Position numbers and translations under genes: made by a program. Positions 1-64,000 of a stretch of DNA of 64,000 nt are shown here, piece by piece. A model generated the notes under the pieces. That model saw nothing but the letters and a program-made list of their open reading frames with translations. It had not been told where the DNA came from and ran no database searches. The DNA lies in the NCBI GenBank assembly GCA_014871385.1, contig CM026428.1:1213088-1277087 (forward strand), given 5' to 3'. Source of the DNA: Ceratodon purpureus. Taxonomy: Eukaryota; Streptophyta; Bryopsida; Pseudoditrichales; Ditrichaceae. Numbering within the stretch: position 1 is the stretch's first letter; each line of letters begins with the position of its first letter.

Positions 1-1022
1 AGTTTGTTTTGCCGTAGTGAGTCTTTTTTTATAATCTTAAATTGTGTGGATCGGCGATGGAGTGCTGCGGTTGAGTTCATATTTGTAGCATTTGGGAAAG
101 TCTTGCGAGATGGGTGCATAGCCGGGAAACTATGTACTGGTCAGGTGCCGTTTTTTGTTTTTTCTTGACATAATTCTTTCTGATTTCGCATGTTGCCTCA
201 TGATTCGGGAGGAGAGATAATGATTTTCGCTTCATTTGGAGAAATGGACTGTTTCTTGTAATTATCAGATTCGTGAATTCCTAAGTCCCAAAATCAGCCA
301 ACGAGGTCTTTCATTCTTTGTATGCGGGATAGTTCTTTGTAAGCCGGATCTTTATTTTTTCACTTAAACAGATTCCACGGTCATTAAATGAAAATTGAGT
401 CCCCTGTTTTGATTTGTCCTTTGTTCCTACTTCAGATAATCTTTCCTATGCCTTGACCTTTCAGATTTTTCCTTTTGTGGCTTTTGCTTTGCGGTCCTTC
501 CTCTACAGATGCGACGGACGGATGGTCATTTGTGTGAAGGTTCTTTTCTTGCGTGATTCTGTCCTTTCTTCGAATTCTGTAATTGTTCCATTCTCGCTGG
601 AGGATGTCCTTAGTTCCTAGGTGAGATAAGCTCTGACTTGCACCCCGAAGTCGTTTGTTTCTTCCTTTCCTGATATTACTTTGCGGTCCTTGTCCAGACA
701 TGCGACAAATGGATGGTCATTTCAGTTTGTCGGGATTTTATGCACGATCGCATCCTTTCCTGAAGTTCTGCGGTTGTTCCGGATTTATTTTGATTATTCC
801 TTTTATTATGGTTCGGGAGATAAGGGATGCTCATAGTTTCCGCACAGTCCGGATTACCGTCTTTAATTTGAGTCTGTGATCTGACTCCGTTCTTATTATT
901 TAATCTGAGTCCGTTCCTGAAGCTTAATCTGAGTCCGTTCCTGAAGTTTAATCGGAGTCCGTTCCTGGAATGCGAGGTGAGTCCTTCTCTTTTCTGACTA
1001 CTGCTTTCCAGTCCTTGATTTG
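1..1022. other. Pyrimidine-rich non-coding leader or intron of the downstream transposase-like gene
   Basis: I see no convincing coding sequence here. From about 400 onwards the + strand is rich in degenerate TCCTTTCC/GTTCCTTT words. It contains an imperfect duplication (491-531 and 683-722, both running from GCGGTCCTT to GGATGGTCATTT) and three tandem copies of a 24-bp unit (901-972). The stretch ends in a polypyrimidine tract and a good 3' splice site (CCTTTCAG, AG at 1117-1118). I therefore read its last part as an intron or 5' leader of the gene that follows. The promoter and first exon cannot be placed. Confidence 0.4.
901..972 (+). repeat. Three tandem copies of a 24-bp unit
   Basis: Copies at 901-924, 925-948 and 949-972 share the core TAATCTGAGTCCGTTCCTG. 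The third copy has T to G and A to G differences. The repeat lies inside the pyrimidine-rich leader before the transposase-like gene. Similar short degenerate units fill the large intron of the RING gene at 10640-11165. Confidence 0.85.
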
Positions 1023-1132
1023 AGTTCCTTTCCTTTCCACAATTTCATTCCTTTCCTATTATTCTTTTTGTTCCTTTCCGGTTCTTGGTTTTAGTCCTTT
1101 CCTGTCTTTTCCTTTCAGAGCATGCTCAAATT
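1023..1132 (+). repeat. 110-bp direct repeat, copy 1 (intron end of the transposase-like gene)
   Basis: This segment recurs at 8022-8131 in the same orientation with a single visible difference (CCTGTCTT here, CCTATCTT there). Sequence on either side of the two copies is unrelated. It contains a polypyrimidine tract, the 3' splice site TTTCAG and the first 14 exon bases AGCATGCTCAAATT. The high identity points to a recent duplication. Confidence 0.9.
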
Positions 1133-3542
1133 ACACAACCGTTAAAGGGGATCCTAATCTATGGTTTGTGTGCTTTCTGTACGCAGCTGGATTTTTACAC
1201 GAGTTTTAAGGCCAACTACGGGCACTTGAAAGTATCTTTTGTCTCTTTCAGGAAGCTGCGACCCTTCTACATAAGGCGACTCCGCGACTTTAACTCATGC
1301 TGCTGCCGCTATCATCAAGAGATGGAGGAAATCATGATGGGATTTAACAATATGCGAGCAGGGAAATTCCACCTTGGCGTAGGGGTGGACACCTGCACCT
1401 GTTGGTGCCAAGACCTGTGCTGTAGGGCAAGAGACGGAGGGCCACTGACCGGGGTTGTTGCATGCCAGAGTAAATTACACACCTACAAGCGTGCAAGCCA
1501 CCTCTGGGAGCAGTGCCTGTGCCCACGTGAGTTCGGGTCGGAGTTTTTCAATGTGAGGTGCGTGAAGGGAGAGTGCCCAGACTGTGGCTTTAAACTGGTT
1601 CCCTTGTGTGAGAGAGAAGTGGATCCTACAAACGACGCATTGTTGGATTGGAGGAGATTTGAGATGGTAGAAGCCGGGAAGACTAAAGCTGGCGATCCCA
1701 AGAAGGTCTTGCGGCTGGAGTATAAACGAACCACTGCAAAGGTGTTCGTCGACTTTGCCAAGACAAAAATCCCCCCTTTCATTCGGCACCAACATACAGC
1801 GCGCTGGCAGGATTCACAATACCGAGCGTGCATCGAAGGGCTTCAGCCTGGAGAGATCATGAGCTTGATCGACTATGCGGAGAATTACTCCTTCAAGGGA
1901 CAGAATGAGGTACAATCACAGCATTGGTATAATTTCCAATTGACGATTCTGGTACACATCACCTACTCTGTGAACCCAGACTATGATGTCACTGATCCAA
2001 AATCCAAGAAGAGGCTTACGGAGTACTACTATTACATTTCTGATGATCCAAAGCACGACAGTCTGTTTGTGCAATATTGCCTCGGTTTACATTGGAAGAT
2101 GCTCTGTTCAGCGGGTACAGCACCGAGTCGACACATCGTTTGGTCCGACGGCTGTGCCGCTCAGTTCAAGGGCGCAACTGCCTTCTTCTACGTGTCGAGG
2201 TATTTTTTTCATTTGTGATTAATTTAGGAGGCCAGTCAAAAGTTTTCTTGCTTTGAATTTCCTTGGTGATGTATAGCTTGTATATGTAGCTCGAGTGCTA
2301 TTCGGTCTGTGAGTTAATTACACCTTGGTGTTATAATAAGTCGTTGTAATTGAATATTTGCACCTGGAGGGGGGGCTGGGAAAACATAGGCGGTGACGTA
2401 CCATACGGTGTCTGTGGATTGATGCTGCCTCTTCTGCATGGAGTAACTGATTATTTTAATTGGTGGCATTTTCCAGGTACCCCTCAATCACCGCTACTGA
2501 TGTGAACTCCGCCGGATGCCAAATGGATTGGCATTATTGGGGAAGCGGTCACGGGAAAGGTCCCTACGATGGGGCTGGGGCGTGTTTGAAATCCGGTCTA
2601 AGAAAGGAGCAGCTACGAGTTAACAGCACGCGGCTTCACAACACAGAGGACGTTGTCCAGTTCTTGAGATCTTCGATGAATCAACCGCATGCTGCGTACG
2701 CGGGAGCACGGAGAGATGTGAAGCGAAATTTTGTGCTCGTAGGCAAGACAGAAGTGTGTCGAAAAGTTTCAATGGGGTGTAGGACGGTGAGCGGTAGCCG
2801 CAACTTTTATTCGGTAAGGAGTGTATCAGCATCTAACAATGTTCTCCTTGAAATGAAGGAATACTCTTGTTTTTGCACTTTATGCGTATCAAGGACAAAC
2901 AGTGGGAACACCTGCCCGAACAGAGCTTACTCCGGTCCTTGGGTGTTGAAAACGTTGGAGCCACTGAGACCAGAAGAAGCAGTTCAGGAAGAAGAGGATC
3001 CTGATGTGGTTTGGCCAACTGAACTAGACAACAACGACCTAGCTTCTGAGTTGAATGTCGGTGACCATTTTGCGGTTCATGCAGACCCACTAGATCCGCA
3101 TGGTGGTGGCGCTAAATTTTTCGTTCTGTTATGTACGAAGAAGATGTACCTTGTGGAGGAGAATGGCGCAACTGATTCTTGGGGTGGAGTCTTCGATAAG
3201 GATGACGAGGTAGTTGAAGGCTTGTATTATCATCAGCAGGGGACAAGTCGAAGCTCGTACCACTTTAATGGCGCTGCTGGTAGTGCCCGCATATATTCCC
3301 ATTTGGTTCTGGCAACTAAATTCAGCATGAAGTTGCTTCCACACAGACGGAAAGGCTCCACGTCGCTGTATCAACTCAGCTCCACAACTCTTGCTAAGAT
3401 TGATGCAGCAGTCGAGAGCAGAGAAGAGCGTGAGGAAATTGGGGCCTCCGAATGTGCATCCGATGATTCCGCAGATGACTTGGAGTGTGTCGACTCTGGG
3501 GCCGAAGACAGTTCTGATGATGAAAGCGATCCAGAAAATTAA
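1119..3542 (+). CDS. Transposase-like protein with SDG...QFK and HGKG motifs (5' end uncertain)
   Basis: Two long exons join in frame: up to 2199 and 2477-3542, with intron 2200-2476 (AG|GTATTT ... TTCCAG|G) splitting an Arg codon. The upstream boundary is unclear; acceptors at 1118 and 1251 are both plausible and no initiator ATG is visible. The product has an N-terminal Cys/His-rich part (LRPFY, then CCCRYH and CTCWCQDLCC), a block IDYAENYSF, then SDGCAAQFKG and SGHGKGPYDGAGA. The Asp residues in these three blocks are good candidates for an RNase H-fold DDD/E triad. A Cys cluster (CFCTLC ... C) and a region GDHFAVHADP...IYSHLVLATKF follow, ending in an acidic tail. I recall similar uncharacterised multicopy proteins in bryophytes and a related motif order in animals. 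Assignment as a transposase or domesticated derivative is inference. Confidence 0.7.
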
Positions 3543-4332
3543 TGCTATTTGCAAGCCCGGTGAGTGGAGGCCGGTATCCTGAATGTGTTTTCTGCGTTAT
3601 AGTTTGCTTTGTCACTGGTGTTGTAATCTAGTCTTAAGAAAACGTTATGCTATTTTCTAACTTCTGATTTCTCTTGGTTAATTTGCAGACTAAAGCTTGG
3701 CACAGAGTAGGCCTTAAAACTGAGCGCTGGCCAAACCTGAGTCCCATCCACATACCTGGGGGAAAATTGACTTGAGATTGATTTACAGATCAGTGTAATC
3801 ATACTATCACACACGCATGAGTTTTTGGTCACACTTGCTGTAAATTGGTAATAATAATGAGATCCGTTTACCAAGGTGACGTACTTGAACGTATGGGTCT
3901 TAAATGTATAGCTTCTGATTGTTTTGATTTAAGTTCCCATAGCGTTTCATCATTTGTTTTGGGTGTAAGTTGTAGGGAATGATTGCCTTAGTTAGAGTGT
4001 AATTATGAGCTGCGGATCAAAATCTGGAGTTTGTAATAAATTCAAGTGTGAAGTAGAGTACCAAAGATTAGATGTCACTGGATCGATTCGTTATGTGAAG
4101 GGATTCTAACGCAAGGGGATCTGCTCCCCAATTTCGTAATCAGGTACTACTCAATCAGTGAATCATTAACTTTGCATGTATATATCTCTTTCATTTGTCC
4201 ACAGTATCAAACACTTCTAGTTTTCTCCTCCACCTGCCTGTGTCTCTCTCTCTCACTTCTGCTGTTGTTTACTACCTCTATTTCTCCCCTCACTTGTTTG
4301 CACTCAGTGTGTTCTTTTCTTTTCTGTTCAGC
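3543..4332. other. Non-coding spacer
   Basis: I see no coding sequence. The last 100 bases are CT-rich and end in TTTTCTGTTCAG just before the ATG at 4333, so they could be a 5' leader or intron end of the small ORF that follows. Confidence 0.4.
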
Positions 4333-4839
4333 ATGGATTCCTTCGAGCTCATTCCTGTTAGCGTCATCCTAGGGAAGCTGCTGTCGAAGATGGCGGAAGG
4401 CAACGACGGATGGGACCATATTCAGCCTGCCGCAAGAGGATCTGCCGTCACCATAGTGGACGTCGAAGCGGCACGAGCTACCTGCAAGTCGTGGAGCAGG
4501 TTCATTGACCAGAGCCCGGAGTATGCGGCACTCCGTCTTGCTCGGTGGGACTTCGAACAGTTCACTGATCAGGCGTGGCATAATCGGAAGGAGTTCGTGG
4601 AGGAACAACTGACAAAGAATTGGGCTTGCTTTGGCCATTCTTGGTCCCTTCAGGCTCCGATGCACAACCGCCGCTTCCGAGTAGCTCCTCTCGCCGATTT
4701 GTCCTTCACCGAGATGGCTGAACTACGGGCGATGCTCCAGGTCCCAGGTAACTGGGTCATTTCGCTTGCAGATGGCGAGACGATGAAGCCGGGGCCTTAT
4801 GTCTGGGTGGATGAAGCTCACCGGGGTGCAGAGATTTGA
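4333..4839 (+). CDS. Small F-box-like hypothetical protein
   Basis: The frame from the ATG at 4333 encodes 168 residues. It is open further upstream, but that part is low-complexity Ser/Leu sequence from a CT-rich leader, so I start at MDSFELIP. The N-terminal 60 residues have the pattern of an F-box-like helical region (LGKLLSKM ... ARATCKSWSRFI), followed by TALRLARW-like sequence. No substrate-binding repeats follow. The gene is on the same strand as the transposase-like gene 0.8 kb upstream and could be accessory cargo of the same repeat family. The F-box reading is tentative, because the domain is short and only its C-terminal half looks typical. Confidence 0.45.
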   Translation: MDSFELIPVSVILGKLLSKMAEGNDGWDHIQPAARGSAVTIVDVEAARATCKSWSRFIDQSPEYAALRLARWDFEQFTDQAWHNRKEFVEEQLTKNWACFGHSWSLQAPMHNRRFRVAPLADLSFTEMAELRAMLQVPGNWVISLADGETMKPGPYVWVDEAHRGAEI

Positions 4840-6469
4840 CTTGCTTACTTATCATGTCCCCTGTTAATGTGGCCGGAATAGTCAAGAGGGTAGTCGCAGG
4901 AAAATAGTGCAGTTGTTGTAGAGGGCTCACATTTTGTTCCTTACCTGTATTTCGGATTTTGACTACTCTACTTCGTCGGTGACCATGCGTTCTGTCTTTG
5001 CCTTCCTTCTCATGTAGTTTAGCATGTAGTTTTCTGTACAGACTGGATTCTTGGTAGCCCCTTCGACCGAGATGATACAGTCACCTTGTGCTCGCTGCAT
5101 GACATACTGTTGTTTATGTACTTTTTATGCGAAATGTGAAGTAATACATATTGATTTTTTTTTTATATCACTGTTATTTTCTGCGTCTATGCATGTATAT
5201 GACTATTCGTTGGCTTCTGGTTCGAACTGTTTCTATTGTGATGGCCGTCATTTGTTCAAAGTGTTGATATTTCTAATCTAACGGCGTAGCATTTGTTCAT
5301 AGTTGTGAATGAGAATAAGCACCTGAAGTCTTCCTTGGAATTTCGCCTTCGTTGTATGTTTGCTGATTTGAAAGCTCGCTATTGGAAGTGCTGCAATTGG
5401 CACAGAGAGTCTGTCGAGGAAAAGCTCAATCACAGTATATCAGAGTAGTTTTTTTTTTTTTGGGTGAAGTTGCCTTTACCTTTGATGCACACAAGTTATA
5501 TAGTTCTTTGTTGTCAAAGTTCAGGTTTCTCAGATCTCAATTGAGACCTTCTTGCATCTAATTGTGAACCAGCAGTCTCTGTATTCATTCTTTATGCTGG
5601 AGAGTTTTGCATACCACATCTGTGTTGGGTTAATTGCCAGGTACATGTCGGCCTACTCACTACCATGGAGGAAACTGAATGAGAATAAGCACCTAAAGTT
5701 TGACAATATCCAGTCCTTGACGAAACAATCTCTGCTGTACAAAAGTGCCATTCGATATGCGGAGAATTAATTGTTAAAGTTTCGATAGGCTTCGGAATGG
5801 CAGTCTTCAACTTCAGGTGAAACACAAGCGCGAAGAAATGGAGATAGACATTGGCACAGATTCACACATGAATTCACAAGTAAACTAGAAATTACATATT
5901 TAGATTCATACTTAATGTCAAGAAGTGGCACGCACTTCTTCTTGAAACAGAACATTTACGAATGCCGACACAGTTTGTGAAGAACAGCTTAGAACGAGCA
6001 GCCTAGGTATAGTTCATAAATGAAAACAAACCCTGGATTTCGGAAGGACATAAAAACGTCAATGTCGAAGATCAAAACCGGATAGGCCTATCGCGCCATG
6101 AATATGACACGTACGATCGAGAACTAGACAGGATAAGATAGCAGATACAGTAGAGAGAGCCATCGAGAAAGTATCCGCCACCAGCAACTCTGTCGGCGAC
6201 GACAAAATCTCTGCAACAGTAAGTTCACCTTCTCCTTCACCTTACATGTACTGTGCTAACCCTGCACCTGTCAACATTTACCACATGAACATGCCTTAAA
6301 TAGGCTCAAAACTCAGGACAGGTTCAACTTTTCCCAACCGGCAGAGAGCAGCTGCGGTACAGTCTAAAAAAAAAGACAACATAAATGAACTAACTGTACA
6401 AGCATGCAAAGTTGAAGTCACCGTTTGCTCCTAGCTGCATGCAGGTTAGTGATCAAAGGTCCACATACC
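4840..6469. other. Non-coding spacer with a short dispersed repeat
   Basis: No gene is supported. A 19-base string, TGAATGAGAATAAGCACCT, occurs at about 5307 and again at about 5678. Short open frames on both strands show no recognisable protein features. A T-run lies at about 5449-5461. Confidence 0.4.
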
Positions 6470-7478
6470 TTAAGAACTGCAGAGGAAATCTTCTACCGCC
6501 ATTTGCGCCACGCTCTCGAAGTCCTCCGATTCCTCATCGCTGCTCGAAGACAGCTCTATGACGTTCTGATTGTCGGGAGGGGCAACCTGCGGAGGGTCGA
6601 TTGAGTACGGGCAATGCATCTGATGATTTCCCGCGCTGTATCGATTCTTGCATGCACGGCACCAACCCGCCATGTTTGCCACTGGTGTGCGCGCGTTGGC
6701 ATCAACTCTTGCAGCATCTGTAGATGGACGGCGACGACGGACTGCTGCACGTGGACTTACGTACCGCTGGCAATGCTAGAACAGGTCGAAGATTCAAGTC
6801 CTTCCCACCGGATGGCCCTGGCCCACCTGAAGCCCCTTCGACCTGCTTCGGGCCAGCTGATGTTCCCGCGACCATATTCCCTGTTGATGGCTGCTTCTCC
6901 GATGAGTCCTTCACCGACGATGGCTGCTTCTCCAAGCGTGGCTGCTTCTCCGAGCAAGGAAACTTCTCCGATGACGGCTGTTTCTCCGAAGATGGCTCCG
7001 ACTCCGTCATCGCGCCACGCTGTGCAGGTTGAAGTTGCTCCGGGCCACAAGCTGGCTGACACTTCGCTCGTCGCGGTCGAGGCGGATGCATGATGCCAGT
7101 GGCATGCGCCACCGCTTGGAATTGCAGCAACGCCTTCATCTTCCAAGTACCTCGCCAAGTTGGTGTAGGCATCTCCCGGACTTTGTCATGCTTGGGAACC
7201 TCCAGCCCGGTGACCTTCACGAACTCTGCAATGGTCTTCAGCCACTAACGCAAGCAAGGCAGGTTAGTTGGTGCATCCCTTAGGAGCTGGTACTCGTTAC
7301 CCCTCCTCTGTGCCGAGTCCTTCCAGACTTCTAGGTAGCCCTGCTCGTAGTCACCGACTATGAACAACTCTTCTTTCACATTGGAGGTTTCAGCCCCGTT
7401 ACAAGGATCACTCTGTCGCTTCTTCCCCTTCGCAACCTCTTCTGCCATCTCCTTCCCCTTCCCTACATGGTCTGCCAT
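6470..7478 (-). pseudogene. Hypothetical acidic/Cys-containing protein gene, probably decayed or spliced
   Basis: Reading on the minus strand, an ATG at 7478 opens a frame (MADHVGKGKEM...) that meets a TAG at 7247-7245. It continues in the same frame as WLKTIAEFVKVTGLEVPKH, with strongly protein-like sequence. It then passes through a repetitive SSEKQP-type disordered stretch to a good splice donor (GTACGTAAG, about 6762). A separate segment at 6682-6470 encodes a CRAC...HC cysteine pair region, a run of Ser and acidic residues, and the end MAVEDFLCSS. A 75-bp intron (GTAACG ... TTGCAG) could remove the TAG, but the reading frames of the middle and last exons do not join cleanly. I call it a pseudogene or a gene with unresolved splicing. 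I recognise no family. Confidence 0.45.
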
Positions 7479-9135
7479 CTCTTGTCACTCTAAAGTCCTT
7501 CACCACTCACTCTACTTCCTTCCCGACCGTGTTCAAAAACAGAAACCTGGCGCAAAGTTCCTGAGTTTTCTGCCTCTGACGTCTGCAGTGGAAATGAGTT
7601 TCACACGGCGAGGTGGTACTACTGTGTCTTAACGGTGTTAAATTCATTTTGATTAGAACTGCAGCTCAAATAGTCATTGCATTTTCATAATGAACTCCCA
7701 AGCCATCACACACAGCCCTCTAGAAATCCGGGTAGAAGAGACAGACTAGAGCAGTCGGTACTGAGATAGCAATTAGTACTCTTAGACAATATGATTAATT
7801 AATAAGTAAGCCTTGGCCCATGCTATTCACACTAGGGCAAGACATGGCAATGCGTCTAGATCAAGAACCCGCCTAGACTTCTAGATAGACTGTTCAGGAC
7901 ACGGTTTCAGGACATGTTCATTTTGATAATTCGTAGAGGCCGTGGTATTTTTTGTGACTTAATTTCTGCAATGATGTTTCATTATAAAGGAAGTAGCCGG
8001 GGCCTTTTGTTGAGCAATTCAAGTTCCTTTCCTTTCCACAATTTCATTCCTTTCCTATTATTCTTTTTGTTCCTTTCCGGTTCTTGGTTTTAGTCCTTTC
8101 CTATCTTTTCCTTTCAGAGCATGCTCAAATTCCAGAAAGAACTGAGAAACCGGGTGCAACGCCATGCTTTGCAGCATGGTTCTCCCCTGCTAGATCTTAT
8201 GGGAAGCGTCCCCCCTCTTCCGCCCCTTAACAGTCTGCAGAGGATCCCATAAACCTTCGTCACTAATCCCTCACTTGCCCCGGATCATTACTTTGAACTG
8301 CGAACTGAGCAGAATAAAAAGGAAACAATCGGTCTCAGTGATACCAACGTCAATGCAGACTTCTCTGCACACAAATTCTTAAGAATTCAACGAGTCCAAA
8401 AACTTCTAGACCAAAATTACCAGACTGCCAAATCCAAAGACTCACATCATGCTTATCTTATCTGAATCTCTTAAACCTCGACCAGAAAGTACTCACCGTA
8501 TACTAAACAAACTGCACTAAACCCTTATTCCCTGACCACAACAGTCATTCCGCTCCCATCGAAAGAGAGACATGCCCATAAATCATCCATAATCCTCCCA
8601 TTACAGCAACACTATCAAGTAAAACCCCGACCAAGGATAATTCCCTCCAAACCCTTGCTCACCTAAAACCCTGAATCCATAATTCAGCAAAGCCACAAAA
8701 AAAAAACCAACCATCACAGCAACATGAAACACAGAAAGGCACACATATTAAACAATCAAAGTACTACAAAAAAACACCAAAAAGACGGAGGCCTGCATCC
8801 AAAAATCTAATTCTCATTAGAATATAGACTTAACCCTCTGAAACAAATCCACAACCTAACGCTCCAGCTATAAACCTCACCAAAAACTCCCACTCACAGA
8901 CATAACCCAAACCATTAAAAAAAATCCCCGACCACATCAAACACTCAAAATTCCCAAACCATTGTCATATCCACTTGCATAGTCAATAAACTTAGAAAAT
9001 AAAATAAAAAGCATATTACGATTTAATTTACAGATTGTTGGCAATACAACCTGGGAGACACCGAAAAGCTCAATCAGAGTTCAGTGCATGTTCAGTCAAC
9101 CCTATGAACTGTTGCAACTCTAATAGAACTAAAGT
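7479..9135. other. Non-coding spacer containing the second 110-bp repeat copy
   Basis: Apart from the repeat at 8022-8131, I see no coding sequence. From 8240 to 9030 the + strand is rich in A and C with few G, and stop codons are frequent in all frames. The end near 9000-9135 is probably the 3' UTR of the RING gene, whose stop is at 9138-9136. Confidence 0.4.
8022..8131 (+). repeat. 110-bp direct repeat, copy 2
   Basis: About 109 of 110 bases match 1023-1132, including the 3' splice site and the first exon bases. Here the copy is orphaned, since no transposase-like exon follows it. No target-site duplication is visible around either copy. Confidence 0.9.
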
Positions 9136-12100
9136 TTACATATCTCTAAACTTCGCGGGTACAATCTGCCGAACAGAAGCATTTCGCGACACCCTCAGAC
9201 CGTTGGCAAGACTTTCTGAACTCTGCTTCTTCACCACGGTGCGCGGACGCCCCACCTTCTTCTTTGGCGGCTCTTCCTCGCTTGGCAACCCTAAAATCTC
9301 GTTCATTGTCCGCTTCACAATCCGAGTGTGGTTCATGTTGTCGTCCTCACCCTTCTTTCCCGTCGGCTTCTTCTTCACTGCCGTACTAGGTTCGTCTTCT
9401 AGGAGAGTCTCTGTGGCCAACTGTTTTGTGGACAACAGTTTCCTCGATGTGGCAGCACTGTTTGCTAATCCACCGTCCTCTGTCGACAACAAAACCTGTG
9501 CTGCCTCTCCCTTTTCCGGAAATTCAATTGATACAGAACGTACACCACCTTGAGAAAAAAGTTCATCGTCACAGTAATGGACTAACCCGGCATTGCGGTT
9601 GTCCTCTTCGTCAGAGTAATCCTCGCCCTCATCAATTCCTGCACGATCCTCCAAGGTCAACGCCGTCACCACTGTGCCCTTGCACCCAGCTCCTTCAGAC
9701 TGAGATGTGCGAGACTCGGTAACTACTCTATCTACCACTCCCATCTTTTCTGCCAGAAGCTGAACTGATCTTCTTGTATTCCGGGTCGCTTCCCATCCTA
9801 CAATCTTTTCGTCGCAGATTGGGCAAATGGTCAATCCACTCACACAACCGAAACAAAACCTGTCGTGACCGCATGCCTGCATCACCAAGAACTCAACGTC
9901 AATTCATGGGATTACAAACTTCAACATTGACAATGATTTGAACATGAAAATAATACATAAAGAGCATTTGGGACAAAACAGTGCAGGTGAAGTCACTGAC
10001 CTTGAGCTTGCAAGCGGCCGGCTTTGTCTTGCACGATTGGCAAGTAGACACCTCGGCAATCTCCTGTCTCGACGGTTCTTCATTGCAACTTGCCGTGGGC
10101 ACATTTGTCTCGCTCGCTTGTGAACCAAGTGGAATTCTCTCCCCTTCTTCGCAGCTTGAAACCACGCCCCACTCTGCGACCACGATTTTAAATTTGTTAA
10201 TTGAAATACATTGACCTACGAAGAATCCAATGTCACAAATGCTAATCTGATCGAAGCCGATAACTCCTTGACACTTAGGACTCTTAAAACTCATTTCCCA
10301 CCCTAAACGCATGCTGCTGAACAGAATACCCTAAACCCCTGATACAGCTCTCTACCAGTTCATCACCAAACAAATAACTTCTACAATGGCAAAGCAGGTC
10401 TGCTAACGGTAACTATCCGTGAGCCAATTCCTGACTTTGGTGTCCTATAATATCTATTGCACACAAATACGGTATTCATTATTTCCACATCACAGCTACC
10501 TCAAAAACCTTAATCTAACACACATCTGCGATTTATTTAAAACATTTGTAAGAACTTGCAATCTGCTACACACACGAAAAGTGATCAGCACATGTTCAAG
10601 CAAAGATCCGAAATAATCAGACGATGTGCATAATATCCTGAACTCCTGAAATCCAGACCTCCAGACGTCATGAATTCTATACATCCGGCAATCCTGAATT
10701 CTAGAAGCACCGGACATTCTGATTTCCAATAATCCAGACGTCCTGAATCCAGGACTCCGGACATCCTTCAGGACTGATGAGAATTCCAAAAATCCGGACA
10801 GTCATCCGGACCTAAATCCTTTTCTAATCCTACGTACTTCCGGACATCCGGAAAGAGCCGAATTCTATAATTCATGTTACCCTAAACCATAATTCCTGCG
10901 ACATTCTCCGGAATGGCACAAACTTCACAAAGGACAATGAACAAAGGAACAAGAACTTGACATGAATGTAAAGGAACCAAACATGAACAATGGAACAAGC
11001 ATGAACTCTGGAACTGAATATCAAGGAAGGACATGAAGAAAGGAACCAAATATCAGGACATGAACAAAGGAACCAAACATAAGGAACGTCAGAATATCAA
11101 AGATACGCCAGAATGTCAAAGAAACACCGGAATATCAAAGAAAGGGCAGAATATGAAGGAACGCCGGATCAATGTAACGTACCTTTCCTTTTGTCTCCAG
11201 CGGCTGGAAAGGAGTGAGAAGCCGTCATCACCTCTTTCTTCACACTGATAACCGAGTTCTTCGATGGCATTCTAATCCCGAGAGCAGCTTCGTGCCGTCT
11301 CTGAAAAAGCTTCCCACAGTCGGGTAGCAAACACTTGGTGCCGACCTTCGCGTGCTCAGCGAGACACCAAGGATGATATACGTGTCCGCAACTAATCGGT
11401 ACATAGTCCCAGCATGAATACCAAAGATGACAAACAGGACAAGCATTCAAATTATGAACTAAATGTATCGGAGATAGAGGACACTCAGCGATGGGCATGG
11501 GCCAAAAACTATTGCCAAATCCTTCCCGCATCGTTCGTAGTTGCTCTTCCATTCCGCATGCTTGCTTCTGTAAGGCCTCCACCTTCTCATTCAACTTGCT
11601 GTGTTCTTCACAGGTGGCCTCTAGCTCCTCCTCCAAGCGGCTTATCGTCACTTCGCAGTCTGTGACAATCTGCTGCGACCTTCTACTACTCTTCATTTCG
11701 TCGACTCTAGAAACAGACAGAGCGTCGCACTTTCCCTCATCAACCGAGTTCTGTGCCAGCAGGGTATCTTTCTCCACTGGAGAAGAGTTTCCCGACCCTA
11801 AGGACTCTAAAAGAATCAACGTCTCCTCCATCCGAGCTCGTATCGAGAGCTCTTCAGCATCTATTCTCTCGATCTCAATCTTGCTTTCAGCTATCATAAC
11901 TGTTCGGTCCTCTCGCATGAGTTTTGCTCTTCTGAGACAGTCTTCTTTCTCCCCCCTAACCTTCGTGACCTGAGCCAACGAAACCCTAAATCTCCCAAGC
12001 AACTCCTCACGATCGGTAATGACTCGAAGCATGTCGTCAATGTCATACTGGGTCCAACCAGGTGATACATTCGATAAGTTCTTTTTCCCGCCACACCTCT

Positions 12101-12608
12101 TCCCCATTGGTGCGGCTAAGCCTTCCCCAACACCCTCGGACTTGACTGTCAACTTCAACGACACATCGAAATCCTCTTTGACCCCCCCTTGTGTCGCGAG
12201 GCAGCGGCGTTTCCCGATTATGGAAGGAACGAGACCTTCACCCTCACTTCTCACCTGAAACTGTCTTGTTAGTTCTTTTTTCTTCCTCAGACTCTCACGA
12301 TACTTTCTACGGGAAACCCTGAACTCTTCCCAATCAACTTTCCTTCCCTCGGACTGCAAAACGAGCCCTCTCGCAAACTGCAGACTGATTTCCTTATTAG
12401 GAATATCCTCGCACTCATACACTCTTTGGTACAAGCTAAGGATTTGCTCCTGCTCTTCCGGTGAAGTTCGGTGCTGATACTTCCACCCCGACTTCGAAGA
12501 CTTGGGGCCGAAATAAGAACATACCAGACTCTCGGGGACTTCTTGTCCAATGTCACCCACGACTACGCCTCCCTCAGGCACGCCGTCAACGAGAAATCGG
12601 GCAGACAT
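9136..12608 (-). CDS. Double RING-finger, coiled-coil, AT-hook protein (three exons, 779 aa)
   Basis: Three exons join with matching phases: 12608-11183 (ATG, phase 1 donor AAAG|GTACGT), 10173-10001 (acceptor GTCGCAG, donor CTCAAG|GTCAGT) and 9876-9136 (TAA). Residues about 180-380 are charged and heptad-like, consistent with a coiled coil. A RING-like finger follows: C390xxC393, C407xH409, H412, C415, C426, C431. A second, canonical C3HC4 RING is formed across exons 2 and 3: C520xxC523, C535xH537, C541xxC544, C551PIC554. Near the C-terminus, KKKVGRPRT (residue 738 on) matches an AT-hook core. RING proteins usually act as E3 ubiquitin ligases, and the AT-hook suggests a nuclear, DNA-associated role; both are inference. 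The middle and last exons could alternatively form a separate gene starting at the ATG at 10312. Similar RING proteins are, to my memory, multicopy in mosses and liverworts. Confidence 0.7.
10640..11165 (-). repeat. Degenerate short tandem repeats inside the RING-gene intron
   Basis: The 1-kb first intron is built of two kinds of degenerate unit. At 10640-10860 there are variants of TCCGGACATCCTGAATT; at 10910-11165 there are variants of AAAGGAACCAAACATGAAC with a spacing of roughly 20-25 bases. In transcript sense the second type reads GTTCCTTT, the same word that dominates the leader of the transposase-like gene at 400-1120. Confidence 0.7.
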
Positions 12609-13039
12609 CTACAGGAAGCATTTCAACATTCAGTCTCGCTAAAAACTACCGAGAACGGAGTACATGCAAGAACTGTTCACGTATCGAGTACATGCGAACC
12701 AGAGGTAGGGAATAAACCTATGGCATCAACGTTAATGGTGCACAGTAATGGAAATCAAACCCTAGAACCCCAAGGCAGACTACAGTCGAACATAACTTGA
12801 ACATAGCTTGAAGTCGATGAGAACTTACCCTGCGCAGTGCGAAGCTTCCACAAACCCAAATAAATGCGATCATAAATAGAACAACAAAAAATACAGGAAA
12901 ACAATAAATGCAAGCGAGGACAAGCGAGGACAAGCGAGGAGATGAAGAAGATGAGATGAAGGAAAGAGATGGGAAGATGAAGTAAAAGAACTTGGAGGGA
13001 AAGACCGCGCCAAATTCAAGAAAGGGACAGAACGAGGGT

Positions 13040-13245
13040 AGCTTGTACGTGAGCGCAGAGCGCAGAGCGGAGAGCGGTGAGCGCAGATTTGGAGAGCGGA
13101 GAGCACAGAATGGGGGACAGAACCTTAAAATAGCACTTTTTTTACTAAAAATAAATTATAAAATTAGAAGATTCGAATATTCTTAGTGTATTTTTGGAAA
13201 TGTACTAATTTTAGTAATTTAATTGACCCTATAACCGTGGACTAA
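13040..13245 (+). repeat. Inverted repeat, left arm (partner near 21.2 kb)
   Basis: This arm contains a GAGCGCAGAGCGGAGAGC-type microrepeat, then GGAGAGCACAGAATGG, and about 115 bases further in GACCCTATAACCGTGGA. The same blocks occur in the same order on the opposite strand at 21262-21130, about 8 kb away, with shorter spacing between them (about 40 bases). It could be a terminal inverted repeat of a large element, or two related promoter regions. This arm lies directly upstream of the RING gene, whose start codon is at 12608. Confidence 0.6.
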
Positions 13246-14004
13246 TTACAGTATTTTCATTGAATTTATAGTTCATATTCTCTTTTCTTGGTGATTAATT
13301 TTTTAACGTGCACCAATTACTATGTTCCAGCTCGTTCTAACTAGTTCAGGCATACAGTAATTCCCGTTATCTCCTTAAATTTATATGCAAATTACTACTT
13401 AAAATGTATTGGTATTGAACCTCTCAACAGGGATCAAGTAACATTTAATTTCGTAACATTTTATTAACATTGCTAGAATTCATCCACCGTAGTCTACATG
13501 CCTTTCTCCTTTTCTTTTTTTTTTTAATTTTCTTGAAATTTGTCTTGTATTTTTTATAAAATTTTCTTTATTCTATCTATCTTGTTAGAGGGGTCAAAAG
13601 CCTCCTTTCATTTAATTCTCTCCTTCATTTTATTTTCACAATCATTTTATTTTCACATTCAATTTGTTAATCTCCTTCATATTATTTTCAACCGTCATTT
13701 TAAATATTGCTATTCTTTACTTTAATCTTTTTAATTTCAATTTATATAAATGTTTTTTTTTTTTTTTTTTTTTTTCCTTCTTTAATTTTTTAAAAAACAA
13801 TTTAAATGCTAAATGACCTCTGCTAAACCTTCATCTTTTTCCATTCGGTTTAGGAGGATGACAACTTTTAAATGAATGAATAGCCGATTTTCAAGGGCGC
13901 CAAGCATCTTCTTCAGGGATATTTAAGATAAGAGTAGGGAATGTCTCTTCCTCTTTTCTGTTGGTGTTTTGTGAAGCTCTTTTCCGTAGTGCGGGACAGC
14001 GGTT
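13246..14004. other. AT-rich spacer
   Basis: This is non-coding, very AT-rich sequence, including a run of more than 20 T at about 13752-13776. The last 150 bases, just before the ATG at 14005, become less AT-rich and are the likely promoter and leader of the next ORF. Confidence 0.5.
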
Positions 14005-14466
14005 ATGGAAGACGTCAGAGATATTGTTGTATCACTTGCTGACGATGTTTGTCCATTTCAACCATATGTTGAGGTGGAGGACGAAGAAGAGGTGATGGCC
14101 AACAGCCAAGGGCGTCCTTTGACAACGGATGTTGACGTGCAACCGGATGTAAGAGCTGACCCTCCACGTTCAGAAAATTCGGATGATATCAGAGTGCTGG
14201 AGGAGGACGCAGATGTTCCTTTGCAACCTCATGCATACTCCAAGGTTGGAAAGATTCCAAGGGGAACCTATTCAAGGGAATCAGTGAATCGGAGGCGGGG
14301 AGGTGGGCCATTGCTGAAACGTTCATACCAAGGACACTTGCCAAGTGTGGGAACGAAGGTGAACGCAAATGTAGTTTGTCCTGCAGTACAGTCAGAGGTT
14401 CGCAGCCTTGCTGATAGTGTAGTGGGCAACCCTAAACGTGTTAGGTTCGAAGATTATGACATCTAA
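14005..14466 (+). CDS. Hypothetical acidic protein, 153 aa
   Basis: A complete frame runs from the ATG at 14005 (context GTTATGG) to TAA. The first 80 residues are acidic (EVEDEEEV, EEDADV), the next 50 are basic (SRESVNRRRGGG), and the protein ends VRFEDYDI. I see no signal peptide, membrane segment or known domain. It lies between the inverted-repeat arms at 13.1 and 21.2 kb and runs opposite to the SWIM gene, so it may be a second gene of the same element. I recognise no family. The composition, and the lack of stops in a stop-rich neighbourhood, support a real coding sequence. Confidence 0.5.
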   Translation: MEDVRDIVVSLADDVCPFQPYVEVEDEEEVMANSQGRPLTTDVDVQPDVRADPPRSENSDDIRVLEEDADVPLQPHAYSKVGKIPRGTYSRESVNRRRGGGPLLKRSYQGHLPSVGTKVNANVVCPAVQSEVRSLADSVVGNPKRVRFEDYDI

Positions 14467-14708
14467 TAACAAGTATATGTTTGCTGTAATAAAGGGTACA
14501 TGTCAAGGGATACGATGTATATAGTGCACTTGTTCAAGATAGAATGTATTGAAATAGAGTGCAATCAATGTGAACGACAAAGCCTTTATAATGAAAAAGT
14601 CAATACAGCTTCTGTATTGCTGACTCAGAACATGCGATATTACTAAAATCATTCACTACATGATCAATGGCCAATGTGGAAATGGCAGTTCCGAAGAAGG
14701 AGTGCTAC

Positions 14709-16373
14709 CTACTTCTTCGCCAAGGGGTGACGCAAGATTCCAGTCTCTAGGAGTAGCTTGACCTCGTTAAAGCTGAAGGTAGGCGCATGGATGAAAAGCT
14801 CCGCTTCGGGATCACGGTTGCAGACCTTCAAGAGTATGTAGTAAAGGTGCTTACAATACGTGAACTCAGTCCTGCCTCGGGACGTAGTCATCGTCTTCTT
14901 GAATGCAGGGCAAGTGCAACCAGGGTAAGAACTGATGGTAATCTGGTACCGTGTGATGTGTGGAGCGACGCCCGAATCCAGCCCAATGATGCAACCGTGG
15001 CCCGGCTCAGCCATCATGGTGACGGAACGGAGGCGCGCTTTGAGTGACTCGGAGGAGCCCATGGACAGTCGCTGTGCCGGATTGGGACGAGTGGCAGTGC
15101 GCTTCACCATCCTGCCGTCTCTCTTGCCTGGGTAGCGATCAGCATCTGCAGGGACTGGCACCGAGGTGAGATTTGCAGGGGGCGGGGCAGAGGAGAAGAG
15201 GCGTCTTGGGGAGACCGGCTTCTTCCGTGGAAGTTGAAAGCCTGCTGCTTCGAGGGCAAGAATCTCAGTGAGTTTTAGGTTAGTACCAAGTTTCACTGGC
15301 CAGACCTCTGGAATGGAGGGGAATTCCTAATCCTTTGAGTAGTGTGCTACCCACTTGCGCTTAGAGCCTTTCACGCAGCGCTCAATATCGTCGGAGCAGA
15401 AGAAGAACTCTGTCTTCTCAACTGTGTTCCTGCGGTAGTTAGTCCAAAGACCAGTGTAGGTCGAGGCAGCTGTGCAATGGGGCCCCCTGACGATTCTCTC
15501 AGTGCACTTCTTCTTCGTTTCAGCTCTTTGGGCCCAGCAGCACTTCGCAGAAAGTTTGTGAAGTCTCGAGATGTGCCAGTCCTTCACGTCGACCTTGGTT
15601 TCTTCAACCGCGTTGACATGGCAAATGCCGCCCTTGTTCACAGGTGAAGGTAAAGGGGAATCAACTTCCTGGGCAAGAGATTGGGTACCCTCTATGTCGG
15701 TGTCGTATTCGGAGTCGTCTTCCACAATGACCGGCATCTGCATAGGGCGAGCCCTGACGGCACGTCTTGGGCCTCTTGGGCGTGAGAAGTTTGTCTTGTC
15801 CGGGCGATGAGACTCCTCGTCAGCTCCGATGGGGACGTCGGCTTTTCGCTTTTGTGAACCAAACACTTCCGCTCCAGGCATGATAGGCTAACGGGTGCAG
15901 AACTCATCCGCGCCTGGCATATCGAGCATGGGGTTTTCGAGTAGTGTAGGATTTCCCCATTTCTTCGCGTTGCGTTCCGCCATCCAAAGCCTGAGTACCT
16001 TCTTGGATGGTCCTGTTCCGCCGACGTCACCTTTGAGGAACTGGTAGTAGTTAACAACCTGTAGAAAAGCTCGAACAAAATCGTCCACGGTAGGGACGTA
16101 GCTTGTACGTGAGCTTGTACGTAAATTGTCCCCATCTCTGTAACCCTTCACGCACTCCCTCTCCAGATGTTGCACGCCCATTTCGCCAACCGGCCTGACT
16201 TTTGCCATTGCGATTATCCTACACAGTGGAACAAGCAGGCGAGACTTCTTCAAGGGCTGCATACGGACGGCATTGATGACGTTGATCGAGTCAACTTTAT
16301 GGTGTGTTCGATGAAGCAATTCCCCTTGTACAGCGTCTTTCAAATCCAAAGGCTTTGACGATGTCGGCAACAC
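14709..16373 (-). pseudogene. SWIM zinc-finger protein gene interrupted by two in-frame TAG codons
   Basis: Three open segments (16373-15888, 15881-15327, 15296-14709) share one reading frame and are separated only by TAG codons at 15890-15888 and 15329-15327. Protein-like sequence continues straight past the second TAG (EFPSIPEVWPVKLG). The last segment has the pattern CTC at residues 127-129 and CKH at 148-150, a CxCx18CxH SWIM zinc finger. The middle segment has a Trp- and Cys-bearing block (KWH-like DWHISRLHKL ... CCWAQ ... C ... C). The first has a helical region ending NAKKWGNP. SWIM fingers are common in Mutator-type transposases and in other DNA- or protein-binding factors; no DDE catalytic block is visible. 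Short introns using the TAGs as acceptors are possible but no donors fit. I read it as a recently inactivated transposon-associated gene. Confidence 0.6.
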
Positions 16374-16537
16374 ATCCTATGTTTGAGTTACTTGAGTTAC
16401 CTGCAATAAGCCATAGAAATCAATAATCAAACTCAACATTACAGATTATAAAGAAAAGAATTTATCAGTCACTTAGAGATTTTCTCATAAATAAAAGAAA
16501 AGGAGAACAACTCGAATTTCATCTAAGGCACCAAGTA

Positions 16538-16915
16538 TCAATGCCTTGCAACTCTACGAGGAGCCTTTCCATAGTATTGTCTAGCCTCTCTACTATTGTA
16601 ATGATGGCGTCTCCTCCAAAATCGCCTGGTTTGACGGCAAGCGCTGGGCAGTATTGCCGGAAGGGCAAAGACTACATGCGCTGGCCTCCTCAACACCAAA
16701 GATGAAGCTGGAGGATTTGCCAAAGACGGCGGTGTACCAAGACGTGGCGACGTCGGCATGTACACTCGAGAGGTGGGCTCATAAACAGGCGACGTAGGCA
16801 TGAATTGGGGTGACTGGACCTCGAAAGGTCCAGTATCTACACCATAAGGAATGGCTAGATCACAGGTACAAAGACGCTCATCCTCAGGGTCTGACAGGTC
16901 AGAAAGGTTGATCAC
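16538..16915 (-). CDS. Possible upstream exon with MPTSP-type repeats
   Basis: The minus-strand frame reads SDLSDPEDERLCTCDLA and then repeats of the form PVYEPTS / VYMPTSP, resembling Tyr-Ser-Pro tails. It ends in an Arg-rich stretch. It is directly upstream (in transcript sense) of the SWIM frame and may be its first exon. The phase of the best donor (CTC|GTAGAG) does not match the SWIM segment, so I leave it separate. It lacks an ATG at the obvious start. Confidence 0.35.
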   Translation of the reverse strand: MINLSDLSDPEDERLCTCDLAIPYGVDTGPFEVQSPQFMPTSPVYEPTSRVYMPTSPRLGTPPSLANPPASSLVLRRPAHVVFALPAILPSACRQTRRFWRRRHHYNSREARQYYGKAPRRVARH

Positions 16916-17138
16916 ACTTGTAAGTATACCTCAGTCTCCTCTGGCCCCTTGCTTTCACTTTCGGTGCCTATGTTCTGCTGTGTAGTATCATGAAATTCAA
17001 AAGAAATGCACTGAAGTCAATTAGTAAAATCATTCATTGTCTCTCTTTAAGTACTGAAACTTAAATCACCTAAATAGAAATTTTCTCATACATAGAGTAA
17101 ATCCATTCATGGAGGATGAATCTTGATCCAAAATTAAT
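16916..17138. other. Spacer before satellite array 1
   Basis: Short non-coding stretch. On the minus strand a segment reading IGTESESKGPEETE may belong to the exon at 16538-16915. Confidence 0.3.
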
Positions 17139-18880
17139 CATGTCTGCTCCGAAAGGTAAAATAAGACCAACAAAACCAAAATGAAAAACAAAAAAAAAAT
17201 AAACATCCCAAGCCTCGGCCAGGGCAAATGCGAGCCTGCAAATGTGATGTCTGCTCCGAAAGGTACCATAAGACCAACCAAACCGAAATGAAAAATAAAA
17301 AAAATTTAAAATCCCAAGCCATGCCAGGGCAAATGCGTGCTTGCAAATGTGATGTCTGCTCCGAAAGGTACCATAAGACCAACTAAACCGAAATGAAAAA
17401 TAAAAAAAATTTAAAATTCCAAGCCTCAGCCAGGGCAAATGCGAGGCTGCAAATGTGATGTCTGCTCCGAAAGGTACCATAAGACCAACTGAACCGAAAT
17501 GAAAAATAAAAAAAATTTAAAATCCCAAGCCTCAGCCAGGGCAAATGCGAGGCTGCAAATGTGATGTCTGCTCCGAAAGGTACCATAAGACCAACTGAAC
17601 CGAAATGAAAAATAAAATTAAATAAAAATCCTAAGCCTCTGCCGGGGCAAATGCGAGGCTGCAAATGTGATGTCTGCTCCGAAAGGTACCATAAGACCAA
17701 CTAAACCGAAATGAAAAATAAAAAAAAATAAAAATCCCAAGCCATGCCAGGGCAAATGCGTGCTTGCAAATGTGATGTCTGCTCCGAAAGGTACCATAAG
17801 ACCAACTAAACCGAAATGAAAAATAAAAAAAATTTAAAATCCCAAGCCTCAGCCAGGGCAAATGCGAGGCTGCAAATGTGATGTCTGCTCCGAAAGGTAC
17901 CATAAGACCAACTGAACGGAAATGAAAAATAAAATTAAATAAAAATCCTAAGCCTCTGCCGGGGCAAATGCGAGGCTGCAAATGTGATGTCTGCTCCGAA
18001 AGGTACCATAAGACCAACTAAACCGAAATGAAAAATAAAAAAAATTTAAAATCCCAAGCCTCAGCCAGGGCAAATGCGAGGCTGCAAATGTGATGTCTGC
18101 TCCGAAAGGTACCATAAGACCAAGTGAACCGAAATGAAAAATAAAAATAAATAAAAATCCCAAGCCATGCCAGGGCAAATGCATGCCTGCAAATGTGATG
18201 TCTGCTCCGAAAGGTACCATAAGACCAACTAAACCGAAATGAAAAATAAAAAAAATTTAAAATCCCAAGCCTCAGCCAGGGCAAATGCGAGGCTGCAAAT
18301 GTGATGTCTGCTCCGAAAGGTACCATAAGACCAAGTGAACCGAAATGAAAAATAAAAATAAATAAAAATCCCAAGCCATGCCAGGGCAAATGCGTGCCTG
18401 CAAATGTGATGTCTGCTCCGAAAGGTACCATAAGACCAACTAAACCGAAATGAAAAATAAAATAAATTTAAAATCCCAAGCCTCAGCCAGGGCAAATGCG
18501 AGGCTGCAAATGTGATGTCTGCTCCGAAAGGTACCATAAGACCAACTGAACCGAAATGAAAAATAAAATTAAATAAAAATCCTAAGCCTCTGCCGGGGCA
18601 AATGCGAGGCTGCAAATGTGATGTCTGCTCCGAAAGGTACCATAAGACCAACTAAACCGAAATGAAAAATAAAAAAAATTTAAAATCCCAAGCCTCAGCC
18701 AGGGCAAATGCGAGGCTGCAAATGTGATGTCTGCTCCGAAAGGTACCATAAGACCAAGTGAACCGAAATGAAAAATAAAAATAAATAAAAATCCCAAGCC
18801 ATGCCAGGGCAAATGCGTGCCTGCAAATGTGATGTCTGCTCCGAAAGGTACCATAAGATCAACCAAACTGAAATGAAAAA
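17139..18880. repeat. Satellite array 1: about 17 tandem copies of a 106-bp unit
   Basis: Copies start with the string TGTGATGTCTGCTCCGAAAG at about 17242, 17348, 17455, 17561 and so on to 18828, a spacing of 105-107 bases; a diverged first copy is at 17139. Each unit has a GGTACC site, an A-rich segment and a segment CCAGGGCAAATGCG. Three variants of the last part (CATGCC, TCAGCC, TCTGCC) alternate in an order that repeats after six units, so about 635 bp from 17742 was itself duplicated. The long minus-strand open frames across this array are by-products of the repeat. Confidence 0.95.
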
Positions 18881-18887
18881 TCTGATG

Positions 18888-19057
18888 TCTGCTCCGAAAG
18901 CAGTACCACAACCGCAAGAGAGCAAATGGGAAAAAAAAAAAAAAACATGTCCAATCCTTATGGGAGGCATCACCCCTCCTGGGCCGGGGCTCATTGCATA
19001 GCATACAGAGTGGTATCTGCTCCGAAAGCAGTACCACATCCGCAAGAGAGCAAATGG
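18888..19057 (+). repeat. 42-bp direct repeat at the junction of the two arrays
   Basis: The segments 18888-18929 and 19016-19057 both begin TCTGCTCCGAAAGCAGTACC and end AGAGCAAATGG, with one mismatch. They mark the point where the shared core changes orientation: it reads forward before the junction and reversed after it. Confidence 0.85.
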
Positions 19058-19064
19058 AGTCTGA

Positions 19065-20260
19065 GCCTGTAGAGGTGCTTTCGGAGCAGACATCACTTTC
19101 TTCACCAAAACCAAAAAACAAAAAAAATAAAAAAACAAAATAAAAAAATAAAATAAAATTCAATCCCAAAAACATTGCGGCTGGAAGGGGTGCTTTCGGA
19201 GCAGACATCACTTTCTTCACCAAAACCAAAAAATAAAGAAAAATAAAATTATAAAAAATAAAAAAAAATAAAAATCCAATCCCAAAAACATCGCGGCTGG
19301 AAGGGGTGCTTTCGGAGCAGACACCACTTCCTTAAAAAAAAAAATTTAAAAAATAAAAATAAAAAAAAATTAAAATATTACGAAAAAAAAAAAAAATTTA
19401 AAATTAAAAAAAAACAAAATCCCAAAAACATCGCGGCTGGAAGGGGTGCTTTCGGAGCAGACATCACTTCCTTCAAAAAAAAATTTTAAAAAAAATTAAA
19501 AGAAAAACAAAACTTAAAAATTAAAAAAAAAAATTTAAAAACAAATTAAAAAAAAAAAAAATCCCAAAAACATCGCGGCTGGAAGGGGTGCTTTCGGAGC
19601 AGACATCACTTCCTTCACTAAAAATTTTTAAAAAAAAATTAAAAGAAATTTAAAAAATTAAAAAAAAAAATGTTAAAATTTTTTAAAAAAAAAAAAATCC
19701 CAAAAACATCGCGGCTGGAACGGGTGCTTTCGGAGCAGACATCACTTCCTTAAAAAAAAAAATTAAATTTTTTTTTTTTAAAAATTTAAAAATTTAAAAA
19801 AAAAAAATTTAAATTTTTTTTAAAAAAAAAAAATCCCAAAAACATTGCGGCTGGAAGGGGTGCTTTCGGAGCAGACATCACTTCCTTCACTAAAAATTTT
19901 TAAAAAAAAATTAAAAGAAATTTAAAAAATTTAAAAAAAAAATGTGAAAATTTTTTTTAAAAAAAAAAATCCCAAAAACATCGCGGCTGGAAGGGGTGGT
20001 TTCGGAGCAGACACCACTTCCTTCATTAAAAATAAAAATAAAAAGAAATTAAAAAAAATAAAAGTAAAAAATAAAAATAAAAAAATTCCAAAGTCATCGC
20101 GGCTGGAAGGTGTGCTTTTGGAGCAGACATTTCTTCCTTCACCAAAAAAAAATAAAAAATAAAAAATAAGAAAAAAAAAATCCAATCCTAAAAACATTGC
20201 GGGCTGGAAGGGGTTCGGAGCCTGTGGAGGTGATTTTGGAGCAGATAGCACCTCCAGAGG
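19065..20260. repeat. Satellite array 2: about 10 copies of a 115-140-bp unit, inverted relative to array 1
   Basis: Copies carry GGTGCTTTCGGAGCAGACAT at about 19071, 19189, 19303, 19444, 19586, 19726 and 19858, with diverged copies near 19992, 20110 and 20230. Each is followed by ATCACTTCCTTCA, a long A/T homopolymer-like stretch of variable length, and CCCAAAAACATCGCGGCTGG. The core CTTTCGGAGCAGACATCAC is the exact reverse complement of the core of array 1. The array starts and ends next to a phrase of the form GAGCCTGTRGAGGTG (about 19053 and 20217), suggesting that a single ancestral segment was amplified. Confidence 0.9.
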
Positions 20261-20488
20261 GCCTCCTTCACTAGAGGGCCTGTGATGGAGGCACCTCCAA
20301 CGCCATTCACCTTCATCAACATGGAGCCTTCCGATGTGCCTAAACGGTGGCAGGTCCATGCCTCGTTCCCTGGTGCGCTCTACCTCCAGCAGCCAGGGCC
20401 GCAGCTCCTCATAACTCGCCGGTGCCTTTCGGGCCAAACCTACAGCTGCTCTCGTCCTCCTCGATCTCGCATTACACACCTTCGGCAT
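20225..20488 (-). CDS. Hypothetical ORF whose 3' part runs into satellite array 2
   Basis: From an ATG at 20488 the minus strand encodes a protein-like stretch (SYEELRPWLLEVERTRERG, then PPFRHIGRLHVDEGEWRW). It then runs into the sense copy of the satellite core, read as LSAPKSPPQ. I recognise no family. It may be a gene fragment from which the satellite core was amplified, because the diverged, more sequence-rich copies of array 2 are at this end. Confidence 0.35.
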
Positions 20489-21129
20489 CGCGCAACACAG
20501 TAAATTGTTGTAGTCTTAAAACGTTCCACGCAAGCTTGCAGATTGACCCTCCCGAACTCGTACGCTACCTTCGCATACAGAGAGGAATGCCAAGGACTGT
20601 GTCACTATCCAAATACGCCACCTAGAAACAAGCTCAAGAAACCAAGAGTGGCCTCCTTCTATGGAACCCAGTTTACCAAGTGTTGTTTCATGATGAAAAA
20701 CTCTTACTTATATCAATCAAATGAAGAAGCTTCGCTGCCTAGGAAGAGAGAGTAATCTTCGATGAAGACAAGGACTCTAACAAGGTATATCTTGGTTTCA
20801 GCAGTTAAGATATTATACACGAATTTTGAAATATTCCAGGAAGTTTTCAAACCTTGCCTCCTTTATGTTCTGTGAAATTTATTTTTTTCCTTGTGCATTT
20901 ACATAATCCTATGAAAGAATTATTTGTTTGATCTAAAACTTAACGCCTGATCATTGTATCTTGCCTAAACCCATGACAAATCTAACAAAATATATGCATG
21001 ACGTCATCATGACATCAGCCCTAATTTGTATCTTAGAGAACAAACGTAATAAATTCTTACCAGAGATAACCCTGATTTCCACGGTAATATACTCTTTTCC
21101 TAAAAAAAGTGTCAAAATCAAGCCTTAAT
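20489..21129. other. Non-coding spacer
   Basis: No coding sequence is supported. The sequence is AT-rich from about 20800. Confidence 0.4.
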
Positions 21130-21262
21130 TTAGTAATTTTCCACGGTTATAGGGTCTACTTTGCTTTTGAAAATTTTGCTAATTGTCAATTCTGTGCTCT
21201 CCATTCTGTGCTCTCCGCTCTCCGCTCTACGCTCTCCGCTCACATACGAACTTTCCCCGGGA
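21130..21262 (-). repeat. Inverted repeat, right arm (partner near 13.1 kb)
   Basis: Read on the minus strand, this contains CTCACATACG-type sequence, GAGCGGAGAGCGTAGAGC microrepeats, GGAGAGCACAGAATGG and GACCCTATAACCGTGGA, in the same order as 13040-13245. The spacing between the last two blocks is shorter here (about 40 against 115 bases). Confidence 0.6.
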
Positions 21263-21668
21263 CAGAACTGGCGCGAAGGAAAGAGAGTGGGCCAGCTATC
21301 ACAAATTTCCCGCGTGCCACTTTGTTCCGGACCAGGACAATCTCGACGTGGCACCATTATTGAAGTCGCGAGGTTCCCCCACGAGGTTCCGTTTTCGACA
21401 TTCAGGGACTCCTTTCCTGAGTACCCCAAGCGTGCCAGTGCCCCCAAGCATATCTCAAAGTAAGCACATCCTTACACATTTCTCTTATTTCTTTGGTCAA
21501 TGTGCTTTCTCTCGTAATCGAGACTAGACATCTGGCAATCGGCAAGAATCTTTCTTTTGAAACGCGCACTAATCATTCACATACTCTTCTCTGCAATGTA
21601 TTCCGGTTTCAAAAGAATATACCATTCGCTTTTATTACACGTATTTTTTAAAAATTTCTTGCATACAG

Positions 21669-21853
21669 CGGTGATTGTATGGGTATCAGCTATCATATTG
21701 ATATTGCTCTTCTGTGTTCAAAAGTATGGGATTGTCGACAAAGTGGAATCTGGTGTTGTTATTGTCAATCAGCTGACAACCTCAGTTGTCCAAGAACAGC
21801 AGCCTTTCAGAGGCAGAGTTTTGGAGGTGAAAGACATAGTCCATTCGTATTAG
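21669..21853 (+). pseudogene. Fragment resembling a HAK/KUP potassium-transporter membrane segment
   Basis: After a good acceptor (TTGCATACAG) the frame reads VIVWVSAIILILLFCVQKYG, followed by DKV. This pattern matches the KUP/HAK transporter block in which a hydrophobic helix is followed by LF.VQ.FGT.KV. Similarity stops after about 28 residues and the frame ends at 21853 without the rest of the protein. No other KUP exons are visible nearby, so I read it as a captured or relic exon. Identification rests on one short block. Confidence 0.35.
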
Positions 21854-21903
21854 AATTTTCTGCTGGGACTGCTCTCAAGCGGAAGTGCAGTCTAAATTCC
21901 AAA

Positions 21904-22397
21904 TAATGCCGTCCAACTTCAGTGATCGGGTAATGACCGCTTGTCGTGTAAATGTAGCTCACATCCTATTGTTGGTGTTAAGAATGAATTCTCTATCCTA
22001 GGCGGTTAGATTGGTCGCGTTGATTTTCCTCATGTCGGAGCGTCGCTTTGTATTTCCACTTTACCTGGCAGTGAAGGGGGTAACAGCAGCAAGGGGGTTC
22101 AACACAAGCGGTGAGTCAACAACAGACGGGTTTACAGCAGTCTGGCATCTATTCTCAGGCGACAGGAACGCAACCGGGGAGCTCGAGTGAAGTGGCGAGT
22201 CCTTCTGGCCCAAGTACACAAGCGTCGACTCCACCGCATGTGCCGGATTCCCAAATCTCGCCAGCGGGGACCGCGCATGTCTCTGGTGCGGCATCGGCTG
22301 TTCCAGTGCAGGCTCAATCTCTGCAACAGCAGCAACAGCAATTTCAGCAGCATTAGGAAAATATAATTCATCTCACATCACTGAAGTTGGACGGCAT
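21904..22397. repeat. Segment bounded by a 23-bp inverted repeat, possible small DNA element
   Basis: TAATGCCGTCCAAC... at 21904-21926 is the perfect reverse complement of the sequence ending ...GTTGGACGGCAT at 22377-22397. The match extends by two more bases (TA) if the Copia insertion is removed (27871-27872). The arms enclose about 450 bp that include a Gln-rich frame. The Copia element sits inside the right arm. No flanking target duplication for the small element is obvious. Confidence 0.6.
22111..22356 (+). pseudogene. Gln/Ser-rich ORF, probable C-terminal exon fragment
   Basis: An 81-residue frame is rich in Gln, Ser, Pro and Thr and ends in a Gln tract followed by QFQQH and a stop. 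It resembles the disordered activation tail of a plant transcription factor, but has no DNA-binding domain. The start at 22111 is a GTG, so it is more likely the end of an exon than a complete gene. It lies between the arms of the 23-bp inverted repeat. Confidence 0.3.
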
Positions 22398-22645
22398 TGT
22401 TGAAATACACTCTGCCACTTAACTCCTTGTTCCTTACGGCAACTCCTAGTTCTCTCTGGATGACCTCAGTTCTCCTTTTCATCCATCCAAACGACTTGAC
22501 ATTCACGAACTAGGAACCACTCTCACACTGACACGTTGCTCATTGTTACTGGGCAGTCACTTGTATATATGAGTGCTCTTTGAGTACTACAATCAGATCA
22601 ATAGAATACAGTTTCTCTTTTGCATTATGGAAATCATGTTCAACA
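22398..22645 (+). repeat. 5' LTR of the Copia element
   Basis: 248 bp, TGTTGA...TCAACA, identical by eye to 27618-27865. It contains TATATATGAG (about 22563-22572), a likely core promoter, about 80 bases before the LTR end. Confidence 0.95.
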
Positions 22646-22657
22646 TGGTATCAGAGC
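22646..22657 (+). promoter_or_regulatory. Primer binding site
   Basis: TGGTATCAGAGC directly follows the CA end of the 5' LTR and matches the usual plant Copia primer site complementary to initiator tRNA-Met. Confidence 0.9.
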
Positions 22658-22932
22658 GAATCGTCATTTAGCACAGTATGTCTAGGTAATTGTTGCAAGT
22701 CTAGTGAGCTATGCTCCTATCCCTGTCTATGAATATCTGAGTATATGTTTTTTCTGTTACTACAGTGAGCCATGCTCCTGCAACTACAGTAATGTCCAGA
22801 GAGAGTCTCCGAAAGTTATAGTACGCAGAAGGTATATGTGAAACGTCTGAGAGTAAGTCCAGATTCTCTGAGTGAGCTGTGCTCCTCGTTCCCTACAACA
22901 ATAGAATTACAGACTACAAGAGAGTTAGAATC

Positions 22933-25900
22933 ATGTCGGATGGTCACGGAAACATGTCTGTTGGTGAAAGTAGCAAGCTTGTAGGAATTAGCAATTATTA
23001 TACCTGGCAGCTTAAGATGAAAGCTATTCTCCGAAGGGAGAACGTTTGGGAATTGACAGAGAATCATGTGACTCCTGCCATATTCCCAGCCATAGTCCTA
23101 GGTACACAATACACGGAAAATACCATGAGGAAGGCGAAGAATCTTGCCTTGTCCGGGATTCAATTATCTGTAGCTGACTGCTTGCTAGGATTTGTCGCCA
23201 ACTTTACCGACCCCGCACTCGCCTGGGAAGCGCTCCGCTTGAAGTACTCATCTGGGAATCAGTCCCACAAGCTGCTGCTCTCCAACCAGCTCCACGCCAT
23301 GAAGATGCCGGAAGGAGGATCGATGGAAGACTATGTCAATAGAGCAACTGACATCAAAAACAAGTTGTTAGCGATTGGTGACAGCACGAGTGATCAAACT
23401 ATTTGTCAGTTACTACTTAACGGACTGCCAAGAAGTTATGAAGGTGTTGTTCAGACCTTAAGCAACCTTGACGTTGTCCTCTCCTTCGATCAACTCACGA
23501 CTCGGCTTCTCACCGAAGCAGCACGTCAAGAACAGCGCACATCTCAGCTAGGAGACGAACAAGCACTGGCGGCTTATTTCCAGAATACCCGCATCTCCCC
23601 AGCTCCATCAGACACAACACAAGGTCAGTACACAAATCCAAGTTACAACCGTTTCAGAGGCTTTCAACGTAGAGGTACTCTTGGTAGATCAGGTAGAGGC
23701 CGAGGTTTCACTCGACCACTCATCATTTGCTACCAATGTGGTAAGCCTGGTCACATTGCGAGAGATTGTTATTCTTCTCAGCCACAAGTTTCACGAGGTC
23801 TCCCACACCGATCTGCTTATGCAAATGCGGTGGAAAACCTCGAGGTAGCTCTAGCCCAGTTTCAGGACATAAATCAGAGTAGCCCATGGTACATGGACAG
23901 TGGTGCATCTACCCACGTCACAGGCACAAGAGGAAATTTGACACAAGTTACGGAGTCTAGCTCAGGGCGAGGGATCAGGGCAGCCGGAGGGGAGAGTCAC
24001 GCCATTCGTGGCATAGGCAATGCATCTGTAAACACAGATTCCGGTGAAATAAATATGACCAATGTTCTCTATGTGCCAAGCCTCAAGAAATCTTTGATAT
24101 CCGTAGGTGCCATTGCAGACACAGGATGCATTGTTGTTTTCTCCGCAGACCAATGCCTTATACTTGATAGCGAATCCCAGCAGAAGCTTATTGCCTCAGG
24201 TTACAGGGATCCAGTAAATGGTCTGTACAGACTATCGCAGTCACCGCAAGTAAACAGCGTAGAGGATATTGGAAAGCTTTGGCATCGGAGGTATGGTCAC
24301 CTTAGTCCAACAGGACTTAAACACTTGATAGAGCATAACAGGGTGATTGGCATTCCACAACTGAGTTACACGGCATCAGTATGTGAAAATTGTCTTGCAG
24401 GAAAACAACACCGAGAAAGATTTCCCAAACACTCGACACATAGAGCAGAAGGACCGGCTGATTTAATTCATTCTGATTTAGTGGGACCTCTCCCTGTCCA
24501 GTCCTTAGGTGGCTCGAGATACATAGCTGCCTTTACAGATGACTTTTCTCGAAAGTCATGGACTTATTTTCTCAAAAGCAAGGCAGAAACATTCAGAAAA
24601 TTTCAGATCTTTCAGAAACTTATTGAATCTGAGACTGGCAGAAAAATAAGGACCCTCCGCACAGATCGCGGCGGTGAATTTCTATCTACGGAGTTTACAC
24701 TCCACTGTCAAGATCATGGGATCTCCAGGCAACTGACACAGGCACTCACACCGCAACAAAACGGTGTTGCGGAGCGGCGAAATAGGACTATAATTGAACG
24801 AGCCAGATCACTGGCTGTGGAAGCGCACTTACCGGGATTTCTATGGAGTGAAGCGGTGGCGACAGCAAATTATCTGGTCAACAGGAGTCCCACCGTCGCC
24901 AACAAAGGAATTACACCTGAAGAAAAATACTCAGGTAAATTACCTCAAGTCCATCATTTACGGATTTTTGGATGTATGGCATATCTTCACATTCCCAAAG
25001 AATCTCGCAAGAAATTAGACTCGAAGACTAGAAAATGCATGTTCCTAGGCTACGACGAACAGAGCAAAACCTATAGACTCTATGATCCAGTGACAAAGAA
25101 AATTACCTTGAGTAGAGATGTCGTCTTTGACGAATCCAGAGTAGGTTACCATTATCTGTTTGATCACTCAACCGCTCAGGAGGAGCTGTTTCCGGCCTTT
25201 CCTGATCAACTGGTTCAGCCTGAACCAGAACATCACATTCCGGAACCCCCAGTACCCGCACCCATCGAAGCTTCACCCCCTGGATCCCCGCAACCCATAG
25301 AACCCCAGATAGTTCCCAACCAGGCTCTTCCACAACCTGATAACCCCGCTCAACCCCTTCCAGAACGTAGATATCCAGTCAGAGCTCGTGTACCGTCACA
25401 GAAGCTTCGTGACCATTGGACGTTGGCTACGGAATTACGAGAAGAACCTTCCAGCTATGCTCATGCAGTTCAAGATGTGCGGTGGCAAGAGGCCATGCAA
25501 CAGGAAATTGATTCCATTGCCAAGAATCACACTTGGGATATTGTAGACAGACCTTCGGATAAGGTACCAATTACAGCCAAATGGATTTACAAAATTAAAA
25601 AAGGGCCCCAAGGGGAGATAGAGAAGCTTAAAGCTCGTATTGTAGCTCGTGGTTTTCAGCAAACCGAGGGGATCGATTATTTCGACACTTTTGCTCCAGT
25701 AGTAAGATTCTCCACAGTTAGAGCCGTTCTCTCAATTGCAGCCCAGCGCAAGTGGCGCATCCGTCAGATGGACGTCAAGACTGCGTTTTTAAATGGAAAA
25801 CTGGAGGAACAGGTCTTCATGGAGATCCCCGAAGGTTTCCCATATGCAGGAGACTTCACAAAGGTCTGCAAATTAAATCGTGCTCTCTATGGCCTTAAAC

Positions 25901-26979
25901 AAGCACCGAAAGCATGGTACTCGAAAATAGACTCCTGGTTACTTAAGCATGGGATGGTTAGAAGCAGCGCAGATCCGAATATGTACTTTAGAAAGAAAAA
26001 CGGGAAAACAACAGTTATCCTACTCTATGTCGACGACTTATTACTCACAGGGGATGATGAAGCTGGGATAAAAGAGATTCAACAATCTCTCACTCAAAAC
26101 TTTGAAATGACTGACTTAGGCACCGCTAAGCTATACCTCGGTATCGAGTTCGCATATTTCCCATCAGGAATCTATCTCCACCAGCGGGCTTACATCAGGA
26201 AGTTACTCCAGCGATACCAAATGGAAACTTGTGTACCAAGTCGCATTCCCATGGAACCTGGCATTATTCTTCAAAAAGCATCAAACTCTCCAAAGGTTGA
26301 CCCGGAACTGTACAGATCTCTAGTTGGAAGCCTCATCTATGTTACCAACACTAGGCCAGATATTAGTTATGCTGTTAGTTCCGTAAGCAGATATATGAGC
26401 TCCCCTGAAGAGAGTCATCTTCAAGCAGCCAAGCAGATTCTACGCTATCTGAAAGGAACTATTGACTTTGCTCTTCAACTGTCAAGCAAGAGCAATGAAA
26501 AACTAGTTACCTTTGCCGATGCCGATTGGGGGAGGGATTTAGATACCCGTAGGTCCACCTCCGGAATCATATACAAATTAGGGGATACGACTGTCCACTG
26601 GAGCAGCAAACTGCAAGATGTTGTCTCATTATCCACAACAGAGGCAGAATACCGAGTGCTCTCAGAGGCCACTGCAGGTATCTTGCATCTCCAAAAGATA
26701 TTTAGTGACCTCGAAGTGAGTGCCTTAACACCCACTCCATTGTTTAGTGATAATACTTCGTGTATCCGATTAGTGGACAATCCCATCCTCCATGAGAAAA
26801 CGAAACATATAGATCTTAGGGCTCACTTTATACGAGAGAAAGCCCAAACGGGCGAAATTGATGTACAGTATGTGCACACCGCAGCACAACAGGCCGATAT
26901 ACTAACCAAACCCCAGCCGGCAACCAAGTTTGCCCTAAATAGAGCTGAGCTTGGGGTACAGCCACTACCCTTAGGATAA
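22933..26979 (+). CDS. Copia gag-pol polyprotein, 1348 aa, intact
   Basis: I start at the ATG at 22933 (MSDGHGNMS); the frame is open upstream but without an ATG. Domains in order: a UBN2-type gag (YYTWQLKMKAIL near residue 20), a CCHC zinc knuckle (CYQCGKPGHIARDC, from 266), an aspartic protease (MDSGAST, Asp 322), GAG-pre-integrase (LWHRRYGHL), and an integrase with Asp 515, Asp 578 and Glu 614, giving exactly D-x62-D-x35-E. A Pro-rich linker follows, then reverse transcriptase (YVDDLLLTGDD from 1032) and RNase H (ADADWG near 1196, then ILTKP at the end). The order protease-integrase-RT-RNase H defines Copia. No stop or frameshift interrupts it. The leader 22646-22932 repeats the phrase GTGAGCYRTGCTCC three times. 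Confidence 0.97.
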   Translation: MSDGHGNMSVGESSKLVGISNYYTWQLKMKAILRRENVWELTENHVTPAIFPAIVLGTQYTENTMRKAKNLALSGIQLSVADCLLGFVANFTDPALAWEALRLKYSSGNQSHKLLLSNQLHAMKMPEGGSMEDYVNRATDIKNKLLAIGDSTSDQTICQLLLNGLPRSYEGVVQTLSNLDVVLSFDQLTTRLLTEAARQEQRTSQLGDEQALAAYFQNTRISPAPSDTTQGQYTNPSYNRFRGFQRRGTLGRSGRGRGFTRPLIICYQCGKPGHIARDCYSSQPQVSRGLPHRSAYANAVENLEVALAQFQDINQSSPWYMDSGASTHVTGTRGNLTQVTESSSGRGIRAAGGESHAIRGIGNASVNTDSGEINMTNVLYVPSLKKSLISVGAIADTGCIVVFSADQCLILDSESQQKLIASGYRDPVNGLYRLSQSPQVNSVEDIGKLWHRRYGHLSPTGLKHLIEHNRVIGIPQLSYTASVCENCLAGKQHRERFPKHSTHRAEGPADLIHSDLVGPLPVQSLGGSRYIAAFTDDFSRKSWTYFLKSKAETFRKFQIFQKLIESETGRKIRTLRTDRGGEFLSTEFTLHCQDHGISRQLTQALTPQQNGVAERRNRTIIERARSLAVEAHLPGFLWSEAVATANYLVNRSPTVANKGITPEEKYSGKLPQVHHLRIFGCMAYLHIPKESRKKLDSKTRKCMFLGYDEQSKTYRLYDPVTKKITLSRDVVFDESRVGYHYLFDHSTAQEELFPAFPDQLVQPEPEHHIPEPPVPAPIEASPPGSPQPIEPQIVPNQALPQPDNPAQPLPERRYPVRARVPSQKLRDHWTLATELREEPSSYAHAVQDVRWQEAMQQEIDSIAKNHTWDIVDRPSDKVPITAKWIYKIKKGPQGEIEKLKARIVARGFQQTEGIDYFDTFAPVVRFSTVRAVLSIAAQRKWRIRQMDVKTAFLNGKLEEQVFMEIPEGFPYAGDFTKVCKLNRALYGLKQAPKAWYSKIDSWLLKHGMVRSSADPNMYFRKKNGKTTVILLYVDDLLLTGDDEAGIKEIQQSLTQNFEMTDLGTAKLYLGIEFAYFPSGIYLHQRAYIRKLLQRYQMETCVPSRIPMEPGIILQKASNSPKVDPELYRSLVGSLIYVTNTRPDISYAVSSVSRYMSSPEESHLQAAKQILRYLKGTIDFALQLSSKSNEKLVTFADADWGRDLDTRRSTSGIIYKLGDTTVHWSSKLQDVVSLSTTEAEYRVLSEATAGILHLQKIFSDLEVSALTPTPLFSDNTSCIRLVDNPILHEKTKHIDLRAHFIREKAQTGEIDVQYVHTAAQQADILTKPQPATKFALNRAELGVQPLPLG

Positions 26980-27458
26980 ACCCAAGTATGCTTCTGCCTC
27001 CCTTTGACACCAGAAACCCCGAAACTGAGCACCCTTAAAACCCCTGACTTCCTGCTCACATTCACTCCAAGAACCATACAGCCCTGGGTGATAACCTCTC
27101 CTCACAGCGTACACCTTACCCTTACTGCTCTCAGGAAGACCCTTTCTCTCCTCTACAGCCTCTACTCTTCTCCTAATCTCACTATCCTCCCTCTTCCCTC
27201 CGAAGATACTATCCCCAAGACGACGCAACAGAACCCACATGAGCCACAGCACCAGCAATAGACCCTCCACCTGCATCAACGTACGAGCAATTAGCCTGGG
27301 CAAAGAAACTTCCTACAAATAACCCAGTATGACAATAACCCTTCAAATCCTCATCAGAAACTCACCGCAGGCGCTTTGCTGATGTGCTCTTCCAGCCTCG
27401 CTCGGATATCTCGCTCATCTCGAGTGTTGATACGCAATCGTCGTCTCTCCTCCATCAT
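26971..27458 (-). CDS. Antisense spliced gene in Copia 3' region: RNase H1 N-terminal (viroplasmin/hybrid-binding) domain protein, 130 aa
   Basis: On the strand opposite to pol, exon 1 (27458-27366, starting ATGATGGAGGAG) joins exon 2 (27270-26971) across a 95-bp intron with GTGAGT donor and GATGCAG acceptor, both phase 0. The exon 1 product is highly charged (EERRRLRINTRDERDIRARL). Exon 2 begins with a hydrophobic run (LLLVLWLMWVLL) and basic residues. It ends with YAVRRGYHPGLY, SWSEC, VRGFKGAQF and EAEAYL. This last part matches position by position the RNase H1 N-terminal domain, which binds RNA/DNA hybrids or dsRNA and also occurs in caulimovirus viroplasmin. The stop overlaps the pol stop by nine bases. 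If splicing is not used, an ATG at 27276 would give a 101-residue product with the same domain. A role in binding cDNA-RNA hybrids is inference. Confidence 0.75.
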
Positions 27459-27608
27459 CGACACTCTCAACACTCTCCACCAGCGTTCGACTTCTTGCCT
27501 CGCATCATCACTTCATCTCCGCCCTCTACACCAGCGTTCCAGTTCAAGTCACGCACCACAATTCAAGAAACTTGCTTCCTACAAAACGATTGTGTTCCGG
27601 CAGAGTGC

Positions 27609-27617
27609 ATGGGGGGG
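27609..27617 (+). promoter_or_regulatory. Polypurine tract of the Copia element
   Basis: ATGGGGGGG directly precedes the TG of the 3' LTR, where plus-strand priming is expected. Confidence 0.7.
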
Positions 27618-27865
27618 TGTTGAAATACACTCTGCCACTTAACTCCTTGTTCCTTACGGCAACTCCTAGTTCTCTCTGGATGACCTCAGTTCTCCTTTTC
27701 ATCCATCCAAACGACTTGACATTCACGAACTAGGAACCACTCTCACACTGACACGTTGCTCATTGTTACTGGGCAGTCACTTGTATATATGAGTGCTCTT
27801 TGAGTACTACAATCAGATCAATAGAATACAGTTTCTCTTTTGCATTATGGAAATCATGTTCAACA
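27618..27865 (+). repeat. 3' LTR of the Copia element
   Basis: 248 bp, identical by eye to the 5' LTR; followed by the target duplication GGCAT. Confidence 0.95.
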
Positions 27866-28990
27866 GGCATTACTTAGAATGAGAAGGTGGTGACGGTACT
27901 TTGGCATTGGTAGATATGATGAGGGTGCTCTGGAAGTGTTTGTCAAATGTAGACTTGTCATTCTCGATGTTGATGATTATGCGGCGAGATGCTGATGACT
28001 ACTGCGTTTGCAGCATTCTAATTGTGAGCAGGCATCTGGCTCGACGGTGGCAGTGAAAGCAGATTGTCAAGCCTCATTTATCTGATGATGGGATAATGAT
28101 CGCATCTGAACAGCTGATGAAGATCCTTTACTGGAGTAAGAGGAGAAGATGTGGAAGAAATAACAAGCAGAATATGATCCAGAAGATGAGGCACCGAGCC
28201 ATACACCTATTGCAAAGAAAGAATAGATGATGATGACCCAGCCTATTGTATGAGTCCAAGCTTGAAAACCAGTGGGACTACCAGGGGAATGTTGACAGCA
28301 TTATCCACTGCTCAATTGAAGACCAAGGTCTTCAAGGCGATTATTTGGATCTTTTTGGTGCGTTTCATTGACGCACTTGAAGTACATTACTGAACTTTCC
28401 ATAAAGGATTAAGGTTCTCTCCATGTACTGGATTATAATTGTTTGCTGTCCTAGAGAAGACCCTGTCCAATTCGTGTACCATATTTGGATTGTTGCAATT
28501 GAGAACAGAATACATGGTAGAGACGGATTTTAAAGTTGACGTTGGATTTAGCGTTGTCTCATGAAAGCCATCCTTGTGCAGTTAATTAGCTCCAAAGTAA
28601 GAGCAAATTTGTTGCAGGAAACGAGATTGTGGACAAAAGCATGGAATCCACATACCAAGAAGCAAGGGAGGCAGCAGACTTCCTGAATCTGTTGCAGATT
28701 CCGGTGTGTTCTGAATCTCTTCGCTTCTGATTTTGGTACTGCGAGTGCGTATATGCCGTCTTGTAGGACAATGAATTGTAAAGCAGAACATGAAGGTCTT
28801 TGGCGTACTATGAGCGAATATTGAGACATGTGGTAGACTGTGATAATACCTTCGTTCTAGTAGATAGTAGGTGTCATTGACTGAGTGGCTATTAGTACAG
28901 GTTCTCATTTTTGTTGCCATTTTTGTTCTATACCATCAGGTGGAGCAGTTTTCAGAATAACTTACAAATATGAATGCTGTACTAACCTTG
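27866..28990. other. Non-coding or relic sequence downstream of the Copia element
   Basis: No complete gene is visible. Short protein-like stretches occur, such as RYDEGALEVFVKCRLVILDVDD near 27910-27990 (cut here by a stop), and several good acceptor-like sites. The composition suggests decayed exons, but I cannot name a family. Confidence 0.3.
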
Positions 28991-29130
28991 CAGAAACAAT
29001 ATCCCACTGGATGCCCATCCCGAGGCATCTTCTGCAGCCGATCACTGAGCTTGAAGACAATGACCACCATCGGCTATGACTTGGAAGTGGGGAAGAAAGA
29101 TCTCTCCCATTGCCGGTATCTCATGGAGGT
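28991..29130 (+). pseudogene. Fragment resembling the N-terminal motif of a HAD-type cytosolic 5'-nucleotidase
   Basis: After an acceptor (CTTGCAG) the frame reads RGIFCSRSLSLKTMTTIGYDLEVG. This follows the pattern IFCNRSLN....I.A.GFDMDYT of HAD-superfamily purine 5'-nucleotidases, where the two Asp residues form the catalytic motif. Here the second Asp is Glu and the following Thr is Val, so catalysis would be lost. No downstream HAD motifs are found. I read it as a captured or relic exon. Confidence is limited by its short length. Confidence 0.4.
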
Positions 29131-29731
29131 CATACTTTTTGAGAGGTATATATGTTTAACAGCTCTTGTCTGTTCTGAGATTGCAAGTGAATACGAAGAT
29201 ATTCTCCATTTAAATTTTTTTTTTCCTATAAGAAAGGCGGGCTAATGTCGGGGCTAATGTGTGTAGTGTTAGCCCAGCTAACATCACGAAATCTCCCTGT
29301 GACACAAGGGAGCTCTTTGAGGAGATACCAGGTTTGGCACTCACTTCTGTTGATTCACTTGGCTCCAAATTGTAAGCTCACGTCCGGTAGAGTGAGTGAT
29401 GGAAACTTTTGAGAGAATTCCAAATCTATTGGGGAGTTTCTACACAAATACACGTTGGATTCATTTCATGAAATAGTGTACAGTCATGGATGAGCTCGTA
29501 ACACCTCAATCTGCCATGCTCCACTCCGGAGTTTCCCATCATTCATAGTCTCACGGTTTTCCGTGGACCTTGCTGTGATGGCGGCTACATCTCTGGCTTA
29601 TTGATTTAAATTTAGGCTTTATACCTCGATCATTGGATATGACGGTATTGGATAAGTAAGGTGTCATATGCGAAACAATGTAGTTTCTTATTACTGAAAG
29701 AAAAATGCTTCTCCTTATGCGTTGGAATGAT
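29131..29731. other. Non-coding spacer
   Basis: No gene supported. A short duplication, GCTAATGT, occurs near 29240-29262. Confidence 0.35.
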
Positions 29732-29976
29732 CAGGGGCCACACCAACAATCCGAGCGGCTCCAGCCATAAAAAAACATCAGCCCTTTATTATCTCCGGAA
29801 ATATTGGGCTGAGATTTTCCGATGGCATCCACTCCAGCAGCTCCAGCCACTCCAGCCACTCCGGAACACTCCAGCAGCTCCAGCCATCGGAAAATTTCAG
29901 CCCAATTTTTCCGGAGATAATAAAGGGCTGATGTTTTTTTATGGCTGGAGCCGCTGGGATTGTTGGTGTGGCCCTG
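29732..29976. mobile_element. Foldback MITE with about 93-bp arms, hAT-like ends
   Basis: The left arm (29732 to about 29826) and right arm (about 29884-29976) are inverted copies of each other with only a few mismatches and one G indel. They are separated by a short loop of CAGCTCCAGCCACTCC-type repeats. The ends are CAGGGGCCACACC and GGTGTGGCCCTG, matching the CAGGG start common in hAT elements. The flanking 8-mers (GGAATGAT and GTATGAGT) do not match well, so no clear target duplication supports the hAT assignment. Transcripts across it would form a long hairpin. Confidence 0.8.
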
Positions 29977-30006
29977 GTATGAGTTGGGGAGTCTATTGTG
30001 GCCTTT

Positions 30007-30384
30007 GGCGGATTGCAATGGCAGGTCTGTTGAATTGGACATCACTGGCAGTGGAGAGTTGGTTGCATGTGTATCGTGTATGCCAAGGGCTTTTCCTTGT
30101 CGTCATCACTTTCTGAAGACTTTAGAGCGTTGGCGGATTGCAATGGCAGGTATGTTGAAGTGGACATCACTGGCAGTGGAGAATTGGTTGCATGTGTATC
30201 GTGTATGCCAAGGGCTTTTCCTTGTCGTACCTCACTTTCTGAAGACTTTAGCAGCGTTGGCGGGTTGCAGGGCAGGTATATTGAAGTGGACATCACCGGC
30301 AGTGGAGAATTGGTTGCATGTGTATTGTGTATGCCAAGGACTTTTCCTTCTTGTATCTCACTTTCTGAAGACTTTAGCAGCGTC
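30007..30384 (+). repeat. Three tandem copies of a 125-127-bp unit with a continuous ORF
   Basis: Copies start at 30007, 30132 and 30259 with GGCGGATTGCAATGGCAGG and end with TTTCTGAAGACTTTAG. Each encodes the same peptide pattern (VEVDITGSGELVACVSCMPR), and copies 2 and 3 keep one frame. Each unit has GGCAG|GTATG at its start, so it may be a duplicated exon with its splice site. I recognise no protein family. Confidence 0.8.
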
Positions 30385-31508
30385 TGATGTGCAGTACAGA
30401 TTAGAAGTGCTGGGATGGGGTCCAGAGGTAGACTACCCTGGTTTGTTTTCAGGTGAGTTATCTGTTCATTGTTGATTCTAATGGAAGAGCAAATGGTGAA
30501 GGCACCAGAAATTCAGAAAGACATCTTAACGATGATGCTGTATCTGCAAATCTCCGTCACTTCTTAATTTCAACAGCCTTCCATTCTATTCTTAAGAGCT
30601 GAGTCTCAGGAAGCACAATTACGATCATCATCATTGGGTTCCAAAACCTGAAAAACAACACTCAATATACAATCTGAAACTGGGAAACGAACAGGTGGAG
30701 CAACTTGGCTTTTCCAGCACTTCAGTTTTATTAATTTGTCAAGTAGCAATAACGTGACTTGCTTGTGATTTCTCAAATTCTTCTGCTTAATCAAAACCTC
30801 ACAGATCAGTGAGGTAATTAAAAGCGGCTGTGCTCTCAGGTAGCGGCAGCTTCTCAGCTAAAAGGAGTTGGGATCCAGAAACGTACTTCGAACTGGAGAA
30901 TGTTGATGACGGGGGTGATGTTCCAGTCAGTAGTACTGATATCACATGTCACATGTGATGATAGTGGTGATTTATGATTCTGCAAAGGCGACGCAAAAGG
31001 CATCGACATAGCAAAATTTCTGTTCTCTTTTGGGGATTGAGCAAGGGTCATGTGATGATCATTTCAGGTTCTCCCAAAAGCACTGTTCTCACTTTACCTG
31101 CCATATTCTCAGCACCTGGCTTGCTATTCATGGTGCTACGCAATGGGCATCATCAGGGAGCAGCATTTTCAACCGAAAGCCACTCATGGTGCTCAGGTAC
31201 ACTCACTGTTTCATCAAACGAAAAGATCACAGGGTGTACCTTGTCTCAAAACTGACAAGCATGGATTTCTCTAAATTCCCGGTGGCCACTCAATGAATTG
31301 GTACAAAAGTGCCCCCTATTTTTGTACTTGTAAGGGCCCACCTCAAAAAACAACCCCCTCTTTTTATTTCCAAGTAGGCCCCCTAGAATAACTTCGTACA
31401 TTAGGCACCAAATTTGCAAAAAAATTGCCAAAGAAAGCACCGACGGTGCTCGAAATGGAAATTTTCAGAAAAAAAGGGAGGCCATGAAAAACTCAAAGTG
31501 GCTTGGTC
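30385..31508. other. Non-coding or relic sequence
   Basis: No gene is supported. Short open frames without recognisable motifs occur on both strands. Confidence 0.35.
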
Positions 31509-31847
31509 ACTCTTGTAGTGTAAAGTGGATCTAAACCGGACAAGTATTTAAGTTGAAATTTTTAATTAATTTATAAAGAAGGAGCCTTTGCACTATTCAC
31601 TCTCCTATTCACTCTCGGTCCCATGCACGCTCCCAACCTCTCCTTCTTTTCACCTTCTTTTGTGTACTTTCTAAATTAAGTCAAATTAAACGCCTTTGTT
31701 TCTCTTTCTACAAAGTAGTCATTTGGTTGTTTTGCAACTTACTTCATATGTTAAGGTTGTACTCTCAACGTCTCAACCTCTCCTATATGTGTTAAAGAAC
31801 CCAACATACATGCTTGCACGCATCAATCCACTTTACACTACAAGAGT
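31509..31847. repeat. 22-bp perfect inverted repeat with CACTA-like ends pointing outwards
   Basis: ACTCTTGTAGTGTAAAGTGG (31509 on) is the exact reverse complement of the sequence ending CACTACAAGAGT at 31847. CACTACAAGA is the usual 5' end of CACTA (En/Spm) transposons and TCTTGTAGTG their 3' end. Here they face away from the enclosed 300 bp, so this looks like the end of one element and the start of another, or a rearranged pair, rather than one simple MITE. Confidence 0.55.
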
Positions 31848-32141
31848 CCAATGCAAATTCCATTTTTGATTTTTTGCGGTCACAATTTTTGACCAAGATT
31901 GATGACTATGCAATTGAGTTATTCTCTTGATCCAATCACGTGGTACAGAGTGTGAACAGCCTATTGTTTATTAATTTTTTTTAAATGAAAAGTAGAACCA
32001 GGGTGCAAGTATTTAAGTTAGCCCATCCAAGCATACATACAGCAACAACAGTCTCCAGGAAACTCATCTGTGCAATCACCGGCAAACTTGCGAGTCAGAA
32101 GTTAATTCCTTTGCACATTCTTCGAAGTTTGCCTGGCTATC

Positions 32142-34650
32142 ATGGGGTCGATTGCGGCGCCTGCTGAAACGGTGTGCGTGACAGGGGCCTCCGGCTTCAT
32201 CGCCTCATGGATTGTGAAGTTTCTGTTGGAATCAGGCTACAATGTGAAGGGTACAGTGCGGAACCCAGGTGAGTACTGTTTCTCCATCGATCAAGTCCAT
32301 TGCTGTGGTTGTATCTAAACAGCCACGTTCTTGCACGAGAAAGATCATGGTCTGAGCAAATCAGCCAGTGACAGCCACTATACCAACCTGTACATCCATA
32401 TTCACAACTTACACTCATCATGAGTGTAATTTGCTAGCTAATGTTGGGTATAATGATGTGGTTTACTCAGAATTATACTACTCTTGGTCCATTGACTAAT
32501 TTTTCTCAATCTTCTTGAATTTATGTTAATGACTAGTGTGTGTCATTATATCAATCCAGATTATTACTATTAGAAGAGAATTAATGCAAGCATAAGTCAT
32601 ATATTATGATGTGACTGTTTTGATTGCATGTGATTGTATGAAGTCATGACAAGGATCAGGTACAGGTACTAGTGCTCTGCCTCTCACGTTCCAATATGGA
32701 AGTATGTGCTCTAATCGAATTCAGTGGCGTAGCCGTCTTTACGTTAATGATCGTGTGTTCGGAACATGATTGTACAGAGAATGCGAAGCACTTGCTTAAA
32801 CTCCCGGGCGCCGATGATCGACTCCAGTTGATAGCAGCCGACATTTGCACACCCAACGTCTTCGATTCCATCTTCGAGGGTTGCGATGGTGTCTTCCACA
32901 CTTCTACACCAACACCTGGTGCCTACGACGCTGCTTCAATGTCGGAAGTATGTCATCAATATTCGTTTCCAACACAAAGCTACAGTCACCCTTTATTTCA
33001 TTCAGTGTTGCTTTTCGCACTCACATGATAATGAGATTCTAAACATAACACCGATCACAATTATCCCATGAAGTGTAAGAGTATCTTTTATATTGTGGAT
33101 GTTCGGTGAGTCAAAAGCGATGCACGTGCTTGAGATAATTCTATGCCCTACATCTAAGTATCTAACTTGTGCATGTGGATGGATTCAGGCCGGTTACATT
33201 GAAACTGCAGTCAAGGGCACACTGAATGTGCTGGAATCATGTGCCAAGCTGAAACGCCCACTGAAGCGACTGGTGCTCACTTCGTCAATGGCGGCTGTAC
33301 ACTTTTCAAAGAAACTTACACCAGACAGTGTTATCGACGAGACCTTCTTCAGTGACCCTGAAGTCATTCGTAACCTTCCTTTCCTTGTGAGTACACACCC
33401 AAGTTTAACAAGAAACTCATGAAGCATGTCTCCAATGTTGTAGTTGAAAAATGAACTTGGATGGTGAATTCCTGAGTACAGGAACATGTGTCAGTGTTGA
33501 TGCTGAATTGTTAAGTAAAGGAAAAGGTAACTACCCAGGCTTACGAAGTTTGTGACAAGATAAAGTAGTTGAATGGTTGAGATTTGACGTAGGAAAACCA
33601 CAATCACTGACTTACATAGCAAAATGCCACATGTAATATCATCAATTGAAAGGAATCGGGGTATTTTGTAACAGGGTGAAGATTTCAAGTCCTACGTTCT
33701 TAGCAAGACATATGCGGAGAAGGCAGCATGGGACTTCGTAGAGGAGCACAAGAACTTGAACATGGTGTCTATCAACCCAGTTATGGTGATGGGCCCCACG
33801 TTACAAGGCACCGTGAACTCAACGAATTCGTTTCCGCTGGACTTTCTTTCCGGTATGAGGCAATATTCTAGAAATTTTGTTGATTGTTCCCCAATTCGAA
33901 GCAAGCCTGTCCATATACTGAAATCAAACTGGGTGCAGGGGAACTGAAGACCATCCCGAACGCAGTGCGAGGTTGGATCGGCGTGAAGGATTGCGCCATG
34001 GCACACATTCTGGCATACGAGAAGCCCGAAGCGCACGGCCGTTACATTGTCTCCGAGAGCACCTTGCATTTTGCAGACCTCGCTACCGTATTACGGAAGC
34101 TGTTTCCCAACTACCAAGTTGAGGCCAGGTTCGTGTTGCATCCTCTTCACCTTCGTGTTTGTCTCTTGCAATTGAAAGGATGATTCAAACCGTTATCTGC
34201 GATAGCCATCACTACTGTACCACAGAACACTACTGCACCATCTCTACTGTACCACAGAGCAGTACTGTACCATCTCTACTGTACCACAGAACACAGAAGG
34301 CGTCGTTTCTCATTCCGGATCATGGTAATGCATGTCTGGATCACTGGGTAGAGAAGCTTTGAATGTCGAGATTGATTGACGAATTGGTTGATGATTGGTT
34401 GATGAATTGGTTGATGATTGGTTGATGAATTGATTGATGAATTGATTGATGATTGATTGATGAATTGATTGAAAGCAGGGAAGATGTGAGCAAACCGCGG
34501 GCGCCAATGTATGCCGTGTCCACTCAAAGAGTGAAAGAGCTTGGACTTGTCGTGGAGCCTTTGGAGGATGTTCTGAAGGACACCGTTGAGTGCTTCATAT
34601 CTCTCGGGAGACTGAAACCGTACAAATCATTAGAATTGAATGGAATATAA
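32142..34650 (+). CDS. Cinnamoyl-CoA-reductase/dihydroflavonol-reductase-like NADPH dehydrogenase, 6 exons, 344 aa
   Basis: Exons 32142-32268, 32778-32947, 33189-33386, 33675-33852, 33939-34128 and 34479-34650 all have GT-AG junctions and matching phases, giving 1035 coding bases. The N-terminus has the Rossmann motif [14 protein letters not shown] (from residue 13). The extended-SDR catalytic residues are a Ser in LTSSMAA (about 131-132) and YVLSK (Tyr172, Lys176). [17 protein letters not shown] and a C-terminal SLGRLKP are typical of the CCR/DFR family. True lignin-pathway CCR carries NWYCY before the catalytic Lys. This protein has KSYVLSK instead, so I call it CCR-like. The likely reaction is NADPH-dependent reduction of a phenolic or related carbonyl in the cytosol; the substrate cannot be told from sequence. 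Introns are 85 to 510 bp, and the fifth contains microrepeats. Confidence 0.93.
34211..34475 (+). repeat. Two repeat blocks in the last intron of the CCR-like gene
   Basis: At 34211-34297 there are units of CTACTGTACCACAGA and its variants. At about 34372-34472 there is a GATTGATGAATTG-type repeat that runs up to the splice acceptor (GAAAGCAG). The second block lies where the branch point and polypyrimidine tract would be expected. Confidence 0.85.
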
Positions 34651-37027
34651 GATCCCACCATGATAGGGCCCATGGTAATGGGCTCTGCGGTGATAAGGTC
34701 CCATGGTGACTGCCTGTCGAGACGACGGATGAATTATCTTGTTCTTAAGAATAAAAATGACCTTGATATGAAGTATAAAGAGTGTTGCAGCTTATGCTTT
34801 TGCGTGCATTCATGGGTGATGGGTGGTGTGTCAAGTGGTGAGTCATGCAGTAAGTTATACAACTTCTCTATCAGTGAAGCAACCTAATTTCACTATTTAG
34901 TGGAGGCATTGGCCACTCTTTACTGACATATATAGTAAACAAATACTGCATGTACTATTAATATTCAATCACAAAGCCATAACCGTAGTTCAGTTGCTGC
35001 TGTAATCCAACATGCAAGGAAGGTCCCTTGATGCACTGACTCGCATGCATCCTCAATCGAATAATTTGATCACTTCACTTTTAGGAAATCACATTCTCAA
35101 ATCAACAGCTGGAAGTCATATTCTACATACGATCCAACTCAATGACAATATACAACAGTTAGTGATTGTCGATGTAGATTAGAGTGAAAGTCTCATTTAT
35201 CCATCGGCGCAATTCGAAATAATCTGGGTTCAAAGAGAAAACAGAGAAGCTCCTGAGACAAGACTATTCTCACCTGAATATGTCCATGCTTGGCTCGGTA
35301 TATGGACTATAAGCTGGCTTGAATCACAACTTTTTAAGTTTTTAATCCCTGCAGTAACCAAACAGATTACAATTTTAACTGCTAAATGACTGAGGTGATT
35401 TGTAAATGACCAATTTGATTGTCAATCATATTCAGGAAAACGTGTTTCAGACGGGGAAAATTCTACATCAATGAAAAACATTGCATGTGCCAATCAAACT
35501 CAAAAAAACAAAGTCCCTGTGTGACGGTCCACTCAAAAGTGCTAAAAGGACACAAGGCCTGATTTGGGCCTCTTGGTCCTTCAGGGATTGATGAATGGAA
35601 AAAACAAGCCTGTTACAAAATAGACATTCACGTATGAGATACTGCACATAATACTGAAAAGAAGGATGAATCATACATCTAGAAGAAAAGCACAACGGGC
35701 ACAAAAAACATTACAAAGCACTCCAACCTCACAGTGATGGGGAACATACCAAGGAGAGCAAAGAGCTCATTCAAAACACCAATCAGATCTCCAAGCGTAA
35801 GGCCTCTCACTGGTAGCGAACTCGTTGCTTTTGATTATGAAGTTGTTGCTTTTGACGCATTAAAAATGTGGAAAGGACCACTTTATACTGTTTGTTGTGT
35901 CGCACATGACTACTCAGTTTCTGGAGTGGCTCAAATAGTTTCTTGCATACAACACCTGCAGTATCATTCACAAAACTAGTTAGCGCCATCGTTGGAAGCT
36001 ATTATATATCACAACCCGTACAAACACACATGGTAGCACTGTTCCGCTGCGGAACTATCATGCCAAACGTACTCCAACACAAGCCAACCTATCTATTACT
36101 TTACTCGAGCCGCTGTCGTGCTGCACTCTGACACAAGCCAGCCTAGTGCACTCTAGACAGAAGTTATTTGTTACTCGAGATTACCAGTATAAAGGTGTAA
36201 CAACATTGTCTCATAACTGCCAAACATCTAAAATCGTTAAATCACCTCAAACATGCACCTTCCCAACAAGAACCATGACTGATTTTGGACTTGAAAATAA
36301 TTCAAGCACCTTCAATTTGGTGGAACTCAGCAAGATGAGAGCGATCCACAGCCTCGTTTCGGAACAACAGACCGATTGAAAAGTACCTCTTCGGTTCGAA
36401 ACCATCCTGAATAAGCCACCACACTTAAAAACTCCTTCAGAAGAAAATGAAATGGAATAAGATGATGCTATCCAAAAGAAAAGCTCTCCACAACCTTGTA
36501 TGATTGATTGAATGAAGCTGAGTTACAAAACTGTGCAAGTTTACAGAGCATAGGGGACGAGACCGCCATAGTTCTGCCATATGCGATCCGGGACGAGACC
36601 GCCATATGCGTCTGCAGCAAGTTCTTTTCAGCTTCATCCCTCTTCCAGTCATATCCAGATTCCATACCTGCATACAAAATTTCCAATAATCTATTATACA
36701 GTTCAGACCCACATGCAAGTCACGCACGCCACAACCTAGTCTATTATATAATACAAACTGTGCACGCACACATGCAAGGATGATTCCACCACTGGAACTG
36801 TTGTGCTAGGCCCCAGCATGGGCCAACCTAATACAACTCGGAAGTGCTTTCAGCATAGTTTCCATTCTTAATAACCAACTTTTGTTTACTAATGAGACAT
36901 ATGCATTTTCTCAACCTGGTAGCTTAGAGCTTTAGCTGCAGCAAACAATATCGGCAAATTGAAATGAAAAATGAAAAGAAAAAATAAATAAAAACAAAAC
37001 AAAACAAAACATTGATTGAAGGACAAA
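34651..37027. other. Intergenic region
   Basis: No gene is supported. At about 36545-36610 the phrase GGGACGAGACCGCCATA occurs twice. The minus strand at about 36670-36600 reads YAGMESGYDWKRDEAEKNLL, which could be a relic exon, but no family is recognised. A (AAAAC)n microsatellite lies at about 36993-37011. Confidence 0.35.
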
Positions 37028-37031
37028 TTAA

Positions 37032-40000
37032 CCCCTAAAATTCTTTCACAATTTTTGCACAAATTGTCTCCAAAACTGCCATTTCCAAAGAGAACGATAT
37101 TTTTCTTTTTTAAATGTTTTTTTTGAAGATTTGACCGTTGGATCTTGAAGGATATGGTATTTAGAACGTATTGGATTTTTTTTCATAATATTTGACCGCA
37201 CGGATTAGAAGATTATAGCGTTTGATGAAGATTCTAAACATTTTTTTCAAAGTGCCCAACTTCCACAGCAATGTTTGACCACTTGTAGAATTAAATTTTG
37301 ACATTACACAATTTGGTGGTTTTCCATATTCAAGAAGTAGGCAATGTAAAGAACATGTTCAAAAAAATAAAATTTGAAGAAAAGGTTTACAAGTATAAGT
37401 AAAAAAATAAACTAACTTTGAGGTAAGATTCAACAACACATTCAGAAATATCGCTTCCAAAATTCTGAAAAATTCTAATTTCACAATGAAGAAAATCCGA
37501 AACGGTGATAACACAATCATGTATATATACTTCACACTCATAATTTTTTCCAGAAAAAAAAACAAAAATATAGTCAATAATTAGAAAACAGTGATTGGGG
37601 TTACAAAAATTAATTTTGGAAAAAGGTTAGTGGGTTCAGGTAATGGCGTAAGGTCACCCCAACCTCCCCTGCAAGCAGAACCTGTACCCCACTCTGCACT
37701 GTCCTCTATTTTTCCAAAAAATAATCCCATACCCCTTCAAAATCTAACCCTGCCATCTCCCCGCCCGTTCCCACCGCTCAGTCTCCCCATCCACCCGCTT
37801 CGTTGTGGCCCCCTCCTCGTGTCCTCCAGCCCACGCCCGAGCTGACGCCTAGCCCGGGCCCATGCCGTGGGCAATCACCCCGCGAATCAGGGTCTTTCAC
37901 TCCGTGGGCCCCGCAACCCGGTGCCCACGCCCCACGTGGCCGGTTGCCTTCGCACCAGCCCCTCGCATTCACGACTGTAACCCCGCCCTTGCCCACCCGC
38001 CCTCACCCTCGCTCTTTCTCCCTTCTACAATTGTTTCCCATTCCATAACCTCCAATTTCGCACCCACATGACCTTCTTCTGTCACCACTTCTATTTTCCA
38101 GCAATACCAAATTCCGTCTCTGTTCCATACCCCTTGGCTGTGAGCACCCATAAAATCTCCAATTTCCTACCCCAAAACCTTCTCTACTACATTTTTCCTC
38201 AAATACAAAGAAGAAACCTTGTTGTTGTTGTTTTTCTTTTTCTTCTTCCTTTTTAGATAAAGCCAAATATAATAAAAATATGCTAGGATAAATAGTCATA
38301 TTCCTACTTGGCAATATATGTGTAAAGAACTTTACATAGTACAAGGGGGGGAAAAAAAAAACAAGAGTTTGTCATACTTACATTCACAAGTCTCTGGTGT
38401 CGAAGTTCTTCATGATATGTTTGAAAACATGCACCCCCCACGACACACATGTACTTGTCTCCCCATGAGGGACAAAAATAATGTGGCCTTTTACCCGAAC
38501 TAGATTTTGCATTATTGCATACAACACAAGGACTTCTCTTCTTGGAGTACACCGGGAAGCATAAACCTCAATTTGTAGGAGTCTCTGTAAAATCCTCGCA
38601 TTCCCAGCCATTCCAATTTCGCAATAAAGCCTCTCACAATTCGGTTCTAAATTGCAAATTCGTCATACGTTTACGAACTGGACTAGCAAGCTTACACTTG
38701 TCAAGATATACCAAAAATATATTCACAACGGTCATGTCTAGCAAGAAAAAGAAAATTTGATGCCACCATTTGTGGGACCGATTTTATGTACAATAAGAAG
38801 CCCGGAGTTGGTCCGCTACGTCAACTCCTCGCATATGAGTGCTGTACTCTAAGTACATGGGTGATGTGGGGATGATCTCACGGCTTGCCCCATTCCGGCG
38901 TGGTACGGTTTGGATAGGCAAACATAGTGTAATATACTAATAGTCGGTTGAGCATAAGTCGAAAGAAGAAGTACCGGTTTCTTATCCTTGCATATCACCA
39001 ATGAAATTGCTCTAGAAGCATACATTCTCCAATCCATCCACCCTTCTTCCTTCTTCATGTAAACCTTTGTGTTTAGAAACGCATTAGGCAAACCAATGTG
39101 GTTGGATTGCATCGTGCCCGTAGTATAAATAATTCTCATAAGTAAGTCTTTGAAAAGTCCAATATTAGTGAAAAAATTGTCCATGGCTATGACATGTCCC
39201 TTTCCACATCTCCCGCTCGTAAGATCTAGCACCACCTTTTGTGCCAATTTGGGCTCTCCTCTACTAACCTAGGGTCTATCTTCTAATACTTGGGCTTTTC
39301 CACAATAAATAGAGAAGTTCTACACATACTTTGATGTGGAACATGCTAAGCACCAAACCTTTATGCCCCATTTTTGTGGTTTTTGGGGCATGTATTGGCA
39401 TAAAGGGCAATAAGACCCTTTGTAACGTATCATCATCTCGTCAATGGTGCAAAACTTCCCTAATTTCTACGAATTCATACAATTATCCCTAATGCATTCT
39501 ATCAACCACCGAACTTGTCCCAACTTATCATACCCCGATAAATCTTTCTCACGTATATAAGTTGCCGGGTTTGTGATATGCTAACATCTAGTTAAATCTT
39601 CGAACCGAGAATGGGTCATAATTCTAGAAATAATAGGACATTGGAATATGGAGCCCCTTTCATGCCAATACAACTTGATGTTTGGTTGACGCTTCATACC
39701 CATGTATAACCAAATTGCCATAAAAGCCTTCAATTCAGGCACCAAGAATTCCTTCCAACCATGACCTCCCATAGTATTCCCCAATCCGTCAACCTCCGTG
39801 GCATACTTATTTGTTTCCCTCACAATGTCCCGTAAAATAATATGCCCTTAATTTAACAATTCCCAAAATTGTAGCATTGTAGAGAATGACCTCCAACAAA
39901 TACTTGAACTTGATATACCTTGAAAATCTTGAGGCGGAGGATTATAAGTGAAATGCGTTTTACTCCATGTCTCATCTCGGTACAAATATTTGACACTCTC

Positions 40001-42483
40001 GTGGTCATCCATTCCATCATCTTCCTCTCCATCCTCGCTAGAATCATCTTTGGTGTCAAGTGTGGGAACATAAAAAATATTCCCTCTTTCTCTTTGCCGC
40101 TCACGAATAAATGTGTCATCCCCATGCAATTGTATCCTTCTACGAGAATGCACACATGTGGTTACTAAATCCTCATCAATTTCTAAAGGACCCCCTTCCA
40201 CATCGTAAAATTCATCTTCCCGAAATTGATGTGTATTATCCATACCTCCCCCTTCTTCAAACTGATTTGCAATGGCTGGACCAAACATTGGCCCCATACC
40301 TTGACCCAAATCCAACATCTCCAATGATCCATCTCTCTATTGGTCCCACCCCGTTCCCGATGTCCTCCCCCGCTCTCCCTTTCCTATTCCCGATCCACTT
40401 GTATTCTCTCCCCACCCCATTCCCCACTCTCTTCCCCCCTGTATTCAAACTGCTCCCCGCCCCCGGCAGTAGAACCCGACGCACCCCCTCCCGACCCGAC
40501 CCTCCTCCCAACCCCGTTCTCAGTTCCTCATCCCCAGCCCCACAACCCGCATTCAACCCTCCGGTTCCCACTACAATACCCGGCCTTTGCCCTCCCGTTC
40601 CCAGTGCTCGATGACGGTCTCACCTCTCGAACCCTCGCTCCCAATTGTCCCCCCCGCCCATCCCGCCCTCACCCCTCCCGTCCTCGCTCCCCATTGTCCA
40701 CGCATTCCCGTCCTCGCCCCGCCCGTCCCCTCTCCCAGGGTCCCCAACGGGCCCTCGCTCCTTGACTTCACTGTTTGAGCCGTTGCCCCGCTCATCAACT
40801 GTGAGGCTTTTCTCCCCTTTGTGACTCCCTTCTTCCATCTGCCCCCTCCTTCCATGACTAGATTTTTTGAATCTCCTTCCAGATTGTGCATTATATGTGT
40901 GGACATTGTAAGTTGATTCTTGAGGCCACCAAAGTTCTTCCAATGTTCTATCTTCTTCAAATTCTTAATCCCCCTCATCAAAAGAATCCTCACTAGGCTC
41001 CTCACATGAACTCTCTCTTCCTCCATTTTGAAAGTTCTCTTGACTATCTACAAATTCGGGGTTGTATTCTCTTATTGCATCTTGAAGTAGTGTATAGGTG
41101 TCACCTTGAAAATTTGTAGGTAGTGAAGAAGGTGGTGAAGGAATTGTTGGAAGTGGGGGTGGGACTAGAAGTGGAGACATGGGTGAAGGTGAAGGTGGTG
41201 GAGGGGGGTTGGAAGAGGATGCTACCTCCTTGGATTGTAATCTAGAGCTCCTTCTTGGTGCCTCAAGGTAACATTCCTACAAATGTACACATTACAATGT
41301 GTTAGTAAGTTAGAATTTTATTTCCTATGAGCCATAGTCAATGCAAAATTTTCACCCAAAACTTGTAGTCTCTTACCTCATTCCTCTTCCATGCTGGAAT
41401 AGCCTTCCTTGGCATCTCTTCTATGCTAAAGATTAGAGAAAAATAGATAAACACTTGTGAGGAAAGAAAGAGAGGAATTGCATAAAATGAAGTTATAGGA
41501 CATGAAGCTTAGGAAGATGTGAAGAGTTGATGTTTTGTGGATTACTTATAAGCTTGTGATTAGAGCATGCACATTGTTGGAAGAATCTGAATTGATTTTT
41601 GTAGAGTGCAATTACATTGTATAATTGAGAAAGTAGCATCTTGAATCAATCTTCAAGTCATGACACCTTTTAAGAAGTCTTTTTTTTTGGCACACTCTTT
41701 GGTATGCAATAGGAAATTGTGGAACGTAAGGGATTGCTACAATTCAGTTGAGTAAACATAATCAGTCAAAGATCCAATTGAAATTTAATTGCTATGCCCT
41801 GTCTGCATAGACAGAGCGGCGGCAGAACTGAAACGGCCTTTCGGTCTCAGGATGCACAGACAGAGCCCGTGGTGACTGGGCTCGAGCCCCCCATGCCCAT
41901 GCCCATGCCCATGCCCAGAGCCGAAACCCCGCCTTGACCCCGCCATTGGGGATCCAGCGATGACCCCGCGGGTGAACAGTCCGCCACTGCCCGTTGGCGA
42001 CCCGCCTTTCCTCATGACCCTCGTCCTCGCTAATCCCGACCCTGACCCGGCCCCGCAAGCACTGGCTGGTTGCCCTCATCCCTTTATCACCCCCGCCTTC
42101 TCTCACTGGTCCATACCCTTTTCCCGACCCCTCTTTTCCTGTAAAGCCCAAATCTTTCTACAGGGACTGCATATTCTACAACCTTTGGCTGCCGTACAGT
42201 AGAAGTAGTCATTGTGGGGCAGATGCCCCTCAATAAAGTCAAACTTTGTCCCCCCTCCTCATTGGCTAATTATTTTCCTAAAGTTGCCCTTGGAGCAGCA
42301 TTTTAGATTTAGACCCTCATAACTTTTTACCACGACATCGGAATCCAAAAAAAAAAAACACACGTAGCTCCTAAAACGGCCTCTTCCCAATAAAAATTTC
42401 AGAAAATCTAGATATAAATTGAATCTATAGGTACATGCCCAAACTCTAAAAAAGCCCAAATGTGGCAGTTTATCCTTTAGGGG
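37032..42483 (-). mobile_element. piggyBac-type DNA transposon with decayed transposase, TTAA target duplications
   Basis: The left end is TTAA|CCCCTAAA (TTAA at 37028-37031) and the right end TTTAGGGG|TTAA (42484-42487). TTAA duplication and CCCY-type ends are the hallmark of piggyBac. A transposase with piggyBac domains lies inside on the minus strand. The about 250 bp at the right end, read inwards, closely resemble the left end of the small element at 60710-61561, which links the two. Internal GC-rich C-tracts (37640-38060, 40330-40780, 41880-42130) encode low-complexity parts of the protein or are expanded repeats, including CATGCC repeats at about 41890-41920. Confidence 0.85.
38304..41180 (-). 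pseudogene. piggyBac transposase, broken by stops and a frameshift
   Basis: In transcript order: an N-terminal acidic segment (41180-40965), a region with expanded Gly/Arg-rich sequence (about 40940-40570), an acidic block ending WSKTHFTYNPPPQDF (40324-39848), VRETNKYATEV and KAFMAIWLYMG (39823-39583), TIDEMMIRYKG (about 39430), MDNFFTN (about 39175), GVDVADQLR (about 38815), HKWWHQIFFF, and a C-terminal Cys-rich finger CVVCNNAK...C...C...C (38530-38420). The three Asp residues in IDEMM, MDNFF and VDVAD correspond to the piggyBac DDD triad. The frame is broken by a TAA at 39850-39848, by TAGs at 39583-39581, 39469-39467, 39322-39320 and 39271-39269, and by a frame change near 38850. It cannot encode an active protein as it stands. 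Confidence 0.85.
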
Positions 42484-42487
42484 TTAA

Positions 42488-43586
42488 ATACAAAACGTAA
42501 ACCTCCTTCGTGTGCAGTTTTAAACTGTTCCAAGTAATCCTCTCGCAATTCAAATATCCATGCTAGAACTGCATGTACAATTACATTCTAATTTTAGAGA
42601 TATCAAGGAAAAAGGTGATTATAGACCAAGTCGTAGATTTGCAAATAAAGTCATTAGAAGAACTTTGCTATTTGAATATCCTCAGCGCATCGCTACCGAT
42701 TTCGCCACGCCGCCAATGGTGGCTGACTGTGGTGGATCCCATCATCCCGGTAAATCAACCACCACCCTCCTGGTAACCGTAAACGTGAAGGGTGAGGCCG
42801 GTCACGCAAATCCAATTGCCATAGAGGGCAGCTTGGTGTATAATCCCCCCCCCCCCCCCCCCCCCCCCTTCCAAACTTGACTTTTTCAGACTGATACTAT
42901 TGGAGGTTTTGTCAATGGCTGGTCGAAGGGAACAAGTTGGTGGAATGGGATCACCGGAAGGAGGGTCAGCGAAAGTCGGTTGGAAAGGAAAAAAATTATG
43001 ACGGTGGAAGAAGAGCAACTTTGCAGGACTAAGATGCTCATTTTGCAAGACTCTATGAACGGTTTCGAGACAAAGTGAGGTTTGATAAAACACAATGTAT
43101 CAAAATTTTGTGGCATTTACAAATTACAGTCAAATTTAGCGTATGCACAAGAGTGGCAGTAAATGCATTGAGAGATGCAAAAGAGCTATATAGGCAAAAA
43201 AGTGCAAAAAAGCCTTAGGAAAATGTGGGGTCTCCAAAAGGCCTCGTAAGATAGCCCAAAGTAGGTGAATTTGTTGCCCACGCATGCCTCTCTAAGTAAT
43301 CCCATAGGTAGATATCATGTCTGCTGACAGCGTGAGCAGCTACATTGTTGACAACGTCATTACTACTAGCACTGTTTACTGCGCTAACAGTAGTGGCACA
43401 TGCCGTCGCTGGCAGCGATTGGCTGGACCCATAGAATTTACTGTTGGCAACCTCGTAGCACCATTTGTGCCATCAGGATAGAGTGCATGGGTTTCACCAA
43501 AATTTTAGGCACGTGGAAAACCCAAAGGCCTTTTAGAGACCCCAAATTTCCCCTAATGGACAAATTTTGTCTTTGAACATTGTTGA
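42488..43586. other. Spacer with a long C-run
   Basis: No gene is supported. A run of about 24-25 C lies at about 42845-42869. The stretch 43190-43520 has phrases such as GGCCTTTTAGAGACCCCAAATTT and CTCCAAAAGGCCTCG that appear in inverted form at its two ends. This hints at a further small element, but I cannot define its ends. Confidence 0.35.
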
Positions 43587-43990
43587 ATGTTGCTCAAAGA
43601 GTGCTTATGCTGGGCTGATGGATGGACGCAATCGCCTATTGGAAAGAAACAAGGAGCTAATGAGTGCGAGGGAAGCATCACAAAAGGTCAAGATGGTGGC
43701 ATTTTAGAGGGTGCAGAAAGGTCTCAATTTGTGTACAATGACCGGCCTGGGGGAGTAAAAGCGGCAAAGAAGACAAAAAACAACAAAAGATAAGGGAAGG
43801 AATATTGTATGCTCAAGGTGAGGCAACAAGGAGTATAGGGAGCAGTTCAAATGAAGAACATTGCTCTTATTGAAGATCAAAATATGTTACTTCTAATGAC
43901 CATGGCGATAGAAGACAGTGCAAGGGAGGATGCGCGCAAATACCTGAGGCTTAGGAGGCGAGAAGAGCTCAAAAACTAAAGAAAAGGTAA
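43587..43990 (+). pseudogene. Relic resembling the NAM-associated C-terminal domain of Harbinger-type Myb-like proteins
   Basis: The + strand reads RPGGVKAAKKTK (about 43745-43785), a pattern common in the NAM-associated domain of PIF/Harbinger accessory proteins. About 100 bases later EDQNMLLLMTMAIEDSAREDARKYLRLRRREEL follows, also typical of that domain (an order to remain in complex with MMD and residue-rich helix). Stops separate the two. There is no intact gene or DDE partner nearby. I am moderately unsure, because both blocks are short. Confidence 0.35.
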
Positions 43991-43999
43991 GCAAAAGAG

Positions 44000-44720
44000 G
44001 AATGTAGAGAGCACATGGTAGAGGAGGAGAAGAGGATTGCCGAAGTTCTGCTTGCAGAGAGAGAAGGTTGCCGCAGAGGCAATGCGCCGCAGGAAGGGTC
44101 GAGGCTTGAACCCGACAGCCCGGTGACACATCGAAGAGGGACATCGGACAGAGGAGAGGGTGCGTCAAATAGAGCGAGAGGGCAGTCGGGGAGAGTGGAA
44201 GGGGCATTGCATAGGAGGGAGGGGTGGTAGGGAGAGAGGGAGAGGTGGTAGGGGGAAAAGGGGAGGGATGGCAATGAGAGGGGGAGGTACTACAGGGAGA
44301 GGGGGGAGGGGGGGGGGGGGGTTGGCAGGGAGAGGAGGAGGGGCGGTCGAGAGAAGCGGAGAAGCATAGAGAAGAGAGGAGTAGGGGCGTTGGGGAGCGG
44401 GGAGGGGGTTTGGAGAAGAGAGGAAAAGCAGCAGAGAGAGTCTGGGAAGCGACAAAGAGAAAAGGAGCGGCGTTGGAGAGGAGTGGAGAATGGGCGGAGG
44501 AGAGGGCTTTAGGTTGCAATTGGAATCCAGAGTTTGAAGGGAGGGACTAGGATGATGAAGAGGGACGTAGTATGGGAGAAGAAGTAGATGAGGAGGATGT
44601 ATGGGAGAGCTTTGTTGCGTTCGAGGTGGGAGACCACCGATGAGAAAGTCCGAGAAGACAGTGGAGAGACAACGAGGTTGATAGGGGGGAGGCGCCGATA
44701 GATAAGAGTTGGAGTGGGAA
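44000..44720 (+). repeat. Purine-rich (GA/GG) low-complexity tract with a long G-run
   Basis: Strong strand asymmetry: the + strand is almost all G and A, with GAGGGGGAGG-type words. A G-run with little interruption lies at about 44299-44321. Open frames on either strand here are low-complexity by-products. The G-runs could form G-quadruplexes, and the tract could form triplex DNA. Confidence 0.7.
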
Positions 44721-44868
44721 TGGACCATTTGGATTAGGCTTCTCTAATACTAGCAGGGGCGCCGCATTGCATCAAAGAGGTCAAGGATGAGAGACCTACA
44801 CCACAATCACTGATAATGAGCACCCGGCAATGATGCAGGTGTAGATTTCTTGTTTTGATTTTATTTTT

Positions 44869-45130
44869 TTGAGGATTTTGCTGATCTTGGTCTTCCCTTT
44901 CTTTGTGCTGATCATAGCCTTGGTTGTTGTTGTCTTCGTCATATTGATGCTGATCGTCCTTGCCTTGATGTTTTTTTATGGTCATGCCCTTCTTTGTGCT
45001 GATCATTGTCTTGCTCGTTGTTGTCTTGATCATGTTGTTGTTGATCGCCCTTGTTGTTTCTGCTAATATTGGTCTTGCTCCTTGTTGTGGCCTTGATGTT
45101 GTTGATTTCTGTCTTCGTGATATTGTTGTT
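44869..45130 (+). repeat. Degenerate tandem repeat of about 90 bp
   Basis: CTTTGTGCTGATCATAGCCTTG (about 44902) recurs as CTTTGTGCTGATCATTGTCTTG (about 44993), and further degenerate copies of GTTGTTGTCTTSRTCATRTTG follow. Antisense reading gives Asp/Gln/His-rich low-complexity peptide, not a recognised protein. Confidence 0.6.
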
Positions 45131-45806
45131 CAAGTGCACTAAATTTACTATGTCTTGTTGTTGTAGGCAAGGAATTTCATTTGTTCCCTAGATGTGTTAG
45201 TTTGTGGCTACAAATGCAAGCAGACAATTCAGAATGGAACATGATAGTTAGTGGGGCTTCATGTCGAGTAGAATTAGATGATGATGTTGAGATGGTAGAA
45301 TTAAGGCACGTCAATGGATGTATCCAACTTTATTAAAAATAAAATGTTTTGATCCTTTAATACAATGATTTGTATCCTTGAAATCATCATAGATATGCAA
45401 AACAATTTGAAGGACATAATATTCTACATCAATTGCTATTTGTTAGCAAATACCATTCAATGAATCCATTCTCAATGAAGAAGTAATTAAATCACTATAT
45501 AGAATTCAAGCTCCTCTACCTAGTACCTACAACAAACAAATTCACCACTAAAAACTGAAGTCATCATTTCAAATGTTAAGAGCCGAACTTGTAACAACTA
45601 TGAAAAATTTGAATTATTTTGAACTTGAGAAAATGCATTGTTGCAAAAACAAACATGAAATTGTAAAATAAATTGGAATAATTTTGCTTCTTAATAAAAG
45701 TATTTGTTAATTTATAAGAAAAAGTTTTAGCATTCTACACCGTCCATTATTTTTTCTAATATCTAAATTGTTTTTTAGACTCAATTCCATAAGTTGAGTT
45801 GAATGA
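45131..45806. other. Non-coding spacer
   Basis: AT-rich, with no gene supported. Confidence 0.4.
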
Positions 45807-45808
45807 TA

Positions 45809-46101
45809 CTCCATCCGTCTCAAAATAATATTGTGATTTGCTTAATTTAGCTTTTTTAAGGTAGAGAGTGCCTAGACACTTTGTCTGTGTGGAGTAACGC
45901 GCTTTTAGACCCTTTTGATGCTCAGGTAGCAAATCATGGACACTTGTTTGACTTCTACACCAACTACGTACTATAGGATGTCCTCCTTCCTTGCGGGAGA
46001 AGTAGGAAATTATTCTGAGACAACCTTTTTTAGCAAATCAAGGTATTTTTTTGAGACAAATTTTTCAAGCAAATCACAATATTATTTTGAGATGGAGGAA
46101 G
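45809..46101. mobile_element. Stowaway-type (Tc1/mariner) MITE, 293 bp
   Basis: The left end CTCCATCCGTCTCAAAATAA is mirrored at the right end (…TTATTTTGAGATGGAGGAAG). The inverted match continues inwards for about 36 bases to CAAATCACAATATT. TA dinucleotides flank both sides (45807-45808 and 46102-46103), as expected for Stowaway elements. The inner right end contains a second diverged copy of the terminal motif (AGCAAATCAAGGTATTTTTTTGAGAC). Confidence 0.85.
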
Positions 46102-46103
46102 TA

Positions 46104-47071
46104 CATTTGTCAAATAGAGCTTTTCAAAGAATTTTTAATAAACATTTATTGTAATCTTTCAGCCAAATTTAGACAAGTTATAAGTGCACAAACATGAACC
46201 ACACTTACAATTGAGCTTTAATATCATAAAAGCAAATGTGTTTTTATTTTAATTCAAGCCTTCAAATTTTACACTTAGGTAATTTAACGAGTATAAATTT
46301 AAATTTCTGTCCCTTGTGGTATACTAAACTTAACATGGAAAGAATGCAAATCCTCTCTAAAGTCATACTGATTTCCAAAACAAATCATGAGTTTTAGAGT
46401 CATGTTAACTAAAATATCAATGTTTAAAGTTTTCAGTTTAAAAATGCTCAATTCAAATACAAGTTTTGTATTTTTGATTATTCATCCAAATATTGTCCAA
46501 TAAAGTCACTTTCCACACTTCAAATAATACTATAAATTTTTAGTATTTTTTGTTTAATTTTTTAGACAACTCTTTGATTTAGTTCTTTGAAAAAATGAGC
46601 AAACTTACCTTTATTGTTGGATACTATACTCTAGATGTATAATATTAATATGTCTGTATATATGAACACACATGAATGTATGAGTGTATGTGGAGTAGAA
46701 TACATGTATAAAACTATACATGTGTTTAAAGGGGGTGCAAGTTTGAAATGTGAGACACTACGATTTCTAAGTCAAGCTCACGATCATGAAACTTTCACCA
46801 AAACATTTGCCTTCTATTGCAAATTGAAAGTAAGGAATTTTTTTATTGCTCTTCAAGGGTACTTGAGCCACGACCTCGCTTGAAAGCTTGCTTTAGAAGT
46901 GCACGCACAACTTAGAAAAATTTGACATCCCCTATGATTTTGTATTAATACCATGAAAACAAGTACGAACGATTATAAATTAGAATCTAAAAGACATATT
47001 ACAGATTCCGAACGTTGTTACACTAGATGATTTTGTAGTCGTTGTTTGGATGTATTGTTGCCCAGGAACTC
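46104..47071. other. Non-coding spacer
   Basis: AT-rich with no gene supported. Confidence 0.4.
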
Positions 47072-47401
47072 CTAGTCAAGGAAGTTTTCCTTCCAGGTGC
47101 ACCACCCGGCCGCACTTTTTGTGAAGGTGTATGTGGCCACCCAGTGCTCCTTCTGCCACTGCTCAAGATGGCTCCGGATGATCTTCTTCCACTCAGACTT
47201 CAATGGCATCCACTTCTGGACCATTTCCGAGTCCTTCAAGTTGTACAACTTGCCGAGCAGCCTGGCACACTCCATCTTTTCTAAGTCAACAATGAACTAA
47301 CTGTAGTGCACATTACCATCTTGGATCTTCACAAGAATCTCCTTCAGCGACATCGAGGGAGTATCAACCGCCTTTCCTTGTTGAGCCCGATTCGATGCCA
47401 T
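47072..47401 (-). pseudogene. Small ORF of unknown family with one in-frame TAG
   Basis: From an ATG at 47401 the minus strand reads MASNRAQQGKAV..., hits a TAG at about 47299, and then continues in the same frame as FIVDLEKMECARLLGKLYNL and a Trp/Lys-rich C-terminal part (WMPLKSEWKKII, WQKEHWVA) to a TAG at 47074-47072. The GC content and protein-like composition stand out from the AT-rich surroundings, which suggests a decayed gene of transferred or mobile origin. I recognise no domain. Confidence 0.4.
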
Positions 47402-48779
47402 TGCTAATCTTGTTTAAAACACAAATTCTTACCACAAAGTTTCCCTTTCCACAATCCGACTCCTCAAGTCTTAAGCCCATTTGATGCGCTATTACTTAGA
47501 CGCAGAAAGTAGAAAAAAACTACAGGTTTCTATACTCAAATCCTATCCTGCATTCCATCCTATCCGAGCAGTAAAACGAGAGAGAGAGAAAACGTGAAAA
47601 GCAAAGTATGAGAAGGAGGAGCGCAAGAGCAAAAGCTTGACCAATGGACCAATGGTGAAGGAGAGAGGAAACAAGTTGGGGAATTGACACGACCCAAAAT
47701 GGTTTGCTGATTTTTGGCGGCTATAATCAAAAACCATAATCATCATAATCATAATCATGAATGCCCGCCGTTCCGGATGTCCGCCATTCCGTCTTCTTGC
47801 GTTTCTGCCCTTTCTCTTCTTGCGCTTGCGCTATTCTGCATGGACTAGCGTCAGCCGGAATTGGATCGGATGCCAGAATCCAGATATCTGATCCAGGATT
47901 TTCTCCCGAGCATCCGAGCTCTGTTGGATCTTGGCTAAATTTCCTCTTTCCGTATCTCTGGAATTTTAAGTGGTTTATTACACTAACAATCGGGAAGACT
48001 ATCCAGATCCATATTATTGACAATTCACTTTGTTCAAGACAAAGTATTTGTCCATTTTTCATAATTATTCAATTTTTCAGAGAGACGTGTCACGTGTGGT
48101 TAAATCTTCTACCCCAAAAACTTAGGCGTATCTCAGAACTTGCAAATTTTGCATACAAATTTCTTCTTGAAATTATAAATACTTCAAAAGTATTTTTTGT
48201 ACTTAGAAATACTCATATCAATAATCAGATACATTAGAAATTATTATTAAAAATAATAATAAAAAATTTATAAAAATAAAATAAAAAAATAATTAATTTA
48301 TAAAAATAAAAAAAACATATATATGTCAAAGATAGATGATACAAGTATAGGATATTCTTTGTACTCCGGTAACTATGATGTATATCATTCTCTTGTAAGT
48401 ATTTATAATTGAATGAAAGATGAACAAAACAATGAGTTTTGAGGGTCTTTTTTAGTCCAATATACTCTACAAAGTCTTGCAACCCAGGCTAATATGTACA
48501 AAAGTTGTGTTGCCACATTTTCATTCACATAAATTTAAGGTGAAGAATTTAAACTTGTGTATTACACCAAAGCTTGATCAAATATAGTCATACAAAGTAT
48601 CATTAAAAATGTATAGTAATACAGAAGCCCACTCTAATTTAAAATGTACAATATGTCTTCTTCATTAGCAATTACAATAAGAGTATACAAGAATTTATAG
48701 AGGAGCTTCAAGAGTTTCCAGAAGGTATTATATACATAATCTCCTTTCAAAATGTTGTCAATCTAAGCATCTAACTTAT
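47402..48779. other. Intergenic region
   Basis: No gene is supported. Around 48240-48320 the sequence is extremely AT-rich. The part next to 48780 is probably the 3' UTR of the kinase gene. Confidence 0.4.
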
Positions 48780-50687
48780 CTAATTTACAAATTTATCATC
48801 AAATAGCCGAAATTTAACATCCGCAATAACATCCCATTCCTCCTTCTCCTGACACCAATCACAAATTGGGTAATCCTTATTCCCTTCATAATGACCATGG
48901 TTGTTCATTTCAGCACAACCCTGGTGTCGATTCACTAACGGAGGCAATTTCCTCACACGTTCATTCCAATTTGTCAATAAAATCACTTTTTTTTGCATTG
49001 AAATCAACCTTTGATTCTCATCAAGAATGCCTTCCTCGTCGGGATATGAGTTGTCACCTTCCATCCCCTCAAAAACAGCTTCAATAATGTAGAGACGTAA
49101 TCTCGAAACAGCTTCTTTGACGTTAATGAATGGAAATGCATGAACCAGTTCCACAGCCAAACGGTTCACTTTCGTAAGTCCCTTCGTTCTTTTGAACCAA
49201 AGTGACCATGGAAGTGAAGGATGATCAATATATGGCTTATAGCCAAATCTATTCACAAACTTCTTCAAGGTTCTCGTCCATCGCATCTCCAACTCCACAA
49301 AGTCGAGTTCATCTCTCTCCACGAAAAACTCCTTTGGATACTTTGATCGTAACTTCTCTTCAATTTGTTCCAACCTTGCAATGCATTCTTCAGTCGACGG
49401 TCTGTTCTTCGCTGGAGGCAAGTGCGCCACTTCATCCACCATCTTCGCCAAATACCTCGGAAGCTCATGAAGTATTTGTTTGAACTCCATCAGAATGGCA
49501 TCGAAAGTTGGCCGTTGCTGTGGATCTTGATGCCAACACCTGTGGATCAGGTCTCTAATCGCCGGATTCAAGTTCGCAGGCAGCTCTGGCCTCATCCCTT
49601 GCTTGACCACACAATCAAAATGATCCTCCCTTGATCTTCCCTCGAATGGTCTACCTCCTGTCAAAATCTCATAGCATGTCAGTCCATAACAGTAAACATC
49701 AGCCATGGGACTCCAAGGAATGTTCCCTTTTATTGCTTGCATCTGCTCCAGAGTGTACTCTTTCTCCATTCGCAACCGTAATCGCTCTGCAATGCCTTCG
49801 AGAATCTCCGGTGCTCTCCAAAAAAGAGTGCCTTCAACACTTTCAGCGACGTCGAAGTCGCCGATGTACGCTCCCCAAGGCATGTTATCTTCGTCACTTT
49901 TGAATACAAAAACGTTATCTGCCTTGAGATCTCGATGTAAGATGCCCTCTTGATGCACTATCTTCATACCCACTGCGATACGGACCATCATATTGATAGC
50001 AACACCAGGTTTCAGCTTTACCTCGTCAAGCACATTACGAAGCGAGCAATCATACTTCTTCATCAAAAGACAGAACGATCCCGTTTTAGACGAACTTTCT
50101 TCCGCAGATTTGTGCTTTTCTCTGCACATATTTCCGCAGATTCGAAACGATAGCTTCTTCATCCATGTCGCAGCCTTGCTTACAAATCCATAGCTTGGAA
50201 CCTCTTCCTCTTCTTCCTCAGAACCAGAACCATAAGCTTCATAGTCTCGGCAGTAGCCATAAAATTCGCAGATGAAGCCGCCATAGTATTCCTTCAATCC
50301 ATGGACCTGCTCCTGCCACTGACCATGGAGGCTGTCGATCGATAAGCCGTAGAATTTCTTCATTGCGTAGGTTTGATATCTCGCATTCAGACCGACATGT
50401 TCCACACCAGTGTCGACAACAACTTCGTGAATCGAAGCTTGCCCTCCTCTTCCAAGTACCGTTCCTTTCTTGACATACTTGATATCTGCAAGTCCTGTCC
50501 TCTTCACCTCTTTGATGTCCGTGCTTTGATACTCTTTCAACAACGTTGGATATACCCTTGCAGGAGCTGGTGCACTTATTGGTGTCGGTTCTGATATGGA
50601 AGTGTAGTACTGATCGTAACCTCCTCTTATCTTTGATGCTTCTCGGATTTTGGTGACCTCCTTGGCCTGCTCCGTTGCCATATCCAT
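48780..50687 (-). CDS. Intronless protein kinase with unusual DFD motif and long C-terminal region, 635 aa
   Basis: A single uninterrupted frame runs from the ATG at 50687 to a TAG. The kinase domain spans roughly residues 68-410: Gly-rich loop LGRGGQASIHEV (78-88), YAMKK (Lys110/111), HRDLKADN (251-258), IGDFDVAE (DFD at 277-279 instead of DFG), RAPEIL (APE 292-294), MADVYCYG (Asp330) and QRPTF (391-395). An acidic insert (EEEEEE, 157-162) and a Lys/Ser-rich stretch interrupt the N-lobe. The last 200 residues form a helical, Trp-rich region with a possible Cys pair (CDWCQEKEEW), not recognised as a known domain. The HRD and Lys suggest activity, but loss of the DFG Gly may alter activation-loop movement. 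Typical plant Ser/Thr kinases have several introns, so the single exon could reflect retroposition or an expanded lineage family. Confidence 0.9.
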   Translation of the reverse strand: MDMATEQAKEVTKIREASKIRGGYDQYYTSISEPTPISAPAPARVYPTLLKEYQSTDIKEVKRTGLADIKYVKKGTVLGRGGQASIHEVVVDTGVEHVGLNARYQTYAMKKFYGLSIDSLHGQWQEQVHGLKEYYGGFICEFYGYCRDYEAYGSGSEEEEEEVPSYGFVSKAATWMKKLSFRICGNMCREKHKSAEESSSKTGSFCLLMKKYDCSLRNVLDEVKLKPGVAINMMVRIAVGMKIVHQEGILHRDLKADNVFVFKSDEDNMPWGAYIGDFDVAESVEGTLFWRAPEILEGIAERLRLRMEKEYTLEQMQAIKGNIPWSPMADVYCYGLTCYEILTGGRPFEGRSREDHFDCVVKQGMRPELPANLNPAIRDLIHRCWHQDPQQRPTFDAILMEFKQILHELPRYLAKMVDEVAHLPPAKNRPSTEECIARLEQIEEKLRSKYPKEFFVERDELDFVELEMRWTRTLKKFVNRFGYKPYIDHPSLPWSLWFKRTKGLTKVNRLAVELVHAFPFINVKEAVSRLRLYIIEAVFEGMEGDNSYPDEEGILDENQRLISMQKKVILLTNWNERVRKLPPLVNRHQGCAEMNNHGHYEGNKDYPICDWCQEKEEWDVIADVKFRLFDDKFVN

Positions 50688-51593
50688 TCTACAAGCAAGA
50701 AGACCTCAACCTTTTGAAACTTAAGTACGATCAGATGTGCTCCTTTCAAAAGCATTCACTTAAAGAAACTTACGGCAAAATAGAATAAATAACATATATA
50801 TGGAAACAGAGACATGTCGATGTGAATTCCATTACAAGCACCTCTAGACTTTCACATACCCAAACAAATAGTACGTACATTTGGACATTCACATGACCAA
50901 ACATTACTTTCACATGTAAGCATCAAAGAAAAACAACAAGATCAGTCGTCCGGACCGGAGCTACACGAAGCAATAGGAAGGAGCGGCTAGAATGCGTACC
51001 TCGAGAATGGGATGCAGGATCTGAACACCATCCACGGTCGGAGCAGCTGGTTTGCGATAGCTTAATCCGATCGAGAGTGACAAGGGCATGCATATCCGAG
51101 CTAAACTTGATCGAGGAGCGGAGACTGGATGTGACTCGCAGCATCACATAGCGATAAATATGTGCTGCACACAAGCTGGTGCGAAGAAAGAAGAAGGTTG
51201 CTTTCCTTGTCCCTGATCGCGGCGTGACAGCTGCAGCAATGGTGAACTCGGCGGCCAATGTTTTATGGATGTTCTACCATATTTCGGACCTGCCCATATT
51301 CTCCATGCCCGGGCCACCCGCGTCCCTTCCCGCCCTGCCCGCCCACAGTGGCTGCCCGGTCAAAAACTGAAACTGTTGTTTTTTTTGCATTTTTGCAGTC
51401 CTTTGCTAATCTCTTTTAAAAAAATTGAGTGCTCCTTGGTGTCATGCGTGTCATCAAGAATTATCCCTTTAACTCACTGAAGAAAAATCAAATTTAAAAT
51501 AATCTGTGAAGATAACGCAGGCTTAGTAATTCAATACACAAACCAAAACAGGAGAACAATGAGCAAGATAACATTTACTGCACATTTTATTTT
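50688..51593. other. Promoter and intergenic region upstream of the kinase gene
   Basis: No further coding sequence is supported. The stretch 50690-51180 is the probable 5' UTR and promoter of the kinase. Confidence 0.4.
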
Positions 51594-52018
51594 TTATAAT
51601 CCAGGTTCAAACAGCACATCACCCACCAAGCTCTCAGATAACTTAAACTCATGCTCCACGAGCTTCCAACCATCATCCCAAATGTAGGACGCGAAGCAGT
51701 TACACTCAAGCGATCCCTGCGACATGTACCACAAAGCAATGTCACCTCATACACAAGTTCATGCATATCATCATATCTCTGCGACGCCACTCTGCTATAA
51801 TGTGTAATTGCTCTTTCCTTTATCGGTTTCAACTTTCAACCCAAATACTCCTCTTTCACAAGAAACACGTCCTTATTGGAAAATTGAAATCTACCTGCAG
51901 AGGTACTAGCTGAACCCTCCATAATGTTCAATAGGCTCTTGGTCTGTTCTTCAAACCAGATATCATGATAATAGGCTAGTGATCCTGGAGATAGTTTAGC
52001 TATGAGGACCACTTCCAC
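51594..52018 (-). pseudogene. Possible relic exons of an unknown gene
   Basis: On the minus strand the segment from 52018 reads VVLIAKLSPGSLAYYHDIWFEEQTK with no break for 60 residues. After an acceptor-like CATGTCGCAG (about 51716), a second segment reads GSLECNCFASYIWDDGWKLV and then EHEFKLSESLVGDVLFEPGL before a TAA near 51595. The two parts are in different frames and would need an intron or are broken. Codon use is protein-like. I recognise no family. Confidence 0.4.
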
Positions 52019-52872
52019 ATTCGAAACACCACTGTGAGATCAGGAGATGCAGAGTAGTTGACATATTGATATTTTTTGCAAAGCCTTCTTGAAGGGTATA
52101 TAAGGACTTAAAACAACTTCAAGCTTCGTCAACCCTTAGTATGAGATAGAACTAAAAGGATGAGGAAAGACTTCATTTGGATACATCTTACTTTGGGACT
52201 CTTTCTCAATGACCCTTGCAGGATTTTGAGTCTCAAGTGTTTTCATAACCAGGAACTGCAAAATAATCTTTTATCGCATACGGTATTTCCAATAACCTGA
52301 GGGTAAGCCAAGATTTCCTCGTTGTGCTCTCAAACACGCAGAATTGGTTTCTAACCTTCAGAAGATATTACTTACAAACCAGAGTCAAATTACAGTTCTC
52401 AGCTTCACAATCCACATCATTTTGGCAATTCACGTTTCCAGGCACTACCACAGGACGACAATCCTCTTGCCAACAAACTCTGTATTCGAGAGAGACCCAA
52501 CTCTATGAATCGAGAAAATATGCAGAGTGGCCTGTCCCGATAGACCTGTCTCATTCCCAAAAAGTGTGAATCCCATAAATACGCAAGGCCACTGCCTGAA
52601 AATCACAAAAAGTTCCAACTCCCAGGGGAGGGGACCAATTGTCAGCCTGCATAGCTTATGAGCCTCAGTCTAGAAATAAATATTACATTTTATTGGCCTC
52701 TCCTGCCCATATCAAAGGATGAAGATTGATCAATTTGCCGAAGCCGCATCCCTCGACGAGATTGTCTCAGAGCCTGATGGTCCATCCTTCTCTAACCACC
52801 ACAACGCCACCACAACCGGTTCAAAGCAGAAAACCAATCTATAGACACCCAACATATGGCACGTAGTGGAAC
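52019..52872. other. Non-coding region downstream of the pyruvate kinase gene
   Basis: No gene is supported. The right part is probably the 3' UTR of the pyruvate kinase. Confidence 0.4.
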
Positions 52873-55237
52873 CTATCTATTATGATGGAAAGTAGACATC
52901 CTTGCATAATATTTCGTATCCTTGACCTCCATGATTTTGATTACAGATGCTACCCCAATCCGGTGAATCGCGACTATGGAGTCACCACCTAGAACAAGTC
53001 TCCGATTCAGTGCGTATTTAATAGCAGCATTCAAGATAGCTTCTGTTGACTCTGAATCCGTCGACCTAGCTGACCCCTCCGCCAGAATAGGGATCATACC
53101 CCTGCATACAAGAGCGTGTCTGCTGAAAAATCGATTCCCGAAAGAACAGGATCAAGAAAAATAAAATTATGATGCACCTTAGAAGATAAAATCAGACGTC
53201 AGATTACAGAAAACCCGAGGTCGACAGAGAACCAAAATGAATCATGCACAAGCCAATTATCGCCCACCTGCCAGATACCGTGCACCTCAGCGAAATGTGC
53301 ACAAATACACCTCAAAGGAGCAGGGTATTTGGCAAGTGTAGAAGAGAAGAGTTGAGCATCCTATTTCCGGAAGATAAATCGGCCAAGGTCAATACCGAAT
53401 CTAAACAATACAAACATGAACATCCAAGTGTGGCGTACCTGCAGATAAGACTGTGGTGAGCTGGATACTCCTCGCTGCATTGCCATTCTAGACTATCTGT
53501 GGTCATAATGGGGACGGCAACCGAAAGGATGGGCACATATGGCCGGTATTTGGCAACAAGCCCAGCAGTGGTGCCTCCTCGAGTCAGTACAATGATCAGA
53601 GAGGCCCGCACTTTGTTCGCTGTTCGGACAGCAGAAGAGGCTAGACTCTCCAAGGGGCTCATAGGCAATGGAACAGATTTCATGATCTCCTTGAATATGG
53701 CTGCGTAGTCCAGAGAAGCCTCTGCCTCCTGACAGATCCGGGACATCACTGCCACCTGTGCACAGCAATTCGTCTCATTCTTGTAAGCTTCAGAAGCATT
53801 TCACAACTTAAGGGAAATATAAGGACAAAAGGTTTAATATAATAGAGGATCATCAACGTACTGCAAGCTCAGGGTAGGACCCGTTCGCTGTCTCTCCACT
53901 AAGCATCACAGCATCTGTTCCGTCAAGCACGGCGTTCGCCACGTCGGTGGCTTCAGCACGGGTGGGACGAGGAGACTTGATCATCGACTCCAGCATCTGT
54001 GTCGCTGTCACCACCGGTTTCCCTGCAGAGTTGCACTTGTAGATCATCATCTTCTGCGCCAAAAAGATCTTCTCCGTTGGAATCTCCATACCCAAGTCGC
54101 CTCTTGCCACCATCACCCCATCCGTCTCCTTCAAAATATCATCGAAGTTCACCAGACCTTCCTGGTTCTCAACCTGCACACATCCATCTAATTTCTAAGC
54201 CGCAAGAAGAAATATATGCCTGAATCAGCAAAAGACATGACCCAAATGACAATATACTCCAAGGGCATTGTTCTGAAATCTTCCCTGCGACGGAGGCACT
54301 CACCTTTGATATGATATGGATTGATTTTGACGCCTCACCAAGCAGTTTCTTAATTGCAATGATATCGGACCCCTTTCGAACAAACGACGCTGCAATGAAG
54401 TCGATCTTGTTTGGAACACCCCAGTTCATGATGTCATCGATATCCTTCTCTGTGATGGTCGGCAAGTCCACCACAACTCCAGGCAAATTCACATTCTTCT
54501 TCTCTCCAAGCATAGCTGTGTTTTCGCACCTGCACTTCACCATGCCTTTCTCACGGTCACACTCCAGAACCGTCAGGGTAATGGATCCATCAGAGCACAG
54601 GATGGTGTTTCCAGGCTCCAAATCCACCGCAAGCTTTTTGTAGCTCATGGAAATCATGTTCTCGTCACCCTTGTGGGTGTAGTCGGTTGTGATCCAGATT
54701 TCCTTGTTACGCACCAACTGGATGGGCTTTCCAGTTGCCAACTCCCCAGTTCGAATCTCCGGCCCCTGCCATCATAAATAACGAAAGAGCAAGCTGAGGT
54801 AATTCCTCATGTGTTTGGAATTACACCTAACAAAACAAAGCTTTTGAACTAAGCTTCCCACTTTATAAGCTCTACACAACGACAGCAAAAAATATACAAT
54901 TCCAAGACAATGGAAAGTCAAATTAACCTAATAAATTTTGGAGAACCATGATGGTGAGAAATTTCTGTACCTTGGTATCCAAGAGCACTGCGCACAATAT
55001 TTGGGTATTGACCATGGCTTGTCTAAGGTTGTTCAAAGTATATTGTTGGTAATCATGTGATCCATGAGAAAAGTTAAACCGGGCCACATTCATGCCAGCA
55101 CGAAGTAGCTTCTCTAGAATGGGCACTTCTCGGGATTTGGGCCCCAAGGTGCAGATAATCTTGGTCTTGGCAATTTTGAGATGGCCATCATCTGGTGTTT
55201 TACCCAGAATGTGGGGAATGTCGGTCTTAGTCGCCAT
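52873..55237 (-). CDS. PK: Pyruvate kinase, cytosolic plant type, 5 exons, 528 aa
   Basis: Exons 55237-54971, 54765-54304, 54173-53862, 53755-53439 and 53101-52873 join with GT-AG borders and matching phases. The enzyme transfers phosphate from phosphoenolpyruvate to ADP at the end of glycolysis. Visible signatures are [22 protein letters not shown], the LLDTK end of exon 1, GPEIRTGE, and the active-site signature IISKVENQEGL, split between exons 2 and 3 (Lys243). Further ones are [54 protein letters not shown] and [22 protein letters not shown]. There is no N-terminal transit peptide, which indicates the cytosol. The length is slightly above the usual 500-527 because the C-terminus extends about 17 residues beyond VIKIMEVK. 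Confidence 0.97.
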
Positions 55238-57534
55238 TGCCTAGTGCCTAGATAGGACAAGCTAGGCCTCTTCTCACCTCCTGATCAGCGCTGTCTTGAA
55301 TGCAGTTTCTTCACAACTGGAAAAGAAACAAGTAGTCAACTTCCATACATATGTCCTCCACTGATAGCAGAATGTCTCAGAAGAGTTACTTATGCAATAA
55401 TCATATTACTCTATTGGCAAGCAATTCCGCAGTTGGCAATGGAATCAACTCTTGTGTCTGTTAGAATTACCGTAACTAAAGAGTTAAAAGCAAGCATGCT
55501 GCAAGTAGAATTATGAACAGACGGGACCAAGGTGATGGACAAATAAGGCTGCAACACAGAATGAACATCTTACAAGTGATATTTTTTTTCAAAATCTCAA
55601 CAGGAAGAAACAAAACTGAGCAGCTAAAAATTCTTGTTCAAGAGCAACGGCGGTGGAATCAAGAGATACTATGGTGAACCAAACCTACGAAAAACGTTTA
55701 CTGTAAGCACGGCAGCACGAGTCAAGGTGCGAATCAGAGCATCTTGGCTTAGGTCAAGCTTAGCATCAGACATCAAGGTGCGAATCCGAGCATCTACAGA
55801 AATCAAAGACGATCCGGTACACCGACCTCGAGCCTGACGAAGATTCAAAGACCACATCCACCAACAATACCTGGGCAGACCTAAGCTCTTTAACATCACG
55901 GTGTGTGCATCAACTCCACACAACCAAAAAGCACCCGATCTCAGTACACAAAAATTTGGCCTTTAGAAGCAAATCGTCCTAAACAACAGGGTGCTGATAC
56001 AAAAACTCCCCTAGTTTTCACCAAACAAGACGCCAACGACGACACTACTCCCACTAAGAACGCCCCCACAACCCGCACAACGAAAGAAAAACGCAATAGG
56101 ATACCCCAAACGAAAACACAGAGGGCTACAAAACAACGATCACGCACCAGACGCGATCAGAAGAACAGCCAACATCCCTAATTCATAAACACTACACCGA
56201 TCGCTCGCTCTCTCCCCAAAAACGCTCCAAATTCCATCACAACCCTCGCTTGGGTCAAGGTAACACTTACCCCAACCAAGACGAAGTCCAAAAACCAAAC
56301 TAGTCCAAAGTCCAAAACATCACAAACTAGAGCTAGAACAAACGAAATAAAAGCAAACATTCCATCATTCATTCTCTAACCACACCAACACAGCAACGAC
56401 ATACATCAAGTCCAAGTCCAGAAGCTCATCACCGACAAAACCTCAAACGTAGATGCAAAGCTGGGACTAAACCTGTGAACCCAACTGAAGTCGGAAGCAA
56501 GCACACTAGTCTAGCTCGAGTGCGGAGTGAGCAGCAAGTTGAGCAGACTCAGAAGCATACAGTGACTTCCTACCCAAGTGAGGAGATGAAGGAGTCCGTG
56601 TCGATGATGATGGTGGTGATGGTGATGGTGACCAGGCATGGGCTTCGGGTTTCAGATCATCGACGACCCAAGTGCGAGAGAGAGAGAGAGAGTGACGATC
56701 GATGCCTGCAGGCTCTAGTGCGACTCTAGTGCCCAGTCACCGTTGGATGGCGATGTTGGAGGCTGGGCCTGGCAGAGTTAAGTTAGGTGGTGGCATGGGA
56801 ATGGGGCGGCCTCTCGCGGCCGCCGCGAGGTCCGTCGCGGAGTCACCACGGCGTCTGCCCTTCGCCTCTCGCCTTGAGCTGGTTCCACCAGTGTTGGAAA
56901 AACCTTCCAAGGAACTGTTCCACACCTAGATTCTCTCCAGGCTCATCCCATAACTTATGCCTAGCACTAGCCTAGCACCTTACCCAACTTATCCTTTGCT
57001 CTTGTTCTTTTCCACTTTTCTCTCTTCCAGCCTGCATCCTGTGGTTTTTGCAACTTGTACTACACTGAGTGAGCGCAGTTGTACGTTAGTTTCCAGATTT
57101 TTAGTTTTTTTTGAGTTTGAACAGCTTTTTTTTAAATTGCCAGGTGAGGAAATTACCGGTTGCTTGGGGCTTCTGTGGTGCAGCCCATGAATTAGCGTAG
57201 ACTTGTTGGTGTAAAGTGTTAGGAAGAACTTCACCTCGAAGGAACAGCTACACGAGGATCACATAACTTAGCTGGAGCATCAGCACATTGATTTATTGTA
57301 GAATTGCATCAAAACGAAGGAATGTTGTTGCTTTCTCCACATGAAAGGAGTTACTTCACCTGTGGTAAAATTACATTTAAAACTCACAGATGAAGGTTTG
57401 TTCAAAAACGATTCAAAAATTAAAAAAAGTTGAAAAATGAAAAACTCTACTTAGAATGGAGAAACAGAAATATATATCAATTATCATATCTTTTTAACAA
57501 GACCATCCATGCTTCAAAATTCCTTGTACTTTAA
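55238..57534. other. Upstream region of pyruvate kinase and intergenic sequence
   Basis: No gene is supported. The 5' UTR and promoter of the pyruvate kinase lie in its left part; a 5'-UTR intron is possible. At 56600-56640 there is a GATGGTG-type repeat, and at about 56672-56692 a (GA)n run. Confidence 0.4.
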
Positions 57535-58899
57535 CCCCTAAAGGACAAAGGGGTATTTCCACATTTTTCACTACATACAGTGCCATTCTTGCATTTTCCA
57601 AAGCAAGACAAATTTGAGAATCACCATAAGCAATTTAATCGTAAGGTCTTTGAAAGTAGTGGTATACCAAAATATGTACCAAATTTTGGGTTTGGAGAAG
57701 CAACGGATTGGAAGACAATAACATGTGAACTTTGGAAAATTAGTGAATTTTTGAAATACTAACAATGAGTTTCCGACTTTGACTAAAAATTGTTAATTCA
57801 AAAATTTATAAAAAATTGGCAACTAAAGCCAATTCTCTTCTCTAGTATGTTAAGAACATGCACAAAATTTTTTAGATTTTTTTGAGTTACCAATTTGGAG
57901 AAAATGGGTTTGACATAAGTGTCACTCTGAATTTTATTTTTTTCAACATGGCACTTTTTGCAAAATTCAAAAGGGTTTTCTCATAAATCAAAAACGGTGA
58001 AGCCATAAAAGAGTGGTCATACAAGCATTCTCCAAAAAAAAAATGCTAAAAATATAAATCCACAAGGAGAGATCTTAAAGTTTGGTTGAAATATTTTCAC
58101 TATAGAAACACTAACTTTATTGTAGAAACATAGGACCGACTCCTGTTCTTTCTTTTTTCTAAAATCAGGATTTCTTTTTTTCACCAAAATTTAAGCGTAT
58201 TCTTATTGCCAACTTGATTCTACAGAGGTTAGGAACAAAAAACACTCAAATCCAACCCTTCTAGGGCATTTTACAGGGTTTTTTATTTCTGCCGCAATCC
58301 ACAAGTGGTTGCTTTGTCCTTTAGGGTTAAGAGATATTTGCAGTCAAAATTTGAAAACACTATTTTATCAAAAATTGAGATTTTACTTTTTTTTTCAAGT
58401 TTTGTTGTTTTACATGTAAATACAATTTGAAGGCATGATCTCAGAGCTCGGATTTTCAATTCAATATTTCTCTGTATGCCTTTTTATTATCCAAGACCGG
58501 CCTTTGTATTTGAATTTCAGCATAACTTCATGTGAAAAATCAAGCATTTCTTTATGTTTTGTAGGTCTTATGAAGAAAACAAGTGCACGTACATATTCCT
58601 AACCTACCTAGAGCAAGAATTTGAAGAGCCTCACATCAATTTTGCTTTTGAAATTGGTTTGTTTGGCTCACAAAACACTTGATACCTATTTTGCAACAAG
58701 GGAAAAAAACTTTTTTTCCAACTTAGAACATTACGATTTCACAACCCCTAAGGAGTTTGAATCTGAGATTTGGGGTGCATATACATGTACAAGTAAGGCA
58801 CTAGATCCTACGGTTGTTTCCCCCCAAAATACATCAAAACTTTAAAACTCACACCTTGTATTGAAAGGGTTTAGTTTTGAGGCTTTTCAACTTTAGGGG
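57535..58899 (+). mobile_element. Non-autonomous piggyBac-like element(s), TTAA-flanked
   Basis: The left end is TTAA|CCCCTAAAGGACAAAG (TTAA 57531-57534). There are two right ends: CTTTGTCCTTTAGGG|TTAA (TTAA 58327-58330) and CTTTAGGGG|TTAA (58900-58903). The inner pair gives a 792-bp unit with nearly perfect 16-bp ends; the outer end gives 1365 bp. From about 58498 to 58899 the sequence is clearly related to the right part of the element at 60710-61561 (for example GGCCTTTGTATTTGAATTTC against GGCCTTTGTATGTGAATTTC). I see no transposase, so it would depend on one supplied elsewhere. Confidence 0.75.
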
Positions 58900-58903
58900 T
58901 TAA

Positions 58904-59507
58904 TTTACTTGTTCAAGGACATTCTAATGGGTTTGATAATCATAAACTATGTCTTTCTGAGTAAAGGAAAAAGGTCAATTCTTAAGGAATGAAGCAAATA
59001 TGTAAAAAATACATGTATCTTTTTAAAAAAATAAAAATGTGTGTTATCTTCTATAAGAGATATTTAGTTAGTGAACGGTACAATTTACATTTGTTTTGAG
59101 ATAATCCACGTTAATTTAATATGCAATTATGTAATTTTTTAAATTTTCATGGAAGATGCTTCAATATGTAAACATCTAAGGTAGCAGACTCAATTTCCAA
59201 GCGGGTCCAATTCTCGACCCCTACCTGTTTTGGGGCTAAGTCCCAAAAACCAACCAACTTGGTTTCAATTTATCCTAGAGTTTTCTAATTATATTCATGT
59301 TTGGAAAAATTGAGAACTCTTGATTGCTGTAGAAGCGCTCTATTTTCAGAATTTGATCTCTCGCGAAAACCAAGCCCCCAAGAGCGGATAATGGCCACTC
59401 TAAGCTTTTAGACTTAGACTTGTGAAAAAAATTATTTATAATTATTGGTTGCTCCAAAAAGCTATTGCAAAGGCATCCAAAAAAAAAATAAAATAAATAA
59501 AAAATAA

Positions 59508-59575
<68 letters not shown>

Positions 59576-60705
59576 TTTTAAGTATACAAATGTGAAATTC
59601 TGTTGGGAATGTGATTTACTACCTTACATGATGTTGGGTCAAAAGTGTACATCCAATGTTGTGTACAGAGCACAACCTCTTAACGTAACCAATTAAACAT
59701 GTCAACAATTGACATCTTCATCACAATGATGTGTTAGAGAGAGAGAAAAACTCTGGCCTGAAGAGCCAGAATGAATAAAGAGTTCGTTGGGGGAAGTACT
59801 ACCAATATGGTCACCAGGACTAGGCTGGGACGGGTATGATGTGTTACCATTGATCAAGTCATGTGCTGAAGACAAGTGGTAGCAGATGTGCCCACCCATC
59901 ACATTTAGACAGAAACTTCAAACTCAAACAGGTCATTCATTGTACTATGGTGGACAATATGAATATGCTGAAAGCATTCCCAACTTCCTGATTTGTCACA
60001 CATTTACCAGCACCACACCAATAAGTCACCCCTTGAGAGTGAATTTCTACCCACCGTATTGCAACCACATCTGCCATCCAATGATCCCAGCATAGAAGCA
60101 CGACAAAACAAAAAATTCCAATCTTCCTGGAAAGGTGGAAAACCACCAAAACTTCATCCACCGTAAAACCCTTCATCAACTCTTCCCAGTTTAGGTCAAC
60201 ATTGGGGTCAATAGTGTAGGCCACATTATATGGAGCAATTTATATTATTTGAACATCCCTTTATTAGCACGGGCTATTTGATTGGAAAGCCTACATTATG
60301 TTGAACTACATTATGATTTGTATTATTTTATACCTTAAATTAGTAGACAAACGCTCACCACCAATCAACAATGAGCTCGTGGCTTGGTGTCCAAATTCAC
60401 ATTTTAATAATCTTAATAACTAACCATTATTGTTTTGTGTTACTGGTTATTTGTGACTAAAGTGTCTGCTCTCGAAAGGGAGAATAGATCTTTACTTCCA
60501 TACCTTTGAACTGTCGGCATTAGATTAGAGGTGGATCGAACAGACACTAAATTCACGTCGGTTTCCTCCGAAGACCGAAGTTTCTGTCTCTCTACCTTAA
60601 ATTAAGATATGTCTTTGTAAGTCATAAGTGCCTATACAATTTATTTTTTTGAAAATTTTAAGCATGTATAATGAGAGTTATCATAATTAAGTACTACATT
60701 GTTTA
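58904..60705. other. Intergenic region with an (AT)n microsatellite
   Basis: A perfect (AT)n run of about 60 bp lies at about 59512-59572. On the minus strand two frames, 60224-59937 (YTIDPNVDLNWEELMKGF) and 59902-59702 (YHLSSAHDLINGNTSYPSQ), look somewhat protein-like and may be relic exons. I recognise no family and no intact gene. Confidence 0.35.
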
Positions 60706-60709
60706 ATAA

Positions 60710-61561
60710 CCCCTAAAGGACAATCTTCCACATTTGGGCTTTTTTAGAATTCGGGCATGTACCTACGACTTCAATTTAAATCGAGATTTTTTGAAATTTT
60801 AAATGGAGGTGTGCTGTTCCGAGAGCTCCGTGTGTATATTTTTATTTTTCAATTCCGACATCGGGATCAAATGTTATGAAGGTTTAAATGTCAAACGCTG
60901 CTCGTTGGGTAGCTGCTGAAATTTTCTAAGCCACTGTGAATGCAGCAAATTCTGCCCAAAACTGCCCAAATCTGCCAAAATCTGCCCAAGGATGAAACTT
61001 TGAAATTCCACCAAAAATTGAGATTTTGATATTTTTCAAAATTAAAAATTTTCTATTTATAGATAAGGCAGTAGAGCATGTTTCCTTTGTTCGGATTTTC
61101 AATCCAAGAATTTTTCATATGCTATTTTTGTTGTCAAAAAACGGCCTTTGTATGTGAATTTCAGCATACCCCCTAGCGGAAAATGATTTTTTTGGCAACC
61201 TTTCACAACATTTTTGAATATGATATTTTTTGGACATGTACCTTACTCACTTAGGAACAATAATATGGAGAGATTCATTCCATATCTACTTTAAAAAATG
61301 GTTTTTTGGGCCTTCAAAACTCTGTTGTCCCCTTTTTTCGTAGGGAAAAAAAACTTGTTTTTCTACTTTGAACGTTATGATCTTGCAATTGGTGAGGAAT
61401 GTGTGCGTGAGATTTGGTGGACATGTAGACATAGAAGTCAGCTACAAGATCTTACTGTTAGATGTACTAAAAAAGAACCCAAGTATGCAAAATCCACCTT
61501 GCTTTGAAGAGGGGCTGTTTTGAGGCAGTTTTGATGAAAAATACCCTCAGAACTTTAGGGG
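60710..61561 (+). mobile_element. Non-autonomous piggyBac-like element, 852 bp, ATAA-flanked
   Basis: The ends are ATAA|CCCCTAAAGGACA and ACTTTAGGGG|ATAA (60706-60709 and 61562-61565), a variant of the usual TTAA duplication. The first 250 bp strongly resemble the right end of the 37032-42483 piggyBac read inwards (TGCCACATTTGGGCTTTTTT against TTCCACATTTGGGCTTTTTT, then GGGCATGTACCTA in both). The right 400 bp resemble the 57535-58899 element. It therefore bridges the autonomous-type relic and the smaller element. Confidence 0.8.
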
Positions 61562-61565
61562 ATAA

Positions 61566-62019
61566 CTTGCAATAAGTAAAAATTTTAATGTATTTAAGTT
61601 ATCTCTATGGCAAAGATTGTGTAAGAAAAGAATTTAAAGACCATTTTTTATCTAAAGCCTTCAATAAAAAAAAATCAATCTTTTTACAAGATTGCAATCT
61701 ACTAATAGCATCAAACATTAAGAATTCCCGAGAGAATATTAGTGATCAAAATAGGTCAGAGAGTACTTTTCAATTTCGAATATTGTACAAATTTCAATGT
61801 TGAAAAACAAATCATACAAACATTTACATTTATTGTTAAAACTAACTTTCAATGCATAAAAATCATATCCCTATGAACGACTTGTCCATAAATAATGTAG
61901 ATAGCTTAAGTTATCAGAACAAGATATCTCTACCCTATATTCCAGCATTTTCATTGCAAACCATGTACTTATCACCTCCATCATGTATCTAGTAGGACAA
62001 TCCTGAAACATTCAAAGAC
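61566..62019. other. Non-coding region downstream of the glucosyltransferase
   Basis: AT-rich, no gene supported. The right end is probably the 3' UTR of the glucosyltransferase gene. Confidence 0.4.
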
Positions 62020-63900
62020 CTACTTATTAGAATGGCTTCTGTGGCACGTCCAACAAGAAGTGCAAAAGCTGCTGAGTTTCTCTCCATTTGTTTTCCGGGG
62101 TAGTGACGAAGGCAGAGTTTTGTGCAGGATCTCTGGGATTCTCTTCCTGATGTGTTTATGGAATGCATCACATGCACCTTGGGCACCATCTTCAGCCTGC
62201 ATTCCTTTCGAGATCTCTACTGCTTTTTCCTTCACCTGCAGCTCACAAGAAGCATCAGAATTACCATCACACAACAGTGTGTCTCGGACGACAATTCAGA
62301 TATGTTTTTATCCTTGAAAGAATGGGTAGATTTAGTAGTAGCATAGACATGTGATCAAGCACTTGCAACCAACAAAATGTTCATAAAAGTTCATAGATAG
62401 ACTCATGGATGCACCTCAGATTTTAACATAAAATTGATGGCGTCGACGAGTTTAGAGACGGAGAATCGGGCTGCAGGGATTGGTTCTGGTCCCACGCCCC
62501 TGTCATGTATCCGGCTCCCCCAAAAGAATTGATCACCGAAGAAAGGCACCACGGTTGTTGGACACTGGAAACAGATATGACGAGTTACAGAATGTTCTCC
62601 AAAACATGAACAAACGTGACTGTGTGAGGTAGAATATTAGTAAACATACTGGCAAAATTGGCTGATTATCGACTACATCGTAGTAGAGTTTAGCTCTTAT
62701 AGAATACTCAACGGCAAGAAGAGAATGGACAGAAAGACTACCGCAGCCTTGAGACCCGCTGCTACAGTACCAGCACCACCATGATGAATCTGCATAACCA
62801 GGGTTGCAAGTAATTGTCAAGGTAAGATTCAAGAGATACGTAGTATTCCATTCTAATTTCAAAGCTAGACAATTATTCAGAGCTCTGATGAGTGTAATTA
62901 ATGTTCTCGAATGTAAAAGGAGACTTACTACTGCCGCACACTGAGGGAAGAGCCAATCATGAGGACAATCCTGCGCAAGGTACACGAAGTCCAGAGGTTC
63001 CGCTTCTGCAAAAGAGAGAGAAGTAAAGAACCGTCCTGTGAATAAGCGCTTGTATAATATAGTGCAACGCTGCTTTAATACAAATTCTAATTGCAAGCGA
63101 ACTTTGCAATTCTCACTCTCCTCTTGAGAATCTCGTTGCTTTGTTCCAACCACCATTCCTTTAAACTTGTATTAATTTCATTACAATAGGTAGCACATGG
63201 AACCAAATAGAAACAGAAAGGAGACGAATTAAGTTTATACTCTTGGAATGCAAAGATTTTAACTTAACGTTTAAGCAGCATGTTGTCATCAATTAGTCAA
63301 TCGCTTGTTACTAGCATAAACAAGCATAGTACTGGATAGTGGAGGTATTTAAGTTCAAACTCACGCTTCCCCAGTTCAGTAGGTCCTTGACTGATAACAG
63401 CACGCTGTTTGGTTTGCCTCAAAGCTTCTATGATTTTCTTTGTCATACCTTGTGGATCTTCAACAGGCTAAGGGAGCAAAGTGGAAGCACATTCCCAGCC
63501 CCCGAAAGCAGAAACATCAGTGTTACCGTAACAGGCCAAATCGAAAAGAAATAAAAACCCCAAAAACTAATAATAAGAATTGGAATGCAAAATGAGAGAT
63601 AGAACAGGCATACTACAAGTATCCAAAAATCAGTCAAGTAGTAGAAACTTGAGTACAAATATACTAATGGATCCCCTACGTATCCTCTATCAAAACTTTA
63701 GCCAATGAATTATAAGACGTGATTTGAAGTAGGATAAAGCAGAAGGCATTTCAAATGTTTGCAACTTACAAGGCTGCCGAAGCCAACATAGATAGGTTTT
63801 GGTCCAGCTTTCAGCCACTTAACCAAATCTTCAGGAGGTTTGTAATCAGAGGCTTGATCCAAGAAGCAGAATCCTACCACATCAATTAGAGGACCCCAAT
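62020..63900 (-). CDS. UGT80: Sterol 3-beta-glucosyltransferase (UGT80 type), last six exons; 5' part beyond the window
   Basis: Exons 63900-63770, 63467-63365, 63005-62929, 62789-62742, 62564-62415 and 62235-62020 join with GT-AG borders and matching phases, giving about 241 residues. The sequence reads WGPLIDVVGFCFLD, PKPIYVGFGSLPVEDPQGMT, LDFVYLAQDCPHDWLFPQC, IHHGGAGTVAAGLKA (the sugar-nucleotide-binding block) and CPTTVVPFFGDQFFWGSRI. These are diagnostic of plant sterol glucosyltransferases, which transfer glucose from UDP-glucose to membrane sterols. The C-terminus ends CHRSHSNK. The N-terminal half lies beyond the right edge. No stop or frameshift is seen in the visible exons. Confidence 0.93.
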
Positions 63901-64000
63901 CTGCAGACACCATGTTGTGGTGAAGAAGAAAGTCAGTTTACCAGACAGTTTGGACTGGTATTGAACAAATATCAAGGTTAGTGGTGACTAATGTTTACAA

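Follow-up and report, generated by a model that had tools for sequence, protein, structure and literature searches.

Why should a retrotransposon of a moss carry, on the strand opposite to its own genes, a frame resembling the duplex-binding domain of RNase H1, and is that frame a gene? The question arises from one Copia element, at 22398-27865, in a window of 64,000 nucleotides (the whole stretch of DNA that was analysed) of Ceratodon purpureus. The features of the element and of the antisense gene are as follows, with positions counted within the window and the basis of each in brackets.

22393..22397, no strand: target-site duplication GGCAT, left copy (sequence)
22398..22645, plus strand: 5' LTR, TG...CA, 248 nt (direct repeat D1, 100% identity to the 3' LTR)
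22646..22657, plus strand: primer-binding site TGGTATCAGAGC (sequence), which we take to be that of the initiator Met tRNA
22933..26979, plus strand: gag-pol open frame, intact, 1348 aa (Pfam)
27270-26971, minus strand: antisense exon 2, with hydrophobic helix, linker, hybrid-binding domain and stop (open frame; exon-2 omega)
26986..27117, minus strand: RNase H1 N-terminal (hybrid-binding) domain, PF01693 (Pfam E 4.3e-15; modelled fold)
27196..27267, minus strand: hydrophobic helix bearing a conserved tryptophan, probably a membrane anchor (modelled helix, residues 2-25 of exon 2)
27365-27271, minus strand: predicted intron, 95 bp, GTGAGT...ATGCAG, with four in-frame stops (splice sites conserved in five elements)
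27458-27366, minus strand: antisense exon 1, 31 codons from ATG, charged (frame, length)
27465..27558, minus strand: leader or promoter side of the antisense gene, containing an imperfect tandem duplication of 51 bp (repeat D2, 74%)
27611..27617, plus strand: polypurine tract G7 (sequence adjoining the 3' LTR)
27618..27865, plus strand: 3' LTR, 248 nt (direct repeat, 100% identity to the 5' LTR)
27866..27870, no strand: target-site duplication GGCAT, right copy (sequence)

The carrier has the characters of a Ty1/Copia element, namely LTRs, a target duplication, gag, and integrase placed before reverse transcriptase, and its gag-pol frame includes the Pfam families Retrotran_gag_2, zf-CCHC, Pol_BBD, gag_pre-integrs, rve, SH3_retrovirus and RVT_2. 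An earlier note on this DNA had called the element young, and its two identical LTRs and the matching 5-bp flanks agree with this. The same note had described a two-exon antisense frame between pol and the 3' LTR whose end overlaps that of pol; its coordinates proved exact, the frame has no internal stop, and the antisense and pol coding sequences share nine bases (26971-26979).

Joined, the two exons encode 130 residues. Splicing is suggested by conserved splice sites: the frame and length of exon 1 (31-32 codons) and the GT..AG sites recur in five elements, and in L134 a different intron joins anchor and domain in frame. Alternatively, the gene could be real but unspliced and be translated from an ATG at the intron's 3' end, which in the window would give a protein of 101 residues beginning MQVEGLLL. 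The database protein P0001 begins in this manner, L010 has no recognisable exon 1, and selection on exon 1 is weak (pN/pS 0.43-0.87 in seven pairs, on 21-23 synonymous sites). Against it stand the recurrent exon 1 and splice sites, the L134 intron, and two loci, L014 and L016, in which no in-frame ATG was seen by eye between exon 2 and its upstream stop; we consider unspliced translation unlikely. The antisense gene of L134 starts 76 nt from its LTR and, by extension, the 3' LTR at 27618..27865 is a possible source of the antisense promoter in the window.

The order of the protein, a short N-terminus, a hydrophobic tryptophan-bearing helix, a rapidly evolving linker and, at the C-terminus, the duplex-binding domain, is conserved among relatives. 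As the earlier note had proposed, the domain belongs to the RNase H1 hybrid-binding/viroplasmin family (PF01693 at residues 83-126, 56.1 bits where the curated cut-off is 21), and no other Pfam family exceeds its cut-off in the 130-residue product. The predicted structure contains the beta-beta-alpha-beta-alpha fold of hybrid-binding domains and superposes on the human domain (3bsu) with an rmsd of 1.5 A over 49 residues. A full RNase H1 enzyme was rejected: Pfam finds no RNase H family in the product, which ends just after the domain. A true caulimovirus viroplasmin/TAV was likewise rejected, given the length of the product and PF01693 as its sole family.

Contact residues were compared in 22 hand-chosen aligned proteins. 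All 22 keep the residues that correspond to human Y29 and W43, and all 22 have K or R at the position of K59; the K60 equivalent is S in 16, G in 4, R in 1 and A in 1. W43 and K59 are presumably duplex-contact residues of the human domain, and Y29 and K60 are described as such in PMC7657459. Since the K60 equivalent is S or G in 20/22, affinity may be low. The preferred ligand of such domains varies: of RNA/DNA hybrid and dsRNA, human and fly RNase H1 are reported to bind the hybrid with the higher affinity, and the yeast domain the dsRNA (PMC7657459). The helix, whose tryptophan is present in 21/22 of the aligned proteins and whose strictly apolar core in the window spans about 14 residues, is a probable membrane anchor, judging from the model. 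There is very little doubt in our minds about this anatomy of gene and protein.

How widespread is the gene? At least 193 domain places were compiled in the genome from the best 150 scored candidates per domain list, with 43 of them added from the second list by eye and the window's own exon 1 row dropped; ordinary host genes may be among them. Surroundings were inspected for 186 of the 193, and 147 of these 186 lie antisense to the end of a Copia pol, with none in sense (94/94 antisense by coordinates, 50/50 by best match in windows and 3/3 in further 3-kb loci). The converse count gave no detected copy within 1 kb at 110 of 204 Copia pol places, and therefore Copia can live without the gene. 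The gene described in the earlier note is no peculiarity of a single element. An upstream check gave 0 domains within 1 kb, in a region that is mostly inside pol and so a weak control. Further elements keep the antisense gene between pol and the 3' LTR (L131, LTRs 100% identical; L133, 98%; L134, 100%). Some relatives of the gene have decayed.

The pol genes of the carriers are strongly diverged, and distances between the domains correlate with those between the pol genes (Mantel r 0.65, 0/5000 permutations, 24 loci); the antisense gene is old relative to the divergence of the Copia pol genes. In two database searches for full-length relatives outside Ceratodon, the first covering 120 of 618 matches, the proteins listed were mostly ones with an RNase H domain, and the few named ones were bacterial.

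Exon 2 is under purifying selection. Thirteen pairs were tested, leaving out L020, whose domain is broken. Nine have dS of at least 0.79, and eight of these show omega of 0.11-0.29, with 0.41 for L014-L019; the remaining four gave 1.91 (L010-L011, a value with one synonymous change), 0.27 (L012-L013), 0.45 (L014-L015) and 0.54 (L017-L018). For the first 10 pairs, the two shifted frames gave 0.53-3.7, or 0.66-2.8 in the seven of high dS. When relatives were divided into five groups and the comparison kept to pairs with dS of 0.1-2 (61 of the 79 possible), omega medians were 0.27-0.55, against shifted-frame medians of 0.66-1.73. Two of the five groups lie beside CACTA genes, and there the gene does not run opposite to a Copia pol. 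The third carrier group, described below, is under looser constraint (omega 0.39-0.76). Within the protein, pN/pS is 0.30 for the hydrophobic segment and 1.05 for the linker, as sums over 8 chosen pairs. We conclude that the antisense frame of moss Copia elements is a genuine accessory gene kept by selection; PF01693 matches, and omega in the relatives speaks against a frame with random stops and dN/dS near 1. A chance frame or a one-off host capture was rejected on the many diverged relatives under selection.

Some CACTA DNA transposons apparently carry the gene too, as judged from adjoining transposase genes. The neighbour of L042 matches Transposase_21 (E 4.3e-64) and DUF4218 (8.7e-23), with DUF4216 at 6.1e-5, below its cut-off; in a search of four 8-kb loci for inverted repeats of at least 60 bases, one local pair alone was found, in L042. 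Direct CACTA neighbour evidence of any kind was obtained for 7 of 39 non-Copia places. Neighbours supply the CACTA label for L002, L005, L008, L021, L024, L027 and L069, with a weak frame match for L038; the other CACTA labels in the domain tree derive from resemblance, which makes the clustering partly circular, and L021 is nearly a copy of L024. The tree used 82 of 107 frames (those dropped were nine without the regular-expression motif, those shorter than 60 residues, or those without the full domain). Because it is a quick tree with long-branch warnings, exchange of the gene between element classes is suggestive only.

With about 2 kb added downstream, eight unassigned loci showed no Copia, and a match to a CACTA-side frame was seen in L130 (beside L069) only. 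L123, L124, L125 and L129, four of these eight, belong to a third carrier group. Their neighbouring ORF pieces looked methyltransferase-like by eye; the pieces tested matched no Pfam model, and the PDB matches were unrelated repeat proteins. L127 (beside L093) and L128 (beside L070) have a common frame that is absent from the other CACTA-side loci. CACTA elements do not use reverse transcription, and therefore a function common to both carriers should not depend on it. Of the two roles offered in the earlier note, in reverse transcription or against silencing, one solely in reverse transcription has become less likely with these relatives.

Natural selection maintains the gene, which therefore probably helps the elements to survive in the host. 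Our tentative reading is that a membrane-tethered duplex binder shields the element's RNA from silencing. The gene would be transcribed leftward from a promoter within the 3' LTR or adjoining it; an own promoter is possible because the gene lies antisense, and the intron would survive retrotransposition because the genomic RNA carries it in reverse. The helix would hold the protein in a membrane, where the domain would bind duplexes of the element (RNA/DNA hybrid or dsRNA), formed where sense genomic RNA meets antisense mRNA. Hidden in this way from Dicer and related host factors, the duplex would let the element escape silencing. A domain of the same kind in the TAV protein of CaMV is reported to bind hybrids and dsRNA in vitro (PMC5902531), and transposon-encoded anti-silencing proteins such as VANC are described in plants (PMC5735166). 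Against shielding, the same account of CaMV TAV has this domain dispensable for RNAi suppression and serving in TOR binding (PMC5902531). The hybrid preference of the human and fly enzymes, the possibly low affinity, the short apolar core of the predicted anchor, the Copia places with no detected copy and the weaker constraint in the third group count against it as well. A broader version, in which a counter-defence module moved among unrelated classes of moss elements (Copia, CACTA and a third repeat), staying antisense in Copia so as to have its own promoter and retain an intron, and acting as an antidote to self-made dsRNA, is possible but rather doubtful.

The protein could instead supply in trans the hybrid-binding domain that the Copia RNase H lacks, keeping RNA/DNA hybrid tethered within the particle or close to it and making RNase H more processive. 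The modelled fold of an RNase H1 hybrid-binding domain is consistent with such a helper, as are the 147 of 186 inspected copies that sit in Copia and the domain distances that follow those of pol. It is nonetheless unlikely, with relatives adjoining CACTA transposase genes, where there is no reverse transcription, and with 110 of 204 Copia pol places showing no detected copy.

A role through protein contacts at the TOR/ribosome machinery, as in caulimovirus TAV, would raise translation of the element's RNA or block autophagy. Pfam detects no other part of TAV in the product, and to our knowledge TAV has no counterpart of the membrane anchor, both of which count against this role; in its favour, the TOR-binding domain of TAV is reported to include the RNase H-like motif (PMC5902531). 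We regard it as improbable. The protein might also be anchored in the nuclear envelope and bind R-loops, favouring chromatin placement or guiding integration; the predicted combination of hybrid-binding fold and helix would suit this, and antisense proteins described for other retrotransposons include nuclear ones (PMC7264820); we give it quite a low probability. It is highly improbable that the RNA matters rather than the protein, with an antisense transcript regulating gag-pol and the frame a passive captured host fragment: retrotransposon antisense transcripts can act as RNA (PMC7264820), but the selection acts on amino acids in all five groups, including the two that are not antisense to pol, and the overlap with pol amounts to nine bases.

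Among the papers listed by searches of open-licence full texts, for the domain in mobile elements and for antisense ORFs in Copia, none dealt with this gene or with another antisense accessory ORF that has this domain. Eukaryotic RNase H1 has a hybrid-binding domain (PDB 3bsu, 1qhk) like that of the moss protein in sequence and modelled fold, although the moss protein has a helix and linker instead of the RNase H catalytic domain. TAV is encoded by a sense-strand gene. TAV/P6 viroplasmin, also of a plant retroelement, has this small domain, but it is described as a multifunctional protein of 520 residues (PMC5902531, PMC3836500), and this domain is the only part that Pfam showed to be shared. 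The capE gene of Pleurotus ostreatus Helitrons also places PF01693 on a mobile element, with none reported outside Helitrons in PMC4289320; it differs in being fungal, in a Helitron, and described as a captured gene. VANC of Arabidopsis VANDAL transposons is an accessory protein with sequence-specific anti-silencing activity (PMC5735166, PMC10398659), and the likeness proposed here is one of role, which for the moss protein is supposed.

In position, close parallels are the aORF-3R frames found in LTR retrotransposons of plants (maize Grande gene23, rice RIRE2, Silene Retand and bean PvRetro13), which, like the moss gene, are antisense, lie between pol and the 3' LTR and are conserved in many copies (PMC7264820). 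Grande gene23 is reported to be transcribed from its own promoter, and the proteins, as described there, have no clear database similarity except an SMC domain in PvRetro13 and a transposase-28 domain in Retand (PMC7264820). Unlike them, the moss gene has a recognised duplex-binding domain and a helix, is found in Copia of a moss, and has relatives beside CACTA transposases. Plant retrotransposons have long been known to contain antisense accessory ORFs, of unknown role and mostly without recognisable domains; the moss gene combines a domain whose structure and ligand are known with measurable selection and relatives beside a second element class, and its function is therefore directly testable. 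It would also show that plant mobile elements other than viruses make recurrent use of duplex-nucleic-acid binding.

The antisense gene lies between the end of pol and the 3' LTR of a Copia element. It encodes the RNase H1 N-terminal hybrid-binding (Cauli_VI) domain PF01693, preceded by a hydrophobic segment predicted to form a membrane-anchoring helix.

Features of the window (G000:C8:1213088-1277087, in the 362-Mb moss assembly G000)
22398-27865: Copia element, two identical 248-nt LTRs, GGCAT at both flanks
26971-27458, minus strand: antisense gene, predicted to have two exons
27465-27558: imperfect 51-bp tandem duplication (74%), immediately upstream of the antisense start codon
1019-3542, plus strand: two long frames, no Pfam match, transposon-like by eye
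9136-9903, minus strand: frame whose weak RING-finger match falls short of the family cut-off

The carrier had been described as young, and its identical LTRs, flanking GGCAT and intact gag-pol of 1348 residues (gag, zinc knuckle, integrase and Copia reverse transcriptase) bear this out. Apart from these two full LTRs, a genome search with the LTR returned just a 118-nt piece on contig C6 (93% identity) and two weaker pieces. The element therefore looks like a recent insertion; its LTRs are identical, though the LTR search found no second full copy in this assembly.

The gene is not confined to this element. At least 193 distinct domain places were compiled in the assembly, which was searched with the family (best 150 of 261 candidates scored) and with the protein (best 150 of 244). 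C6 holds 110 of the 193; at 110.5 Mb, about 30% of the assembly, it is presumably the TE-rich sex chromosome, since the UV sex chromosomes account for about 30% of each C. purpureus genome (PMC13120521, in excerpt). Two pol C-terminal queries scored 147 places apiece and together yielded 204 distinct Copia pol places. The domain lies within 1 kb downstream at 94 of these (median distance 81 bp), compared to about 0.1 expected by uniform spread; all 94 are antisense. The remaining 99 domain places include 80 fetched as 1-kb windows, where the best Copia pol match (within ~550 bp) was on the opposite strand in 50 and on the same strand in none, and 12 in 3-kb loci, where L003, L007 and L031 are antisense to Copia, L031 by only a 33-residue piece, and nine are not. 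In all, 147 of the 186 places examined, among the at least 193 compiled, are antisense to Copia. The pol identity of carriers to the window pol falls to 36% over ~180 of 260 residues (first pol list). No domain was detected within 1 kb at 110 of the 204 pol places, so carriage is patchy across lineages.

Pol and domain distances across 24 Copia loci are correlated (Mantel r 0.65; as high in 0 of 5000 permutations), and the gene in Copia appears to be old and inherited together with pol. Four further loci of 6-7 kb each were examined, three of which are LTR-bounded carriers; in each, the gene sits on the antisense strand after pol and before the 3' LTR.

L131: LTRs of 239 nt (100%), flank TCAAA, pol frame of 1360 residues
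L133: LTRs of 193 nt (98%), flank ATTTG, coding region spread over two adjoining frames (255 and 1167 residues)
L134: 140-nt LTR repeat (100%), pol frame of 1436 residues

In the fourth, L132, the gene is antisense to a pol split into several frames, and no LTR pair was seen in the 6-7 kb stretch.

We aligned 22 chosen proteins from Copia loci, loci beside CACTA transposase-type frames (CACTA-side) and a third group of loci. All carry the equivalents of human Y29 and W43, the K59 position holds K or R, the K60 position holds S or G in most, and 21 of 22 retain the helix tryptophan. Among frames long enough to score, a strongly hydrophobic stretch (17 residues, mean hydropathy ≥1.6) lies ahead of the domain in 25 of the 47 Copia frames, in 7/7 non-Copia frames in 3-kb loci and in 19 of 22 others; in several Copia frames the exon begins too late to cover it. 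No nuclease domain was found in the product.

Five window-clade elements keep an exon 1 of 31-32 codons with predicted splice sites GT(G/A)AGT and GCAG, around introns of 90-113 bp containing 2-4 in-frame stops; identity between introns is 0.49-0.60 in four pairs. Constraint on exon 1 is weak (pN/pS 0.43-0.87 over seven pairs), and L010 has no recognisable exon 1. L134 has a predicted 224-bp intron at a different place, joining a helix exon and a domain exon in frame, whereas L072, L089 and other families run from ATG through helix to domain in one frame with no intron. Splicing of genomic RNA does not remove antisense introns, and such an intron therefore survives retrotransposition. With the L134 ATG 76 nt from the LTR edge, the promoter of this gene probably lies within the LTR or farther out.

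Exon 2 of the window clade was compared in 13 pairs among eleven loci, nine with dS ≥0.79. Omega in these nine is 0.11-0.29 for eight pairs among L009, L010, L012, L013, L014 and L016 and 0.41 for L014-L019. The low-dS pairs gave 0.27, 0.45, 0.54 and, for L010-L011 with one synonymous change, 1.91; shifted frames gave 0.53-3.7 (ten pairs). Broken down by segment over 8 pairs, pN/pS is lowest in the domain (0.20), with 0.30 in the helix and 1.05 in the linker. Median omega is 0.31 in the Copia group without an intron in frame (26 pairs), 0.46 in the L001 type (5), 0.27 and 0.29 in two CACTA-side groups (7 and 5) and 0.55 in the third group (18); single pairs in these five further groups span 0.15-0.76, and shifted-frame medians 0.66-1.73. 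The earlier note had proposed dN/dS and random stops in relatives as checks: omega is low, but L011, L013, L016 and L018 carry exon-2 stops and the L020 domain is broken, as in decayed copies. The gene is real, under selection and widespread, an accessory gene of these elements.

Copia is absent at 39 examined domain places, with direct CACTA-side neighbours at 7. In L042 (around L005) the gene is followed downstream, on its own strand, by Transposase_21 (E 4.3e-64) and DUF4218. L039 (around L002) has a divergent frame 49% identical to the L042 transposase over 92 residues and shares a second frame with L040, L041 and L130 (66-74%); all five loci have a homologous gene with helix and domain. 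L021 and L024, near-copies of each other, have divergently oriented Transposase_21 matches ~4.2-4.3 kb off. Judged by neighbouring genes, a DNA transposon apparently also keeps the gene. Four extended third-group loci have no Copia or CACTA neighbour within reach, and on a quick tree the domain of the third group falls inside the Copia domains (support 95). L123, L124, L125 and L129 belong to a third repeat with a Copia-like copy of the gene; downstream in L123, L124 and L129 are other-strand ORF pieces, methyltransferase-like by eye, the L123 piece having no Pfam match. On the quick tree of 82 rows, which carries long-branch warnings and in which clustering is partly circular because some CACTA labels were assigned by resemblance, carrier labels need 6 changes versus a shuffled mean of 26, with a minimum of 3 for Copia imposed by the starred branches, which suggests exchange between classes of mobile element.

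That a retrotransposon and, apparently, a DNA transposon keep a predicted duplex-binding domain attached to a probable membrane anchor suggests a need common to both. The favoured candidate, tentatively, is evasion of RNA silencing by shielding. Two reports, seen in excerpt, count against it: RNAi suppression by CaMV TAV does not require the like domain, which has its role in TOR binding (PMC5902531), and the affinity of fly RNase H1 for dsRNA is about tenfold lower than that for hybrid (PMC7657459). Of the roles proposed earlier, silencing escape is favoured over regulation of reverse transcription; a reverse-transcription helper is unlikely, with a DNA transposon apparently among the carriers. 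Action on TOR, as in TAV, or on translation is quite improbable, and a nuclear tether more doubtful still. Function is directly testable.

Near-identical or related proteins (P0001, P0002, P0004, P0122) occur on short ENA/Logan contigs, so the gene is present in other samples. Among the open-licence papers listed by literature searches, none is on such a gene in Copia or CACTA. In an expression study of P. patens, assemblies lying antisense to TEs were dropped (PMC7466625, in part), so that study could have missed transcripts of this sort. A PF01693 gene has been reported in Pleurotus Helitrons (excerpt of PMC4289320), likewise a mobile element. ORFs running antisense in the stretch from pol to the 3' LTR are already known as a class, mostly without recognisable domains in the portion of PMC7264820 available, whereas the moss gene has PF01693; what is new here is a variant of that kind, a PF01693 gene in moss Copia.
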